Source: Lachnospiraceae bacterium
GTDB lineage: Bacteria; Bacillota; Clostridia; Lachnospirales; Lachnospiraceae
NCBI GenBank assembly: GCA_014804655.1
Contig: JAAUZK010000032.1
Span: 124,001-188,000 of the forward strand
Reading direction: 5' to 3'
Length of the DNA: 64,000 nt
How positions within the stretch are numbered: the first letter of the stretch is position 1; every line of letters starts with the position of its first letter. Of the stretch, positions 1-64,000 are shown piece after piece. The notes below the pieces were generated by a model, which was not told where the DNA came from, did not search any database, and worked only from the letters and a program-made list of their open reading frames with translations. The position numbers and the translations under genes are program-made.

Positions 1-36
1 TTTCACTTCCCCGATAAACGGGACTTAAGCGGCAGC

Positions 37-525
37 TCATCTGTGTTTATGTAAGACCATTCGAATTTCTGTATTTGTCGTACCGAGTGTAATTTGTTTC
101 TTGGTTCCGTCAAATTGAAAACCGCATCTTTCATAGAACTTTATCGCTCGGAGATTGCCTTCAAGGACCCAAACATAATTTTTTCTATAGTCAGACAACT
201 TCTCAAGTGCGGCGCACATGAGCGCATAACCGATTTTTTTATCATAGTATTCCTTTAGAATGTATATAGAAAATATTTCACCTGTAAATGGTTCATCCCC
301 GCATACGCCATACCCGACGAAGCCGATGACCTTGTCATTTTCTTTGGCAATAAGAAGATTATCCGGCCAGCGAAATGCCATATCCGTACATTTCTCTATT
401 GTAAGGTTATCAAGATATGCTTGGTCAATAAGCCCTGAATAGGCATCCTGCCACGATTTCCAGTGCACATATGCTTTTCCCCTGATTTCAGAATCAGACT
501 CCATTGGTTTAATTATGATATCCAT
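37..525 (-). CDS. GNAT family N-acetyltransferase
   Basis: ORF with GNAT pattern (KVIGFVGYG..., FSIYILKEYYDKKIGYALMCAALEKL, NLRAIKFYERCGFQFDGT). Confidence 0.9.
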   Translation of the reverse strand: MDIIIKPMESDSEIRGKAYVHWKSWQDAYSGLIDQAYLDNLTIEKCTDMAFRWPDNLLIAKENDKVIGFVGYGVCGDEPFTGEIFSIYILKEYYDKKIGYALMCAALEKLSDYRKNYVWVLEGNLRAIKFYERCGFQFDGTKKQITLGTTNTEIRMVLHKHR

Positions 526-536
526 GGTATCCCTCC

Positions 537-1058
537 CTAAAAATATTTTTCATAGTTCCCGCTGGGAAATGGATTTTCCAGACCTAAAACTTTTGGCCAC
601 AAGCCTGTGTCATCAATGATGAATCCCATGATCATTCCCATATGGCTATGCAAATGCCTGAACTGCGCTAAAATCAGGGTAAATTTGCAATATTCGCAAT
701 CGGGAGGACACTCTAATAGCTGTGCATCTGTCAGATCTGACATATATTTCTGCAGCTTCTGTGCAATATCATTGAAGTAACTTTCTATCTCATTTCTTGA
801 AAGAACCTTTTTGGAAATAACGTCCAGATTATTCAGATCTTTCTCATGTATGGTTGGTTCTTGAAAGTTCTTATCCCGAGGGTTGATGTACCATAAATCC
901 AATGAATGCAGCATATGATATATATGTTTCCACCCCGGCATCCCGCAATATTCCTTGCCCCACAATTCGTCCGGAACACAGTCTATGACATTTCTTACTT
1001 CCCACAAGGCTCTGTTCGTCTGTTCTTCTATAATTTCAATCAAAGTGTTTTGCTTCAT
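537..1058 (-). CDS. DinB-like family protein
   Basis: ORF 537..1181; start reassigned to the Met at 1058 (MKQNTLIEIIE...) preceded by AAGGAGCAACTAT; GWKHIYHMLHSLDLW and FRHLHSHMG resemble DinB-fold metal-binding helices. Confidence 0.6.
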   Translation of the reverse strand: MKQNTLIEIIEEQTNRALWEVRNVIDCVPDELWGKEYCGMPGWKHIYHMLHSLDLWYINPRDKNFQEPTIHEKDLNNLDVISKKVLSRNEIESYFNDIAQKLQKYMSDLTDAQLLECPPDCEYCKFTLILAQFRHLHSHMGMIMGFIIDDTGLWPKVLGLENPFPSGNYEKYF

Positions 1059-1282
1059 ATAGTTGCTCCTTTTCTGATATTTATGGAGAGTATAGCACAA
1101 CAGCGAAACCAAATCAAACAACCGGGAAGCAAACTTTATCAGCCCCTTTGCGGCCCGCTGTGCCTCTTTCATCCGGTGCATACGCAGCTTGTTCTATGAG
1201 AAATATCAAAAACTATTTGGAAATGCTGGGTGGGAGGATTATAATGTCACTTAAGGGAAATTTGAATTTGAAGGGAGAATTT

Positions 1283-1609
1283 ATGACTGACTTTAGTATA
1301 AATGAAATGCTGGATATGCAAAGGAGGCTTCAGGATAAATATAAAGACCAATGGGAAAAGATCTCTCCTGAAACGGGTAAAAACAAACTTCTCTGGATGA
1401 TAAGTGAAATTGGAGAAGTGATTGATATAATTAAGAAGCATGGAGATTTAAAGGCGTCCACCGATGTTAAATTAAGGGAAGACCTTGTTGAAGAAATGGC
1501 AGATGTTCTTATGTTTTATAATGATGTTATGTTGTGTTATGGAATATCTGCTGACGAGTTAAAACAAGCATATACTGCAAAGTTTGAAAAGAATATGACA
1601 CGCTGGTAA
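1283..1609 (+). CDS. MazG-like nucleotide pyrophosphohydrolase
   Basis: KLLWMISEIGEVIDIIKKHG...LREDLVEEMADVLMFYNDVM matches the MazG EExxE...ExxD pattern; start placed at ATG 1283 after GGGAG. Confidence 0.8.
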   Translation: MTDFSINEMLDMQRRLQDKYKDQWEKISPETGKNKLLWMISEIGEVIDIIKKHGDLKASTDVKLREDLVEEMADVLMFYNDVMLCYGISADELKQAYTAKFEKNMTRW

Positions 1610-1729
1610 ATTCTAATCGGGGCAAAAATTAGAATTGGATTATTTTACTAATTATTTTAAAGAGGGGATTAATACAGAAGAATCTTATAGAAAAACGATT
1701 GATTGAAGTTCGATTTGGAGGATATAGCA

Positions 1730-2533
1730 ATGGTGAGATTAGTGATGTTGGGAACAGGACATGCAATGGTAACGAAATGCTATAATACATGTTTTGTCAT
1801 AGATAGCGATCATGGCTCTGTTATGGTGGATGCAGGCGGTGGAAACGGCATTTTAGTTCAAGTGGAAAAAGCAGGTCTGGACTGGTCAAAGATAAGAGCG
1901 TTATTCATTACGCATGCACATACCGACCATATTCTCGGAGGAATCTGGGTGCTGCGGAAGATAAATACATTAATAAAACATAATGAATACGATGGTTTCT
2001 TTAATGTATATGGATTTGCAGAAAATTTAAACTACCTGAAATGCAATTGTGATTTTTTATTAAATGATACATTGAGCGATCAGATACAGTTTATTCCGAT
2101 AAACGGAGAAGATAAATTTTCGGAATGCGGGATAGAGTTTGAGGCAATCAATATAAATTCCACCAAGAAAGCACAGTTGGGATTCAGAGCTGTTATCAGT
2201 AATTATGATAAAATATTGACTTTGGTGTGTTTGGGCGACGAACCATGTCATGAGACCAGCGAGGATTATGTTAAGAATGCGGATTGGTTATTATCAGAGG
2301 CGTTTTGCTTAAGAAGCGAGAAGGAATTATTTCATCCGTATGAAAAGAAACATAGCACGGCATATGATGCGGGACAAACAGCGGAGAGGTTAGGCGTTAA
2401 AAATTTACTTTTATATCATACGGAGGACACTGATCTGGAAAATCGTGCAAAAAAATATACTGAAGAAGTTATGCAAAGTTATACCGGAAATATATTTGTA
2501 CCTGATGACTTGGAAGTGATTAGAATTTTGTAA
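1730..2533 (+). CDS. MBL-fold metallohydrolase (RNase Z-like)
   Basis: MLGTGHAM..., THAHTDHILGG metal-binding motif; C-terminal LLLYHTEDTD. Confidence 0.88.
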   Translation: MVRLVMLGTGHAMVTKCYNTCFVIDSDHGSVMVDAGGGNGILVQVEKAGLDWSKIRALFITHAHTDHILGGIWVLRKINTLIKHNEYDGFFNVYGFAENLNYLKCNCDFLLNDTLSDQIQFIPINGEDKFSECGIEFEAININSTKKAQLGFRAVISNYDKILTLVCLGDEPCHETSEDYVKNADWLLSEAFCLRSEKELFHPYEKKHSTAYDAGQTAERLGVKNLLLYHTEDTDLENRAKKYTEEVMQSYTGNIFVPDDLEVIRIL

Positions 2534-2628
2534 TATGGAATGCTGAGAGTTATGATTTTTGGAATTTTGAGTCTGGTAGCCAGTGAATGCACAAAGACGC
2601 AGATTTCGGATATATGGGGTTAGGTATG

Positions 2629-3756
2629 GAATGCATTAGTATTAATCACAAGACAGCAAAATCTTCGGACAGGCAGAGATGTTTTGTACCTAAGGAGGAA
2701 ACAGAGAATTATTTGCGAGACATCATGAATCTGGACAGGGTGGAACAGTGCGTGCTCCTGTCCACTTGTAATCGTACGGAAATCTATGTGCAGGGAGAAG
2801 AAAACTGCTTTAAAGGATTGGAAGAAGTGATGGCAAGGGCTGCCGGCGGCGATGTGCAGTGGATTCGGAGTCTGGTCAGGCGGTATCAGGGCAGAGCGGC
2901 TGTGCAGCATCTTTTCCGGGTGGTCTGTGGGATGGAATCTATGGTGATCGGAGAGGATGAAATCTTGGGGCAAGTGCGGGAAGCCTATATGTTTTCTAAA
3001 GATCGCGGATATACGGACTACGAGCTAAACAGTGTTTTTCAGGCTGCGCTGGCATGTGCCAAGCGTGTGAAGACAGAGACGATGATCTCTAAGACTTCCG
3101 TGTCCGTGGCAACGTTGGCGGCAAATGAAGTATTCCGTCTTCCCTTGGCGCAAAAGACCGTGCTTCTGATGGGAAGCAGCGGACAGATGGGCGGTATTAT
3201 CTTAAAAAATCTTTTGAGTCAGGAGAACATTCGCGTCATAGCAACGGTCAGATCTCATAACGGGATATACCAAAGCGGTAATCCGCGGGTGGAAAATGTA
3301 GATTATCAGGATCGATATGATTATCTTGAGGAGGCGGATGCGGTTATCTCCGCCACATCCAGTCCCCATTATACATTGATGGCGGAAAAGGTGATAAATG
3401 CCATAAAAACGCCTAAAGAGAGGTTGTTTCTGGATATATCCATGCCGCCGGATATCGATGAGGATGTTGCGGGGATAGAAAACTGCTGTCTTGTCTCGCT
3501 GGATGATATTAACCAATTGGCGGAAGAAAACAACAGACGGAAAGAACAGGCTCTTATGGAGGCAGATGAGATTCTTAAGGAAGACCTCGACATGATCTGC
3601 AAGGTATTGGCTTTCCACCGGTTTACCGAGGAGGATGCCGGATGGAAAGAACGGTATGAAAGCTGGCCTGCTGAAAAGTTGCTTTATCTGTTGCGGGATG
3701 AACTGGACAGCGCTTCCTTTGAGGCGGTTTTGGGAGTGTTGGGGCGTGTGGAGTGA
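2629..3756 (+). CDS. hemA: glutamyl-tRNA reductase
   Basis: LSTCNRTEIYV active-site Cys motif, GMESMVIGEDEILGQVREAY, NAD-binding VLLMGSSGQMG; start likely at MECISINHKT. Confidence 0.93.
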   Translation, partial: ECISINHKTAKSSDRQRCFVPKEETENYLRDIMNLDRVEQCVLLSTCNRTEIYVQGEENCFKGLEEVMARAAGGDVQWIRSLVRRYQGRAAVQHLFRVVCGMESMVIGEDEILGQVREAYMFSKDRGYTDYELNSVFQAALACAKRVKTETMISKTSVSVATLAANEVFRLPLAQKTVLLMGSSGQMGGIILKNLLSQENIRVIATVRSHNGIYQSGNPRVENVDYQDRYDYLEEADAVISATSSPHYTLMAEKVINAIKTPKERLFLDISMPPDIDEDVAGIENCCLVSLDDINQLAEENNRRKEQALMEADEILKEDLDMICKVLAFHRFTEEDAGWKERYESWPAEKLLYLLRDELDSASFEAVLGVLGRVE

Positions 3757-3797
3757 GTGGAGCGGAAAAAGGATATTACGAAAAAGGAGGGAACAAA

Positions 3798-4220
3798 ATG
3801 AACATTGTACCTACATTAAATTTTGGAGGGAATTGTCGCGAAGCGATTCATATGTACGAAAAGGCATTTAACGGGAAGATCAGTTGCCTGATTACATATA
3901 GAGAGGCGGATGATCCTGAATATAACCCGATTCTTAAAGAGAGTGAAAGAGATTATATATATCATTCGGAACTTGTATTGGGTAATCAAAGGATCATTAT
4001 GAGTGATCATGTGGATATTGAGTTTCAAACGTGCTATTCTAATTTTCTTACCATTATGTATGATACGAAAGAAGAAGTGCAGCGGGCATATGAGATTATG
4101 AAAGAGGGAAGCAGGACAATATATCAAATGGAAGCTACTCCATACAGTTCCTGTCGGGTAGTTTTTGTTGATAAGTTTGGTATTCGCTGGGGAATTATGA
4201 CAGAGCAGACGGAACGGTAA
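3798..4220 (+). CDS. VOC/PhnB-like family protein
   Basis: MNIVPTLNFGGNCREAIHMYEKAFNGK is characteristic of PhnB-like VOC proteins; start after AAAAAGGAGGG. Confidence 0.85.
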   Translation: MNIVPTLNFGGNCREAIHMYEKAFNGKISCLITYREADDPEYNPILKESERDYIYHSELVLGNQRIIMSDHVDIEFQTCYSNFLTIMYDTKEEVQRAYEIMKEGSRTIYQMEATPYSSCRVVFVDKFGIRWGIMTEQTER

Positions 4221-4420
4221 TTTCCGACTTATGATACTGGAAAATTAAATTAAAATATATTGAGGCAAGTACTATGAAAACTGCGTTCTATTTCATCCAA
4301 AAGCAAACGTGTAAGTTGAAGAAATGGGGAAACTCAAATGTTGGAGGACATTGACTTTTGTCAGAAAAAGAATTATTATCTACAATATAGGATAATTTAT
4401 TAAAATACGGAGGGGATTAT

Positions 4421-6112
4421 ATGGGAGAAGGGCAAAATGCACAAACGAAAAAGCGCAAGGGCAGTATAAAAACGATTTTATTATCATTTGTTTTGGGATT
4501 CCTGTTGGCTTCAACAGTGATAAATGTTGTTTTGACTGCTGTTATAGTTCGAAATGAAATTACGAGCGTTATGATTGACAAAGCAACTGAAATGGCTTAC
4601 GAGATTGCAAGAGAGGCAGAGTTCATCTTGAATTCCGAGGATGACCCTATTCCCGATCTGATTGATTTTGTCAGGGGAAAGGCCGGACAGGATAACATTA
4701 CATATGCCATTGTGATAGATACTAATGTACAAGCCGTGGCACACAGTGATCCGAATAAACAGGATAAAACTTATTCTGATGAGTATACTGTTACCAGTGC
4801 AACTAAAGGAGTACAGCAGTTCACCAAATGGTATGCCGAGACCCAGAAAGAATGGACATATGACATCATGCAGCCCATTTACAAAGGCGATGAACTGTAT
4901 GGCGTGATGGATATTGCAATTCCTGAGAGCGGGGTTTCTTCTGTTGTAAATACGGTACTTTGGGCACAGGCTATTATCGGTATCGTTTCCTTCTTTGCCA
5001 TTGCAATTATCATGTATTTACTGATTGGCGCTGTTGTTAAGGATATCAGATCACTTGACGTCCTTGTGGGAAAGACGGCTAAGCTTGACTTTAGCGATGA
5101 TAACAGCGAGGTCATCCGAATGAAGAATAACGAAATCGGCAACATGACCCGTGTCATTACGGATATGCGGCGAAATCTTAAGCAGGTGATAGAAGATATC
5201 ATCCATACAAGCAATTCTCTGGCGGAAGCTGCTTCTGTTCTGTCGGGTATTGCCGAGGACAGTGTGAGGACCACCAATGAAATTTCCGATGCAATTGGTA
5301 TGGTTGCAAAGACTGCCGAGACTCAAGCGGCCGATACGGAGCGGGGAGTTGACCAGGCCAACGAACTGGCAGATAATATTGACCGGGTTCTTGGCAGCAC
5401 CACGGATATTGAGAGAATGACTGGAAATATGGATAGTCTCAGCGAGGAAGGTGTGGACGTTGTCCGGAAATTAGGAGACTGGGCTGTTAAGAATAAGGAT
5501 TCTTCAGAGAACGTCAGCAGGATCATCCAAGAGGTTGCCCGTGCATCTGCTGATATTTCCAGCATCGTAAATACCATTACGGAAATTGCAAATCAGACCA
5601 ACCTCCTTGCGCTCAATGCTTCCATTGAATCTGCAAGAGCAGGTGAAAGCGGACGTGGTTTCGCGGTAGTTGCGGAAGAGATTAGAAAGTTGTCCGAACA
5701 GACTTCAAAGGCTACCGAGAAGATAGCGGAGAATATCGATGCAATCCAGAACACTTCCAAGAATGCCGTTTCCGAAATAGAAGAGAGTCTTAAGATTGTT
5801 GATAATAATACTCAGGCGGCCGAAGAAACCATGGTTATCTTTAACAATATCAAGAAAGAGCTTGATGATACTATTGTTGCGGTAAAGAAGGTAAGTGAGC
5901 TTTCTGACCAGATGAATCATTGCAAGGAAACCATCACCAACGTGATTCATAACATTTCCGATGCCGCGGTTAACACATCCGCAAGTACCCAGCAGGTTTC
6001 CGCATCCGCGCAGGAACAACTCAGGGGTATCAATACTGTTGCTGCAAACGCAGACAATTTGAATAAGATGGCTTCGAATCTGAAGGATGAGATGAGTCGG
6101 TTCAAACTGTAA
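4421..6112 (+). CDS. methyl-accepting chemotaxis protein
   Basis: N-terminal TM, sensor region, second TM, HAMP-like segment, signalling hairpin [41 protein letters not shown]. Confidence 0.95.
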
Positions 6113-6280
6113 GGCGGAGCCGAGAGCATATATTTTATCCGGATAATATCCGGTTATACCCCTTGTGAATCTTTTCCATATGATAGAATAAATTTGTATT
6201 TCAGCTGAAAGCAATACAGATGAGATGGCGCTATATGGAAAGAAAAGAGAACTTGCTCCATTTTCTCGCTATTTTCTTGT

Positions 6281-6319
6281 CAGCTACGGCAATGATATTA
6301 AAGCCGTAGCTGCCTTTTA
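6281..6319 (+). terminator. stem-loop, terminator-like
   Basis: cagctacggc / gccgtagctg (perfect 10-bp stem, 12-nt loop) followed by ccttttatttt. Confidence 0.6.
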
Positions 6320-6360
6320 TTTTAGGGCTGATTTTAACAGTAATTGATATATGTTGTTCA

Positions 6361-6375
6361 TGTACAACAAGTATA
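6361..6375. promoter_or_regulatory. dyad TGTAC-AACAA-GTATA upstream of GntR pseudogene
   Basis: Near-identical to the dyad TGTAC-AATAA-GTACA (26050..26064) in front of the intact GntR gene at 26096. Confidence 0.55.
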
Positions 6376-6398
6376 TTATGGAACAAAAGAGGGATGGA

Positions 6399-7277
6399 AT
6401 GGAAATTATAATTAGCAGTAATACGAGCAAATCTATATAAGAGCAGATTACTTTACAAATAAAGGTCATGATTATGAGCGGCGAATTACAGACTGGCGAT
6501 CCTATTTCCTATATGCGAACGTTGGCAAAGTCCATTCATGCGCAGGACGCAGGGGAAACGATGATAAAAAAAATCTTGTTCCAACAGGGAGCTACAGTGT
6601 CAGATACCCCGACCGATGTCATCACAGATGCTCCTAATGATGATATTCAGAAAACTGCCTCTGAAATTCATATCAGCATGAGCGATATTATCATGAACGA
6701 GATTGATGGTTTTGCAAGTGCGGATTATGCACGATATAATCCGGAAACAAAGGATGAAGTTGTTTGGAGTAAAGAAGATATTGCAAATTATTATGGAACA
6801 GATTTGACACCCGCGTATATCTCTGATGGTTTGTTTGTTTCTCCTCGAAACGATACCACAACAGTTTATACTGAGCCAGACGGTACCGTCGTAGAAGATA
6901 CAGTAATGCTTAGTTTTTACCACGCCTATTATGAAGATGGCAGTCCGAAGTTTACCGCAGATGTCGCCGCCTGTTATGGATTTTTGGTTACGGATTCAAA
7001 GATATGAATTATAAATGACTGCGATTATCTTTTGCCGGGAAATGAAGCGAAAACTTCTGATATTGAGGGAATAACGATTACATTTGGGCAGCGCTCCATG
7101 CCGTATGGTCCATATGATCCTGAAACACATGAGCCGTCCGGCTACTATGATGTGTATGTAGCTCAATTTGAACAAGTCGGAATCGAATATTGTATTGTTG
7201 CTAAACAAATGGAAGCAGAGGAAGTGGTGAAAGTTGTATCATCTATCATTTGCGGAGGAAAAGCAATTATTAATTAA
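6399..7277 (+). pseudogene. chimeric remnant: 5' part of a GntR/YtrA-type regulator joined to the 3' part of an unrelated gene
   Basis: MEIIISSNTSKSI*EQITLQIKVMIMSGELQTGDPISYMRTLAKSIH aligns with the intact GntR at 26096 (MEIIISNNANKPIYEQITSQIKAMIMSGELQAGDSIPSMRALAKSIH); in-frame TAA at 6438..6440; unrelated C-terminal sequence after AKSIH; second in-frame TGA at 7005..7007 with coding-like sequence continuing to 7277. Confidence 0.85.
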
Positions 7278-7400
7278 GTGATCATATCCTATTATAAATT
7301 TGGTGAGCAAAAGTTTCCAATATATTGTATAATATAAAACTATTGAAGAAGTATTTTTTTTAATAATATTTTTTTAGATTAGGTATGGGATGTGAATATT

Positions 7401-7703
7401 ATGAAAACTATTACAATATGCGGCAGCATAAAATATGAAAAGGAAATGCCAATAATAGCATTCAAATTGGAAACAAAACATGGCTATAATGTTCTGCAAT
7501 GTGTATACAATGTAGAAAAGGAAGAATTAACCTCCCTTGAAGCGAAGGCACTCAAAGAAGCACATTACAAAAAGATAGATATCTCTGACGGAATTTATGT
7601 TGTAGATATTGAAGAGTATATAGGCGATTCTACAAGAGAAGAAATAAGGTACGCAAAAGAACATAAAAAGGAAATTATATTACATTCAAGCTTTGATTTA
7701 TAG
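7401..7703 (+). CDS. nucleoside 2-deoxyribosyltransferase-like protein
   Basis: ITICGSIKYEKEM..., DISDGIYVVDIEEYIGDSTREEIRYAKEHKKEI: NDT-like Rossmann pattern. Confidence 0.65.
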   Translation: MKTITICGSIKYEKEMPIIAFKLETKHGYNVLQCVYNVEKEELTSLEAKALKEAHYKKIDISDGIYVVDIEEYIGDSTREEIRYAKEHKKEIILHSSFDL

Positions 7704-7763
7704 AGTATACATTATACATCGAGAATATCAGAGGATATGATATAGTTTAATAAAGTGAATATT

Positions 7764-8513
7764 ATGAATAATAAACAACAGATTTTATTGAAAATAGAAC
7801 AACTCCTGAATGCCTATAATAATGGGCTTCTTGGCGGAGAGAAGATGCCGGAACATGAAAATCCGGGATTAAATATCGCATCCAAGGAGAATTATTTATT
7901 CTTTACGCTTCCCATGGCGCTTAATTATCAGAGAAATTCGTATGTATTATGGGAATGCGCAAATAAGATGTATAACGGGTCACCGGATGTGTACGATTGT
8001 AAAAGCGTAATAGATATGCCGGACAATAAATTAAGAGATATATTGGTTAAGTATAAGGTTGCTTTACAGCCGAATAAACAACCTGAAATCTGGAAAGCAC
8101 TATGCACCACATTTATGCAGGAATTTGACGGAGATGTTCGTATATTTTTTAAAAGAATGAATTATGAAGTGCGTCAAATACAATCATATATACAACAGAA
8201 TAAAAAGAAATTTCCATATCTTGGTGGTAACAAGATAAGTAACTATTGGTTATATGTTATGGAACAATACACGGATGCAGCGTTTAAGGATAGAGAGAAT
8301 ATTACAGTTGCTCCCGATACTCATGTGATACAGGCAAGTGTAAGGTTGGGTGTTATTACAGACGAAGAATCTTCTTTATCAAATGTACAAGAGATTGTTA
8401 CTGCACGCTGGAAAGAATTGCTTAAGGAAACAGATTATGTTCCGATTGACATACATACACCTATGTGGCTGTGGAGCAGAGGAAAATTTTCTTTTAAGAC
8501 GATCAATTTGTAA
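7764..8513 (+). CDS. uncharacterised protein, possibly HhH-GPD DNA glycosylase-like
   Basis: FPYLGGNKISNYWLYVM...ITVAPDTHVIQASVRLGVI resembles the GxK...DTHVxRxxxRLG pattern of the HhH-GPD superfamily. Confidence 0.45.
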   Translation: MNNKQQILLKIEQLLNAYNNGLLGGEKMPEHENPGLNIASKENYLFFTLPMALNYQRNSYVLWECANKMYNGSPDVYDCKSVIDMPDNKLRDILVKYKVALQPNKQPEIWKALCTTFMQEFDGDVRIFFKRMNYEVRQIQSYIQQNKKKFPYLGGNKISNYWLYVMEQYTDAAFKDRENITVAPDTHVIQASVRLGVITDEESSLSNVQEIVTARWKELLKETDYVPIDIHTPMWLWSRGKFSFKTINL

Positions 8514-8559
8514 TTGTAATTTGTTTAGGGGTCAAAATAAAACTAAGGAGGAAGTGAAT

Positions 8560-8907
8560 ATGCCGTTTACTGAAATATGTATTTATCAAGTCAAGCCGCA
8601 AAAAGTGGAGGAATTCGAAGCGCTAATGCTTGAAGCCAAAAGCTTTCTGGAAAAACAGGAGGGTTTGCTTTTGCTTCGGTTTAGCAAAAGAGGGTATCAC
8701 ATAGACATGGATCAGATTAAGGAGGGACTTCCGCCTCTTCAAATCACTCGTATTGTAAAAAGTGTTAAGTATATGCTTTATTGGGAATTTGATACGAAAG
8801 AAAGCTACGGCGTGGCACAAAAAAATCTTTACGACAGCTATTGGAAGTCAATCGAAAAGTGCTTAGTCGTTCCGCATGACAAATATTTAGGAGAAGTGTT
8901 ATTTTGA
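8560..8907 (+). CDS. small ABM (antibiotic biosynthesis monooxygenase)-like domain protein
   Basis: MPFTEICIYQVKPQKVEEFEALMLEAKSFLEKQEG; start at ATG 8560 after AAGGAGGAAG rather than the longer ORF start at 8350. Confidence 0.5.
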   Translation: MPFTEICIYQVKPQKVEEFEALMLEAKSFLEKQEGLLLLRFSKRGYHIDMDQIKEGLPPLQITRIVKSVKYMLYWEFDTKESYGVAQKNLYDSYWKSIEKCLVVPHDKYLGEVLF

Positions 8908-9127
8908 TACGGAAGTCATAGAACAGGCTAATGCAAACGGCGGCGGAACAGAAAGCTGGAAATGTGCCTTGCGTAAGGCGGCACAAAGTATGGTGGAAAA
9001 AGAAGAAATCCAAGGATATTTAACATATGACAATGGAATATCTGTCGGCTGGTATAACGCAAATGACAAAGGAAGTTATTACCGGTTTGGAGAATTCAGT
9101 CCGACGAGCTTCCGGTATTTGTGCTAG
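8905..9127 (+). pseudogene. gene fragment, probable GNAT acetyltransferase remnant
   Basis: Translation DTEVIEQANANGGGTESWKCALRKAAQSMVEKEEIQGYLTYDNGISVGWYNANDKGSYYRFGEFSPTSFRYLC* has no start codon of its own; EEIQGYLTYDNGISVGWYNA resembles an acetyltransferase core. Confidence 0.5.
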
Positions 9128-9164
9128 AATAAGAAGAAAGAGTGAGAAGGACGGTGAATAGACT

Positions 9165-10481
9165 ATGGAAGCAGTAATCCTGGAAATACTGGAAACGACG
9201 ACAATCGCAGTCGGCGGTTTCCTAATAAAAAAATATGTATTTTTAGAGCCGGATATGGAACCGAAGAAGCAGCGCTATTTTTACATGTTCAGTTTTTTGC
9301 TGATTGGTATAGTGTTTTTAGTTTTTGGGAAAGATGTTGCATCGCTGGCGGCACTATTTATGATAGAATTAAATGTTTGTCTTAGCAGGGACAAACACAG
9401 ACTTCGGAGTTTAGTTTTGCTGATTCCGTTTTTGGGCATTGTCAACGGGCTTTTGCTTCCGCTTTTGTTTGTGCCGCCGTATCTGCTATCTTTGTCTACG
9501 CAGGAAGCTTTTGTTTATCAGTTTGTAGCCTACGGACTATTATTTGCGTTGCTGGTCATTTTCTATGTGAAAGGGCAGAACTGGCGACGCTGGTTTTATG
9601 AGAATATGCAGCACAGGAAATTACGAAAATCAGAGAAGTATCTGTTGTGGATGGTCGGGATTCTAATGCTGTTTTTTTCAAACGTAGTGGCGAAGCAGAT
9701 TTTGGAGGCTGACGGAACTGCGGGGGCGGTGGACAAATTGTACGGACAAAAGTTTGGGTTGTTTGTCGGTATCAGCAGCATTTCAGCATTTATAATGTCA
9801 GTTACGATTATCGTACTGATCATGCAGGGCAATAAGCGTTCCTTTTACCATGAGCAGGTTTCCAATATGCAGTCCGGCTTGATTAAGTTCATGGCGGAGG
9901 TTGTGGAGAACAGAGACGATAATACGGGCGGACACATCAGGCGCACGGCGGAATATGTGGAGAGTATAGCAAAAGAGTTGAAAAAGCAGGGGATATACAG
10001 TGATATTCTGACTGACAGGTATATGAGCGACATGATAGTGGCAGCGCCGCTGCACGACATCGGGAAAATACATATACCGGACGCTGTCTTAAACAAACCG
10101 GGGAAACTGACGGAAGAAGAGTTTGAGATTATGAAAACGCATACCACCGCTGGAGAGGAACTGCTTATCCGTGCAAAGGAAGAACTTGGGGAATCGGGAT
10201 ATCTGAATACGGCGTTGGAGATGGCGGCGTATCATCATGAATGGTGGAACGGCAAAGGCTATCCCTACGGCGTATGTGGGGAAGAAATACCGCTTTGTGC
10301 GAGGATCATGGCGGTGGCGGATGTTTTTGACGCGCTGACTTCCAAACGCTGTTATAAAAGCGCTATGCCGCTTGAAAAGGCGTGTGCGATCATTAGGGAG
10401 GAATCCGGCACACATTTTGATCCGGCAGTTGTTGAGGCGTTTTTTGCGGCAGATATTGGAGGAGCAGGAAAATTAGGTTAA
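9165..10481 (+). CDS. membrane-anchored HD-GYP domain phosphodiesterase
   Basis: N-terminal TM helices; VAAPLHDIGKIHIPDAVLNKPGKLTEEEFEIMKTHTTAGEEL and AAYHHEWWNGKGYPYG are diagnostic HD-GYP motifs. Confidence 0.94.
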   Translation: MEAVILEILETTTIAVGGFLIKKYVFLEPDMEPKKQRYFYMFSFLLIGIVFLVFGKDVASLAALFMIELNVCLSRDKHRLRSLVLLIPFLGIVNGLLLPLLFVPPYLLSLSTQEAFVYQFVAYGLLFALLVIFYVKGQNWRRWFYENMQHRKLRKSEKYLLWMVGILMLFFSNVVAKQILEADGTAGAVDKLYGQKFGLFVGISSISAFIMSVTIIVLIMQGNKRSFYHEQVSNMQSGLIKFMAEVVENRDDNTGGHIRRTAEYVESIAKELKKQGIYSDILTDRYMSDMIVAAPLHDIGKIHIPDAVLNKPGKLTEEEFEIMKTHTTAGEELLIRAKEELGESGYLNTALEMAAYHHEWWNGKGYPYGVCGEEIPLCARIMAVADVFDALTSKRCYKSAMPLEKACAIIREESGTHFDPAVVEAFFAADIGGAGKLG

Positions 10482-10618
10482 GACATAAACCAATCTATTA
10501 CACTATTTGCTTGTAAATTAACGAAGATTGATAACGGATTACGCTGATTAAGGGTAAAAAACAATGCTCGTAAGATAATATAGATTTTTATAAATCGGTA
10601 TTTCTGAGGTTTACTGTA

Positions 10619-11289
10619 ATGAAGAGAATGAATGATGTGTTGAAGTTGCCCGTGCTGATCATATATGTTATCGTATTTTACAGCATATGGACTGTATGGG
10701 AGTTTTGGATAAAGACTTTTATTAGTAATATTTTTGCAAATGAATGCATATCACAATTGATAAAATCCGGTATTATTAAAAATCTAGTGTGGACATTTCC
10801 TGCAATTCTGCTTGTTCAGTACTTCAAATCAGATGTCTGCATCCCCTTAAAGGAAATGTTTTCAACCAAAGTTAATTGGCTGAAATACCTGCCGATTTAT
10901 ATTTTTTTTACCGTTTATATATTGGCAGGCGCAATCTTAAAAAACGGTGGAGTGGAAATAGTCAGAGTTTTGGAATCGACAAAATAATAATTGTTCTATT
11001 TGTAGGTCTGACAGAAGAAATGGTTTTCCGGGGGTGGCTGCTCAATGTCACAATTTGCGAAAATCGAAAATGGTTTTACATAATCATAAATGCCGCAATG
11101 TTCCTTACAATCCATTTTCCGATATGGATTTACAGCGGGAATTTCATCGGCTACTTTACAAGTTTGCAATTTATAGAGGTAATGGTATTAAGCGCTATTT
11201 TTAGCACCACATTTATAAAGAGCAGAAGCATATTTGTGCCGATTATTTTACATATGTATTATGATTTGCTGGTGTTTATGTTCATTTGA
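10619..11289 (+). pseudogene. frameshifted CPBP-family intramembrane metalloprotease
   Basis: ORF 10619..10987 (TM segments) and ORF 10876..11289 (EEMVFRGWL = EExxxR motif) are consecutive parts of one CPBP protein in different frames; adding one T at gttttgg (~10968) restores VRVFGIDKIIIVLFVGLTEE. Confidence 0.75.
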
Positions 11290-11419
11290 GTACTTAATCC
11301 TGACTTACGATGCTGAGAATTATATGGTTTAAACTGTGTAGACAAATTAGTGCAAACGAGAACAGGACTTTCAAAGTGTGATTAGTTATAATCAGTGCAT
11401 ACAAGGAGGGTTAAGCGCA

Positions 11420-12307
11420 GTGTCGATACAGCTTATACAGCAGGCAATATGTTATATGGAAGAACATATTTGTGAAAACATAAATTATGCCGAGGTTGCA
11501 AAAAGCGTGCATATGTCAAGCTACAATTTTCATCGGACATTCAGTTTTATTGTGGGAATGACGGCGAATGAGTATATCAGAAAACGACGGCTTACATTAG
11601 CGGCTCAGGAGTTACAGACAACGGATATATCAGTGATTGACGCGGCATATAAGTATGGCTATGAATCGCCGGAAAGTTTTAGTAAAGCTTTTTCACGATT
11701 TCATGGCTCAACTCCGAAGCAGGCAAAGCAAAAAGGCACAAAACTTCATTTGTTTAATCCGCTTGTAATAAAAATTATATTGGAAGGCGGTAGTATTATG
11801 GATTACAGAATCGAGCACCGGGAAAGACAACAATTTATTGCACTGGTAAGAGCTTTTCCGAACGAAATCAGCAATGATGACAATGATCACAGTATCCCTG
11901 ACTTTTGGACGGAATGTTCTGAAAAAAATCTCATTGAACCTATGAAATTACTTCGGTCTGAGGGCAAAAGAGATTTGTATGGCTTGTGCAGTCCCCTTAG
12001 AGACAGCGAAACCCATTTCAATTACGGGATCGGTATTATGATTGATGAAGATACCGATACTACAAAACTGGAGCATTTTACCCAAAGCGGTTACTCCATA
12101 TGGGAAACGGAACCTGCTGACTATGCCGTGTTTAAGTGCTTTGGTTCCGACGGCGACTGTTTAGGGGAAACGTGGAGCAAGTTTTTCAAAGAATTTGTTC
12201 CGCAAACGGGTTACACGCAGACGGACGATACAGACTATGAAATATACTTTGACAATGGTGAAAGTGGTCTGTTTTGTGAGTTATGGGTTCCTGTAAAGAA
12301 AGCTTGA
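11420..12307 (+). CDS. AraC family regulator with GyrI-like effector-binding domain
   Basis: HTH: YAEVAKSVHMSSYNFHRTFSFIVGMTANEYIRKRRLTLAAQEL; C-terminal GyrI-like segment; probable GTG start at 11420 after AAGGAGGG. Confidence 0.88.
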   Translation: MSIQLIQQAICYMEEHICENINYAEVAKSVHMSSYNFHRTFSFIVGMTANEYIRKRRLTLAAQELQTTDISVIDAAYKYGYESPESFSKAFSRFHGSTPKQAKQKGTKLHLFNPLVIKIILEGGSIMDYRIEHRERQQFIALVRAFPNEISNDDNDHSIPDFWTECSEKNLIEPMKLLRSEGKRDLYGLCSPLRDSETHFNYGIGIMIDEDTDTTKLEHFTQSGYSIWETEPADYAVFKCFGSDGDCLGETWSKFFKEFVPQTGYTQTDDTDYEIYFDNGESGLFCELWVPVKKA

Positions 12308-12346
12308 TAGTCTCGGAATTCGCTTAAGCGAATTGTAAGCAGTCAG

Positions 12347-12378
12347 GGAGCAACAGCTTAAAGCATGGTTGCTCCTTT
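12347..12378 (+). terminator. stem-loop terminator-like
   Basis: ggagcaac / gttgctcc followed by ttt. Confidence 0.5.
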
Positions 12379-12413
12379 GAATGATTAAGTTCTTCAGTAG
12401 GAGATATAAGCTT

Positions 12414-12740
12414 TCAGCAGTCCCACTGATAATATTTCAAATCTACATGAGTTTCATCCTTCAAAATGATGCCCTCCTCTTTCAACAGAGCACCCTGCTC
12501 ATGCCAGCCGGGTGCGAGTCTGCCTGCATGATTGACGACTCTGTGACAGGGATAGTTGCCGTAGAGATGTGATATACGCAACACTTTTCCTACTAAACGG
12601 GAATTTTTTTCTCTGCCGATCAGCCGGGCGATCTGCCCGTAGGTGGCAACACGCCCCTCAGGGATTTCCTCCACTACAGAAAGGATTTCATAGATCAGAT
12701 CGTCAGACAGCGCAGTGCTGTTTCTCTTTTGTGAGTACAT
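12414..12740 (-). CDS. MGMT family methylated-DNA-protein cysteine methyltransferase/DNA-binding protein
   Basis: IPEGRVATYGQIARLIG... and active-site PCHRVV. Confidence 0.9.
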   Translation of the reverse strand: MYSQKRNSTALSDDLIYEILSVVEEIPEGRVATYGQIARLIGREKNSRLVGKVLRISHLYGNYPCHRVVNHAGRLAPGWHEQGALLKEEGIILKDETHVDLKYYQWDC

Positions 12741-12991
12741 AGTCTTTTATCCCCTTACTGTTTGAGCTTTCAATTATAATTTTATCACTAAAAGGAAAAA
12801 AACCAAAGCGTTTCAATCGCTTCACCATATCCCGCATGTTTTGTGCTATAATATTTTATGCGATGATTTTTTCGCATTTTCTTTATTTTATAGGAAATTG
12901 TCTGTTTATGCACGAGTCTGCGGAACTGCGTAGTATCTCATGAGCAATACAGATTTTTTGGAAATTGAACATTAAAAAAAGAAAGGTGAAA

Positions 12992-13876
12992 ATGGAGAAC
13001 TTAGAATTTGTTAAAGATATTAATTCATATACTGTGATTGAAAAAATAGTGGAGGGGTGTTCCGGAGATGAGAAGTACAAGCTTGAAAAAGATGGAAAAT
13101 ACTTTCTGCTGCGAGTGGGAGATAAGACAAAGGCACCTGAAAGGAGAAATGAGTATGATCGACTTAGAGACTATGCCAGGAAGGGTATAAATACTCATAA
13201 ACCCATCATGTTTGATACGACAATCGACACATTCTATTCCATTGTATCGTGGGTTAGCGGAACGCCGGTAATGGACATTATTAAGAAAGATGTTACAAAA
13301 AGTTATTATCAGCTTGGAAGAAAGGTTGGTGTGGAACTGCAAAAGCTGCATTTATCTTCTCAAAGCGATTCAAAGATAGATTGGCAGGATATTATTAGTA
13401 AAAAGGCAGACCTGTTTTTAGAGAATTATCATCGGATGAGCATCGATTTTTCTTGCAGCCAATATGCGGAACAGTATATTTTGAACAACATCGCATTAAT
13501 GGCGGACAGACCACAAGTTATTTTGCATGGAGATTTTCACTGGAATAATTGTGTCGTGGATGAGACGGGTAATGTTGGCATAATAGACTTTTCGGGGAAC
13601 AATACAGGCGATCCGTGGTATGAGTTTGGAGGATTACTGTGGGCATTGGAATATAGTGAAAGCTTTGCGAACGGACAGATTGACGGATATTTTGACACGC
13701 CGCCGGACGAGTTCTGGAAGATTTTTAAGTTTTATGTTGCTCTATATGCTTTTGAACATTTGACGTATCATAATGGTACTTCAGAAGATATTAGGAATCA
13801 CATTTTCAATGCAGGCAGGATGCTGGAAGTTTTTGGAAAAGATTTCGAATTGAAGCTGCCGCTTTTTAGAAAATAA
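12992..13876 (+). CDS. aminoglycoside phosphotransferase (APH) family protein
   Basis: VILHGDFHWNNCVVDETGNVGIIDFSGNNTGDPWYEFG: HGDxxxxN and D(F)xGxxxGDP kinase motifs. Confidence 0.88.
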   Translation: MENLEFVKDINSYTVIEKIVEGCSGDEKYKLEKDGKYFLLRVGDKTKAPERRNEYDRLRDYARKGINTHKPIMFDTTIDTFYSIVSWVSGTPVMDIIKKDVTKSYYQLGRKVGVELQKLHLSSQSDSKIDWQDIISKKADLFLENYHRMSIDFSCSQYAEQYILNNIALMADRPQVILHGDFHWNNCVVDETGNVGIIDFSGNNTGDPWYEFGGLLWALEYSESFANGQIDGYFDTPPDEFWKIFKFYVALYAFEHLTYHNGTSEDIRNHIFNAGRMLEVFGKDFELKLPLFRK

Positions 13877-13936
13877 AATTCAGTTTACGATAATAATTGG
13901 TTTGAAGCGAAAAGAAGATGAATAAAAGGTGATCAG

Positions 13937-14572
13937 ATGGGATATTTTCCTTTTTTTATGGATATAACCGAGAAAAATGGCGTGATCGTAGGCGGAGGAA
14001 AGGTTGCGGCGAGGAAGGTTGAGAAGTTGCTTTTGTTTGAACCCAATCTGACTGTGATCGCGCCTCAGATTGAAGAATGTATACGAACACAGGAGAAGCT
14101 GTTGCAAAAGGATACAGCGGCATCTTTGTGTTTTATGGAGCGGGAATTTAGGATGGAAGATTTAGCCGGAGCGGATTTCGTGATCGCGGCGACAGATGAT
14201 GAAATGTTGAATGGTCGTATATCGGACTGTTGTAAGGCGAAACAGATTCCGGTAAATGTAGTGGATGACAGGGAGAAATGTTCTTTCTTTTTTCCGGCTC
14301 TGGTGAAGGAGGGAGCTCTAACCATCGGGATTTCAACAGATGGCAAGTGTCCGGTGGCGGCGTCTTGGATGAGGAAAGAAATATCCCGTACTCTTCCGTC
14401 TGGGCTTGGCGAAATGATTGACTTAATCAGTCAAATCCGCCCGCGAGTGATGGAACTGGATGTGCCGGAATCGGTGAGAAAAGATATTTTGGAGAGGATG
14501 TTTCTGTATTGTATGGAAAAAGATGGTGAGGTGACGTTGGAGGAATTGGTGAGTAAATTTTTCGTAAATTAA
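13937..14572 (+). CDS. sirC: precorrin-2 dehydrogenase / sirohydrochlorin ferrochelatase-like (SirC/Met8/CysG N-domain)
   Basis: MGYFPFFMDITEKNGVIVGGGKVAARKVEKLL; AATDDEMLNGRISDCCKAKQIPVNVVDDREKCSFFFPALV. Confidence 0.9.
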   Translation: MGYFPFFMDITEKNGVIVGGGKVAARKVEKLLLFEPNLTVIAPQIEECIRTQEKLLQKDTAASLCFMEREFRMEDLAGADFVIAATDDEMLNGRISDCCKAKQIPVNVVDDREKCSFFFPALVKEGALTIGISTDGKCPVAASWMRKEISRTLPSGLGEMIDLISQIRPRVMELDVPESVRKDILERMFLYCMEKDGEVTLEELVSKFFVN

Positions 14573-14609
14573 AAAGAGCCGAGGACTGGTATTTTCGTGT
14601 GTATTTTTA

Positions 14610-14639
14610 TTGACTCTCTGATAGCATTTATGCTATCAT
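14610..14639 (+). promoter_or_regulatory. promoter of toxin-antitoxin pair with overlapping dyad
   Basis: TTGACT (14610..14615) and TATCAT (14634..14639); dyad GATAGCA-TTTA-TGCTATC at 14620..14637 overlaps the -10. Confidence 0.6.
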
Positions 14640-14679
14640 TGCATTAGGAATAAAAGAAAGGAAGCACGCACATTACTAA

Positions 14680-15048
14680 ATGTACATAGTTGAATTCTAT
14701 GAGAATACTGCCGGTGAATCTGAATTATGGAGCTTTCTCGAAGAGCTTCGTGTAAAGTCCGCGAATAATAAAGATGCCCGCATACAATATAAGCAAATAA
14801 GCCTTTATATTCAGCTCTTACAGGATAATGGAACAAGGCTGCCGGAAAATATAACCAAGCATCTCGATGAAGATATTTGGGAACTTCGCCCCGGAAACAA
14901 CAGGGTTTTTTATTTTTACTATAAAGACAATAAATTTGTTCTTTTACATTATTTTCGCAAGAAATCACAGAAAACACCTAAGCGTGAGATTGATCGTGCC
15001 AAAGCAGAACGTGACGATTATCTCGCACGGAAGGAGGCAGAAGCATGA
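14680..15048 (+). CDS. RelE/HigB-like (phage Gp49-like) toxin
   Basis: MYIVEFYENTAGESELWSFLEEL...IWELRPGNNRVFYFYYKDNKFVLLHYFRKKSQKTPKREIDRAKAERDDYLAR. Confidence 0.88.
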   Translation: MYIVEFYENTAGESELWSFLEELRVKSANNKDARIQYKQISLYIQLLQDNGTRLPENITKHLDEDIWELRPGNNRVFYFYYKDNKFVLLHYFRKKSQKTPKREIDRAKAERDDYLARKEAEA

Positions 15049-15323
15049 GGACATGGAATGATTATAAAGATCATGTAAAAACAATTGACCCCGAAGCTAA
15101 AAAAGATATTGAAGAGGTTGAAAGTATTGCGGCTATTGTTGGCGCCCTGATAGAACAGCGCAATGCTCTTGGTATAAGTCAGAGAGAGCTTGCTGTGATG
15201 TGTGGAATTCCGCAATCATCTGTAGCACGAATCGAATCCTTTAAAACAGTACCAAACCTTGATACTCTTCTTAAAATTATGCAGCCGTTGGGTTTAAAAC
15301 TTTCGGTTGCGGTTGCTGAGTGA
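15045..15323 (+). CDS. XRE/HigA-like antitoxin
   Basis: HTH ISQRELAVMCGIPQSSVARIESFKTVPNLDTLLKIMQPLGLKL; start overlaps the toxin stop (ATGA). Confidence 0.9.
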   Translation: MRTWNDYKDHVKTIDPEAKKDIEEVESIAAIVGALIEQRNALGISQRELAVMCGIPQSSVARIESFKTVPNLDTLLKIMQPLGLKLSVAVAE

Positions 15324-15393
15324 AATCTATCCCTGGATCATTGGATCTGGGGATTTTAATTCTTTCATACATTAATGAACAGGGAGCAGATCT

Positions 15394-16377
15394 ATGAACA
15401 AAATCCGGATTGGTACAAGAGGCAGTAAACTGGCTCTAAAGCAGGCATTTCTGGTGCAGGAGGCATTGCGGCAGACAGGCGGCACGATAGACACAGAAAT
15501 TGTAGTTGTACATACGAAAGGTGATAAAGTTCAGGATAGACCTTTGTCCGAAATCGGGGACAAGGGAGTTTTTGCCTCAGAATTAGAACAGGCTTTGCTG
15601 AACGGGCAGATTGACATAGCAGTACATTCTGCGAAAGACTTGCCCATGACTCTGGCAGAGGGATTGACCATTGCGGCTGTACTTCCGAGAGGGGACGTGA
15701 GGGACGTGCTTGTGATTCCTGAGGGCGGGAGAATGCCTCTTCCGGCAGGGAGTGAACAGAAAGCTGCAAATGTGTCTGACCGGAGCTTTGTAATTGGGAG
15801 TGGCAGCAGGCGGAGGCAGCAGCTGGCAAGTCAGATGTGGGAGAATGTAGTCTTTGAAAATATACGCGGTAATGTGGACACCCGTCTGAGAAAGCTGAAG
15901 GATGGCAGCAGTGATGGAATCATCTATGATGGAATCATATTGGCAAAAGCGGGATTGGACCGGTTAGGGATTGACTCGGAACGAGAAGAAGGATTGGAGT
16001 TTTATCCCCTTCCACCCGAACAGTTTCTGCCGGCGGCGTGTCAGGGAATCATTGCAGTGGAGGCTGTGCAGGATTCTGTCGCGGCTATGTTGTGCAGAAT
16101 AATTACGGATTCAGAGACGGAACTTTGCTTTCTGGTGGAGAGGGAAGTGCTGGCACAGTTATCGGTAGATTGTAGTGAAGCTGCTGCTGCATGGTGTAGA
16201 CAGGAGAAGGATGGCCTGAAGCTGGATGTGATGTATGCTGGGAACAGGGAGCAGCTTGTTTGTGAAGTGGATTCCTATACGGGCGAAATGGAAGAGAATA
16301 GAGCAGAGCAGCTTTGTGCGGGATTGGCGATGGCGCGGGAGGCGGCGAAAAATGTAGCGAGCATTGAATCTTTATGA
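15394..16377 (+). CDS. hemC: hydroxymethylbilane synthase
   Basis: IRIGTRGSKLALKQ, DIAVHSAKDLPM, GSGSRRRQQL, IRGNVDTRLRKL; ends with EREVLAQLSVDCS domain. Confidence 0.95.
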   Translation: MNKIRIGTRGSKLALKQAFLVQEALRQTGGTIDTEIVVVHTKGDKVQDRPLSEIGDKGVFASELEQALLNGQIDIAVHSAKDLPMTLAEGLTIAAVLPRGDVRDVLVIPEGGRMPLPAGSEQKAANVSDRSFVIGSGSRRRQQLASQMWENVVFENIRGNVDTRLRKLKDGSSDGIIYDGIILAKAGLDRLGIDSEREEGLEFYPLPPEQFLPAACQGIIAVEAVQDSVAAMLCRIITDSETELCFLVEREVLAQLSVDCSEAAAAWCRQEKDGLKLDVMYAGNREQLVCEVDSYTGEMEENRAEQLCAGLAMAREAAKNVASIESL

Positions 16378-16489
16378 AAAGAAGCGGCTTAAGTGAAAAC
16401 GGACAAAATACAGCATTTATTGTCGGGAAAAGTGCATCTGAAAATCATATACTTGAGTTGACATTATAAATGGTTAGGAGGGTGCACAT

Positions 16490-17413
16490 ATGGAAGCGTA
16501 TATTTTAGAACACTACAGACAGACGGGGATATTTACTTATGCAGGATGCTATAAAGAGTACTTTCGCTCCCTGCCCGACGATATTGCCGTGCTGGGCAGA
16601 CTGGTATGTAGTCAGGTAATACACAGGGTAACCTTGAAAGAGGGAAACACCAATGCGAATGCAACTCTTTTGTATGGAGATATGAACCGGTATCCATGGT
16701 ATCGGATGCGATGCGAGGATGATGTCCTTTTGACGGCTCCGGCTCTTACCGCAGAGTTGTTTCGTATGGATGAACGGGGTTTTGCGAAAGATAGGAAAGT
16801 AGAACGTAAAATTGTGGTAACATGCCGCTATGTGTCGGTGCTGATGAGCGCTATCTTAAAAGCCAAAGGGATTCCGGCGAGAAGCCGTGCCGGATTTGCA
16901 CCTTATTTTAAAGAGGGTGTCAGCATGGATCATTGGATCAATCAATATTATAATGAAAAAGAGAGACGCTGGGTCACTTTCGACGCTGATGGATTTTATG
17001 AGGAGGGAGGTATGTCTCTTTCCCAATATGATATGCCTGCGGACAGCTTTGATTGGGTAGCAGAAGCTTATCTTGCTGTGAGGAGAGGAGAGGCGGACGG
17101 CAGGCAGTATCTGTATGCGGACGGATTGGGAACCTGTTCTCTTCCTGCGTTGGTTCGCTATCTGATCTATGATTTTCATGCGCTTATGAATCATGAGTTG
17201 ACATACAGTTTTATACCCGCTTATCTGGACGGTAGACTTGACAGGCTGACTGAGGAGGAGCTGCAAGAGTTAGATCGACTGGCGGAATGGATGTTGGAAC
17301 CGGATAGACATTTTGATAAACTTTGTGCGCTTTGGGGGCAGGAAAGGAAGTTCAGAATTTTAAACAGTCCGCTTGTGGGAGCATATGATCATGGTGCAGA
17401 GTTTGAGGAGTGA
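16490..17413 (+). CDS. transglutaminase-like domain protein
   Basis: VTCRYVSVLMSAILKAKGIPARSRAGFAPYF...DHWINQYYNEKERRWVTFDAD: Cys/His/Asp triad. Confidence 0.85.
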   Translation: MEAYILEHYRQTGIFTYAGCYKEYFRSLPDDIAVLGRLVCSQVIHRVTLKEGNTNANATLLYGDMNRYPWYRMRCEDDVLLTAPALTAELFRMDERGFAKDRKVERKIVVTCRYVSVLMSAILKAKGIPARSRAGFAPYFKEGVSMDHWINQYYNEKERRWVTFDADGFYEEGGMSLSQYDMPADSFDWVAEAYLAVRRGEADGRQYLYADGLGTCSLPALVRYLIYDFHALMNHELTYSFIPAYLDGRLDRLTEEELQELDRLAEWMLEPDRHFDKLCALWGQERKFRILNSPLVGAYDHGAEFEE

Positions 17414-17591
17414 TTTCCGCGAGCAATGAGTCAAAGTTTTCCTGACCCTGACGATTACAGCGAGGGGTAAATACCTTGTTGGGTTTGGCGGGATAATTGA
17501 CTTTGCAAGCAACGGAACGAAAGGGCGTGCCTTTTGGCCTTGTAGGGAAATATGCCCTATGTGATGAAGAGAATTCAGGGAGGGCTGCCGT

Positions 17592-18464
17592 ATGGATTGG
17601 ATCAAAGCCGTAGAAGATGCAATTGAATACATCGAGAAAAACATCACAGAGGACTTGACGATCGCCGGAATAGCTTTCCAAGTTAATCTATCCGCATTTT
17701 ATTTTCAAAAAGGTTTTGCTATGTTGTGTGGATACACCGTAGGCGAGTATATTCGAATGAGGCGGTTATCTCTGGCAGGAAGCGAGTTGCTGTCATCAGA
17801 CGTTAAGGTAATAGATCTGGCAGTAAAATATGGTTATGATTCGTCGGACAGTTTTACCAAAGCATTTACCCGTTTTCATGGAAGCACGCCGACAGATGTG
17901 CGCAAAAACAGGGCAGCCCTTAAGTCCTTTGCCCGATTACATATAAAGTTATCATTGGAAGGCGGCAGCGTAATGGAGTACCGGATCGAAGAGAAAGCAG
18001 CATTTAAGGTAATGGGCATTTCGCAAATATTTTCTTATGAATCGGCCAATACGGACATCCCTAAGTATTGGGATGAGGTTTATGTTGGTGCGGCCCGGAA
18101 GCTTGTGATGGGAATGTACGGAATCTGCTTTGATGCTGAGATGAGCGGTAATCAGTTTCGGTATATGATTGCAGATGACTTGCAGGAAGAATTTGCCGCA
18201 GAGCGCAAGCTGGAAGAGTATGAGATTCCGGCTCATACGTGGGCGGTTTTTCCGTGCAGGGGACCGATGCCGCTTGCACTTCAGGAGGTCAATCGCAGAA
18301 TCTTTTCCGAGTGGCTTCCGGCAAGCCGATATGAGCTCAGTGAGGGATATAACATCGAGTATTACAGTAATGCGGCTGATTATAAAGAGGGTACGAGTGA
18401 CCCGGAATACTATGCGGAGGTTTGGATTCCGGTGAAGGAGAAAGAACAAGATAGTGGTTCATAA
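17592..18464 (+). CDS. AraC family regulator with GyrI-like effector-binding domain
   Basis: LTIAGIAFQVNLSAFYFQKGFAMLCGYTVGEYIRMRRLSLAGSEL; paralogous architecture to 11420..12307. Confidence 0.9.
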   Translation: MDWIKAVEDAIEYIEKNITEDLTIAGIAFQVNLSAFYFQKGFAMLCGYTVGEYIRMRRLSLAGSELLSSDVKVIDLAVKYGYDSSDSFTKAFTRFHGSTPTDVRKNRAALKSFARLHIKLSLEGGSVMEYRIEEKAAFKVMGISQIFSYESANTDIPKYWDEVYVGAARKLVMGMYGICFDAEMSGNQFRYMIADDLQEEFAAERKLEEYEIPAHTWAVFPCRGPMPLALQEVNRRIFSEWLPASRYELSEGYNIEYYSNAADYKEGTSDPEYYAEVWIPVKEKEQDSGS

Positions 18465-18693
18465 TTTTGGTAAAACATATTTACAATTCCGTTAAATGTA
18501 TGCTATAGTAATAAAAAGCATATTTTCTACAAAAACAGATCGGTAATTTCTATATTATATTCTAAGTTTCAGAAAATCCATGCTTTGTTCCCAATTAACT
18601 TTTACTAAGGCAGGAGGATCTGAAGCGGTTCTCCTGTGACAGGCAGACTTTTTTGTTTGAAAATGCTCTGTCTATGACCAAGGAGGACACAGA

Positions 18694-19587
18694 ATGAACC
18701 AGACAAATGTACAACGTAACTTTAAAGACACAGTATTCCGTATGCTTTTTAGGGAAAAGGAAAATCTGCTCGGCCTGTATAACGCGCTGAACCGGACCTC
18801 CTATACGGATGTTGGTAAGCTGGAGATCACCACACTGGAAAATGCAGTCTATATGAATTATAAGAATGATATTTCTTTTGTGTTTGACTTCGAACTGCTG
18901 CTCTATGAGCACCAGTCCACATACAATCCCAACATGCCGTTAAGGGATCTGTTCTATGTGAGCCGGGTATTGCAGGGCAGAATCAAAGATGAGAATCTGT
19001 ACAGCAGCAAGCTTGTCAGGATTCCTGCACCCAAATTTGTGGTGTTTTATAACGGAACAGATTTCCAACCTGAACAGCAGGTGCTCCGGCTGTCGGATGC
19101 CTTCGAGAAGAAACAAGACCAACCGGCATTGGATCTGACCGTCATTGTTTATAACATCAACTTAGGGCATAATCAGGAGCTGTTGGAAACCTGCAGCCTG
19201 CTAAAAGAATATGCCCAGTATGTGGAGCAGGTCAGGACTTATGCAAAAGAAATGGTCTTCCCGGAAGCGGTGGAGCAGGCGGTGGACCATTGTATCAGAA
19301 ACGGAATACTTGCGGATTTTTTATCCGAGAATCGGGCGGAGGCGATAGCAGTGAGTATCTTTGAGTACGATGAGGAGAAGCATATACGGAGCGAGCGGAA
19401 GGAATGGCGCGAGATCGGTCATGCCGAGGGCCTTGAGGAAGGCCATAAAGAAGGTCTTGCTGAAGGCGAGAGTAGAGCCCTACAATTGATTCAGAAGCTT
19501 ACGGAGTCTGGTAAAACGGAGGAAATGACACGCGCCTTGTCTGATCCGGCATATCGTGAGCAGTTGTATCGTGAATATGGTCTGTAA
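18694..19587 (+). CDS. Rpn/PD-(D/E)XK nuclease family protein
   Basis: NFKDTVFRMLFREKENLLGLYNAL...FVFDFELLLYEHQSTYNPNMPLR; charged EG-repeat tail (GHAEGLEEGHKEGLAEGES) typical of Rpn proteins. Confidence 0.85.
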   Translation: MNQTNVQRNFKDTVFRMLFREKENLLGLYNALNRTSYTDVGKLEITTLENAVYMNYKNDISFVFDFELLLYEHQSTYNPNMPLRDLFYVSRVLQGRIKDENLYSSKLVRIPAPKFVVFYNGTDFQPEQQVLRLSDAFEKKQDQPALDLTVIVYNINLGHNQELLETCSLLKEYAQYVEQVRTYAKEMVFPEAVEQAVDHCIRNGILADFLSENRAEAIAVSIFEYDEEKHIRSERKEWREIGHAEGLEEGHKEGLAEGESRALQLIQKLTESGKTEEMTRALSDPAYREQLYREYGL

Positions 19588-19595
19588 GTAAACAG

Positions 19596-21269
19596 GTGCG
19601 AAGCCATGATATTCGGATGAGTATTCTCAGTATTTATAAGAATGCAGGCAAAGCAGTATCTTTGAGTAAGGGAGAAGAGCGGGAGTTGAAGACAGGAAAA
19701 GTATATCTGACCGGCGGTGGTTGCGGAGATCCGGGGCTTTTGACTCTGAAGGCGCTGGAAGTTCTGCGTGACTGCGATGTGGTAATCTATGACAGTCTGG
19801 TGTCGGAAGAACTGCTGGAGCGGGCGAGGCCGGATTGTGAGAAAATATATGTGGGCAAGCGGTATGGCAGTCATGCCATGAAGCAGCCTGAGATCAATGC
19901 CCTGCTGGTTAAGAAAGCCGGGGAGGGGAAGACTGTGGTGCGCTTAAAAGGCGGCGACCCTTACGTGTTCGGTAGAGGCGGTGAAGAGTTTCTTGCGCTG
20001 CGGGAAGCAGGGATATGCTGCGAGGAGATACCCGGAATCACTTCCGCAATAGCGGTTCCGGCTGCGGTCGGTATTCCGGTTACGCATAGAGGACTTTCAG
20101 CAGGCGTTACGGTGGTGACGGGGACGGCGGCTGAGAAGGACGGACAGGATCGGCTGCAAATGGATTTTGAAACTTTGGCACGGTTGGATGGTACGCTGGT
20201 GATCCTGATGGGGATGCACCATCTGCAGGAGATCGCAGACGGCTTGATGACAGCCGGCAAAGACCCGGACACGCCCTGTGCCGTCATTATGGAGGGAACT
20301 ACTGATCGTCAGAGATGTATAAGGACAGTACTGTCCCAAGTTTATAAAGAGTCTTCCGAGCAGGGTTTCAAGTCACCGGCGGTCATTGTGATCGGAGCGG
20401 TGGCGGAATTGGAATTGCTATCAGAGAAAGATGGCGGCTCGGAGCGGCAGCAGATATTAAAGAGAAAAGATGATAGGGAATTAAGCCGGATAATTAGAAA
20501 TCCATTGGCTGGAATCACAGTCGGAGCAACAGGGACACCGCATTTTGTACAAAAGTTGTCGGCGGTGCTTACAGAGAAAGGCGCCGATGTATGGGATATG
20601 GGTTTTATGGAGATTCACCCAAGTGAAAGTAAGCTGCCGGATCTGGAAGACTGCGGATGGCTTGTTTTTACAAGTCCAAACGGAGTCAGGGTATTTTTAG
20701 ATAAAATGAAACAGGAACGAAGGGACTTGCGCATTCTTTATGGGAAACGGATTGCGGTGATCGGACCGGGTACGGCGGCAGTTCTTGAGGAGATTGGGAT
20801 ATATGCAGACTATATGCCGAAAATTTACGATGGCGCACATTTGGCAGAGGGATTGACGGAAAAGATTCTGGCTGAACAGCGGGATGGTCATAAAGATAAA
20901 AGCCCGGCTGTTTTTCTGAGAGCCGCACAAGTGAGCGCTTCATTACCGCTTATCTTTAAGAAAAAAGGAATTTCCTTTGTGGATTATCCGATCTATGAAT
21001 TAGAAATCCAGAAGAAAAAACGCATTTCATTAATCACTAAAGAGCCGGACTATATTGTTTTTGGATCAGCCATGGGTGTGCGGGCTTATTTTGAAGGAAT
21101 GGAGCAGGCGGGATTTGTGAATACGAAAAGCAGATATGTCTGCATCGGAAAACTGTGCGGTGAGGAATTAAAAAAGCACACGGAAAGTCATTTTCTGACG
21201 GCACAGGAATCTGGCGTGGATTCGATCGTGGAATGTCTATGTGAATATAATGCCATGGCAGAAACTTGA
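19596..21269 (+). CDS. cobA-hemD: fused uroporphyrinogen-III C-methyltransferase / uroporphyrinogen-III synthase
   Basis: KVYLTGGGCGDPGLLTLKALEVL...VVRLKGGDPYVFGRGGEE (SUMT), then a second domain with VGATGTPHF...LVFTSPNGVRVF (HemD); true start may be downstream of 19596. Confidence 0.93.
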   Translation: MRSHDIRMSILSIYKNAGKAVSLSKGEERELKTGKVYLTGGGCGDPGLLTLKALEVLRDCDVVIYDSLVSEELLERARPDCEKIYVGKRYGSHAMKQPEINALLVKKAGEGKTVVRLKGGDPYVFGRGGEEFLALREAGICCEEIPGITSAIAVPAAVGIPVTHRGLSAGVTVVTGTAAEKDGQDRLQMDFETLARLDGTLVILMGMHHLQEIADGLMTAGKDPDTPCAVIMEGTTDRQRCIRTVLSQVYKESSEQGFKSPAVIVIGAVAELELLSEKDGGSERQQILKRKDDRELSRIIRNPLAGITVGATGTPHFVQKLSAVLTEKGADVWDMGFMEIHPSESKLPDLEDCGWLVFTSPNGVRVFLDKMKQERRDLRILYGKRIAVIGPGTAAVLEEIGIYADYMPKIYDGAHLAEGLTEKILAEQRDGHKDKSPAVFLRAAQVSASLPLIFKKKGISFVDYPIYELEIQKKKRISLITKEPDYIVFGSAMGVRAYFEGMEQAGFVNTKSRYVCIGKLCGEELKKHTESHFLTAQESGVDSIVECLCEYNAMAET

Positions 21270-21408
21270 TATAAAGTTTGTGAAAATATAAAACATACTT
21301 CAGGTATTAACGAAAGCATTTAATTGGTTAGAGGCTGTGTTGACCTTGCCGGTTTTTGCCAAGAAAATTAGATTTTATGAACTGTAAGTCGAAAAATATA
21401 AAAATGCA

Positions 21409-21466
21409 AATAGTTTCCGACTTGAAAGACGGAAACTATTGACAATTATGGCCTTACAGTTATAAT
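21409..21466 (+). promoter_or_regulatory. promoter with perfect 11-bp dyad overlapping -35
   Basis: AATAGTTTCCG-N10-CGGAAACTATT (21409..21440); TTGACA 21439..21444, 16-bp spacer, TATAAT 21461..21466. Confidence 0.7.
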
Positions 21467-21497
21467 GGAAGCAAGAGAGCAGGCAAGGAGGCGCTGC

Positions 21498-22727
21498 ATG
21501 AATAACCTTATAAATCGACAGTTATATCTGGAACAAATGATTCAAAATAGAGATGTAGACTTGGTTAAAATAGTAACAGGTATCCGAAGATGTGGAAAGT
21601 CATCCATTCTTGATTTGTTTCACCAGTATTTAGTTGATGACGGTGTATCCGAGGATAATATTATCCATATGAATTTAGAATCCTTGAAATATAGAAGTCT
21701 GGTAGATTACCTGACCTTTTATGATTATGTCAGTGAACGTATCGTAAAGGATGAAAGGACCTATCTGATATTTGACGAACTGCAAATGGTGGAACATTGG
21801 GAAAAGGCGATAGAATCTTTTCGTTTGGATTTCGATGTGGATATCTATATAACAGGTTCAAATGCTTATCTTCTTTCGACAGAGTTTTCGACGATTTTGT
21901 CAGGAAGATATATTGAAATAAAGATATTACCGCTTTCATTTAAGGAGTTTTTGGATTTTTATGAGTTTGATGCTGCTACAACGCCAGAGGAGAGATTTCA
22001 AAAGTATTTGCAGTTTGGCGGAATGCCAATACTGAGAGAATATCGGTTTAATGAGACACGGAGTAATCAGGCATTAGAAGGTATATACTCTACGGTTGTA
22101 CTGCGTGATATATTACAGCGTAATGATTCGGCAGATCAAAATATGTTGCAAAAGATAGTAATGTTTTTGTGTTCTAATATCGGCAGTATTACATCTCCCA
22201 ATAGTATAGGAAATGTATTGGCTGGTGAAGGAGATATTCAAAAGACGAAAGGTAAAAGCGTAGCCGGAAAAACTGTAGACAAATATATATCTATGTTACG
22301 CAGTGCTTTTGTATTTTATTCGGTAGGCAGGTATGATGTAAAAGGGAAACAATTGTTAAAAACCCTCGGGAAAAATTACATTATAGATATGGGTTTTCGC
22401 AATATGCTTCTTGGATATCGTGATGGTGACAGAGGACATATCCTGGAAAATATTGTCTTTTTGGAACTGCTTAGACGGGATTATCGTGTGTGTATCGGCA
22501 AAGTGGGAGAGGCGGAAATCGACTTTGTGGCTGAGAAACCGGATGATAAAATGTATATACAGGTAACAGAAAGTATGCAGTCTGAGGAAACGAGGGAGAG
22601 AGAACTTCGCCCTCTTAGAATGATACCTGATAATTATGAAAAAATAGTTTTATCAATGGATAGGAATTATATAAAATCTTATGAAGGAATCAAATCATTA
22701 TACTTGATTGACTGGTTGCTTCAGTAG
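21498..22727 (+). CDS. AAA ATPase with C-terminal DUF4143-type domain
   Basis: KIVTGIRRCGKSSILDLF Walker A, TYLIFDELQMV Walker B, SGRYIEIKILPLSFKEFLDFY; start set to ATG 21498 because 21465 lies inside the -10 hexamer. Confidence 0.9.
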   Translation: MNNLINRQLYLEQMIQNRDVDLVKIVTGIRRCGKSSILDLFHQYLVDDGVSEDNIIHMNLESLKYRSLVDYLTFYDYVSERIVKDERTYLIFDELQMVEHWEKAIESFRLDFDVDIYITGSNAYLLSTEFSTILSGRYIEIKILPLSFKEFLDFYEFDAATTPEERFQKYLQFGGMPILREYRFNETRSNQALEGIYSTVVLRDILQRNDSADQNMLQKIVMFLCSNIGSITSPNSIGNVLAGEGDIQKTKGKSVAGKTVDKYISMLRSAFVFYSVGRYDVKGKQLLKTLGKNYIIDMGFRNMLLGYRDGDRGHILENIVFLELLRRDYRVCIGKVGEAEIDFVAEKPDDKMYIQVTESMQSEETRERELRPLRMIPDNYEKIVLSMDRNYIKSYEGIKSLYLIDWLLQ

Positions 22728-22843
22728 AAAAACAAGCTTCCATGTTAAAGATGAAGATGCAGATATAAAAGATATTTTGGAGTTATTCGGTGGCGGGAAA
22801 CTTATCTGTAAAGAATATGAATAAGCAACAAAAGGAGAAGACT

Positions 22844-23800
22844 ATGTACCGATTCAGAAGATTACGCAGGGATGATAGAATCCGCTCCATAATGCAGGAG
22901 ACAAGACTGCATCCAAAAGATTTCATCTATCCAATATTCGTGATAGAGGGGGAAAACATCAAGAATCCTGTAGAATCCATGCCGGGTATTTTCCAGTATT
23001 CCATTGACCGACTGGAAGAAATTCTTGAGCAGGTAAAAGAGGCGGGTATCGGCGGCATTATGCTTTTCGGGATTCCGCTTCACAAAGATCCGCAAGGCAG
23101 TCAGGCTTATGCCAAGGAAGGAATTACCCAGCGGGCAGTCCGATTTATTAAGGAAAAATACCCGGATATATATATTGTTGTGGATATCTGCCTGTGTGAA
23201 TATACTTCCCACGGGCATTGCGGCATGGTGAAGGGAGAAGAAATTCTAAACGATGAAACGCTGCCTTATCTGGTGAAGATGGCGGTAAGCCTTGCCGAAG
23301 CCGGAGCGGATATGGCGGCACCCTCTGATATGATGGACGGCCGCGTAGCAGCTATAAGGGAAGGGCTGGATCAGGCAGGATTTACGCAGATGCCGATCAT
23401 GGCTTACAGTGCGAAATTTGCGTCCGCCTATTACGGGCCTTTTCGGGATGCAGCCCATTCCGCGCCGGGATTTGGCGACCGCAAGAGCTACCAGATGGAC
23501 TTTGCCAACGGGCAGGAAGCGCTTAGGGAGATCGACGCGGATATAGAAGAAGGCGCGGATATTGTGATGGTGAAACCGGCGCTTGCATATCTGGACGTGT
23601 TAAAAGAAGCGGCGCTCACTTTTGATGCGCCGCTGGCGGTATATAATGTGAGCGGTGAGTATGCCATGGTAAAAGCAGCAGCTGCAAACGGATGGATCGA
23701 TGAGAAGCGTATCGTAATAGAAAATCTGACAGCCATGAAGCGGGCAGGGGCAAAGATTATCATTACTTACCATGCTTTGGATGCGGTGAGGTGGATATAG
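22844..23800 (+). CDS. hemB: delta-aminolevulinic acid dehydratase (porphobilinogen synthase)
   Basis: RFRRLRRDDRIRSIMQETRLHPKDFIYPIFV, VDICLCEYTSHGHCG, MVKPALAYLD. Confidence 0.96.
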   Translation: MYRFRRLRRDDRIRSIMQETRLHPKDFIYPIFVIEGENIKNPVESMPGIFQYSIDRLEEILEQVKEAGIGGIMLFGIPLHKDPQGSQAYAKEGITQRAVRFIKEKYPDIYIVVDICLCEYTSHGHCGMVKGEEILNDETLPYLVKMAVSLAEAGADMAAPSDMMDGRVAAIREGLDQAGFTQMPIMAYSAKFASAYYGPFRDAAHSAPGFGDRKSYQMDFANGQEALREIDADIEEGADIVMVKPALAYLDVLKEAALTFDAPLAVYNVSGEYAMVKAAAANGWIDEKRIVIENLTAMKRAGAKIIITYHALDAVRWI

Positions 23801-23803
23801 AAC

Positions 23804-25126
23804 ATGAACACAATGAAGTCAGAAAAGCTTTTTACAAAAGCACAAGCACTGATTCCCGGCGGAGTGAATTCCCCGGTTCGTGCATTTAAGGCTGTAGGGC
23901 GGCATCCTTTTTTCGTAGAGCGGGCGCAGGGACCGTGGATTATAGATGAAGACGGAAACAAATATGTGGATTATGTCTGCTCCTGGGGACCGGGGATTTT
24001 GGGACATGCCCATCCCAAGGTGATCGAGGCGGTGCAGCAGGTCTGCGCAAAGGGCTTGACTTTCGGAGCGCCTACGGCCGGAGAAGTGGAACTGGCAGAA
24101 CTGATTTGTGCCTGTGTGCCGGATGTAGAGATGGTGCGGCTGGTCAGCTCCGGAACCGAGGCAGTGATGAGTGCGGTGCGCGTGGCAAGAGGTTTTACGG
24201 GCAGGGATAAGATTATCAAATTTGCCGGGAATTATCACGGACATTCTGACGGACTGTTGGTGAAGGCGGGTTCCGGTCTTATGACGCAGTCGGTGCCGGA
24301 CAGCGCGGGAGTACCGGCAGGATATGCGGCGAGTACCCTGACGGCAGTCTATAACGATGAGGAATCCGTGAGAAAGCTGATGGAAGAAAACAGCGGTCAG
24401 GTGGCGGCAATCGTGGTGGAGCCTGTGGCTGCGAATATGGGTGTCGTACCACCGAAAAAAGGCTTTCTCGAATTCCTGCGCCGTATTACAAAAGAGCAGG
24501 GAGCGCTTTTGATTTTTGACGAGGTTATTACGGGCTTTCGATTGGCGCTGGGCGGTGCGTCAGAGTACACGGGGGGTCATGCGGATTTATATACGTTTGG
24601 TAAGATCGTGGGCGGCGGTATGCCTTTAGCGGCTTATGGTGGCAGGCGGGATATCATGTTCTGTGTTGCGCCGTTAGGTGCGGTCTATCAGGCAGGGACA
24701 TTGTCGGGTAATCCTGTGGCGGTGACAGCGGGCATTACAACATTGAAGATTCTGATGGAAGATACGGGAATCTATGAACGGATCGATCGGCGGGCGGCGA
24801 AACTGGAAGCGGCTTTTCAAGAGAAAGGTCTGATTGTAAACCGTGTGGGCTCTTTGCTCTCGGCTTTTTTTATTCCCGGATGGGATGGAAAAGAAGGAAG
24901 AGAACTGGAGGAAAAGAAAGAGAGAAAAGTCGAGAACTACGAAGATGCGTGTCAATGCGACAGGGAGGGCTTCGCGGATTATTTTAACAGGATGCTGGAG
25001 CGGGGTATCTATGTGGCACCGTCACAGTTTGAGGCTATGTTTGTATCGGATGCCCATTCGGATGAACTGATTGACAGGACATGTAGTGCAATTAAAGAGA
25101 GTGTGGAAGAATGCCGGGTCGTATGA
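23804..25126 (+). CDS. hemL: glutamate-1-semialdehyde 2,1-aminomutase
   Basis: ALIPGGVNSPVRAFKAVG, VSSGTEAVMSAVRVARGFTGRDKIIKF, LIFDEVITGFR, FGKIVGGGMPLAAYGG. Confidence 0.97.
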   Translation: MNTMKSEKLFTKAQALIPGGVNSPVRAFKAVGRHPFFVERAQGPWIIDEDGNKYVDYVCSWGPGILGHAHPKVIEAVQQVCAKGLTFGAPTAGEVELAELICACVPDVEMVRLVSSGTEAVMSAVRVARGFTGRDKIIKFAGNYHGHSDGLLVKAGSGLMTQSVPDSAGVPAGYAASTLTAVYNDEESVRKLMEENSGQVAAIVVEPVAANMGVVPPKKGFLEFLRRITKEQGALLIFDEVITGFRLALGGASEYTGGHADLYTFGKIVGGGMPLAAYGGRRDIMFCVAPLGAVYQAGTLSGNPVAVTAGITTLKILMEDTGIYERIDRRAAKLEAAFQEKGLIVNRVGSLLSAFFIPGWDGKEGRELEEKKERKVENYEDACQCDREGFADYFNRMLERGIYVAPSQFEAMFVSDAHSDELIDRTCSAIKESVEECRVV

Positions 25127-25188
25127 TCCGGTGTTTTCAAAATAAGAATTGATTCTGATAATAGAATAGCAAAATTGGGAGGCTTGTC

Positions 25189-26028
25189 ATGCATAAAGAT
25201 GCAAAATGGGCAAAACAAATTATTTCGCTGCAAGACAGTGAGGGGAAGTGGGGGATTTTTCATTCTTTAGCTAAACCTACTACTAAAAATATTACAACGG
25301 AACAAGCGCTCAGACGCCTTGAACGCTTGGGATATACAATTGAGGATGAATGTATTCAGAAAGCGGTTTCATATATGAATGATTGTCTGATCGGGAAAAA
25401 AAGTATTCCTGATTATAGGGAAAAAGTTCATGATTGGGATATTTTTACTTCCTTGATGCTTTCGACTTGGATCAGAAGGTTTACAGCAGACAATTCGGTT
25501 GCGAATAAAATTGCAAAACAGTGGGCAGATGTTATTTCCGGTGCATTTACAAGTGGAACATTTAATCATGAAGAGTATGTATCAGCTTATACTGATATTC
25601 TGGGTTTAAAACCCGGCGGCGGCAGGCTTGTTGATTTTGTGAATTTTTATCCTGTTTCACTCGTACGGGATTGTTTGGACGAAAAGACAGAACAGGCGGT
25701 GGTAGATTATATCATAAGTAGAGATTACGGAATATATTACATATATAATCGCAAACTTGCTGTTTTGCCGGAAGTTTTTGAGAGTAAAAATGCCAGTTAT
25801 TATCTGGCAGCCGTTGAATTACTTTCAAAATATGTACATGCAAGGCATAAACTTAATTTTGTTATAGACTGGCTAAACGATAATAGAAATGAAAATGGAA
25901 GATGGGATATGGGAAAAATGGTCAATGATAAAGTATATTTCCCACTTTCCGATGATTGGAGAAAAAAAGAAACCCGCGAGGCGGACTGTACAGAACGTAT
26001 AGCAAAATTGATGGTTGATATTTTATAA
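25189..26028 (+). CDS. uncharacterised protein, possibly alpha/alpha-toroid (prenyltransferase/squalene-cyclase-like)
   Basis: Long ORF with AKQIISLQDSEGKWGIFHSL and FVIDWLNDNRNENGRWDMG, which resemble QxxxGxW-type repeats. Confidence 0.45.
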   Translation: MHKDAKWAKQIISLQDSEGKWGIFHSLAKPTTKNITTEQALRRLERLGYTIEDECIQKAVSYMNDCLIGKKSIPDYREKVHDWDIFTSLMLSTWIRRFTADNSVANKIAKQWADVISGAFTSGTFNHEEYVSAYTDILGLKPGGGRLVDFVNFYPVSLVRDCLDEKTEQAVVDYIISRDYGIYYIYNRKLAVLPEVFESKNASYYLAAVELLSKYVHARHKLNFVIDWLNDNRNENGRWDMGKMVNDKVYFPLSDDWRKKETREADCTERIAKLMVDIL

Positions 26029-26049
26029 GAGATGGTGTTATAATGTGCT

Positions 26050-26064
26050 TGTACAATAAGTACA
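26050..26064. promoter_or_regulatory. dyad TGTAC-AATAA-GTACA, candidate GntR operator
   Basis: Perfect 5-bp inverted repeat upstream of the GntR gene; near-identical copy upstream of the GntR pseudogene at 6361. Confidence 0.6.
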
Positions 26065-26095
26065 TTTACATACCCCAAAATAAAGGCGGTGGGTT

Positions 26096-26473
26096 ATGGA
26101 AATTATTATCAGCAATAACGCAAATAAGCCGATCTATGAGCAGATCACATCACAGATCAAGGCAATGATCATGAGTGGAGAATTACAAGCCGGCGACTCG
26201 ATTCCATCCATGCGTGCATTGGCGAAATCTATTCATGTAAGCGTTATCACTGTCCAGAAAGCCTATGAGGATCTGCAGCGGGACGGTTTTATCGAAACAA
26301 CTGTCGGCAGAGGGAGTTTCGTATCGGCACGTAACAAAGAATTTTATCAGGAAGAGCAGCAGCGCATTGCGGAAGAGCATTTGCAGGCGGCGGCGGAAAT
26401 CGGGCGGATAAGTAATATTTCCCTTGAAAAACTGACGGAATTGTTGGCACTATTTTATCTGGAGGACGAATAG
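26096..26473 (+). CDS. GntR family regulator, YtrA-type
   Basis: NKPIYEQITSQIKAMIMSGELQAGDSIPSMRALAKSIHVSVITVQKAYEDLQRDGFIETTVGRGSFV. Confidence 0.94.
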   Translation: MEIIISNNANKPIYEQITSQIKAMIMSGELQAGDSIPSMRALAKSIHVSVITVQKAYEDLQRDGFIETTVGRGSFVSARNKEFYQEEQQRIAEEHLQAAAEIGRISNISLEKLTELLALFYLEDE

Positions 26474-26474
26474 C

Positions 26475-27341
26475 GTGGAGAATATTTTAGAGTTACAGCA
26501 AGTTTCCAAGACCTTTTCAAAGTCAAATTTTACATTGGATAATGTATCGTTTTCATTGCCTTACGGAGCTATTCTGGGTTTTGTCGGGGAAAACGGCGCG
26601 GGCAAGACTACGACGATCGGCTGTATTTTAAATACGATCACAAAGGATGGCGGAACGGTAAAACTGTTTGGTAAGGAAATGCAGGACGCCGATACAGATA
26701 TAAGAGAGAAAATTGGTGTAGTCTATGACGGGGATAACTTTCCGGGGCATTGGAGCGCGGAGCAGTTATCGAAGGTCATGAAGGGATTTTATATGAACTG
26801 GGATGATGAGCTGTTTAGCAAATATTTAGATGAATTTCAATTGCCGCCGAAGCAGAGAATCAAACACTATTCCCGTGGTATGACGATGAAATTGGCGATA
26901 GCCGCGGCGCTTTCCCATCATCCGCAATTATTGATCTTAGATGAAGCTACCAGCGGTTTAGATCCGATTATGCGTGATGAAATGCTGGATGTATTTCTTG
27001 ATTTTGTGCAGGAGGAAGACCACTCTATTCTGTTGTCTTCCCATATCACAAGTGATTTGGAAAAAGTTGCGGATTATATTACTTTCATCCATAACGGAAG
27101 TCTTATTTTGACCGTATCGAAAAATGATCTGGTATATAATTATGCTGTTATGCGCTGTAAGGAAAGTCAGTTTCTTGCCTTGGACCGCAGTGATATGATT
27201 GCATATCGAAAGCGGGATTTTCAGATTGATGTGTTAGTTTCTGACGGGAAAGAAGCACAGCGCAAATACAAGGATGTTGTCGTGGACCATGTTTCACTCG
27301 ATGAGATTATGATGCTTTTAGTAAAGGGGGAACAGGTATGA
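26475..27341 (+). CDS. ABC transporter ATP-binding protein
   Basis: GFVGENGAGKTTTIGCIL Walker A; YSRGMTMKLAIAAALSHHPQLLILDEATSGLDP. Confidence 0.96.
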   Translation: MENILELQQVSKTFSKSNFTLDNVSFSLPYGAILGFVGENGAGKTTTIGCILNTITKDGGTVKLFGKEMQDADTDIREKIGVVYDGDNFPGHWSAEQLSKVMKGFYMNWDDELFSKYLDEFQLPPKQRIKHYSRGMTMKLAIAAALSHHPQLLILDEATSGLDPIMRDEMLDVFLDFVQEEDHSILLSSHITSDLEKVADYITFIHNGSLILTVSKNDLVYNYAVMRCKESQFLALDRSDMIAYRKRDFQIDVLVSDGKEAQRKYKDVVVDHVSLDEIMMLLVKGEQV

Positions 27342-27982
27342 AAGGGCTCTTGAGAAATAATTTATATGGAACGCTCTCCAATGCGAAAGTCTTTGCCGGG
27401 TTTATGATTTTATTTGGAATTTTCGGTGTCGCTGTGATCAGTCAGTCGGTGCAGATCAGTTATGTGATGATAGGTAGTATCGGATTTTCCTTAAGTGCAA
27501 TCATTGTTGCTAAGAACGAGTTTGCTACGAAATGGGGCAAATATAAATTGACCTTGCCGGTAAGGCGGGCGGATATTGTCAAAAGCCAATTTTTAAATCA
27601 GGTGATATGGCTGCCTGTAGGAACATTTTTTGTCGGAATCGAATTGGGATTGTCGTGGCTTTTCCACGGATGTCCGTTTGATCAGGATATTGACGTTCTT
27701 ACATTGTTTGCGCTGGGGATCAGCATGAACCTTTTTATGGGAGCAATATTCTTTCCGCTGTTCTATGCAGGCGGGGAGGAAAGAGGCGAAATGTTCTGGA
27801 TGATTGCGATACTCTGTGCGTTCGGTATTGATTGTACGATTGTCACGGTACTGAATGAGCTGCTGGAGCCGGGTCCTACTACTGTCGTATTGGGAGCAGT
27901 TATTTTGATTGTGTGTTCCCTGTTTGCTTTTGCCATCTCTTATCCGGTGACTGTCAGCATTTTTGAGCGGAAAGAGTATTAA
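27338..27982 (+). CDS. ABC-2 type membrane permease
   Basis: Overlaps the ATPase gene stop; about six hydrophobic segments. Confidence 0.88.
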   Translation: MKGLLRNNLYGTLSNAKVFAGFMILFGIFGVAVISQSVQISYVMIGSIGFSLSAIIVAKNEFATKWGKYKLTLPVRRADIVKSQFLNQVIWLPVGTFFVGIELGLSWLFHGCPFDQDIDVLTLFALGISMNLFMGAIFFPLFYAGGEERGEMFWMIAILCAFGIDCTIVTVLNELLEPGPTTVVLGAVILIVCSLFAFAISYPVTVSIFERKEY

Positions 27983-28008
27983 AAGGTTGGTTATGACCGC
28001 ATAAGGAT

Positions 28009-29658
28009 TTATACTTGGGAAACCGTTCCACCCTTAATTTGCAGGACTCTATCCGCAATGCGCAATGTAGAGGCTTTATGGGTAATTAACAGTATACATT
28101 TTCCCTCCTGTTTTAACATCGAAATAGTGTTCAATATTTTTGATTCCGAGTCAGCGTCTAAAGCGGCTGTCGGTTCGTCAAAAATATATATTGGAGCCTT
28201 TTTAAGCAGTGCGCGGGCAATAGAAACCCTTTGCTTTTGCCCACCCGATAATTGATTGCCATTCTCACCAATATTCCTTTGTAAAAAAACTTCTCTATGT
28301 GTTGCAATTCCTGCCATTTCTGCTGCATAGGTTATTTCTTCTTGTGCCGCATTCAAATTTCCATACTGTATATTATCATATACGGTAGTGGGGAATACAT
28401 CATTATGTTCCGGCGAATACGCAATATATTTCCGCAGCATCTTCAGTGAAATATCCCTACAGTTTTCTCCACCGATATATATTTTTCCTTGATAATCTAT
28501 CATCTGCATCAGAGCCTTAACTAAAGTAGATTTTCCGCTACCACTCTCGCCAATGATGCCAATACATTCTCCGGGAAGAGCGGTGAATGAAACATTTTTG
28601 AGAACCTGATGATCTCCATATGCTGCACTAACATTCTGAAATGTAACAGCAAAATTCTCAGGAATGTGTCCGTATCGATTAACACTACTCTCTGTAATCT
28701 CATTTTCAAAAGATATAACCGAATTCATCCGTTCAAAGGATAGTGAATGCTCGCTGTAATGAACAAAAGAAGTTGCAAAATTCTGTGTGTACATAATAAA
28801 ACAACGACATAACTGGTGAATAAATAAAACAACAGAGACACCAATATATCCACAGGCCGCCATTATGCATGCTATGGGTGTCAACAAATAAATACAGCTA
28901 TTGGCAACTGCGTCAGATGTCAATAATTTCATTGTTTCTAACTGTACCGCCCTGCATTCTTTCCTATAAAGCTTATTTGCCGCATCACTTATTTTTTTAC
29001 TCATAACCTTTTGGGCGGAATATTGCCGTATACTCATTTTGCCCTTTATGGCATCGCTGCAATTAGACACATATGTTTCTTTTGCCTGTAGAATTTCCGC
29101 TTGTGCACGTTTCATTCTGCGTACAAATAAAAAATTCAATATAATAACAGTTACACCCAACAAGAGCATAAGGAATCCAATCCTAAAATCAGCCAGCAAA
29201 ACTGCGGCCATGTACCCTGTTCCGACAATCAGCGGATAAATCACTCCAAAAATATCATAGGAAACAATCTGGGCGCTCTGCTCAACATCCGTGTTATATC
29301 GTGTGATGAATTCTCCTTGGTTAAGCTTTTGTAAGTTTTTTAGAGGTGTACGCACTAAGCTATTATAAAAATCATACCTCAATTCATTTTCTGTAGAAGC
29401 GAGAAACAGCGAAAAAACATATAAACCTATATCGTCTATGCACGAAAGCAGCAACAAAACAGGCAATGTAAGTATAAGCATTTTAGAAATCCTCTGAAAT
29501 GATGTCTGATGCTCCGTTATTATCGCAACATAATCTTGCAGTATGCTGGCAAAGTATATATTTGTAGCCGTACTGAAAAATGCGGGGAACAAAATTCCGC
29601 ATACCCATAGTTTCCAATTTTTACGAATATATTTCATCATGGAAAATAAAACTTTCAT
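28009..29658 (-). CDS. ABC transporter, TM domain + ATPase
   Basis: ECIGIIGESGSGKSTLVKAL, LSGGQKQRVSIARALLKKAPIYIFDEPTAALD; start set to ATG 29658 just after the upstream gene's stop. Confidence 0.93.
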   Translation of the reverse strand: MKVLFSMMKYIRKNWKLWVCGILFPAFFSTATNIYFASILQDYVAIITEHQTSFQRISKMLILTLPVLLLLSCIDDIGLYVFSLFLASTENELRYDFYNSLVRTPLKNLQKLNQGEFITRYNTDVEQSAQIVSYDIFGVIYPLIVGTGYMAAVLLADFRIGFLMLLLGVTVIILNFLFVRRMKRAQAEILQAKETYVSNCSDAIKGKMSIRQYSAQKVMSKKISDAANKLYRKECRAVQLETMKLLTSDAVANSCIYLLTPIACIMAACGYIGVSVVLFIHQLCRCFIMYTQNFATSFVHYSEHSLSFERMNSVISFENEITESSVNRYGHIPENFAVTFQNVSAAYGDHQVLKNVSFTALPGECIGIIGESGSGKSTLVKALMQMIDYQGKIYIGGENCRDISLKMLRKYIAYSPEHNDVFPTTVYDNIQYGNLNAAQEEITYAAEMAGIATHREVFLQRNIGENGNQLSGGQKQRVSIARALLKKAPIYIFDEPTAALDADSESKILNTISMLKQEGKCILLITHKASTLRIADRVLQIKGGTVSQV

Positions 29659-29659
29659 T

Positions 29660-31399
29660 TTACAATTCCACCTTTCTTCTGTTTGCCATCTTTTCTTCGT
29701 AAAGTTTCCGATACAGTTCACAGCCTTGTATCAATTCGGTATGCGTTCCGAATGCGGCTATATTTCCATTATCCACAACAAGAACCTTATGAAAGCGACA
29801 GACTTCCTCCAAATCATGCAAAATAACTAACAATGTTTTATCTGCGCAGTCTGCGAACAGATAATTCCAAATTGCACCGGCTGTACCGGAATCTAATGCA
29901 GAAGTAGGTTCATCAAGCAAAAATATGTTTGTGTTTCTGAAAAAGGCTCTCGCTAAATTGATACGCTGCATCTGACCATTTGAAATAGACTGAATCGTAG
30001 TATTCATTTCCGTATCATATCCATGAGCCAAAGTCTGAATAAAAGAATCCAACTGAGCGTTTTTGCAGGCAGCAATTATTTCCGCTTTACTTCCGTCTGA
30101 TTTCGCCACTTTAATGTTGTTCTCAAATGTTGCCTGAAAGAGAAATGCTTCCTGCGTTGTTACCGTAATATGATTTCTTAAATATTCAGGAGAAAGAGTG
30201 GCAAGATCCATTCCTCTGAAATAAATACAATTTTTTTTCGGCGTATATAATCCGCTGAGCAACTTGAACAAGGTTGTTTTACCGCAGCCGCTTAAACCTA
30301 CAACAGCAATTTTCTCTCCCTGATAAACGTAGAAATTGATATCATGCAATATAGTGGTATCTCCATATGAAAAAGTCAGTTTCCGCACTTCATAAACCGG
30401 CAATTTATCTGTCTGTACTGACGTTTGTATCCTGTTTCCTGACACAGCCTCATTTGGCAGTTCAAAAAGTTTTTGGATACGAATCACGCCTACTTTTGCG
30501 GCTGGCAGATAAAGGGGAATGCTGCCAACGATTTTGAGCCCCTCTCCAACGAACTCTGAACACAGGATAACGCTTGTCAATCTGCCTATTGTCATTTCTC
30601 CCCTATAAATGAAATATGCACTCAAAAGTAAGAGCAGGATTCTACTGATATGTCCGTAACATCGGTTGTATTCCTCCGTCAATTTCTCAAAAAACATGCG
30701 CTTTTTACGTGTTTTCCTATATTTGTCCAATTCCTCTTTGTGTTTTTTCTGAAATAGTTGTTCGAGTTGAAATGCTTTTATTAACATTACAAATTGAAGG
30801 GATTCGGTAAAATGAGAAAGCACTCTTGCAAATGCTTTCTTTTCGTTATCGTGAAACGGAGAAAGTTTTCGGGCAAAGAATACACTGGGAACTGCATTCA
30901 GCGGTATCAGACACAAAGCAAGCAGGGCAAATTTCCAATTGCACCATCGAAACAAGCAGACAGGGACAAGTCCGAGACATACGGGAAGAAATCCAGATTT
31001 CATCGACAGTCCAAGCCAGTTTTTTATGCTGTCTATATCCTTAGTAATCATAGCGAGCAAATCTCCGTCATCCATCTGCTCCATTGCGTAATACTGTGCA
31101 GAGCATAGTTTCATTCCGATTTTAGTCTGTACACAACGAGAAAATGCTGCCGTAATTTTACCGCTCAAAAAAGTGAATGCAGCTGTTCCGAGAATATAAA
31201 GCACTGTGCTGACGGATATGACCAGAAACTGATATACTGTCTCTTCGTATCCTTTTCCAACTGCATCAATAACATCTCCCAAATGCTGTGTTGCAAGAAA
31301 TTGGGCGGTTGCCGTACCAAAGGCAAAAAGCATCATAAAAACAATTTGAAAATATATCTTTCTACCGTAAATGTTTTTAAAAAATCTAATTAAGTACAT
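29660..31399 (-). CDS. ABC transporter, TM domain + ATPase
   Basis: EKIAVVGLSGCGKTTLFKLLSG, ISNGQMQRINLARAFFRNTNIFLLDEPTSALD. Confidence 0.93.
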   Translation of the reverse strand: MYLIRFFKNIYGRKIYFQIVFMMLFAFGTATAQFLATQHLGDVIDAVGKGYEETVYQFLVISVSTVLYILGTAAFTFLSGKITAAFSRCVQTKIGMKLCSAQYYAMEQMDDGDLLAMITKDIDSIKNWLGLSMKSGFLPVCLGLVPVCLFRWCNWKFALLALCLIPLNAVPSVFFARKLSPFHDNEKKAFARVLSHFTESLQFVMLIKAFQLEQLFQKKHKEELDKYRKTRKKRMFFEKLTEEYNRCYGHISRILLLLLSAYFIYRGEMTIGRLTSVILCSEFVGEGLKIVGSIPLYLPAAKVGVIRIQKLFELPNEAVSGNRIQTSVQTDKLPVYEVRKLTFSYGDTTILHDINFYVYQGEKIAVVGLSGCGKTTLFKLLSGLYTPKKNCIYFRGMDLATLSPEYLRNHITVTTQEAFLFQATFENNIKVAKSDGSKAEIIAACKNAQLDSFIQTLAHGYDTEMNTTIQSISNGQMQRINLARAFFRNTNIFLLDEPTSALDSGTAGAIWNYLFADCADKTLLVILHDLEEVCRFHKVLVVDNGNIAAFGTHTELIQGCELYRKLYEEKMANRRKVEL

Positions 31400-31440
31400 G
31401 AAAATTGTCCTTTCTGATTCATCCGGATATATCAGGAATA

Positions 31441-31457
31441 AAATGAACCGTTCATTT
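31441..31457. promoter_or_regulatory. TetR-type operator (AAATGAAC-C-GTTCATTT)
   Basis: Perfect 17-bp palindrome about 42 bp upstream of the ABC operon start. Confidence 0.75.
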
Positions 31458-31520
31458 CAATATTAGTGTAAAAGTAAAGGCGCTTTATGCACCCCGACTT
31501 TTAGAGCTTGCTATATGGTT

Positions 31521-32186
31521 TCAAGGCTGATAAGCCCGTTTAATGATTCCTATGCAAATTTCCTTAGCGACATCCCTTGGAATAGGTTCCTGTGGAAAGG
31601 AGAGATTTGAGTTCAAAGCCCACCACGTCAATGTATTCGTCAAAAAAAGAACGTGGGATGATATATGAGTAAGCTTCTGAATCTGTCCAACCTCCATATA
31701 TAACTTAAGATAATCGCCTAATTGTTTAAAATAAGCCCATTTCTGTGGTAAATATTCTTCACTGAGTTCCTCCAATATCCCCGCGTTTTTTTCAATATTG
31801 TCCAGAGCAAGCAGATAATCAGCAAAAAAATCAAATAATTCTTCCATCAGTTTAAAAAAATCTTTGCAAACATTTCCTTTATCATCAGTGATATTCAGGA
31901 TGGAATCAGATGCATTGTTCAGTACCTTTCTTAACGCCCCAATAAGTTTAGGAGCCTCTATCGGCTTAATAGGTAATGTTATTTCACTTGAAAGATAATC
32001 CTTATCAAGTGTTGCGTAAATTACGAATGAGAGAACAGCATCCTTTCCGGTAAACGCAGAATACATGGTGCCTACCGCGATTCCGGAAGCTTTCGCTATC
32101 TCCGCCATTTTTGTATTTGCATAACCGTTTTCATCAAACAGGCGTCCGGCTTCCAAATATATTTTTTGTAATCTTGGATTATTCAA
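31521..32186 (-). CDS. TetR family transcriptional regulator
   Basis: LQKIYLEAGRLFDENGYANTKMAEIAKASGIAVGTMYSAFTGKDAVL: TetR N-terminal HTH. Confidence 0.9.
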   Translation of the reverse strand: MNNPRLQKIYLEAGRLFDENGYANTKMAEIAKASGIAVGTMYSAFTGKDAVLSFVIYATLDKDYLSSEITLPIKPIEAPKLIGALRKVLNNASDSILNITDDKGNVCKDFFKLMEELFDFFADYLLALDNIEKNAGILEELSEEYLPQKWAYFKQLGDYLKLYMEVGQIQKLTHISSHVLFLTNTLTWWALNSNLSFPQEPIPRDVAKEICIGIIKRAYQP

Positions 32187-32205
32187 AATAATTCCCTCCC
32201 AATTA

Positions 32206-32222
32206 GAACGAACCGTTCATTT
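32206..32222. promoter_or_regulatory. second TetR-type operator (GAACGAAC-C-GTTCATTT)
   Basis: Same palindrome core as 31441..31457, about 20 bp upstream of the tetR start. Confidence 0.7.
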
Positions 32223-32421
32223 CAATTATATTGTTTTATTTTCTTTTGTCAAGCAAATCTTTACAACCTCAGTAATCCTAATCTGAGATTATCGTTCTAT
32301 CAGACAATATCCGGACAGGGGCTTTTATTTTAACTGTTCGAGAGGCAGGATACCTAAATTGGAGTGGCTTAAAAAGCTGGCGGTGATTATCTGCGGTCGT
32401 GATGCTTACCAGGGCACAGCA

Positions 32422-33300
32422 TTAAAAGCTATGCCCACCACCGCCGCCGCTGCTTCCACTACTGCTGCTTCCTCCACCGCCGCTACTGCCGCCGCTGCTC
32501 CCACTACTGCCGCTGCTTGTAGGATTGTAGGTGCGGCTTTCGCGGACAAAGAATGCCTTTGGCTGTGCATAGTTAAAGTGATTTCTGCCGCTGCGCAGAA
32601 TTTCTCTTCGCCCCGGTTTTTTGATTCTTGCGAAGAAACATACCAGCCCATAGTTCAACAGCAGTGCAAGGATGACGGCAAGCAAACCGTTGCTGATATA
32701 CTTCATAGGCTGAGCGATCTTCTGACCTTTAAGAAGTGTCAGAATTTGATCGTATGTGTGCGCCGCACAATCGTAATAATCTCCGTCGGATGCATAGCGG
32801 TAAACATTGTCCGTGATCGTGTCTGCATAGGATTCGGTGATTACCTTATAGACAGCCCCATCACTGTGAATCCATATATTACGGTTGTCCATGTCGATGA
32901 GAAAAAGAGTTCCGCTGGCTGTGCCGAACCGCTCTCTGTAATACTTCCGGGCATAGGATTCCGTGCCGCGGTCATTGTAGTCTATTGTCTTAAATGCTAC
33001 GTTTCCGTAGGAGGTGATCTCCTGCATTAATGTGGCAAGTTCCTGTTCTTCTTCATCATTAAGAAGTTGTGCATCATCCTCGATTATTGCACGGTAAGAT
33101 GTCTCCGCATTGACGTAAACCGCACTGTCGCCGGGGTCTGCCTGCTCTGTCTCTGTGTAATATACCGGCACGTAGTCCGTATAATTATTCTGTTTTTCTT
33201 TGGCTGTTTCCCATGTATACAAGATTGCCATTACAATTGCTGAGATGATCGCAATCCGCAAGCCGAATTTTATTCCATTATTCTCATGCATTCTCATCAC
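32422..33300 (-). CDS. TPM domain membrane protein with Gly/Ser-rich tail
   Basis: DDAQLLNDEEEQELATLMQEITSYGNVAFKTIDYND...YARKYYRERFGTASGTLFLIDMDNRNIWIHSDG (TPM); tail SSGSSGSSGGSSGGGGSSSSGSSGGGGGHSF. Confidence 0.85.
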   Translation of the reverse strand: MMRMHENNGIKFGLRIAIISAIVMAILYTWETAKEKQNNYTDYVPVYYTETEQADPGDSAVYVNAETSYRAIIEDDAQLLNDEEEQELATLMQEITSYGNVAFKTIDYNDRGTESYARKYYRERFGTASGTLFLIDMDNRNIWIHSDGAVYKVITESYADTITDNVYRYASDGDYYDCAAHTYDQILTLLKGQKIAQPMKYISNGLLAVILALLLNYGLVCFFARIKKPGRREILRSGRNHFNYAQPKAFFVRESRTYNPTSSGSSGSSGGSSGGGGSSSSGSSGGGGGHSF

Positions 33301-34930
33301 CTCCCCATCTGTTGAACTGCGGTAACCTACGTGTGGTCAGCATATTATATCTTCCGATGATGTCCATCAGTGTCCAGATGACCGCGCCCATAGAGATGAC
33401 CGCGCCACCGTAATAATACAGATCTGAAACGGGATTCCATATAATGATCACAATGGACAGCAGGATCGCCGCACCGGGCTTTACCAGTACCGGAAGCGAT
33501 TCCTTAAACGAACCTTTCTGTATAGATTGTTGTAATCTGTCCGTGGAGATTATGTACGCAAGGACAAAAAAGATTATGAAAACTGCAGTCAAAGCAACTG
33601 CATTACCGCCTCTAAAAGCCACAAATACCATAACAAACGGCATGACAAATGTAAATATCATTGCACCGATCATGATCTGTAATATTTTTATTGAACTGCC
33701 GGATTTCTTGGATGGCTTTCGTTGTCCGATTTCGGCATAGTTCACCCAACTGTCATCTACACCGGTTTTGTTTGCATGGCGGCTGTTTTCCTGCTTGGAA
33801 TACACATATCCTCTATCGTTTTCTCTCGTTTCCTTTTCTCTGATCCGCGACATCTGCGAAAAAGAAATCAAAGCACACACAAACGCGAGAAGCGCTGACA
33901 GGATCAGTGCAACGTTAGGTCTGATGGTAAAACGGAGATTCAGTATTATAAACAGCGGAATCGCCAGAAGCAGGGAACCGATCACATATTTTCTCCGATC
34001 TACCGGCAGGTCTGCTGCCGCCTTTCCGGTTTGCCCGTTGACCACGGCGTAGGCTACCCGGTCACCTTTTCGGTAAGAGAGGAACCACACCGGAAACATA
34101 GCCGACTCAGCGGCGGTACATTTCGGACGCAGTGCGTTTCTCAGGGAATATGCATTTTTCTGATCCTTCACATGGTATCGGGAACAGATGCTGTCATTCG
34201 CCAGTTTGCTAAAGCAGTCCTCGACCGCCAGTTCTTCGGCCTCCTGTTCATATACGCTGCTGTCCACATCACTGACATCTGCATAGAATCCGCTTAAATA
34301 TGACGGTGTAAAGGGCTTGCCTGACTTCATGTCATATGGTGAGATGGCTCCGCTCAGATCATCGGAAAAAGAAGCGGCCGCATCATAAGAAATCCCCTCA
34401 TAGGCTGCATCCACATCACTGACAATATCATAGTGCTTAGTAATCAGATAATCACCTTTCTGACGGCTTTCACTGCCGCGAAAAGTGATTTGTCCCTTTT
34501 TCTCAAAAGAATAGACCCAGTAGGGCATATAGATTCCGCGGAATTTCTCGATATTTTCTTCATCTTTTAACTCTTTCGGTGCAAAGATGGCACGGCGCAT
34601 CATCTTAGCATAGGAAGCCTTGCAGTCTTCTTTTGTCTTGGAAAAAGGAATGATATGGACAGGGCGGTGTCCTTTGCCGATCCTACTGTCCAGGATAGCC
34701 GTAGAGCCGCAGAAGCTGCAGAAAGTGGCGGCGGTGGTATCCTCACTCAGAAGCTCGGCGCCGCACTGTGAACAGGTAAAGATTGTCACATCATACTCCC
34801 GGCTCTCCTCGGCATCATGATCGCTCTGAATACTGTATGGGTCTACGGTGGTGCTGCAATAACTGCATAACATTTGCTGGGAGGCAATATCAAATTTCAG
34901 ATTGCTTCCGCAGTTTGGGCATTCGTACAT
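33284..34930 (-). CDS. zinc-ribbon membrane protein
   Basis: CPNCGSNLKFDIASQQMLCSYCSTTV and CSQCGAELLSEDTTAATFCSFCGS zinc ribbons, C-terminal TM helices; overlaps the TPM gene. Confidence 0.85.
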   Translation of the reverse strand: MYECPNCGSNLKFDIASQQMLCSYCSTTVDPYSIQSDHDAEESREYDVTIFTCSQCGAELLSEDTTAATFCSFCGSTAILDSRIGKGHRPVHIIPFSKTKEDCKASYAKMMRRAIFAPKELKDEENIEKFRGIYMPYWVYSFEKKGQITFRGSESRQKGDYLITKHYDIVSDVDAAYEGISYDAAASFSDDLSGAISPYDMKSGKPFTPSYLSGFYADVSDVDSSVYEQEAEELAVEDCFSKLANDSICSRYHVKDQKNAYSLRNALRPKCTAAESAMFPVWFLSYRKGDRVAYAVVNGQTGKAAADLPVDRRKYVIGSLLLAIPLFIILNLRFTIRPNVALILSALLAFVCALISFSQMSRIREKETRENDRGYVYSKQENSRHANKTGVDDSWVNYAEIGQRKPSKKSGSSIKILQIMIGAMIFTFVMPFVMVFVAFRGGNAVALTAVFIIFFVLAYIISTDRLQQSIQKGSFKESLPVLVKPGAAILLSIVIIIWNPVSDLYYYGGAVISMGAVIWTLMDIIGRYNMLTTRRLPQFNRWGGDENA

Positions 34931-35270
34931 AATAAACTCCTCTCACGTTGGCTCGACCTATGCATGGAATCCGGTACGGTATCTTTGAAAGGTCGTTTTC
35001 CTATTTCAGTATACGGTATAACGCGCTGTGAAGCAAGTTTGCGGGAAGGAGGAGTTGTATAGAATCTTGAGCTTTTGGTTTGAAAACAGAAAATATATAA
35101 AATTATTGAAATAAAAGTTGACACACCCTGTTTTTGCTGTTAATATGATAATATAAACTTTCGAAACAACAATTTAAAAGCTAAAACGCTTTTGAAACAA
35201 AAGAAAAGTTGTAAAGATAAAAAAATATGGTAAAATGAAAGGGGTCGGTTACTATGAGATGAAAGGGCAA

Positions 35271-35300
35271 GAAAATACGGTGAGAGGTAACCGTGTTTTC
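35271..35300 (+). promoter_or_regulatory. leader hairpin upstream of the PTS operon
   Basis: gaaaatacggt / accgtgttttc (11-bp stem with one G-U); alternative partner cggttac at 35246..35252 for gtaaccg 35287..35293. Confidence 0.4.
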
Positions 35301-35316
35301 TTAGAAGGTGTTTGAT

Positions 35317-36078
35317 ATGGACTCGATGGAGCAGCGCAGAAATCTGATTGTTGATTTGGTGAATCAGAGCGGAAGTATTAGCTTTGTACAGTTGAAAAGT
35401 AAGATTCCCAAAATATCGGAGATGACACTGCGCACAGATTTAAAAGCTCTTGATGAAGCAAAACGAATTGTCAGGGTGCACGGTGGTGCAAAGTCGGTAG
35501 ATGTTGTGATTGGAACCGATGATATGTTGAGCCGAAGGTCGGTGCGGAATATTGAGGCGAAGCAGCTGATCACGCAGAAAGCGTTGCAGCTAGTACGGAA
35601 GGACACGACGATTTTTCTCGATTCCGGAAGTACAACGACTATGCTTGCATCGATGATGCCGGATCAGTCGAATCTGATCTATACGAATTCGCTGACTTGT
35701 GCGGTTGAACTCTGTAAGCTGGAGAAACCCGCGATACATATTTTAGGGGGAACAATGAACCGATACAGCATGAGTATATGTGGGATTCATGCGATTCAGG
35801 ATGTATTGAGGATCAATTTCAACCAAGTATTCATGGGTGTTACCAGTTATTGTGAGCAGACGGGATTTAACTGCGGTGTTGATGAGGAGGCGGTCTTGAA
35901 AAGAACCGTCATGAATCAGGCCGAGCAGAAGATCGTTCTGATGGATTCTTCTAAAGTGGGTGTGAAGAATACTTATGCGATCTGTAGTCTGGAGGATGTG
36001 GATGTTATTGTTTCAGATGGTAATCTTCCGGAGGACTTCCTGGAGGAATGTAGAAAGTATAACGTCCAGATCATATAA
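35317..36078 (+). CDS. DeoR family sugar-operon regulator
   Basis: MDSMEQRRNLIVDLVNQSGSISFVQLKSKIPKISEMTLRTDLKAL; DeoR sensor domain FLDSGSTTTMLASMMPDQSNLIYTNS. Confidence 0.93.
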   Translation: MDSMEQRRNLIVDLVNQSGSISFVQLKSKIPKISEMTLRTDLKALDEAKRIVRVHGGAKSVDVVIGTDDMLSRRSVRNIEAKQLITQKALQLVRKDTTIFLDSGSTTTMLASMMPDQSNLIYTNSLTCAVELCKLEKPAIHILGGTMNRYSMSICGIHAIQDVLRINFNQVFMGVTSYCEQTGFNCGVDEEAVLKRTVMNQAEQKIVLMDSSKVGVKNTYAICSLEDVDVIVSDGNLPEDFLEECRKYNVQII

Positions 36079-36127
36079 GTTTTGTTTCAGTCAAGGGCAG
36101 ACCAATGTAATGTAAAGGAGAACATTT

Positions 36128-38029
36128 ATGAAAAATGGGGTACAGCGTTTCGGTAAATTTCTCTCAGCAATGATCATGCCGAATATCGGCGCATTGATTG
36201 CATTTGGTTTCCTTGCTGCATTTTTTAACGGCAGCGGATGGATTCCGCATGAGGGGTTTGCCACAATCTTTTCAGCAATTCTGGTTTATTTAATTCCTAT
36301 ACTGATCGCGGCGACAGGCGGAAAACTGATCGGCGGGGAGCGTGGAAGCATCGTAGGCGCGATCGCGGTTGTGGGTGCGATCATGAGTGATCCCGATACG
36401 ACTATGCTGATGGCGGCTATGATTATCGGACCGCTTGGCGGATTCTGCATCAAGAAATTTGATCAGGCGATGGACGGACATATGCCTGCGGGTTTTGAGA
36501 TGCTCATCAATAATTTCTCGGCCGGCATTCTCGGTATGCTTTTGGCGATGTTGAGTTATGTTGTGATCGGACCTTTTATGAATCTGATTCTTGCCATTCT
36601 GACGGCAGGAGTCAACGTATTGGTAGCGCACAGCCTGTTACCGCTGATCGCGGTCTTTATTGAACCGGCGAAGGTTCTTTTCCTGAATAATGCGATTAAT
36701 CATGGCATTTTCACTCCGATTGCCACGGCACAGGCAGCAGAAGCGGGCAAGTCCATCATGTATATGTTGGAATCTAATCCCGGTCCGGGGCTCGGCGTAC
36801 TGCTGGCGTATATGTTTTTCTGTGAAGATCAGAAGACGAAGCAGTCCGCACCGGGTGCAGTAATTATTCATCTGCTGGGCGGTATTCATGAAATCTATTT
36901 TCCGTACATACTTATGAATCCTCTTGTGATTATCGGTCCGATCATCGGCAATATAGCTGCGATTTTCTGGTATAACTTAACGGACTGTGGTCTGGTAGGC
37001 CCTGCTTCGCCCGGTTCTATCATTGCTTATCTGATGATGGCGCCCAGGAATAAAATATTTGCAGTGACCATGGGTGTATTGATTGCGGCAGCGGTTTCCT
37101 TCGTGATTTCTTCTGTGGTCATCCGTATGGCTAAAGGCAAGAGCCTCGAGGAAGCGCAGGAAGAGGTTGCAAATCGCAAAGCCGAGGCTAAGGGATTAAG
37201 CGCTGCTCCGGCAAAGATGAAAAAAGCGGAAGGCGTAAAAAAGGTTGTATTTGCCTGTGACGCAGGCATGGGATCGTCGGCTATGGGCGCAACGAAGTTC
37301 AGGAACAGAATCAAGGCGTTGAGACCGGATCTGACTGTCATCAATACTTCCGTAGACAATATTCCGGCGGACTGTGACGTGGCGGTGGTACAGATTACGC
37401 TGGTGGAGCGTGCGAAGAAATCCGTGCCCGATGCGCAGATGGTGACGATCAATAATTTCCTGGCAGATCCGGCATTAGATGCACTGTTTGAACAGTTGAC
37501 AGCGGAGAGTAATTCGACAAAGACAGAGGAAGCACCGCAGGATTCGGTCAAGAATACAGAAAAAGCGCTGTCAGAAGCGGCAGAAGAAGCTTCGATTGAG
37601 ACTGACAAGAAAAATATTTTGGTAAAAGACGGCATCAAATTGAACTTGTCTCCCGTTTCCAAGGAAGAGGCAATTCAGGCGGCCGGTGAACTTCTGACAA
37701 AATTGGGATATGTGGATGCCACCTATATCGCCGCAATGCAGGAGCGTGAAAAACTTACAACTACTTATATGGGTATGGGTGTGGCGATTCCCCACGGCAC
37801 CTCGCAGGCGAAAGGAACGGTTAAGAAGACAGGTATTGTTTTGCTGCAGTATCCGGAGGGTGTTGATTTTGGTGACGAGAAAGCGCAGCTTGTATTCGGT
37901 ATTGCAGGGATCGGCGATGAACATCTGGATCTGCTCAGCAAGATCTGCGGCATGCTGGAAGATGAAGACGTGCTGGAAACCTTAAAGACTACGGCGGATA
38001 TAGAGTGGGTAATGGAACAGTTAAATTAA
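36128..38029 (+). CDS. mtlA: PTS mannitol-type EIICBA
   Basis: MKNGVQRFGKFLSAMIMPNIGALIAFGFLAAFF (EIIC-Mtl), VVFACDAGMGSSAMGATKFRN (EIIB), TYMGMGVAIPHGTSQAKGTVKKTGIVLLQYPEGVDFG (EIIA). Confidence 0.94.
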   Translation: MKNGVQRFGKFLSAMIMPNIGALIAFGFLAAFFNGSGWIPHEGFATIFSAILVYLIPILIAATGGKLIGGERGSIVGAIAVVGAIMSDPDTTMLMAAMIIGPLGGFCIKKFDQAMDGHMPAGFEMLINNFSAGILGMLLAMLSYVVIGPFMNLILAILTAGVNVLVAHSLLPLIAVFIEPAKVLFLNNAINHGIFTPIATAQAAEAGKSIMYMLESNPGPGLGVLLAYMFFCEDQKTKQSAPGAVIIHLLGGIHEIYFPYILMNPLVIIGPIIGNIAAIFWYNLTDCGLVGPASPGSIIAYLMMAPRNKIFAVTMGVLIAAAVSFVISSVVIRMAKGKSLEEAQEEVANRKAEAKGLSAAPAKMKKAEGVKKVVFACDAGMGSSAMGATKFRNRIKALRPDLTVINTSVDNIPADCDVAVVQITLVERAKKSVPDAQMVTINNFLADPALDALFEQLTAESNSTKTEEAPQDSVKNTEKALSEAAEEASIETDKKNILVKDGIKLNLSPVSKEEAIQAAGELLTKLGYVDATYIAAMQEREKLTTTYMGMGVAIPHGTSQAKGTVKKTGIVLLQYPEGVDFGDEKAQLVFGIAGIGDEHLDLLSKICGMLEDEDVLETLKTTADIEWVMEQLN

Positions 38030-38091
38030 AGAATTCTATGCCTGAGAAGGGGTAATAGAGAAAACATTATAAAAGATCGGAGGAAACAAGG

Positions 38092-39348
38092 ATGAGAGTA
38101 AAAGGAGTCAGACTACATGGAGCACATGATATCAGACTGGAAGAGTTTGAGCTTCCGGAGATTAAGGATGACGAAATCTTAGTAAAAGTTGTCAGTGACA
38201 GTATTTGTATGTCTACATGGAAAATGGTGCAGGCGGGTAAAGATCACAAGCGAGTACCGGAAAACGTGGCGGAGCATCCGGTCATCATCGGGCATGAATT
38301 TACCGGAGATATTGTGAAAGTCGGAGCCAAGTGGAAAGATCAGTTCCATGAGGGTAAAAAGTTTGCGCAGCAGCCTGCGATTCCGGGTCAAATGGAATCA
38401 CCGGGATATTCCTATGAATTTTTCGGCGGCGCATCCACTTATTGTATTTTCCCCAATGATGTTATCGAGAAAGGATGTATCTGGGAATATGACGGGGACA
38501 GCTATTTCGAGGCATCTCTCGGGGAGCCGATGAGCTGCTGTATCGGCGGATATCACAGCAACTATCATACGGAGCACCTTTCTTATGAGCACAAAATGGG
38601 AACTTTAGCAGGCGGAAACATTCTGATTCTCGGCGGCTGTGGTCCCATGGGACTTGGCGCGGTAAGTTATGGACTTACTTTTGAAAACAAACCGAAACGT
38701 ATCGTTGTCACCGATATTAATGACGCTAAGATTGCCAGAGCCAGAGAAGTGATTCCGGAAGAAGAAGCGAAGGAGAAAGGAGTCGAACTGCATTATATCA
38801 ACACGGCCAATATGGAAGATCCGGTAGCGGAGCTTAGGGCGATCACGGAGGGCGTAGGCTACAGCGATGTGTTTGTATATGCGCCGGTAAAGAGTATTGC
38901 AGAGATGGGGAACCGGCTTCTGGCGGTGGATGGGTGCCTGAATTTCTTTGCAGGACCGACCGACACACAGTTTTCCGCAAATATGAATCTCTATGACTGC
39001 CATTACGCGAGAACGAAGATCATGGGTTCTACCGGCGGCAATACGGACGATATGAAAGAAGCAATTGCGAAATCGGCGGCGGGACTTATCAACTCGGCAG
39101 TTATGGTGACTCATGTCGGAGGCATTGATTCCATCGTTGATACGACCAATAATCTGCCGGACATTCCGGGCGGTAAGAAGTTAGCCTATATTCAGTTCGA
39201 CATGCCTATGACAGCAATTGAGGATTTTGGGAAAATAGGTGAGAGCGATCCGTTTTATAAGGAATTGGATGAGTGCTGTAAGAGGCATAAAGGACTTTGG
39301 TCAAAAGAGGCGGAAGATATGCTGTTTAAACATTTCGGAGTAGCATAA
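38092..39348 (+). CDS. zinc-dependent (MDR) hexitol/ketose-phosphate dehydrogenase, SorE-like
   Basis: HPVIIGHEFTGDIVKVGAKW; NILILGGCGPMGLGAVSYGL; PTS operon context. Confidence 0.8.
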   Translation: MRVKGVRLHGAHDIRLEEFELPEIKDDEILVKVVSDSICMSTWKMVQAGKDHKRVPENVAEHPVIIGHEFTGDIVKVGAKWKDQFHEGKKFAQQPAIPGQMESPGYSYEFFGGASTYCIFPNDVIEKGCIWEYDGDSYFEASLGEPMSCCIGGYHSNYHTEHLSYEHKMGTLAGGNILILGGCGPMGLGAVSYGLTFENKPKRIVVTDINDAKIARAREVIPEEEAKEKGVELHYINTANMEDPVAELRAITEGVGYSDVFVYAPVKSIAEMGNRLLAVDGCLNFFAGPTDTQFSANMNLYDCHYARTKIMGSTGGNTDDMKEAIAKSAAGLINSAVMVTHVGGIDSIVDTTNNLPDIPGGKKLAYIQFDMPMTAIEDFGKIGESDPFYKELDECCKRHKGLWSKEAEDMLFKHFGVA

Positions 39349-39361
39349 GATTCGTCTTGGA

Positions 39362-40282
39362 TTGGAGGTAAATATGATTTATACAGTGACATTTAATCCG
39401 TCTCTTGATTATATCGTATCCATGAACAGCTTTGAAATGGGCATGACGAACCGCACCACAAAAGAGCAGATGTTTCCCGGCGGTAAAGGAATTAATGTAT
39501 CCATTGTTTTAAGTAATCTGGGAATCGAAAATACGGCGCTTGGATTTACTGCCGGCTTTACAGGCGAACAGATTGAAAAGCAGGTGCAGGCAATGGGATT
39601 GCGGGCTGATTTTATCCGTGTGGACAACGGGTATTCGCGTATTAATGTTAAGTTGAAGGACTATGACGGCACGGAGATCAACGGAATGGGTCCCGATATC
39701 GATCAGGCTTCCGTCACTAGATTATATGAGAAACTGGATCAGCTGACAGAAGGCGACACACTGATTCTGGCTGGCAGCATTCCTAAGAGTCTCCCGGATT
39801 CCATCTACAGTGATATTCTGGAGCGGCTGCAGGGTAAAGGCGTATTGTTTGTGGTAGATGCCACGAAAGATCTGCTTTTAAATGCAATGCAGTACAGACC
39901 GTTTTTAGTCAAACCGAACAATCATGAATTGGGTGAGATCTTCGACGTATCTTTAAGAACAAGAGAGGACGTTGTTCCCTACGCGAAGAAGCTTCAGGAA
40001 AAAGGTGCAAGAAACGTGTTGGTATCCATGTCCGGGCAGGGTGCCGTTCTGGTAGATGAGACAGGAGGTGTGTATGCACTTCCGGCACCGAAAGGAACGC
40101 TTGTCAATGCGGTAGGCGCCGGAGATTCCATGGTGGCGGGTTTCGTGGCCGGATGGGCGGAAAAAGGCGATTATGAACATGCATTTCGGATGGGGATTTC
40201 CGCAGGGAGCGCCAGTGCATTTTCGGAATTTCTGGCTACGAGACATGAGGTGGAACAGGTTCTTGCAAGTCTGGCCGAGTAA
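39362..40282 (+). CDS. 1-phosphofructokinase family (PfkB) hexose kinase
   Basis: MIYTVTFNPSLDYIV, FPGGKGINVSIVLSNLG, LVNAVGAGDSMVAGFVAG; the start codon may lie one or a few codons into the listed ORF. Confidence 0.9.
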   Translation: MEVNMIYTVTFNPSLDYIVSMNSFEMGMTNRTTKEQMFPGGKGINVSIVLSNLGIENTALGFTAGFTGEQIEKQVQAMGLRADFIRVDNGYSRINVKLKDYDGTEINGMGPDIDQASVTRLYEKLDQLTEGDTLILAGSIPKSLPDSIYSDILERLQGKGVLFVVDATKDLLLNAMQYRPFLVKPNNHELGEIFDVSLRTREDVVPYAKKLQEKGARNVLVSMSGQGAVLVDETGGVYALPAPKGTLVNAVGAGDSMVAGFVAGWAEKGDYEHAFRMGISAGSASAFSEFLATRHEVEQVLASLAE

Positions 40283-40394
40283 ACGGTCAGGAGCAGCAAA
40301 AGCAGTATAAGAGCAGTTAAAGCGGAACAAGAGTCATGCATAGATAATATAAGACAGCTATAAGAATAAAACAAGAAAAGGAGAGAGTTGTAAG

Positions 40395-40652
40395 ATGAAA
40401 GAATTTACATACGTTATCACAGATGCAGAAGGTATACATGCACGTCCGGCAGGAGAACTGGTAAAATTGGCGAAGGAGTACAGTTGTGCAGTGTCCGTGA
40501 TCAAAGACGGGAAAAAAGTTGATGCGAAAAAGCTTTTCGGTTTGATGGGACTCGGAGTGAAACAGGGTATGGAGATTACCGTACAGACGGAGGGTGATGA
40601 CGAAGAAGCCGCATCTGCAGCGCTTGATAAGTTTTTGCATGAGAACCTGTAA
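40395..40652 (+). CDS. HPr-family phosphocarrier protein lacking Ser46
   Basis: DAEGIHARPAG with His15; AKKLFGLMGLGVKQGMEITV in place of the usual (L/A)KSIMGVMSLG. Confidence 0.93.
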   Translation: MKEFTYVITDAEGIHARPAGELVKLAKEYSCAVSVIKDGKKVDAKKLFGLMGLGVKQGMEITVQTEGDDEEAASAALDKFLHENL

Positions 40653-40772
40653 AGGTACAGAGAATCCATAGGGGCAGCTATTCGTAAAGGGAGGGGAATC
40701 CTGAATACGGGCTGCCTCGAAACGAAAACCGAAGAGGGAGAAGCGATCCGGAGGCAGTTCTTATAAGTTTTT

Positions 40773-42017
40773 TTAGAAATAATCCGAAAAATATGCCTTC
40801 TCTACAGGTATAATACGCTCCAGCCATGTGAGCATGTAGTATTCGGTCTGGATCTTTTCGTGTTCATAGAGATAAGACGGTCTCTTGTATCCCATCAGCA
40901 TGGTAGTCAGCGTGTTGACCGACAGTTCCACCACGTTGATTGACTGGTTATCTTCCACCTGTTCACAGATGGTTTTGCCATCGTGCCAAGAGACCATGTA
41001 ATCGCCTTCATTCCATGGTGCCATCTCATCGTGCACTCGGAAATGCAGCTTGAAATCCTCCGGCTGTATCTGAAAAGGGTATTCCGTAAGAAATTCCTTA
41101 ACATCTATAATGCGTGCCATGATATACGGGGAAATTGTCTCGGTAATCTCGCTATCCTCGAACAGATAGGCCATCGTCTCACCGGAATAGTTGTCTCCCT
41201 GAACTTGTGTGATCATGGAAAAATGTGCGCTGATATAGTTCCAGAGACCATGATTGGCTTCGATGTTTAAGTAGACCATTTCTTTAATGTGAAAAATCTC
41301 ATTTGCGATGTAGTAGACCACATATCCTAACGGTTTATGTTCCTTGCTGTAGTAAACCGCTGCAATAATATCCTCATTGTCCCAGCGCCAGTATTCTTCC
41401 CATGCCAGTGCGTCGCGAATCAGCGCGCCGTGTCTTTGCAGGGCGAAATAGGAATGTACATTGTGATAATCTTCTGAATCCAGACTGACACGTTCCACCA
41501 TGCCGTCTACGGGGATGGCTTTCGGAAGCTGCGTATCTTTGACGGTAAAAGAAAGTTTATCGGATACGATTTCCCAGCCCATCTTGCGATAGAAAGGAAT
41601 AGAGTAAGGATAGAGGAAAGAAATCAGCATCTCATGATCGTGTATGTAATCCAAAGCGTGCTGCATCAGTGAGTGGATCAGACCGCGTCCCGTATACTCA
41701 GGATAGGTGGCGACGCCGGTTATGCCTCCCATATCCATGATCGTGTCGTGAACGTTTACCTGCATGGAGTAGACTACGATCATAGAGGCAAGTTTGTCGT
41801 GATAAAACCAACCGATTACGTAAGCTTCTTCCAGAATGGGACGCTTGGCATATTTAATTTCATCCTGCTCCCAGCCGGTTTGAAACAGATCGTAGGAGGT
41901 AACCTGAAAAGCATATTGCAACAAGGCGTTAAACTGTTCCAGATCGCCCCGGTCAAGTTCACGCATCCTGAATTCCCCGTTAGTCTCTAAGTAAGTGTAA
42001 GTGTGATGCTCGTCCAT
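40773..42017 (-). CDS. Eis-like GNAT acetyltransferase
   Basis: GGITGVATYPEYTGRGLIHSLMQHALDYIHDHEMLISFLYPYSIPFYRKMGWEIV: Eis-type acetyl-CoA binding region. Confidence 0.88.
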   Translation of the reverse strand: MDEHHTYTYLETNGEFRMRELDRGDLEQFNALLQYAFQVTSYDLFQTGWEQDEIKYAKRPILEEAYVIGWFYHDKLASMIVVYSMQVNVHDTIMDMGGITGVATYPEYTGRGLIHSLMQHALDYIHDHEMLISFLYPYSIPFYRKMGWEIVSDKLSFTVKDTQLPKAIPVDGMVERVSLDSEDYHNVHSYFALQRHGALIRDALAWEEYWRWDNEDIIAAVYYSKEHKPLGYVVYYIANEIFHIKEMVYLNIEANHGLWNYISAHFSMITQVQGDNYSGETMAYLFEDSEITETISPYIMARIIDVKEFLTEYPFQIQPEDFKLHFRVHDEMAPWNEGDYMVSWHDGKTICEQVEDNQSINVVELSVNTLTTMLMGYKRPSYLYEHEKIQTEYYMLTWLERIIPVEKAYFSDYF

Positions 42018-42090
42018 GTGAAATCCCCATTTTGTGTGTTAAAGCGGTGTATATGCAAGGCTGCAATACTTCCGCAACCGGAAGACATAT

Positions 42091-42978
42091 TCAGTCTTGA
42101 AAATATTTTGTAAATTTACCGTCATCCGCGTCGAAGAAACAGAAGCCGACGATTCCGCGCCCGGTGTGTGCGCCGATGGCACAGCCTACGACCGAGATGA
42201 CGGTATCCTTAGGATGAAATGTCTCCTGAACCATGGAATTTACAAAATTAAGAGATTCCATGTCTTCTCCGTGGCAGAGTGCGATTGTCTGATTTTCGGG
42301 CTGATAAATGTGTTCCTTGGCGTAGTCGATGAGATAGCGCAACGATTTCTTGCGGCCGCGAACGGTTTTAATGACTGCAAGAGCGCCTTCCTCGTTTACG
42401 ATCAGGACAGGCTTCATATCCAGCGTTTCCGCCAGCGTGCCTTTGAATTTGGTGAGTCTGCCGCCTTTGATCAGGTAGGCGAGTGTCTGTACCGTAAATA
42501 CGTGCCGGACATGCGAGATAAAATAATCCGCAGCTTCTATGATCTCTTCCTTGGAGGCTCCTTTTTCCAGCATGGTGACCAGTTTGCTGACTACCAGACC
42601 GAATCCCGCAGAAGCGCATTTCGAGTCTATGATCGTCAGGTCGAAATCAGGATAATCTTCCAGTACGCTGTTTTTAGCGATGTTAGCGGCATTATAAGTT
42701 CCCGCGATTCCTGTGGAGAAACACAGATAGATGATGGTATCCTTTGCCTCGGCATAGGGTGTAAAAGCATCCGCGAACATGGCGGGATTGATATGATAGG
42801 TTTTCACATCCCGTTTGATATCGTCCAGAATACGATAGAATTCTTCCGTATAAATGGTTTTGCCGTCAAAATAATCGATATCGTCGATCACGACCGGCGT
42901 CGGAATCACGTGCAGATTATGCTGCTCTATATAATCTCTGGGCAAGTCGCTTGCCGAGTCTGTAATGATACGAAGCAT
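42091..42978 (-). CDS. DegV family protein
   Basis: LRIITDSASDLPRDYIEQHNLHVIPTPVVID...IYLCFSTGIAGTYNAA. Confidence 0.95.
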   Translation of the reverse strand: MLRIITDSASDLPRDYIEQHNLHVIPTPVVIDDIDYFDGKTIYTEEFYRILDDIKRDVKTYHINPAMFADAFTPYAEAKDTIIYLCFSTGIAGTYNAANIAKNSVLEDYPDFDLTIIDSKCASAGFGLVVSKLVTMLEKGASKEEIIEAADYFISHVRHVFTVQTLAYLIKGGRLTKFKGTLAETLDMKPVLIVNEEGALAVIKTVRGRKKSLRYLIDYAKEHIYQPENQTIALCHGEDMESLNFVNSMVQETFHPKDTVISVVGCAIGAHTGRGIVGFCFFDADDGKFTKYFQD

Positions 42979-43138
42979 AGAACACTCCCCTTTTTATGAA
43001 AGTTTTCACAGTAGTACCATGTTGTATACCGGCAGAACCGTTAAACACATGGAAATTCATACTGCATATAATAGATAGTTTACACCAAATAGATTAAATA
43101 GAAAAGGGTTTTAAATTTTATTACTAATAATATGTGAT

Positions 43139-45715
43139 TTATGACAAAGATTGATGTTGGGGCGAATCGTAGTAAGTTTTTTCTGTATTGATGTACAACA
43201 CCGCAAGGATAACAGCACCGAATATTGACAAGATCAGTCCGACGATAAAGCCTTGCGGGATGTACTTTAATTCAATATTGTGGTGCCCGGGGGTGATCGG
43301 TATTACAAGTAGATTTTGTATACTTAAAGGCGTTTCTGCTTTTATTCCGTCCTGCGTCACATGCCATCCTCTTTCCCATGGAATAGAGCATAGTATATAT
43401 GCCGTTTCATTGGTTTCATTTTTGCAGGAAATACTTATGTGTGCGTCGGTATGCATTATAATTTCGGGCGCATGCTTTGTTATGTGTGTGGTATATGCGT
43501 CAAGAAATTCTTGAGATTCGCCGCACACATATATTTCATGTGGAAGCAGTGTTTCATGTTCTTTTATGTAGTAACGTATTTTGATTTTCGTATTTTTTGC
43601 GAAATCACCAAGTATTTTAACATTGTTTAGCTGTTCACTGAGATCTGTTTTTTCTTCGCCAATAAATGCCTCTGCTTTTGTAATGCCGGAATCATTATAT
43701 GAAACATAGACAGCACAATCTTCGATTGTCGTATATTCATATTCGACATAGGCATCCACGGCAGAATCCGTAGCATAGATAGAACCGTCAGGCTGCTCTG
43801 TACAATGAAAAGCAGTTACACAGCTTCCGTGCAGAGTATGGATAATATCTTCAATTTGGTGGCTATCCAGACTGTGATATAGTCTGTTGATATATTGAAA
43901 CGACGGCAAGGCTGTATTTTGCAGTTCTAAAACAGACTGATCAGCCAGGACGGCAAAGGGCAGTGCATTTTCATTTCTATAAAGTTTCATTTCGTCTTCA
44001 CAATCAATTTCAACATATCTACCGTTAGGACAGTCGTTAGAAATCAGGTATTTGATACTGAGCAGAGCGTCGGCGGAGTTGTAGGAGCCCTCATCATAAC
44101 GAATGCCCCAAAGGATACTGTCTGAATAGCCGTAGCCAAAATTATTGGCTATTTTAGAGATTCGGCTTTCTTCTACAGATGTATAAGAGTCTAATCCGTA
44201 GAGATTAAACATAAAAGAGTCATTTGGAGTTCGGAATGCTTGTTTATACATAACGGTTCTATGGGGGAGGGAATCCTTTTTACTCTGTTCGATTAGGGGG
44301 AGAACTGCTTTAGTATAGGCTTGATATTCCGATGTTTTTGCAGAATCGTATTGATTGCATTGTCGATAAAGGTTTTCTGCATTGATAAAAAGTTCCAGAA
44401 ACAGAAGACCGGCAGCAAAGTATATGTTAAGACGTCTGTGCTTCGGCAGTGCGATCAGGAACGTGTAGACAGCCACAAGACCCATATTAAGAATTAAAAC
44501 GGTTATGCTGATGTTTGCAGCAAAATATTGTGTCCTGCACAGTAATAAGCATATAAGAAATATACCGGTAGCAGGAATTGTTATTTTAGATATGGTTTGT
44601 TCCGTTATGGTCTTATAGCCTTTGTATGCAGCGTAGAGCAGTAGAAAAATGTACAGAAAAGCGAAGCGGTGCGGGGAACCTGTCGGATAGTTGAATGCGT
44701 GCCATGCACAGTTCAAATTATAGTGGTTAAAGGAAAAAAGGATAAAACCCGCCATAAGCAGATACAGGATCTTTGATCTTGCGGAGTCTTTACCGTGAAT
44801 TACCCAGCAAACCGTCATGAGCAATGGTAATATTCCGCAATAAATCAGAGGATTTCCATTCGTAATCGGCGTTGGTTCTGTTGTTGCACAAAACATGGAG
44901 TCAATGAGTCCTGCACCTTGAAATATTCTGTGAAAATCGAAGAGGGATGTTATTGAAAATGAGCCTTTACCACGTAGCAATGCAAAAGTCAAAGGCAGTA
45001 TGAGCCACATGGAAAGCATGCCGCCAAGAATAGAATTTAAGAAATAGAGGAGAAATGTCCGGCAGATTTTCATTCTTCCGGGAATGGCAAAGAAATAGTA
45101 CAGAAAGTATAAAACCGAAAAGAGGCATATCATATAACCCATGTAGAAGTTTGTAATAATGGCTAGGGAAAGCAGCAGTGTATAAAGAAGAAATTTCCCG
45201 TTATCGACCAGATTTTCAATGGCTCCGATGATACATGGCAACAGAATTAATGAATCGATCCAGAAAATATTAAACAGATAGCCAATCATGTATGCTGAAA
45301 GGGCATAAGCGGTAGAAAAAATAATTGCCGCCACATCTTCTCGCTTCCTACATAGGAATCTATACATAGTCGTCCCGGCACAGCCGGTTTTTAACAATGT
45401 GACAATCAGAATTCCGGTATAAATGTGTTCTGCATCTGTAAAGTAGAAAATCAAATTAAACGGGCTCATGAGATAGTAAGCGGAAACACTAAGCATATTG
45501 CCGCCGAATGCGCGGGAAAATGTATAGAATGCGGATGCGTTTCCATGCAGAATATCGTGCAGATGTGAAAAGAAAGCGGCATACTGCCAATTCATGTCCC
45601 AGATCAAAAGACTTTCGTCACCAAACGGATACTGTCCCCATACCGCATAAACTCCTAATAAGATTGCAGTAGGTACTGCAAAGGCCATGAGCATATGTTT
45701 TATGGATGTTCTCAT
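43139..45715 (-). CDS. YfhO family polytopic membrane protein
   Basis: Multi-TM N-terminus with SLLIWDMNWQYAAFFSHLHDILHGNASAFYTFSRAFGGNM; large extracellular C-terminal domain. Confidence 0.85.
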   Translation of the reverse strand: MRTSIKHMLMAFAVPTAILLGVYAVWGQYPFGDESLLIWDMNWQYAAFFSHLHDILHGNASAFYTFSRAFGGNMLSVSAYYLMSPFNLIFYFTDAEHIYTGILIVTLLKTGCAGTTMYRFLCRKREDVAAIIFSTAYALSAYMIGYLFNIFWIDSLILLPCIIGAIENLVDNGKFLLYTLLLSLAIITNFYMGYMICLFSVLYFLYYFFAIPGRMKICRTFLLYFLNSILGGMLSMWLILPLTFALLRGKGSFSITSLFDFHRIFQGAGLIDSMFCATTEPTPITNGNPLIYCGILPLLMTVCWVIHGKDSARSKILYLLMAGFILFSFNHYNLNCAWHAFNYPTGSPHRFAFLYIFLLLYAAYKGYKTITEQTISKITIPATGIFLICLLLCRTQYFAANISITVLILNMGLVAVYTFLIALPKHRRLNIYFAAGLLFLELFINAENLYRQCNQYDSAKTSEYQAYTKAVLPLIEQSKKDSLPHRTVMYKQAFRTPNDSFMFNLYGLDSYTSVEESRISKIANNFGYGYSDSILWGIRYDEGSYNSADALLSIKYLISNDCPNGRYVEIDCEDEMKLYRNENALPFAVLADQSVLELQNTALPSFQYINRLYHSLDSHQIEDIIHTLHGSCVTAFHCTEQPDGSIYATDSAVDAYVEYEYTTIEDCAVYVSYNDSGITKAEAFIGEEKTDLSEQLNNVKILGDFAKNTKIKIRYYIKEHETLLPHEIYVCGESQEFLDAYTTHITKHAPEIIMHTDAHISISCKNETNETAYILCSIPWERGWHVTQDGIKAETPLSIQNLLVIPITPGHHNIELKYIPQGFIVGLILSIFGAVILAVLYINTEKTYYDSPQHQSLS

Positions 45716-45754
45716 ATGTATAATTCCTCCGTCCGGTTTCGGAATAATTGTAAA

Positions 45755-45829
45755 AATAGGTCAAAATCACCCTTTTTAAAATAGGTCAATTTACCCCTAA
45801 TGTCAATAGGTCAGTTTGCCATAATCTAA
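45755..45829. repeat. three direct repeats AATAGGTCA at exact 25-bp spacing
   Basis: ATAGGTCA at 45756, 45781 and 45806; each preceded by A and followed by related A/T + ACCC/GCC. Confidence 0.8.
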
Positions 45830-45919
45830 TTACACGCTGCGAAATGATTCGGACGGTACACCGGCGAAAAGCATGGAAGCGTTTGGAGAATAAAGTGTGT
45901 TTGTTTAGGGAATATACAG

Positions 45920-46225
45920 ATGAAACGACTGAATGAAAAAGGAAAATATATGGACCGGCTAAGGAAGTTAAGAAAAGAAAAAGGATACACGCAGATCAAA
46001 ATGCAGCTTTTGACGGGAATCGATCAGAGTGATTACTCAAAGATTGAAAAGGGAAAACGTTACTATACGTTTGAACAGTGCAAGAGGATCGCGCTGGCGT
46101 TAGATACCAGCATGGATTATCTTGCCGGACTGACGGATGATCCGCGACCCTATCCAAGGGGAGGACATGCGCAGTCCGGCAAAAAAATTACATCTGATTC
46201 ATCTGATCCAACAGAGCAATCTTAA
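45920..46225 (+). CDS. XRE family HTH regulator
   Basis: MDRLRKLRKEKGYTQIKMQLLTGIDQSDYSKIEKGKRYYTFEQCKRIALALDTSMDYLAGLTDDP; start may be 45950. Confidence 0.88.
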   Translation: MKRLNEKGKYMDRLRKLRKEKGYTQIKMQLLTGIDQSDYSKIEKGKRYYTFEQCKRIALALDTSMDYLAGLTDDPRPYPRGGHAQSGKKITSDSSDPTEQS

Positions 46226-47642
46226 TATCATACAGCTTGCTGGACAGGTCAACATATACCTTATGCGGATTTACGAGACGTCTGGTCTCTTCCCAGAGTG
46301 TGTTCTGTTCTTCCTGGCAATAAGCACGGATGTCCATAACCTTGGGTGAAGTGTAGCAACATTCCCCGCTTTGGAAAATGGGAACCATGAGCTCCCTTAA
46401 GGTATAGCTTCCGCCGGTCAGCTTCGTTTTCTTCCACGGTTCATTCGGGTCAAACAGTAGTAGCGGCGCATTCTCATCAAACTGCTCGTCTACCAGACAG
46501 ATCAGGTCTGCCTTGATCTTGCCGGTTTCTTTTTCATAGATACGGTAAATTGTTTTGTTCCCCGGATTCGTAACCTTTTCCGTATTTTCAGAAAGCTTGA
46601 TCTTGGGAATAAATTTCCCGTCTTTGCCCATCACCGCAGCTAATTTATATACGCCGCCGAAGGAAGGGCAGTTTTTAGAAGTGATCATGTGTGTGCCCAC
46701 ACCCCATGAAGTGATGGCCGCCCCCTGATCTTTTAAACTCTGGATCAGGAATTCGTCCAGATCATTGGAGGCAGAGATGACCGCATCAGGGAACCCTGCA
46801 TCGTCCAACATTTTACGGGCTTTCTTAGAAAGATAGGCCAGATCGCCGCTGTCTAAGCGGATACCGTAGAATGTGAGCGGAATGCCTGCCTGCCGCATTT
46901 CGGTAAAGACACGGATCGCGTTGGGCACACCGGATTTCAATGTGTCATAAGTGTCTACCAGCAGAATACATGCGGAAGGATACATATCCGCGTAGGTTTT
47001 GAAAGCCGTGTATTCATCGGGGAAGCTCATGATCCAGCTGTGGGCGTGGGTGCCCTTTACGGGTACATCGAAAAGTTGTCCGCACAGAACGTTGGAGGTG
47101 CCGATACAGCCGCCGATCATGGAAGCTCTCGCGCCGTAAATGCCGGCATCCGGTCCCTGGGCGCGGCGAAGACCAAATTCCATGATACCGTCGCCGTGGG
47201 CGGCATAGCAGACTCTGGCAGCCTTCGTTGCGATCAGACTCTGGTGGTTGATAATATTCAGAATCGCGGTTTCTACAAGCTGTGCCTGCATGATCGGAGC
47301 GATGACCTTCACAAGCGGTTCCCGCGGAAAAACCACGGTTCCTTCCGGAATGGCGTAGATATCTCCGGTGAACTTGAAATCTTTCAGATAGTCGAGGAAA
47401 TCCTTGCCGAAAATGCCGAGGCGTGCCAGATATTCGATATCCTCCGGCTCAAAATGCAGTTCTTTGATATATTGGATCACCTGCTCTAATCCCGCCGCTA
47501 TGGCGAAGCCGCCGTCGCAGGGATTGCTTCTGTAGAAAGCATCGAAGATGACGGTTTCATTCTGATCTTTGTTTCTGAAATATCCCTGCATCATTGTCAA
47601 TTCGTACAGATCGGTGAGCAAGGTCAGGTTTTGTCTGTCCAT
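46188..47642 (-). CDS. pncB: nicotinate phosphoribosyltransferase
   Basis: NLTLLTDLYELTMMQGYF, FGLRRAQGPDAG, GTHAHSWIMSF, GIRLDSGDLAYLSKKAR. Confidence 0.96.
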   Translation of the reverse strand: MDRQNLTLLTDLYELTMMQGYFRNKDQNETVIFDAFYRSNPCDGGFAIAAGLEQVIQYIKELHFEPEDIEYLARLGIFGKDFLDYLKDFKFTGDIYAIPEGTVVFPREPLVKVIAPIMQAQLVETAILNIINHQSLIATKAARVCYAAHGDGIMEFGLRRAQGPDAGIYGARASMIGGCIGTSNVLCGQLFDVPVKGTHAHSWIMSFPDEYTAFKTYADMYPSACILLVDTYDTLKSGVPNAIRVFTEMRQAGIPLTFYGIRLDSGDLAYLSKKARKMLDDAGFPDAVISASNDLDEFLIQSLKDQGAAITSWGVGTHMITSKNCPSFGGVYKLAAVMGKDGKFIPKIKLSENTEKVTNPGNKTIYRIYEKETGKIKADLICLVDEQFDENAPLLLFDPNEPWKKTKLTGGSYTLRELMVPIFQSGECCYTSPKVMDIRAYCQEEQNTLWEETRRLVNPHKVYVDLSSKLYDIKIALLDQMNQM

Positions 47643-47914
47643 TGTGTTTCCTCCGTTGGTTTTCATTCTTCATCCCGATTTCATGAAGGTGTGGTTGTTA
47701 ATTACAAACATTCTACACCAAACCGTTGCATTAGAAAAGATATTTATGAAAGAAAGACAAGACAGGTGACAAGACAGGTCAAACATTCCACACACCTGCT
47801 GCACAGCGACAGCACAGATGAATGGTGTTACTACAATTCCCACATTTTGTATACATCAAAGCTGTGAGAAACTGATTGAACCGCCTGCACGTTCTATAGT
47901 ATAATAAAGCATGA

Positions 47915-48027
47915 AGTTATACTAAGGCGTCACAGAACGCCGCCTAAGTATAACTACGTCATGTCTGGGAGAATGCAGAAAGCGTGCATTCTCCGTATAA
48001 TTACTAAGTCATGTCCGGGAGAATGCA
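47915..48027 (+). promoter_or_regulatory. structured, repeat-containing leader upstream of hypB
   Basis: Hairpin agttatactaaggcg/cgcctaagtataact (one mismatch); hairpin ggagaatgca/tgcattctcc (47968..47994); second copy of ggagaatgca at 48018..48027. Confidence 0.5.
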
Positions 48028-48051
48028 AAAAGCAGAAGAATGGAGTATTAC

Positions 48052-48720
48052 ATGAAAGAAGTGCGAATTCTGGAAATTAAACAGAGCGTTTTTGCCGATA
48101 ACGACAAGCAGGCGGAACAGCTTCGACAGGAATTGAAAGAAAAAGGGGTGTTTCTGTTAAATCTGATGTCGTCACCGGGATCAGGCAAGACCACGACTTT
48201 GATGCGGACCATCGAGGCATTGAAGGACAAGTTGAAGATCGGTGTTATGGAAGCGGACATCGATTCTGATGTGGATGCAAGGACGATATCGGAATCCGGT
48301 GCGAAGGTTATACAGCTTCACACAGGCGGTATGTGCCATCTGGATGCGGAGATGACTAGGCAGGGACTGGATGGACTTGAAACGGAAGGTATCGAGCTGG
48401 CTATTCTTGAGAATGTGGGGAATCTGGTGTGCCCTGCGGAATTTGACACAGGCGCGTCGAAGAATGCCATGATCTTGTCTGTGCCGGAGGGAGAGGATAA
48501 GCCGCTGAAATATCCGCTGATGTTTTCAATCTGCGATGTGGTGCTGATCAATAAGATCGATGTATTACCTTATTTCGATTTTGATATGGAAAAATGTAAG
48601 GAATACATACATATGCGGAATCCACAGGCGAAGATCATTCCGATCTGTGCCAAGACAGGGGAAGGCATAGAGGAGTGGGCCAAGTGGCTGGCGGAAGAAG
48701 TCGGGAAGTGGCGTAAATAA
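48052..48720 (+). CDS. hypB: hydrogenase nickel incorporation GTPase HypB
   Basis: LLNLMSSPGSGKTTTLMRTIE P-loop; VIQLHTGGMCHLDAEM metal site; VLINKIDVLPYFDFD; GGAG 7 nt before ATG 48052. Confidence 0.93.
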   Translation: MKEVRILEIKQSVFADNDKQAEQLRQELKEKGVFLLNLMSSPGSGKTTTLMRTIEALKDKLKIGVMEADIDSDVDARTISESGAKVIQLHTGGMCHLDAEMTRQGLDGLETEGIELAILENVGNLVCPAEFDTGASKNAMILSVPEGEDKPLKYPLMFSICDVVLINKIDVLPYFDFDMEKCKEYIHMRNPQAKIIPICAKTGEGIEEWAKWLAEEVGKWRK

Positions 48721-48882
48721 TAGCGGTAAAGCATTTGCATGAGCATAATAAATACAAGTAACAGTAATGTTATGTGAAACTATTGGAATGGCACAGCCGT
48801 TACGGCAATAGATTAAAGAAAAGGGATTTGCTTAGACGGAACGGGCGGCAATTCTAATTTAGAAAATACAAGGGAGGAAGGT

Positions 48883-51666
48883 ATGGAGAGAAAACTGGAC
48901 AAAGAACTGTATCCGGACTATGTTTATCCGGAGCACAAGGCGGATCACAGCGAACCTACCCGTGAAAGTATCGTCAAGCTGGGGAAGATGATAACGGACA
49001 GGATACCGCAGAAACTGGGAATCAAGAAGATTACTCAGGATGATCCGGAGTATTGGGGATTGGCAGGCTTGCTGACTGATGAAGAAGCAGAGATTGCGTT
49101 AAAACTTGGGGTCAGAAAGCCCAAGACGCTGCCTGAAATTGCGAAGCTTACGGGCATTCCGGAGAAAGAGCTGGAACCTAAGCTTCAGCAAATGTCCGTA
49201 AAGGGAATTTTAGAGTACAATTGGGAGAATCCGAAGCATGAGAAACAGTATATTCTTCCGATGTTTGTTCCCGGTTCGGCAGAGTTTTTCAATATGAACA
49301 GTAAGGTGATTGAGGAGCATCCGGAGGTTACCTTGTTCTTCGAGCATATGACGAGACTACCCCTAGAAATGGTTACTCCTTTTGTGGGCGAGGGCGGAAA
49401 CGGTATCGGTATGCATGTCATTCCGGTGGAAAAGGCAATCGAGATGGAAAGCGAGTCGATTGACCTGGAGCATATTTCTTACTGGTTATCGAAGTATGAG
49501 GGTAAGTATGCGGCGAGTCCTTGTTCTTGTCGCCGTTCTCGGCTGAAACATGACGAGGGGTGTGGGGATGATCCCGAAGGATGGTGTGTTGCAGTCGGCG
49601 ATATGGCGGATTACGTGGTGGAGACACAGAAAGACGGGCGCTATATTACGAAGGAAGAAGCGCTTGATATCTTTAAGCAGGCGGAAGATAACGGATTCGT
49701 TCATCAGATCACCAACATCGACGGAGCGAATAAGATTTTTGCCATCTGTAACTGTAATGTCAACGTGTGCTATGCGCTTCGTACATCGCAGCTTTTTAAT
49801 ACACCGAATATGTCACGTTCGGCATATGTGGCTAAGGTGGATAAGGATAAATGCGTTGCCTGTGGCAAATGTGTGGAAGCATGTCCGGCGGGCGCCGTGA
49901 AGCTCGGACAGAAGCTGTGCAAAAAGGACGGCAGTGAAGTTACATATCCGAAAATGCCGCTTCCGCAGGAGCAGAAGTGGGGCGAACATATGTGGACGCA
50001 CAATTACAGGGACGTGAACAGGATCAACTGTTACGACACCGGAACGGCACCCTGTAAGACGGCTTGCCCCGCACATATCGCTGTACAAGGTTATTTGAAG
50101 CTTGCAAAAGAAGGAAAATATGAAGAAGCCTTGGCGCTGATCAAGAAAGACAATCCGCTGCCGGCGATTTGTGGACGTATCTGTAACAGACGCTGTGAGG
50201 ATGCCTGTACCCGTGCAACATTGGACGAGGCGGTTGCTATCGATGCCGTAAAACGGTTTGTGGCGGAGAGAGATTTAAATGCCGAGACACGGTACATTCC
50301 AAAACCGACAGTACCGTCATTAAAGGGCAGCTTTGATGAAAAGATTGCGATCATCGGTGCTGGTCCGGCGGGATTATCCTGCGCGTACTTCTTGGCAGAT
50401 AAAGGCTATAAACCTACGATATTTGAGAAGAGCGACAGACCCGGCGGTATGCTGACCTATGGTATTCCGTCATATAAATTAGAGAAAGACCTGATTGAGG
50501 CGGAGATCGACGTGATCAAGGCTATGGGCGTTGAAATCAAGTGTGGTGTTGAGGTCGGAAAAGACGTTACTATTGCACAGCTCAGAGAACAGGGCTATAA
50601 AGGCTTCTATGTTGCCATCGGCTGTCAGGGCGGCAGAAAACCGAATGTTCCCGGGGAGGATGCAGAAGGCGTTTATACGGCAGTGGAATTCTTGAGAGAA
50701 GCCGGACAGAAAGAAAAGTTTGACTTAGGCGGTGATGTGATCGTTGTGGGCGGTGGAAATGTTGCTATCGATGCGGCGAGAGTAAGTACCCGCTGCGGAC
50801 AGGGTAAAGTGTCTATGTTCTGTCTGGAGAGCCGTGACGAGATGCCTGCCAGCCGTGAGGAGATTCTGGAAGCTACCGAGGAAAACATTACGATCAATAA
50901 CTGCTGGGGACCGAAAGAGATCCTGACGGAAGACGGTAAGGCTGTGGGCGTGGTATTCAAGAAATGTACCCGTGTATATGACGAGAATCACCGGTTTGCA
51001 CCTGTGTATGACGAGAATGATACCATGACGGTTTCCTGTGCGAATGTGATCTTCAGCGTAGGTCAGGGAATCGAGTGGGGTGATCTTCTGAAAGGCACTA
51101 AGGTTGAACTGCGGCCGAATGGCGGAGCGATAGCTGACAAACTGACTTACCAGACAGCGGAGCCGGATATTTTCGTGGGCGGCGATGTCTATACGGGACC
51201 GAAGTTTGCGATAGATGCCATTGCGGCAGGACGCGAGGGAGCGATCTCACTGCACCGCTTTGTACATGAGCATTGTACGCTGACGATCGGAAGAAACAGG
51301 AGAGATTTCATAGAACTTGATAAAGATAATATCTTCATTGCCAGCTATGACAACACCGACAGACAGAGACCGGAGAAGGCGGAAGAAGCGCAGGCACATT
51401 CGTTCCGCGACCTGTCACATACGCTGACGGAAGAGCAGGTTAAGGCGGAGACTTCCCGTTGCTTAGGCTGTGGCGCGTCAGTGGTAGACCCGAATAAATG
51501 TATCGGCTGTGGTGTGTGCACGACCAAATGTGTATTTGACGCGATTTCACTGCACCGTGAACATCCGGGCTGTTCTACGATGGTGGCATCGGAGGATAAG
51601 TTGAAGTATATTCTTCCGAATATGGTTAAGCAGTCGATCAAGGTGAAATTTGCACCGAAAAAATAA
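48883..51666 (+). CDS. large Fe-S/FAD NAD(P)H oxidoreductase (GltD-like) with N-terminal Cys-rich and ferredoxin modules
   Basis: CVACGKCVEACPAGAV; GltD-like ICGRICNRRCEDACTR, AIIGAGPAGLSCAYFLADKGY, VVGGGNVAIDAARV; C-terminal CIGCGVCTTKCVFDAI. Confidence 0.9.
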   Translation: MERKLDKELYPDYVYPEHKADHSEPTRESIVKLGKMITDRIPQKLGIKKITQDDPEYWGLAGLLTDEEAEIALKLGVRKPKTLPEIAKLTGIPEKELEPKLQQMSVKGILEYNWENPKHEKQYILPMFVPGSAEFFNMNSKVIEEHPEVTLFFEHMTRLPLEMVTPFVGEGGNGIGMHVIPVEKAIEMESESIDLEHISYWLSKYEGKYAASPCSCRRSRLKHDEGCGDDPEGWCVAVGDMADYVVETQKDGRYITKEEALDIFKQAEDNGFVHQITNIDGANKIFAICNCNVNVCYALRTSQLFNTPNMSRSAYVAKVDKDKCVACGKCVEACPAGAVKLGQKLCKKDGSEVTYPKMPLPQEQKWGEHMWTHNYRDVNRINCYDTGTAPCKTACPAHIAVQGYLKLAKEGKYEEALALIKKDNPLPAICGRICNRRCEDACTRATLDEAVAIDAVKRFVAERDLNAETRYIPKPTVPSLKGSFDEKIAIIGAGPAGLSCAYFLADKGYKPTIFEKSDRPGGMLTYGIPSYKLEKDLIEAEIDVIKAMGVEIKCGVEVGKDVTIAQLREQGYKGFYVAIGCQGGRKPNVPGEDAEGVYTAVEFLREAGQKEKFDLGGDVIVVGGGNVAIDAARVSTRCGQGKVSMFCLESRDEMPASREEILEATEENITINNCWGPKEILTEDGKAVGVVFKKCTRVYDENHRFAPVYDENDTMTVSCANVIFSVGQGIEWGDLLKGTKVELRPNGGAIADKLTYQTAEPDIFVGGDVYTGPKFAIDAIAAGREGAISLHRFVHEHCTLTIGRNRRDFIELDKDNIFIASYDNTDRQRPEKAEEAQAHSFRDLSHTLTEEQVKAETSRCLGCGASVVDPNKCIGCGVCTTKCVFDAISLHREHPGCSTMVASEDKLKYILPNMVKQSIKVKFAPKK

Positions 51667-51750
51667 TATATGAGCGCAAGGTGATTCACCGAAAAAGATT
51701 TTCATTGTGTTGAGGATAATTCTCCGAAAGTGGAGCAGGCAGGTGACAAG

Positions 51751-52095
51751 ATGCATGAATTAGGAGTGGTATTCCATATTATGGACAGTCTGGAAAAGGT
51801 TGCGGCGGAAAATGAGGTGGAAGGCATTTCCAAAGTGACCTTGGAACTGGGCGAGGTATCTACGGTGATTGAATCCTATCTGCAGAGCTGTTGGAAATGG
51901 GCGGCGAAGAAGAGGGAACTTTTCTCGGAGGCGGAGCTTGTTGTGGAGATGCTTCCTGCCGTTACTTACTGCGAAGCCTGTGAAAAGACTTATCCTACCG
52001 TGGAGTACGGGAAGATATGTCCCTATTGCCATAGCCCGGATACATGGCTTATGCAGGGGAATGAGTTTAATATTAAAGAGATAGAAGTGTATTAA
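51751..52095 (+). CDS. hypA: HypA-like nickel metallochaperone
   Basis: MHELGVVFHIMDSLEKVA; zinc motif CEACEKTYPTVEYGKICPYCHSPDTWLMQGNEFNIKEIEV. Confidence 0.92.
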   Translation: MHELGVVFHIMDSLEKVAAENEVEGISKVTLELGEVSTVIESYLQSCWKWAAKKRELFSEAELVVEMLPAVTYCEACEKTYPTVEYGKICPYCHSPDTWLMQGNEFNIKEIEVY

Positions 52096-52120
52096 CAAGA
52101 GAAGAAAGAGAGGGATTTAA

Positions 52121-53155
52121 ATGTTTAATTTAAGTGGCGGTATGATTGGCTGGCAGTTATTAGGATGGGTGCTTGTTTTCTCAGGACTGATCATTATGAA
52201 TGAGATCGCGCGCCGAACGAAGATCGGTGGAGGAATCTGCTTCTTTGCGATTCCGGCGGTACTTACCGTGTATTTTATTTCTATTTATGTGGGCGCGGCA
52301 AGAGGCGCAGAGTGGGCGTTGACGAATCAGACCTACGTGCATATGAACAGCTGGTTCCACTATGCGAAACTGTATGCTGCACTGGCAGGATGTATCGGAT
52401 TCATGATTATTAAGTATCATTGGGGCAAGTTAGGGAAATCCCATGCATTTAAGGTGTTCCCATTTGTGATCGTTGCAATCAATATCCTGATTGCCGTTGT
52501 ATCCGATTTTGAGTCCGTAATCAGAGGCGGCGATATCATGGGCGGCTGGTGGAAATCATCCGAGGGCGTATGGCTTTACGGCGGTTGGTGGAATATCCTA
52601 AACGGTCTTGCGGGACTTATCAACATTTTCTGTATGACAGGCTGGTGGAGTATCTACTCTTCCAAGGATAAAAAAGATATGCTTTGGCCGGATATGACAT
52701 GGCAGTTTATTATTGCCTATGATATCTGGAATTTCCAGTATACTTATCTGAATTTGCCGACTCATGCATGGTACTGCGGATTCGCATTACTGCTGGCACC
52801 TACGGTTGCTAACGCACTCTGGAATAAAGGAGGCTGGATTCAGAATCGCGCCCATACATTGACGTTGTGGTGTATGTTTGCACAGGTATTTCCGCTGTTT
52901 CAGGATGCCAGCCGTTTCACTACGGTATCATCCGTATACGGAGCAGGCGGAGCTGCCGTGGCTATGGGTGATGTGATGCCGACTACGGCGAATCCCACGG
53001 CGCAGGGAATCATCTCGGTTATCTCCATCGTGGTAAATATCGCAGTGTTTGCGGTGATCTTAAAGCGTGCGAAGGCACAGAATAAGAACCCTTATACGAA
53101 TGAGATCTTTACAGACCAGAAAGATTTCAAGATTGCAATGGATAGGGCAGAATAA
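52121..53155 (+). CDS. polytopic membrane protein, DUF5692-like
   Basis: Multi-TM ORF directly downstream of hypA on the same strand; Trp-rich MGGWWKSSEGVWLYGGWWNILNGLAG. Confidence 0.65.
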   Translation: MFNLSGGMIGWQLLGWVLVFSGLIIMNEIARRTKIGGGICFFAIPAVLTVYFISIYVGAARGAEWALTNQTYVHMNSWFHYAKLYAALAGCIGFMIIKYHWGKLGKSHAFKVFPFVIVAINILIAVVSDFESVIRGGDIMGGWWKSSEGVWLYGGWWNILNGLAGLINIFCMTGWWSIYSSKDKKDMLWPDMTWQFIIAYDIWNFQYTYLNLPTHAWYCGFALLLAPTVANALWNKGGWIQNRAHTLTLWCMFAQVFPLFQDASRFTTVSSVYGAGGAAVAMGDVMPTTANPTAQGIISVISIVVNIAVFAVILKRAKAQNKNPYTNEIFTDQKDFKIAMDRAE

Positions 53156-53160
53156 AATGC

Positions 53161-53200
53161 ATCCCCTTCTGTCATGATAGGATGACAGGAGGGGATTTTG
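53161..53200 (+). terminator. rho-independent terminator
   Basis: atccccttctgtcat-gatagg-atgacaggaggggat followed by ttttg; 15-bp stem with one non-Watson-Crick pair. Confidence 0.85.
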
Positions 53201-53219
53201 ACTATGTCATTGAAGAAGA

Positions 53220-54095
53220 CTATAAATAAAAAGGCAGCAGATTGAATTCGCGAATCAATTCTTCACGATATTCGGAATCTTCAATGACTTTTGGAATGTC
53301 TTCGCTTCTTCCGTTTTTCAGTAAAGTGTCTACTAATTTCACACCGATTTCTGCTCCGAAATTGATATCTTCTTTTTTCATTAGTAGTTGTTCACGTTCA
53401 CCAAATTCAAAAATACACATACTGATTGCCTCCGATCGATTTTGTCGCAGAAAATCTGCTAATATATTATTTTTGATACATTCAGAAACAGCATATTCTA
53501 CAGCTGTTTCCAAGGACATATCCGGTAAACTAAGATACCTGCGTATATGTTCTACATAAAGCATATATTCTCTCAACGTTGGACATTTGTCCAGAATTTG
53601 TTGGTTGTTATTTGAATTAATGTTGATCATTGTTACCTTCAACTCAAGCTGCGGATCAGGCTCATTGGTATAGTAGGAATCTGATAGTTGTAGGAACATT
53701 GTCTCCGGTAGATTTTTGGCTCCGTTGTAGAAGACAATGAATTTAGGAGCGGGGATCCTGATCACGGAGGAAGAATATAGGGATCGCATATCTATCAGCT
53801 TTTGATATTCCCTTGCTACATAGAGCAGATTCCGTAGAGGAATATTTGGATTGTAAGTAGACTGATGTTCATAGAGATATAAATGAAAGTCTATTAAAAA
53901 TGCCAGATCATTTTTCATGTTCATATAAATGGCATTTTCCAATGTTACAATCTGTAAATCCTCTTCATTCTCGTGGTGAGAACCGTTCACAGCATTATAC
54001 AAAGAGAGCAGTTCCTTTTTATCTTTAAAAATCATACGGAACATAGTATCTTTGTATTTCCGGTTAGCGGTTACATTTGTACTTTCATAATTCAT
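53220..54095 (-). CDS. Rpn/PD-(D/E)XK nuclease family protein (paralogue of 18694..19587)
   Basis: RKYKDTMFRMIFKDKKELLSLYNAV...FLIDFHLYLYEHQSTYNPNIPLRNLLYVARE aligns along its length with the protein at 18694. Confidence 0.85.
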   Translation of the reverse strand: MNYESTNVTANRKYKDTMFRMIFKDKKELLSLYNAVNGSHHENEEDLQIVTLENAIYMNMKNDLAFLIDFHLYLYEHQSTYNPNIPLRNLLYVAREYQKLIDMRSLYSSSVIRIPAPKFIVFYNGAKNLPETMFLQLSDSYYTNEPDPQLELKVTMININSNNNQQILDKCPTLREYMLYVEHIRRYLSLPDMSLETAVEYAVSECIKNNILADFLRQNRSEAISMCIFEFGEREQLLMKKEDINFGAEIGVKLVDTLLKNGRSEDIPKVIEDSEYREELIREFNLLPFYL

Positions 54096-54317
54096 TTGAC
54101 CTCCTTCGCAGGAGCGTCTTATTTGTGAAATCTCCTGCTTTTAATTTGATGGGATTAAAAGCATAGATTTCAGATTAATAGAATGAAGTGAACAAATCAT
54201 AGATTATAAGAAATAGATATGCTTTGAAGAATCATAGCATATCATAAAGTAGATAACAATATATTTTTATAAAAATAATAAACGAATTACCGATAATGCT
54301 ATGCAAAAATAACTTCT

Positions 54318-55049
54318 TCAAGGCTGTTCTAACGTGTTCCCCATTAATTTCTTATAGCGTGCCGCCCAGAATTCCGTCTGGTAGAACACGATACACTCCT
54401 GATAGCCGTCGCTGGTTACATACAGGTTCTTGCCGGTATTTTGCTCAGATATGACTTTGTTCATGAAAGTCAGCATTTTCACATCAAACCAGTCATTATA
54501 AACGATGGCATCGTATTGATAGGATTTGCCGTTGCAGTTGAAAGTGACTGTCTGCACGCCGGTGCCGGATTCATAGTCTACTTTGCCGGTATCCTCTTCA
54601 ATATCTGTTATCGTAAGATCATCCCCGGCAATTTCGGAGACGCTGTTTAAGAAATTAGTGTACATATGCTCAAGATCCATACATTCCACATCAAAAGTAA
54701 AGAACTGTCTCGGTTCGGAAGGCTGCACAGCCGTGTCATCGTCATAGAGCAGTGCCGAAATGTATGTCAGAATCATTCCGTTAATCTGCTCCGGCTCCAT
54801 AGATTCCAATATTTCTGCGGGAAAAGAAGTAAGGCTTTCGGTAATCTTTTCTTCTACGGAAGTGGCGTCAATTCCGAGTTCTTTCAGTTTTGTAATGTTT
54901 TCATGAATCATAATCTCAACCCTCGATGAATAAAATGAGTCTGCCTGCTGCGCCTGCCCTATACTGTCATTACTATAATAGCGATACGCCATGGCGGCAG
55001 TTAGCATGAGCAGCGGAATCAAAAGTGCAATAAATGTGCTTCGATGCAT
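54318..55049 (-). CDS. hypothetical protein with N-terminal signal anchor
   Basis: MHRSTFIALLIPLLMLTAAMAYRYYS followed by a soluble domain. Confidence 0.6.
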   Translation of the reverse strand: MHRSTFIALLIPLLMLTAAMAYRYYSNDSIGQAQQADSFYSSRVEIMIHENITKLKELGIDATSVEEKITESLTSFPAEILESMEPEQINGMILTYISALLYDDDTAVQPSEPRQFFTFDVECMDLEHMYTNFLNSVSEIAGDDLTITDIEEDTGKVDYESGTGVQTVTFNCNGKSYQYDAIVYNDWFDVKMLTFMNKVISEQNTGKNLYVTSDGYQECIVFYQTEFWAARYKKLMGNTLEQP

Positions 55050-55366
55050 GGGTACTGCCTTTCATAAATTATTGTATTATTTTACGTCAGTGTATTAATG
55101 CCATTATACAGAATCGGGGAGGATGATGCAACTGCGGCAGTAAATTGTAACATTTTACGGAGGATTTTCTGATATACTATAATTTAGAAATGTTTTCAAT
55201 ATCTTTGCGGTGGGGATTAAGAGTAAGGAACGGTATTGCTGAGCCAGGGATTAAGAGTGAAGAGCAGTATTTCTAAGTTATAAAATTATTCCCTTTTCAG
55301 AATTGTGTACCCGCAGAAAGTAAATTATAATCATATTGAAAAATAAATTTTTTGAGGAGACCGGCT

Positions 55367-55801
55367 ATGAGAAACCTTGACATTGAGAAAGAGATGTATC
55401 ACCAAGCAGTAGCGTTGATAGAAAAGCGCTATCCTACCGGATGGGGTGGAGCAGGAATAGTACATACAGCGAATGGACATTATTTTACAAGTGTCAGCAT
55501 TGATACAGCTAACGCCTCGGCTATTTTATGTATTGAAACAGGTGCAATTTTAGAGGCGCATAAATATAACGAAAAGGTTACACATTGTATGTGTTTGGTT
55601 AGAGATGATGAAAATGCTCCTTATAAAGTTTTATCTCCCTGCGGAATATGCCAAGAACGCTTACGGTTTTGGGGCGAGGATGTGCAGGTAGCAGTTACTA
55701 CAGATGATGGTTCTCTGCAATTTATCACATTAGGCGAGTTACAGCCATACCACTGGACAAAAGCATATCCCGCCCATACATTGGAACACTTTTCCGAATA
55801 G
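55367..55801 (+). CDS. cytidine deaminase-like protein
   Basis: ASAILCIETGAILEA...VLSPCGICQERLRFW; start at ATG 55367 after GAGGAG. Confidence 0.8.
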   Translation: MRNLDIEKEMYHQAVALIEKRYPTGWGGAGIVHTANGHYFTSVSIDTANASAILCIETGAILEAHKYNEKVTHCMCLVRDDENAPYKVLSPCGICQERLRFWGEDVQVAVTTDDGSLQFITLGELQPYHWTKAYPAHTLEHFSE

Positions 55802-55833
55802 TGAATAAAATTATGAAAAGAAACGGAGCAATT

Positions 55834-56523
55834 ATGAGACAGATTCTGATTGTGGAGGACGACCGTCTTTTGAATAAAACACTTACCTATAACCTGTCTT
55901 CGGAGGGTTATGATATTACTTCTGCGTGGAATGCCCGTACTGCCGCAGAAGCAATCAGGACACGGCAGTTTGATTTGGTTCTGTTGGATGTCAATCTGCC
56001 CGACGGGAACGGCTATGATCTGTGCGGACTTATTAAACCGGAACATCCGGATACGCTGGTGATTTTTCTGACGGCTAACGACCAGGAACGGGATCAGGTG
56101 CGGGGATATCAAGCCGGTGCAGTGGATTATATCACGAAGCCTTTTTCCATTGTGGCTCTGCAGCATAAGATAAGTGCCATGTTTGCGATGGTGGAACGGC
56201 ACAATCATTCTGGGGATATCTACGATGACGGCAGGCTGTGTCTCGATTTTGCCCGCCAGACAGGGACGCTCGGAGGAAAAGCGCTTGCGTTATCTGCCAT
56301 GGAATATCGAACCCTTTCTCTGTTTTGCCGGAATGCGGGGATCGTGCTTACCCGCGGGCAGCTTTTGGAAAAGTTGTGGGATGTGGAGGAGAATTATGTG
56401 GACGAGCATACGCTGACGACTACGATCAGCCGCATACGGAGTAAGATTGAAGCGGAGGGAGACCGTTATATTAAGACGGTGTACGGCATGGGGTATCAGT
56501 GGACGGGAGAAGAGCAGAGATAA
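55834..56523 (+). CDS. OmpR-family response regulator
   Basis: MRQILIVEDDRLLNKTL, DLVLLDVNLPDGNG, ITKPFSI; winged helix DEHTLTTTISRIRSKIE. Confidence 0.95.
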   Translation: MRQILIVEDDRLLNKTLTYNLSSEGYDITSAWNARTAAEAIRTRQFDLVLLDVNLPDGNGYDLCGLIKPEHPDTLVIFLTANDQERDQVRGYQAGAVDYITKPFSIVALQHKISAMFAMVERHNHSGDIYDDGRLCLDFARQTGTLGGKALALSAMEYRTLSLFCRNAGIVLTRGQLLEKLWDVEENYVDEHTLTTTISRIRSKIEAEGDRYIKTVYGMGYQWTGEEQR

Positions 56524-56605
56524 AAGTGCGTAGATATAAGGGGATAAAATCATAGTAGTACAGAGAAGCGGGAGATGTAGTGTATAAGCCGGGATGGAGT
56601 AGGGT

Positions 56606-57697
56606 ATGGGAGCGGATGTGTATAAAGAGGAGACGTTAAAAGAAAATAGCGTAAGGTATACGGAGCCGGAGAGAAAACCGATATCAGTCAGGACAATTTA
56701 TGCCTTAACAATAGCGGGCATGGTCGTTACGATGGCAGCGGTCTGTTTCTGCTTATATCGGATAACCAGAGATGTGCTGATTCCGATATCCGGCATTTTG
56801 TTTGCAGTCTGTGCTCTTGTATGGAGCGGGATATTGATGGCGCTTATGAGTAAGAGGCTGTCACTGTTCACGTTAGATCTTTGCCGGTTATTGGACTGTA
56901 TGATAAACGGAGACGAGAAGTTGAAGTGGGGAGACGACAGCGAGACGCTTTTTGCACGAATCAATTACCGGCTCATGCGGCTTTATGAGATCCTGCGTGA
57001 GAACAGGCAGCGGGCAGCCGATGAGCGGCAGAAGATACAGACGCTTGTATCGGACATATCTCATCAGATCAAAACACCGGTCAGCAACTTGCGGATGGTG
57101 ACGGATACGCTGTTGACGAAGCCGGTTTCAGAGCATGAGCGGGAAGAGTTTATACAAGGAATCAGTACAGAGACGGACAAGTTAGATTTTCTTTTTCAGG
57201 CACTGATTAAGACTTCCAGACTGGAGAGCGGGGCAATCTGTCTGGAAAAGACTGACGGGCTGATCTATGATACGCTGGCACAGGCGATGAGCGGCACTGT
57301 TTACGGTGCGGAGAAAAAGAAGATTGATGTGGCGGTACATTGCCCGGAACATCTGAGCCTGTACCATGACAGGAAATGGACGGCGGAGGCGCTTTTCAAT
57401 CTCCTGGATAATGCCGTGAAATATACGCCCGAGGGCGGCAGGATCACAGTGTCGGTGGAACAGTGGGAGATATATGTCAAGATCGACGTGTCCGATACCG
57501 GAAAAGGGATAGCCGAGAGCCGTCAGGCAACTGTTTTCAGGCGCTTTTACAGAGAGGAAGAGGTACATGACGAGCCGGGCGTCGGTATTGGACTGTATCT
57601 GGCACGTGAGATCATTACGAGGCAGGGCGGGTATATCAAGCTCGTGTCAGAAGTTGGGAAAGGATCAACGTTTTCAGTGTTTTTGCCGTGTAGGTGA
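56606..57697 (+). CDS. sensor histidine kinase
   Basis: Two TM segments; VSDISHQIKTPVSNLRMV H-box; FNLLDNAVKYTPEGG N-box; GVGIGLYLAREIITRQGGYI. Confidence 0.95.
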   Translation: MGADVYKEETLKENSVRYTEPERKPISVRTIYALTIAGMVVTMAAVCFCLYRITRDVLIPISGILFAVCALVWSGILMALMSKRLSLFTLDLCRLLDCMINGDEKLKWGDDSETLFARINYRLMRLYEILRENRQRAADERQKIQTLVSDISHQIKTPVSNLRMVTDTLLTKPVSEHEREEFIQGISTETDKLDFLFQALIKTSRLESGAICLEKTDGLIYDTLAQAMSGTVYGAEKKKIDVAVHCPEHLSLYHDRKWTAEALFNLLDNAVKYTPEGGRITVSVEQWEIYVKIDVSDTGKGIAESRQATVFRRFYREEEVHDEPGVGIGLYLAREIITRQGGYIKLVSEVGKGSTFSVFLPCR

Positions 57698-57738
57698 GGT
57701 GGAAGGGCAGACTGTTGCGGAATGGAAAACTCTCAGCG

Positions 57739-58581
57739 TCACTTTAATCCGATTCCCTTCAAGATATCAATTGTGGTAATGCCGCTGTAGGTATATACAA
57801 GTTCATCCAAGGAGAAAGGCAGGGAGGCTGTGTTTTCGAGTTTAATAATTTTATAGTTGGTTTTTAACCGTTCAGTATTTCTGATAATAGATTCTTTTAC
57901 AGACGGCTTCCTTATATTCTCTGCATTGACGAGGATATTTTCGAGAGTACCGAATTCATGGAGCAGAGAAGCCGCTGTTTTTAAGCCGACTTTATCAACG
58001 CCTTTAATGTTATCTGCGGTGTCGCCTGTAAGTGATTTAAAATCTGCATACTGCGTGGGTGTAATGCCATATTTTTCTTTTATGTATTCAGGTGTGCAGA
58101 TTACCGTATCCTTTCCGCGGTAACGGAGCACGGATACCTGATCGGTTATAAGCTGGAAGAAGTCGCTGTCAAATGAAGAGATGATGATTTCTAATTCCTT
58201 CCCATAAGTCAGGGCATAACCGGCAATGAGGTCATCAGCTTCACAGAAGGTAGTTTCCGCATGTTTTATGCCGAGAAAATCAAGAGCGGCGTATACATCA
58301 TTAAGTTGTGAAAAAGGATTTTCCTCATTGGGTGTTTCACTGTAGTCAATTCGGTTTGCTTTGTAATCGGGGTTAAGAGAAGAACGGTCATTTTCATGCT
58401 CTCCGTCAAATAATACTGTTATGTGAGTTGGTTCAACTTTTCGGATGATCTTTAACAAGGCACCTACGAAACCAAGGGTGCCTTGAATTGCTTTACCCTG
58501 ATCGTTTACAATTCGCGCCGGCATACCATAAAACATTTGAAACAGCAGATTGTGTCCATCGACGATTAGAAGTCGGTTCAT
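57739..58581 (-). CDS. 5'-3' exonuclease / flap endonuclease (PolA N-domain-like)
   Basis: LLIVDGHNLLFQMFYG, EADDLIAGYA, SFDSDFFQLIT, FKSLTGDTADNIKGVDKVGLKTAASLL. Confidence 0.9.
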   Translation of the reverse strand: MNRLLIVDGHNLLFQMFYGMPARIVNDQGKAIQGTLGFVGALLKIIRKVEPTHITVLFDGEHENDRSSLNPDYKANRIDYSETPNEENPFSQLNDVYAALDFLGIKHAETTFCEADDLIAGYALTYGKELEIIISSFDSDFFQLITDQVSVLRYRGKDTVICTPEYIKEKYGITPTQYADFKSLTGDTADNIKGVDKVGLKTAASLLHEFGTLENILVNAENIRKPSVKESIIRNTERLKTNYKIIKLENTASLPFSLDELVYTYSGITTIDILKGIGLK

Positions 58582-58617
58582 GTCAGATACTCCTTAATAG
58601 TTATCGAAAATACATCG

Positions 58618-59931
58618 TCAAGCGGCCTCCATATTCTGAGGAAGCACCAGATTCAAAATGATTGCCACCAGAAATACTACGGCGACACAGTTCTGTGCGA
58701 AAACATTCTGAACAACCTGAGGGAAAATTGCAAATATTTCGGGTACCTGTGTAAAGCCGATTCCGGTACTCAAAGACAGAGCGACTATTGTTATATTCCG
58801 CTGGGAATAACCGCAGTTTCCGATCATACGCAGTCCGCTTACGACGATACTTCCGAACATCATAATGGTACAGCCGCCCAGTACCGCATCGGGCAGGGTA
58901 GCTAACAATGCGCCGAATGCAGGGAAAATACCGGCAATGATCATAATCACGGCGCCTGTGGCGATTGTGAAGCGGTTTACAACTTTTGTCATGGCGACCA
59001 GTCCTACATTCTGGCTGAAAGATGTAATCGGCAGACAGCCGAACAGGGAGGACAGGGCGCTTATAAAACCGTCACATGTCAATGAGCCGGAAATCTCTTT
59101 AGGGGAAGCCTCTCTGTCAAGACCGGAAGTGGCAAGCGCTGAAGTATCGCCTATCGTTTCCGTGGCAGACACAAGGAAAATCAGGACGACAGAGACAATG
59201 GCATTCATATTAAATTCCGGTTTAAATGGAAGAACGGATGGCAGCGCTACAACGGAAGTCGATTGCAGTGCGGAGAAATCTACCATACCCATACAGAGCG
59301 CCACAATGTATCCGACCGCAAGTCCGAAGAGAACGGAAAGCTGCTTCCAGTAAGATTTTGCAAAAATATTAAAGAGAAGACAGCACAAGAGGGTTATTGT
59401 TCCGAGAATCCAGTTGGATGCCGAACCAAAGGCTTCGCTTCCGCTTCCCCCGCCGAAGGAAGAAGCGCCTACCGACAACAGGGAAAATCCGATGGCTGTG
59501 ACGACGCTTGCCGCCACGATAGGCGTAATCAGTTTGGTCCAGTACTTAGCAAATAATCCGAGGATACCTTCAATGATACCGCCGACTAAAATAGCGCCCA
59601 CGATGGCATTGTACCCGTAGGTCGGTCCGATATAACAGAAGACCGAAACAAAGGTAAAGCTGATTCCCATAACAATGGGCAGTCCCGAACCGATTTTCCA
59701 CAAGGGAAACAGTTGTATGAGGGTTCCGATTCCCGCGATGACCATAGCGCTCTGTATCAGCATGGCGCTTTGGGAAGTGTCCAGTCCGCTGGCTCCCGCC
59801 ACAATAATGATGGGTGCAATATTTGCCACGAACATAGCCAGTATGTGCTGCAGTCCGAACGGAACCGCTTTGCCCAAAGGAACTTTTCCGTCCAGCCGGT
59901 AAATATTATCAACATTCGCTTCTTTATTCAT
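58618..59931 (-). CDS. pbuX: NCS2 family uracil-xanthine permease
   Basis: PLGKAVPFGLQHILAMFVANIAPI; VSATETIGDTSALATSGLDREA; SFSQNVGLVAMTKV. Confidence 0.92.
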   Translation of the reverse strand: MNKEANVDNIYRLDGKVPLGKAVPFGLQHILAMFVANIAPIIIVAGASGLDTSQSAMLIQSAMVIAGIGTLIQLFPLWKIGSGLPIVMGISFTFVSVFCYIGPTYGYNAIVGAILVGGIIEGILGLFAKYWTKLITPIVAASVVTAIGFSLLSVGASSFGGGSGSEAFGSASNWILGTITLLCCLLFNIFAKSYWKQLSVLFGLAVGYIVALCMGMVDFSALQSTSVVALPSVLPFKPEFNMNAIVSVVLIFLVSATETIGDTSALATSGLDREASPKEISGSLTCDGFISALSSLFGCLPITSFSQNVGLVAMTKVVNRFTIATGAVIMIIAGIFPAFGALLATLPDAVLGGCTIMMFGSIVVSGLRMIGNCGYSQRNITIVALSLSTGIGFTQVPEIFAIFPQVVQNVFAQNCVAVVFLVAIILNLVLPQNMEAA

Positions 59932-60006
59932 TTGTATATTCTGCCTCTCTTATGTATTTTGCAATCAATTGTTATGCATTCTTATTTCAAGCTTTGGAGC
60001 CGCCTG

Positions 60007-60600
60007 TCAAGCGTTCCTACCCTGCTCTCTGAAATTAATTTTGCCTGTAGTGGCATCCATGCTCTCCACGATGGCAAGAGACTCCAGATGGTAGCCAAGA
60101 TTTCTGATCGTCCGTCCGCCTGACTGAAATCCTTTCTCGATAGCAATGCCGATTCCGGCGAGAGTTGCCCCGGCCTGTGACACGATAGAAATCATTCCCT
60201 GCAAAGCGCAGCCGTTTGCCAGAAAGTCGTCTATGATCAGAACGTGATCGTCGGGACCTAAGATTTTTTTGGAGACGATCACCTGATTTTTACATTTGTG
60301 GGTAAAGGATTCCACTTCCGCCGTATACATGCTTCCGTCGATATTGATGCTCTTTGATTTCTTGGCAAAAACAACCGGCACATCGAAGTACTCGGATGCG
60401 ATACATGCGATGCCGATTCCGGAGGCTTCTATGGTCAGTATTTTATTGATATATGTACCTTCAAAACGCCGCTTCCATTCCTCGCCCATCTGTCGAAACA
60501 GCTTGATATCCATTTGGTGGTTCAGGAAAGTATCAACTTTCAGGACATTTCCTTCTTTGACGATACCGTCTTTTTGAATCCGTTCTTCTAAAAAGTTCAT
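60007..60600 (-). CDS. xpt: xanthine phosphoribosyltransferase
   Basis: [38 protein letters not shown] site [17 protein letters not shown]. Confidence 0.95.
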
Positions 60601-60636
60601 TGTGTTTCCCTCCTGTAGTATGTGTAGTGATGGTGC

Positions 60637-61236
60637 CTATAGTTTTGTAATAACTGCTACCGCGCAGGGCATTCTTCCGTCAACGATGAAATAGTCAACA
60701 TTCGTGTAGCCCGCATTTTCAAAAAACATTTTATACGAATTAATATTAAACTGCCGTTTAAAATTTGCTCCGGCAAGTTCGAGCAGACGAACGGCCTTTT
60801 TATTCACTCCGGTGGACGCATTAATATATGTCGGAATAATAATCTTACCGCCCGCTTTGCATACCCGTTCCAATTCTTTTATCGCGGCATATGGTTCTTC
60901 TAACAAATGGATTACATTTCCTGCGATCACTTTATCGAATCTGTTATCGCGGCATTTTAAATGAGTCATATCTGCACGTCTTAATTTTATGTTGCTGTAT
61001 TTCCGACATTTTTTTGCAGTCTGTGTTAGCATTCCTTTGGAAAAATCTGTTGCGATTAACTGTCTGCACCTGGGAGCAATATACTTGCTGATCGCGCCTG
61101 TGCCGCAGGCACACTCTAGCACAATATCATTTTGCTCGATTATCTCAGCCACTTTTTTGCCGAGCCCTTGATACACTTTACCGTTGTATACTGTTTCAAA
61201 CAAATCATAAACACTGGATACTTTATCCCAAAACAT
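60637..61236 (-). CDS. class I SAM-dependent methyltransferase
   Basis: VLECACGTGAISKYIAPRCRQLIATDFSKGML motif I. Confidence 0.92.
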   Translation of the reverse strand: MFWDKVSSVYDLFETVYNGKVYQGLGKKVAEIIEQNDIVLECACGTGAISKYIAPRCRQLIATDFSKGMLTQTAKKCRKYSNIKLRRADMTHLKCRDNRFDKVIAGNVIHLLEEPYAAIKELERVCKAGGKIIIPTYINASTGVNKKAVRLLELAGANFKRQFNINSYKMFFENAGYTNVDYFIVDGRMPCAVAVITKL

Positions 61237-61460
61237 AAACTCGTCCCTCCGTATGGTAGTTTGTTCAACATCATTATCTTAGCATATCCATCACTGTAAA
61301 TCTACTTGGCAGTGTATATATTTCTTTTTATAGTGTTTCAGTGTTGGAGCAAACGTTATTCCACTGGCTAAAAAACATTGTTCGTTCGGATTTTGTATGA
61401 TACTATCAAAAAAAGAGGTATTGTGAACAAATAGATGAATTGACCGGAATAGGAGAAGTT

Positions 61461-62018
61461 ATGAGAGTATTATTGACATCAGCGGGTTTAGAAACAGAAG
61501 AGATTCAAAAGTATTTTGTGGACATGACAGGCAAAGATATGTCTTTGGTTAAGGCATTATTTATTCCTACGGCGGCAATAAATGCAGGAGCAATTGCGGT
61601 GCTGCCGAAATGTATGAATGATTTATTAAAATGCGGTATTCAAGATAAGAATATTAAAGTGCATGATTTACACATCGGAATGGAGACAGAAGAACTGCAG
61701 CAATATGATGTGGTATATTTGTGTGGCGGAGATACAAGTTATTTGCTTGAAAGAGTGAATGCAACCGGATTTAATAAGACCCTGATGGAGTATATTCAGG
61801 CGGATGGTCTGGTAATTGGTGTAAGCGCGGGAAGTCTTATTTTTTGTAATAATTTATCCGGTAATCTGGGTCTGATAGACACAAACTTAGCTGTCCATTG
61901 CGCAGAAGGCGACAGGCTAGGGAAAGTTGCATATCCTGTAAAGGATAGTATACGGCTTACCGATACCAGTGCGCTTGCGGTACGGGCTTTTCCGGATGGG
62001 TTAGAGATAATCGGATAG
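61461..62018 (+). CDS. peptidase E-like (S51) peptidase
   Basis: ALFIPTAA..., VVYLCGGDTSYLLERV, VIGVSAGSLIF nucleophile elbow. Confidence 0.88.
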   Translation: MRVLLTSAGLETEEIQKYFVDMTGKDMSLVKALFIPTAAINAGAIAVLPKCMNDLLKCGIQDKNIKVHDLHIGMETEELQQYDVVYLCGGDTSYLLERVNATGFNKTLMEYIQADGLVIGVSAGSLIFCNNLSGNLGLIDTNLAVHCAEGDRLGKVAYPVKDSIRLTDTSALAVRAFPDGLEIIG

Positions 62019-62168
62019 GTTGTTAACGGGAAGGTTTATATGTACACAGGTTTGTACGGGTGTTCGGATGGATGAAAACTGCAACGGGTTTTAGAGTGTC
62101 GAATACTTTGTCTTTGAGGGAAGAGGTGTTTTTGACTTTAAAGAATATTCAGTAGAAGGAGGAGGATT

Positions 62169-64000
62169 ATGGGTAACAAATTGTACGACTATGAGAAGCG
62201 GCATCTTTTAAAAATGTGCGCCTATGCGCCGGAATGTATGGTACTGCTTAAGAAAAACGGGGATTTTCCACTGCGGGAGCCGGGCAGTATTGCCATTTAC
62301 GGCAGCGGTGCAAGGAATACCATCAAAGGCGGAACCGGTTCCGGCGATGTAAATTCCCGATTTTACATTACCGTGGAGCGGGGTCTGGAGAAAGCAGGAT
62401 TTACAATTACTTCCAAGGCGTGGCTGGACGGATATGACGCTGTCCGGAAGAAAGCACATGAACAGTTCGTGGAAGATATTAAGCGGCAGGCGAGAGAGCA
62501 GCATAAAATAGCTGTCATGATGGGTATGGGCGCTGTGATGCCGGAGCCGGACTATACGCTGCCGTTAGATGGTTCAGGCGACACCGCGCTGTACGTTCTG
62601 GCACGTGTTTCCGGAGAGGGCAATGACCGTAAACCGGAAGCCGGGGACATCAAACTCAGCAAAACGGAAATCCGGGATATTCTGGAGGCAAACAAGAAAT
62701 ACAAACATTTTATGCTCGTATTGAATGTAGGCGGCGTGGTTGATTTAAGCCCTGTGGCGGAAGTGGATAATATTCTGGTTCTCTCGCAGTTGGGAGCAGT
62801 GACCGGACGGGCGTTGGCTGATGTGCTGTTAGGGAAAAGCACACCTTCCGGCAAGCTGACCACAACGTGGAGCACATGGGAAAGTTATGCGTCCGTCGGT
62901 GATTTTGGCGAGATGGATGATACCTGTTATCGGGAAGGCGTCTATGTTGGTTACCGTTATTTTGACAGTGCGGATATTCAGGTATTGTATCCGTTTGGGT
63001 TTGGCCTGACTTATACGGACTTTGCATTTGGCAAAGCAGAAACCGCACTGGCGGGAACTTCCCTGACAGTTACCGTTCCGGTGACAAATACAGGCTCATT
63101 GCCCGGCAAAGAGGTCGTACAAGTCTATGTGTCCGTTCCTTGGGGCAAATTGGATCAGCCTTATCAGACGCTGGCAGGCTTTGCGAAAACCAAAGAACTG
63201 GCACCCGGCGAGACGCAGACGGTGACGGTTTCCTTCCGTCTGGAAAGCCTTGCCGGTTATGATACCGAAGCGGCGGCTTATGTTCTGGAGGCAGGGAAGT
63301 ATATTGTACGTGTGGGCAACAGCAGTCGGAACACTGTTCCCGCCGCAGTGGTTGAACTGAAAGAAACTGTGAGTGTACGTCAGGTAACGAACGTGGGAGG
63401 AAATCCCGGCTTTACCGACTGGAAGCCGGAAACATTAAAGACCGAGGAACTGCCTGCCGGTCTGCCGATACTGGAAGCGGATACCCGCGCATTGAAAACG
63501 CTGTCCTGGCCGGAGCGGAAACAGCCTTCTGACAGGGCGAAACAGATCGTGGCAGGATTGAGGGATGACCAGTTGGTTTATCTGTGCATCGGTAACTTCA
63601 AAGACGGAGCGGGGATTGCCAGCATCATCGGCAATGCGTCGCAGAGCGTAGCCGGAGCAGCAGGGGAGACAAGCACCCGCGTACCGGGTATACCGTCGTT
63701 AGTAATGGCTGACGGTCCTGCAGGACTGCGCCTTTCGAAGCAATACACGAAAGATGAGAAGGGGGTACACTCCGTTGGAAGCACGCTGCCTGCCGGAATG
63801 GAGGATTTCTTTGGACCGGTGCAGAAGTCCCTGATGGGGATGTTGCAGAAGAAACCCAAGGGAAAGATTCTTACCCAATACTGTACGGCGATTCCTATCG
63901 GAACTGCACTTGCCCAGAGCTGGAATATGGAGCTATGTGAAGGATGCGGCGCTGTAGTGGGTGAAGAGATGGAATATTTCGGCATTCATCTGTGGCTGGC
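62169..64000 (+). CDS. glycoside hydrolase family 3 (partial; runs off window end), permuted domain order
   Basis: My translation from ATG 62169 after GGAGGATT: GH3 C-domain (GSGARNTIKGGTGSGDVNSR) first, then a fibronectin III-like segment (VPVTNTGSLPGKEVVQVYV), then the GH3 barrel start (PGIPSLVMADGPAGLR); absent from the ORF track, presumably because it has no stop in the window. Confidence 0.88.
   Translation, partial: MGNKLYDYEKRHLLKMCAYAPECMVLLKKNGDFPLREPGSIAIYGSGARNTIKGGTGSGDVNSRFYITVERGLEKAGFTITSKAWLDGYDAVRKKAHEQFVEDIKRQAREQHKIAVMMGMGAVMPEPDYTLPLDGSGDTALYVLARVSGEGNDRKPEAGDIKLSKTEIRDILEANKKYKHFMLVLNVGGVVDLSPVAEVDNILVLSQLGAVTGRALADVLLGKSTPSGKLTTTWSTWESYASVGDFGEMDDTCYREGVYVGYRYFDSADIQVLYPFGFGLTYTDFAFGKAETALAGTSLTVTVPVTNTGSLPGKEVVQVYVSVPWGKLDQPYQTLAGFAKTKELAPGETQTVTVSFRLESLAGYDTEAAAYVLEAGKYIVRVGNSSRNTVPAAVVELKETVSVRQVTNVGGNPGFTDWKPETLKTEELPAGLPILEADTRALKTLSWPERKQPSDRAKQIVAGLRDDQLVYLCIGNFKDGAGIASIIGNASQSVAGAAGETSTRVPGIPSLVMADGPAGLRLSKQYTKDEKGVHSVGSTLPAGMEDFFGPVQKSLMGMLQKKPKGKILTQYCTAIPIGTALAQSWNMELCEGCGAVVGEEMEYFGIHLWL

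Follow-up and report, generated by a model that had tools for sequence, protein, structure and literature searches.

The repeat array lies in an intergenic region of the 64-kb window (the whole stretch of DNA that was analyzed), between a YfhO-family gene on the minus strand and a small XRE gene on the plus strand (Table 1). Pfam families recognized in the neighbors of the array were YfhO, DegV, and nicotinate phosphoribosyltransferase. In B. subtilis and Listeria, the YfhO family has a role in lipoteichoic acid glycosylation (PMC5836110, PMC7389260). Exact copies of AATAGGTCA occupy 45755 to 45763, 45780 to 45788, and 45805 to 45813 on the plus strand, 25 and 25 bp apart from start to start, confirming the triple and the exact phasing given in a preliminary description of the locus. 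That description called them direct repeats. The repeats are indeed exact but not bare, as each opens a longer element (AATAGGTCAAAATCACCCTT, AATAGGTCAATTTACCCCTAAT, and AATAGGTCAGTTTGCCATAAT, respectively; boxes 3, 1, and 2 in Table 1). An imperfect dyad of 17 to 21 bp surrounds each AATAGGTCA copy, with the repeat forming one arm.

Table 1. Predicted features of the array and its flanking genes (window positions)
Feature	Position	Strand	Basis
Box 3, extra outer predicted operator AATAGGTCAAAATCACCCTT	45755..45774	.	Second-best window match to the cross-species box 1 matrix
Box 1, conserved predicted operator AATAGGTCAATTTACCCCTAAT	45780..45801	.	TAGGTCA exact in 72/72 tabulated operators
Box 2, conserved predicted operator AATAGGTCAGTTTGCCATAAT	45805..45825	.	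25 or 26 bp from box 1 at 72/81 loci
Predicted sigma-A promoter toward YfhO, TTGACA-N17-TATTTT	45778..45806	-	Commonest hexamers across loci TTGACA and TATAAT
Predicted extended -10 of the xre promoter, TGCCATAAT	45817..45825	+	CATAAT in 68/71 loci, mostly after TGn
XRE/Cro-like regulator, 91 aa	45950..46225	+	HTH_3, 4.6e-12; AlphaFold model
YfhO-family membrane protein, presumed target	43139..45715	-	PF09586, 2.4e-148

Within the window, no 9-mer with all four bases other than AATAGGTCA has three equally spaced copies (12 to 40 bp), and no equally spaced 9-mer triple in this range arose in Markov-simulated windows (n = 12). A genome-wide motif search with 25-bp spacing, as had been proposed, was run on the organism's own genome (4.55 Mb, incomplete) and returned the exact AATAGGTCA pair at one site only, that of the array. 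When the window was scored with a box 1 weight matrix trained on other species, the three AATAGGTCA copies were the top three matches (30.3, 22.9, and 5.2), and the next-best score was 1.1. A search of the same genome for a box 1 regulon found one single-mismatch site elsewhere versus 1 + 1 in the reversed control; because these matches were no better than the control, no wider regulon is claimed.

The XRE open reading frame (ORF) spans 45920 to 46225, with an alternative opening at 45920. Conservation among relatives starts at the Met of 45950, which gives the 91-residue protein of Table 1. This protein belongs to PF01381 (HTH_3; 46.2 bits against a gathering score of 23), and its AlphaFold model (mean pLDDT of 81.7) has a Cro-like fold in which residues 26 to 33 form the recognition helix. 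The closest solved sequence is C.AhdI (1e-6); in fold comparisons, C.AhdI and C.BclI ranked high, and the DNA-binding domain of SinR was similar. The RstR family model (NCBIfam NF041951) was matched by 14 of 14 regulators tested, a likeness to that family, whereas the window protein scored 48.5 bits against a cutoff of 80 and was ruled out as a member. At its 3′ end, the XRE ORF overlaps the convergent nicotinate phosphoribosyltransferase ORF by 38 bp (46188 to 46225).

Conservation of the probable operator block with the regulator gene

Boxes 1 and 2 make up a conserved block of 45 bp that accompanies the XRE gene and not YfhO. The comparison of orthologous regions called for in the preliminary description was carried out on 81 loci, comprising the window and 80 loci from many Clostridia found by regulator-alignment search. 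Under strict criteria (box 1, box 2, and CATAAT), the two-box block was kept at 72 of these loci, 63 with 25-bp and 9 with 26-bp spacing. A 24-bp form was present at L066, L078, and L090. At four loci outside the strict set (L085, L116, L118, and L121), the gene comes second, after another XRE gene; the operator is degraded at L079 and lacking at L099. The consensus is ATtaTAGGTCAATTtcaCCCTAatgTCAATAGGTCAattTGcCATAAT. Across 62 comparable 25-bp operators, mean information content was 1.1 to 1.8 bits per base within the block versus ∼0.1 to 0.3 in the flanks, which are not conserved. CATAAT preceded the regulator start by a median of 20 nt. Dyad symmetry of the core boxes across the whole family did not exceed its column-permuted null at 95% (0.61 versus 0.63); it was evident only in individual examples, ATAGGTCAATACGACCTAT among them, and in distant families. 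At L149, L154, L167, L169, and L170 (G161), three tandem XRE-family matches were accompanied by a pair of operator blocks separated by 537 bp, an arrangement that suggests local duplication of the regulator-operator unit.

The exact AATAGGTCA pair was found in 7 of 61 related genomes, all 7 from the same genus. Searching 77 genomes of the genus with a wider pattern recovered the operator in 10 and an XRE orthologue in 10, with 9 genomes common to both. The regulator is present and the operator degraded in G029; G006 has the operator, and its regulator was not detected. In the latter genome, the two-box operator (L048/L036) lies between two divergent membrane-protein genes and no XRE gene was detected; either the operator is an orphan or its regulator has been lost. 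Among 391 genomes sampled across the class, 10 had the operator and 14 the regulator, all 10 falling within those 14, with zero matches to the reversed-pattern control. No such repeats were found upstream of the 47%-identical YfhO homologues of other genus members. Given the co-occurrence of operator and regulator and the YfhO homologues that lack the repeats, the array is, on comparative grounds, assigned to the regulator and not to YfhO. Of the originally described setting between YfhO and XRE genes, the XRE linkage thus stands; YfhO is incidental, with homologues elsewhere that lack the array and a divergent gene that varies among loci. Viral contigs yielded zero operator matches with either a stricter pattern (CC before ATAAT) or a looser one, and phage records contained only distant relatives of the XRE protein.

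The outer copy and the 25-bp geometry in distant XREs

The outer copy at 45755 (box 3) probably functions as an additional site covering the divergent transcript start. A third outer box is also present in a few relatives (L053/G027, G066, L055/G062, L068, and L115), at 33, 34, or 36 bp rather than 25 bp, and a third dyad also precedes the distant XREs L014 (at 36 bp) and L015 (at 35 bp). These sites, together with the score of 22.9 on the cross-species matrix, argue against a chance or nonfunctional duplication in which the two-box operator alone matters. We consider such a duplication the less likely reading, with two points in its favor: only two boxes are present at the majority of the 81 loci, and the outer copy is 76% identical to the next unit over 25 nt, as in a local duplication.

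Distant small XREs are preceded by tandem palindromes whose arms differ from those above (TAGTAAAGATATTTACTA, TAAGGGAATTTACCTTA, TAGACCAATTTGGTCTA, TAACCTGTTTCAGGTTA, and TAGCGAAATTTTCGCTA). The best palindrome spacing was 25 bp at 12 of 66 such loci (null, 4.5%; P = 4e-5, an optimistic value because the 66 loci are partly related), and these 25-bp pairs often have a TCAATA linker and a divergent TTGAC-N17-TAnnnT. Palindromes of 17 to 19 bp, 25 bp apart and with differing arms, precede the XREs at L014, L015, L019, L196, L198, L202, L205, L213, and L220, possibly constituting a set of orthogonal operators. At L196 (Monoglobus pectinilyticus plasmid 16), two successive XRE genes each have their own 25-bp TAAGGG/CCTTA palindrome pair.

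Covariation of the recognition helix and the half-site

Residue 28, which lies within the modeled recognition helix, is D at 71 of the 71 parsed operator loci, all with TAGGTCA in box 1; it is also D in L108 (VDQSD), a 72nd operator outside the parsed set. Where the residue differs, so does the half-site. With A at this position (L177, Vescimonas fastidiosa) or H (L179), both boxes read TAGGACA, and with E (L168), the half-site is TAGGGGA at 23-bp spacing, in a protein that differs at other positions too. An order-level search of 28 genomes for further helix variants added one new variant. This covariation, in three variants only, is the best sequence evidence pointing to the XRE protein itself as the reader of the repeats.

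Predicted promoters within the probable operator

On the minus strand of the block, TTGACA-N17-TATAAT is the commonest promoter sequence across loci; the window has the near-consensus variant in Table 1. The predicted xre promoter usually has TGn before CATAAT, an extended -10, and no recognizable -35. Box 1 lies over the -10 of the divergent promoter, with its center near -41.5 of the predicted xre start, and box 2 overlaps the xre -10. Box 3 would overlie the point at which the divergent transcript is predicted to begin, and YfhO starts ∼56 nt beyond this putative minus-strand start. Automatic calling gave a divergent ORF with a ribosome site at 55 loci; these calls are approximate, because the one in the window is a spurious 48-aa frame and not YfhO. 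At L104 and L126, where the operator is kept and the divergent promoter decayed, terminator-like sequence of the upstream gene abuts box 1.

The block might mainly be a conserved bidirectional core promoter, with the repeats as promoter elements rather than regulator sites. Consistent with this, it holds the minus-strand hexamers and the plus-strand CATAAT, and the divergent promoter is nearer consensus at loci with a divergent ORF (-10 alone, P = 0.004; both hexamers, P = 0.03). However, a promoter does not require TAGGTCA, which is retained in box 1 at L104, L110, and L126 despite decay of the divergent promoter. The repeat letters also change with the recognition helix, and neither core promoter extends over box 3 or over the extra boxes of relatives. 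We judge this explanation improbable, although the divergent promoter, and not binding, may account for the conservation of some TAGGTCA letters. LytTR, AraC, and response-regulator proteins typically recognize direct repeats at a fixed spacing, so that the sites might instead bind a regulator of one of these types, the XRE linkage being mere neighborhood. This is more improbable still, since the sites track the XRE across families while other neighbors change, and their base changes track XRE residue 28. That the block is an RNA structure or small RNA has nothing beyond conservation in its favor and can practically be dismissed, as it lies upstream of the predicted xre start and reaches no Rfam family at gathering score (best, 22.8 bits versus 67).

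Genes divergent from the probable operator

By the automatic calls at 55 loci, the divergent genes fall into many unrelated groups. The commonest partner, found at 8 loci (L058, L060, L087, L102, L107, L111, L125, and L130), is an 82-aa protein (77 to 82 aa across the group); the L058 member had no match in a Pfam scan, and the protein may be a dedicated target. A 550-aa membrane protein is divergent in four relatives of the window, and other groups comprise zinc-ribbon or membrane proteins, SLOG-type proteins, and secreted proteins. Restriction-modification (R-M) domains were absent from a Pfam scan of ten divergent genes.

Discussion

We assign a probability of roughly 85% to the reading in which the array serves the adjacent small XRE as operator and forms with it an autoregulatory switch like lambda OR or the C-protein systems that would also repress the divergent gene. 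The preliminary description had taken the repeats for regulator binding sites and named the adjacent XRE protein as a candidate, and, as far as sequence comparison can carry it, the proposal holds up well: the operator tracks xre, lies directly upstream of it, and varies with its recognition helix. Conservation, co-occurrence, covariation, and overlap with promoter sequences provide this comparative support; binding, dimer cooperativity, the sign of regulation, and control of YfhO are inferred, as are, from the promoter hexamers, the transcription start sites.

In the proposed switch, dimers of the Cro-like XRE would bind boxes 1 and 2, which are spaced by 25 bp, and, in the window, box 3 as well, the boxes overlapping two back-to-back promoters. 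Occupation of boxes 1 and 2 would turn off the strong divergent promoter (that of YfhO in the window), and occupation of box 3 would place a roadblock at the divergent start site. Binding of box 2, over the xre -10, would result in negative autoregulation. With box 1 alone occupied, near -41.5 of a promoter without a -35, low-level self-activation of xre may be possible, because lambda CI and C proteins activate their own genes from such a position.

C proteins (C.AhdI, C.BclI, C.Esp1396I, and C.Csp231I) are, like the XRE protein, small single-domain HTH_3 proteins. They also have two palindromic sites upstream of the regulator's own gene, activation proceeding from the distal site and repression from the proximal one (PMC4041747). 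Canonical C sites are ∼4 bp apart, and those of C.Csp231I have an 18-bp spacer (PMC4321490). Compared with C-boxes (∼4-bp gap; 18- or 25-bp spacer in the Csp231I/EcoO109I class), the boxes described here are 25 bp from center to center, with a gap of ∼5 to 8 bp. Moreover, the main second promoter is divergent, and no restriction or methylase partner was recognized in the divergent genes scanned. An R-M controller was rejected: the small HTH protein resembles C.AhdI, but a linked R-M gene and C-box spacing were not found.

Like lambda OR with CI and Cro, the locus combines two or three tandem operators over back-to-back promoters with one repressor gene and one target. The lambda OR operators are spaced ∼23 to 24 bp apart. 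The XRE array differs in being chromosomal, in having no C-terminal cooperativity domain, and in its variable target gene. A lambda-type phage switch was also rejected, the tandem operators over predicted divergent promoters being present but a phage or prophage location not (no viral-contig match). SinR carries a SinI-binding domain, which the XRE protein lacks, and its operators differ, although the DNA-binding folds are alike. Because of the missing R-M partners, the different spacing, and the lack of a phage location, we do not file the array as a C-protein or lambda system and class it as a putative new family of autoregulated XRE operators. The type of switch is already known; the literature searched yielded no description of the XRE family or its operators, the operator sequence returning no bacterial-regulator paper among the matches listed and searches for tandem XRE operators nothing relevant.

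An operator pair before the same regulator in dozens of gut bacteria, with varied neighbors, looks like a portable genetic switch. Gut Clostridia have many small XREs without known targets, and here the regulator, its operator, and the likely target promoter can be read from the sequence. The natural variants hint at a recognition code relating residue 28 to the fifth base of TAGGTCA. We give even odds to a wider pattern, in which the small Cro-like regulators of Clostridia would be a large family of mutually orthogonal natural switches on one DNA scaffold, with arms and helix coevolving and divergent targets freely exchanged. The shared scaffold would be TA-code-TAnnnTCAATA-code, with dyads 25 bp apart and a divergent TTGAC-N17-TAnnnT promoter inside. 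If true, this pattern would offer ready-made regulator-operator pairs of differing specificity for bacteria with few genetic tools, and it would show one switch attached to many accessory genes, including those for YfhO-type membrane proteins.
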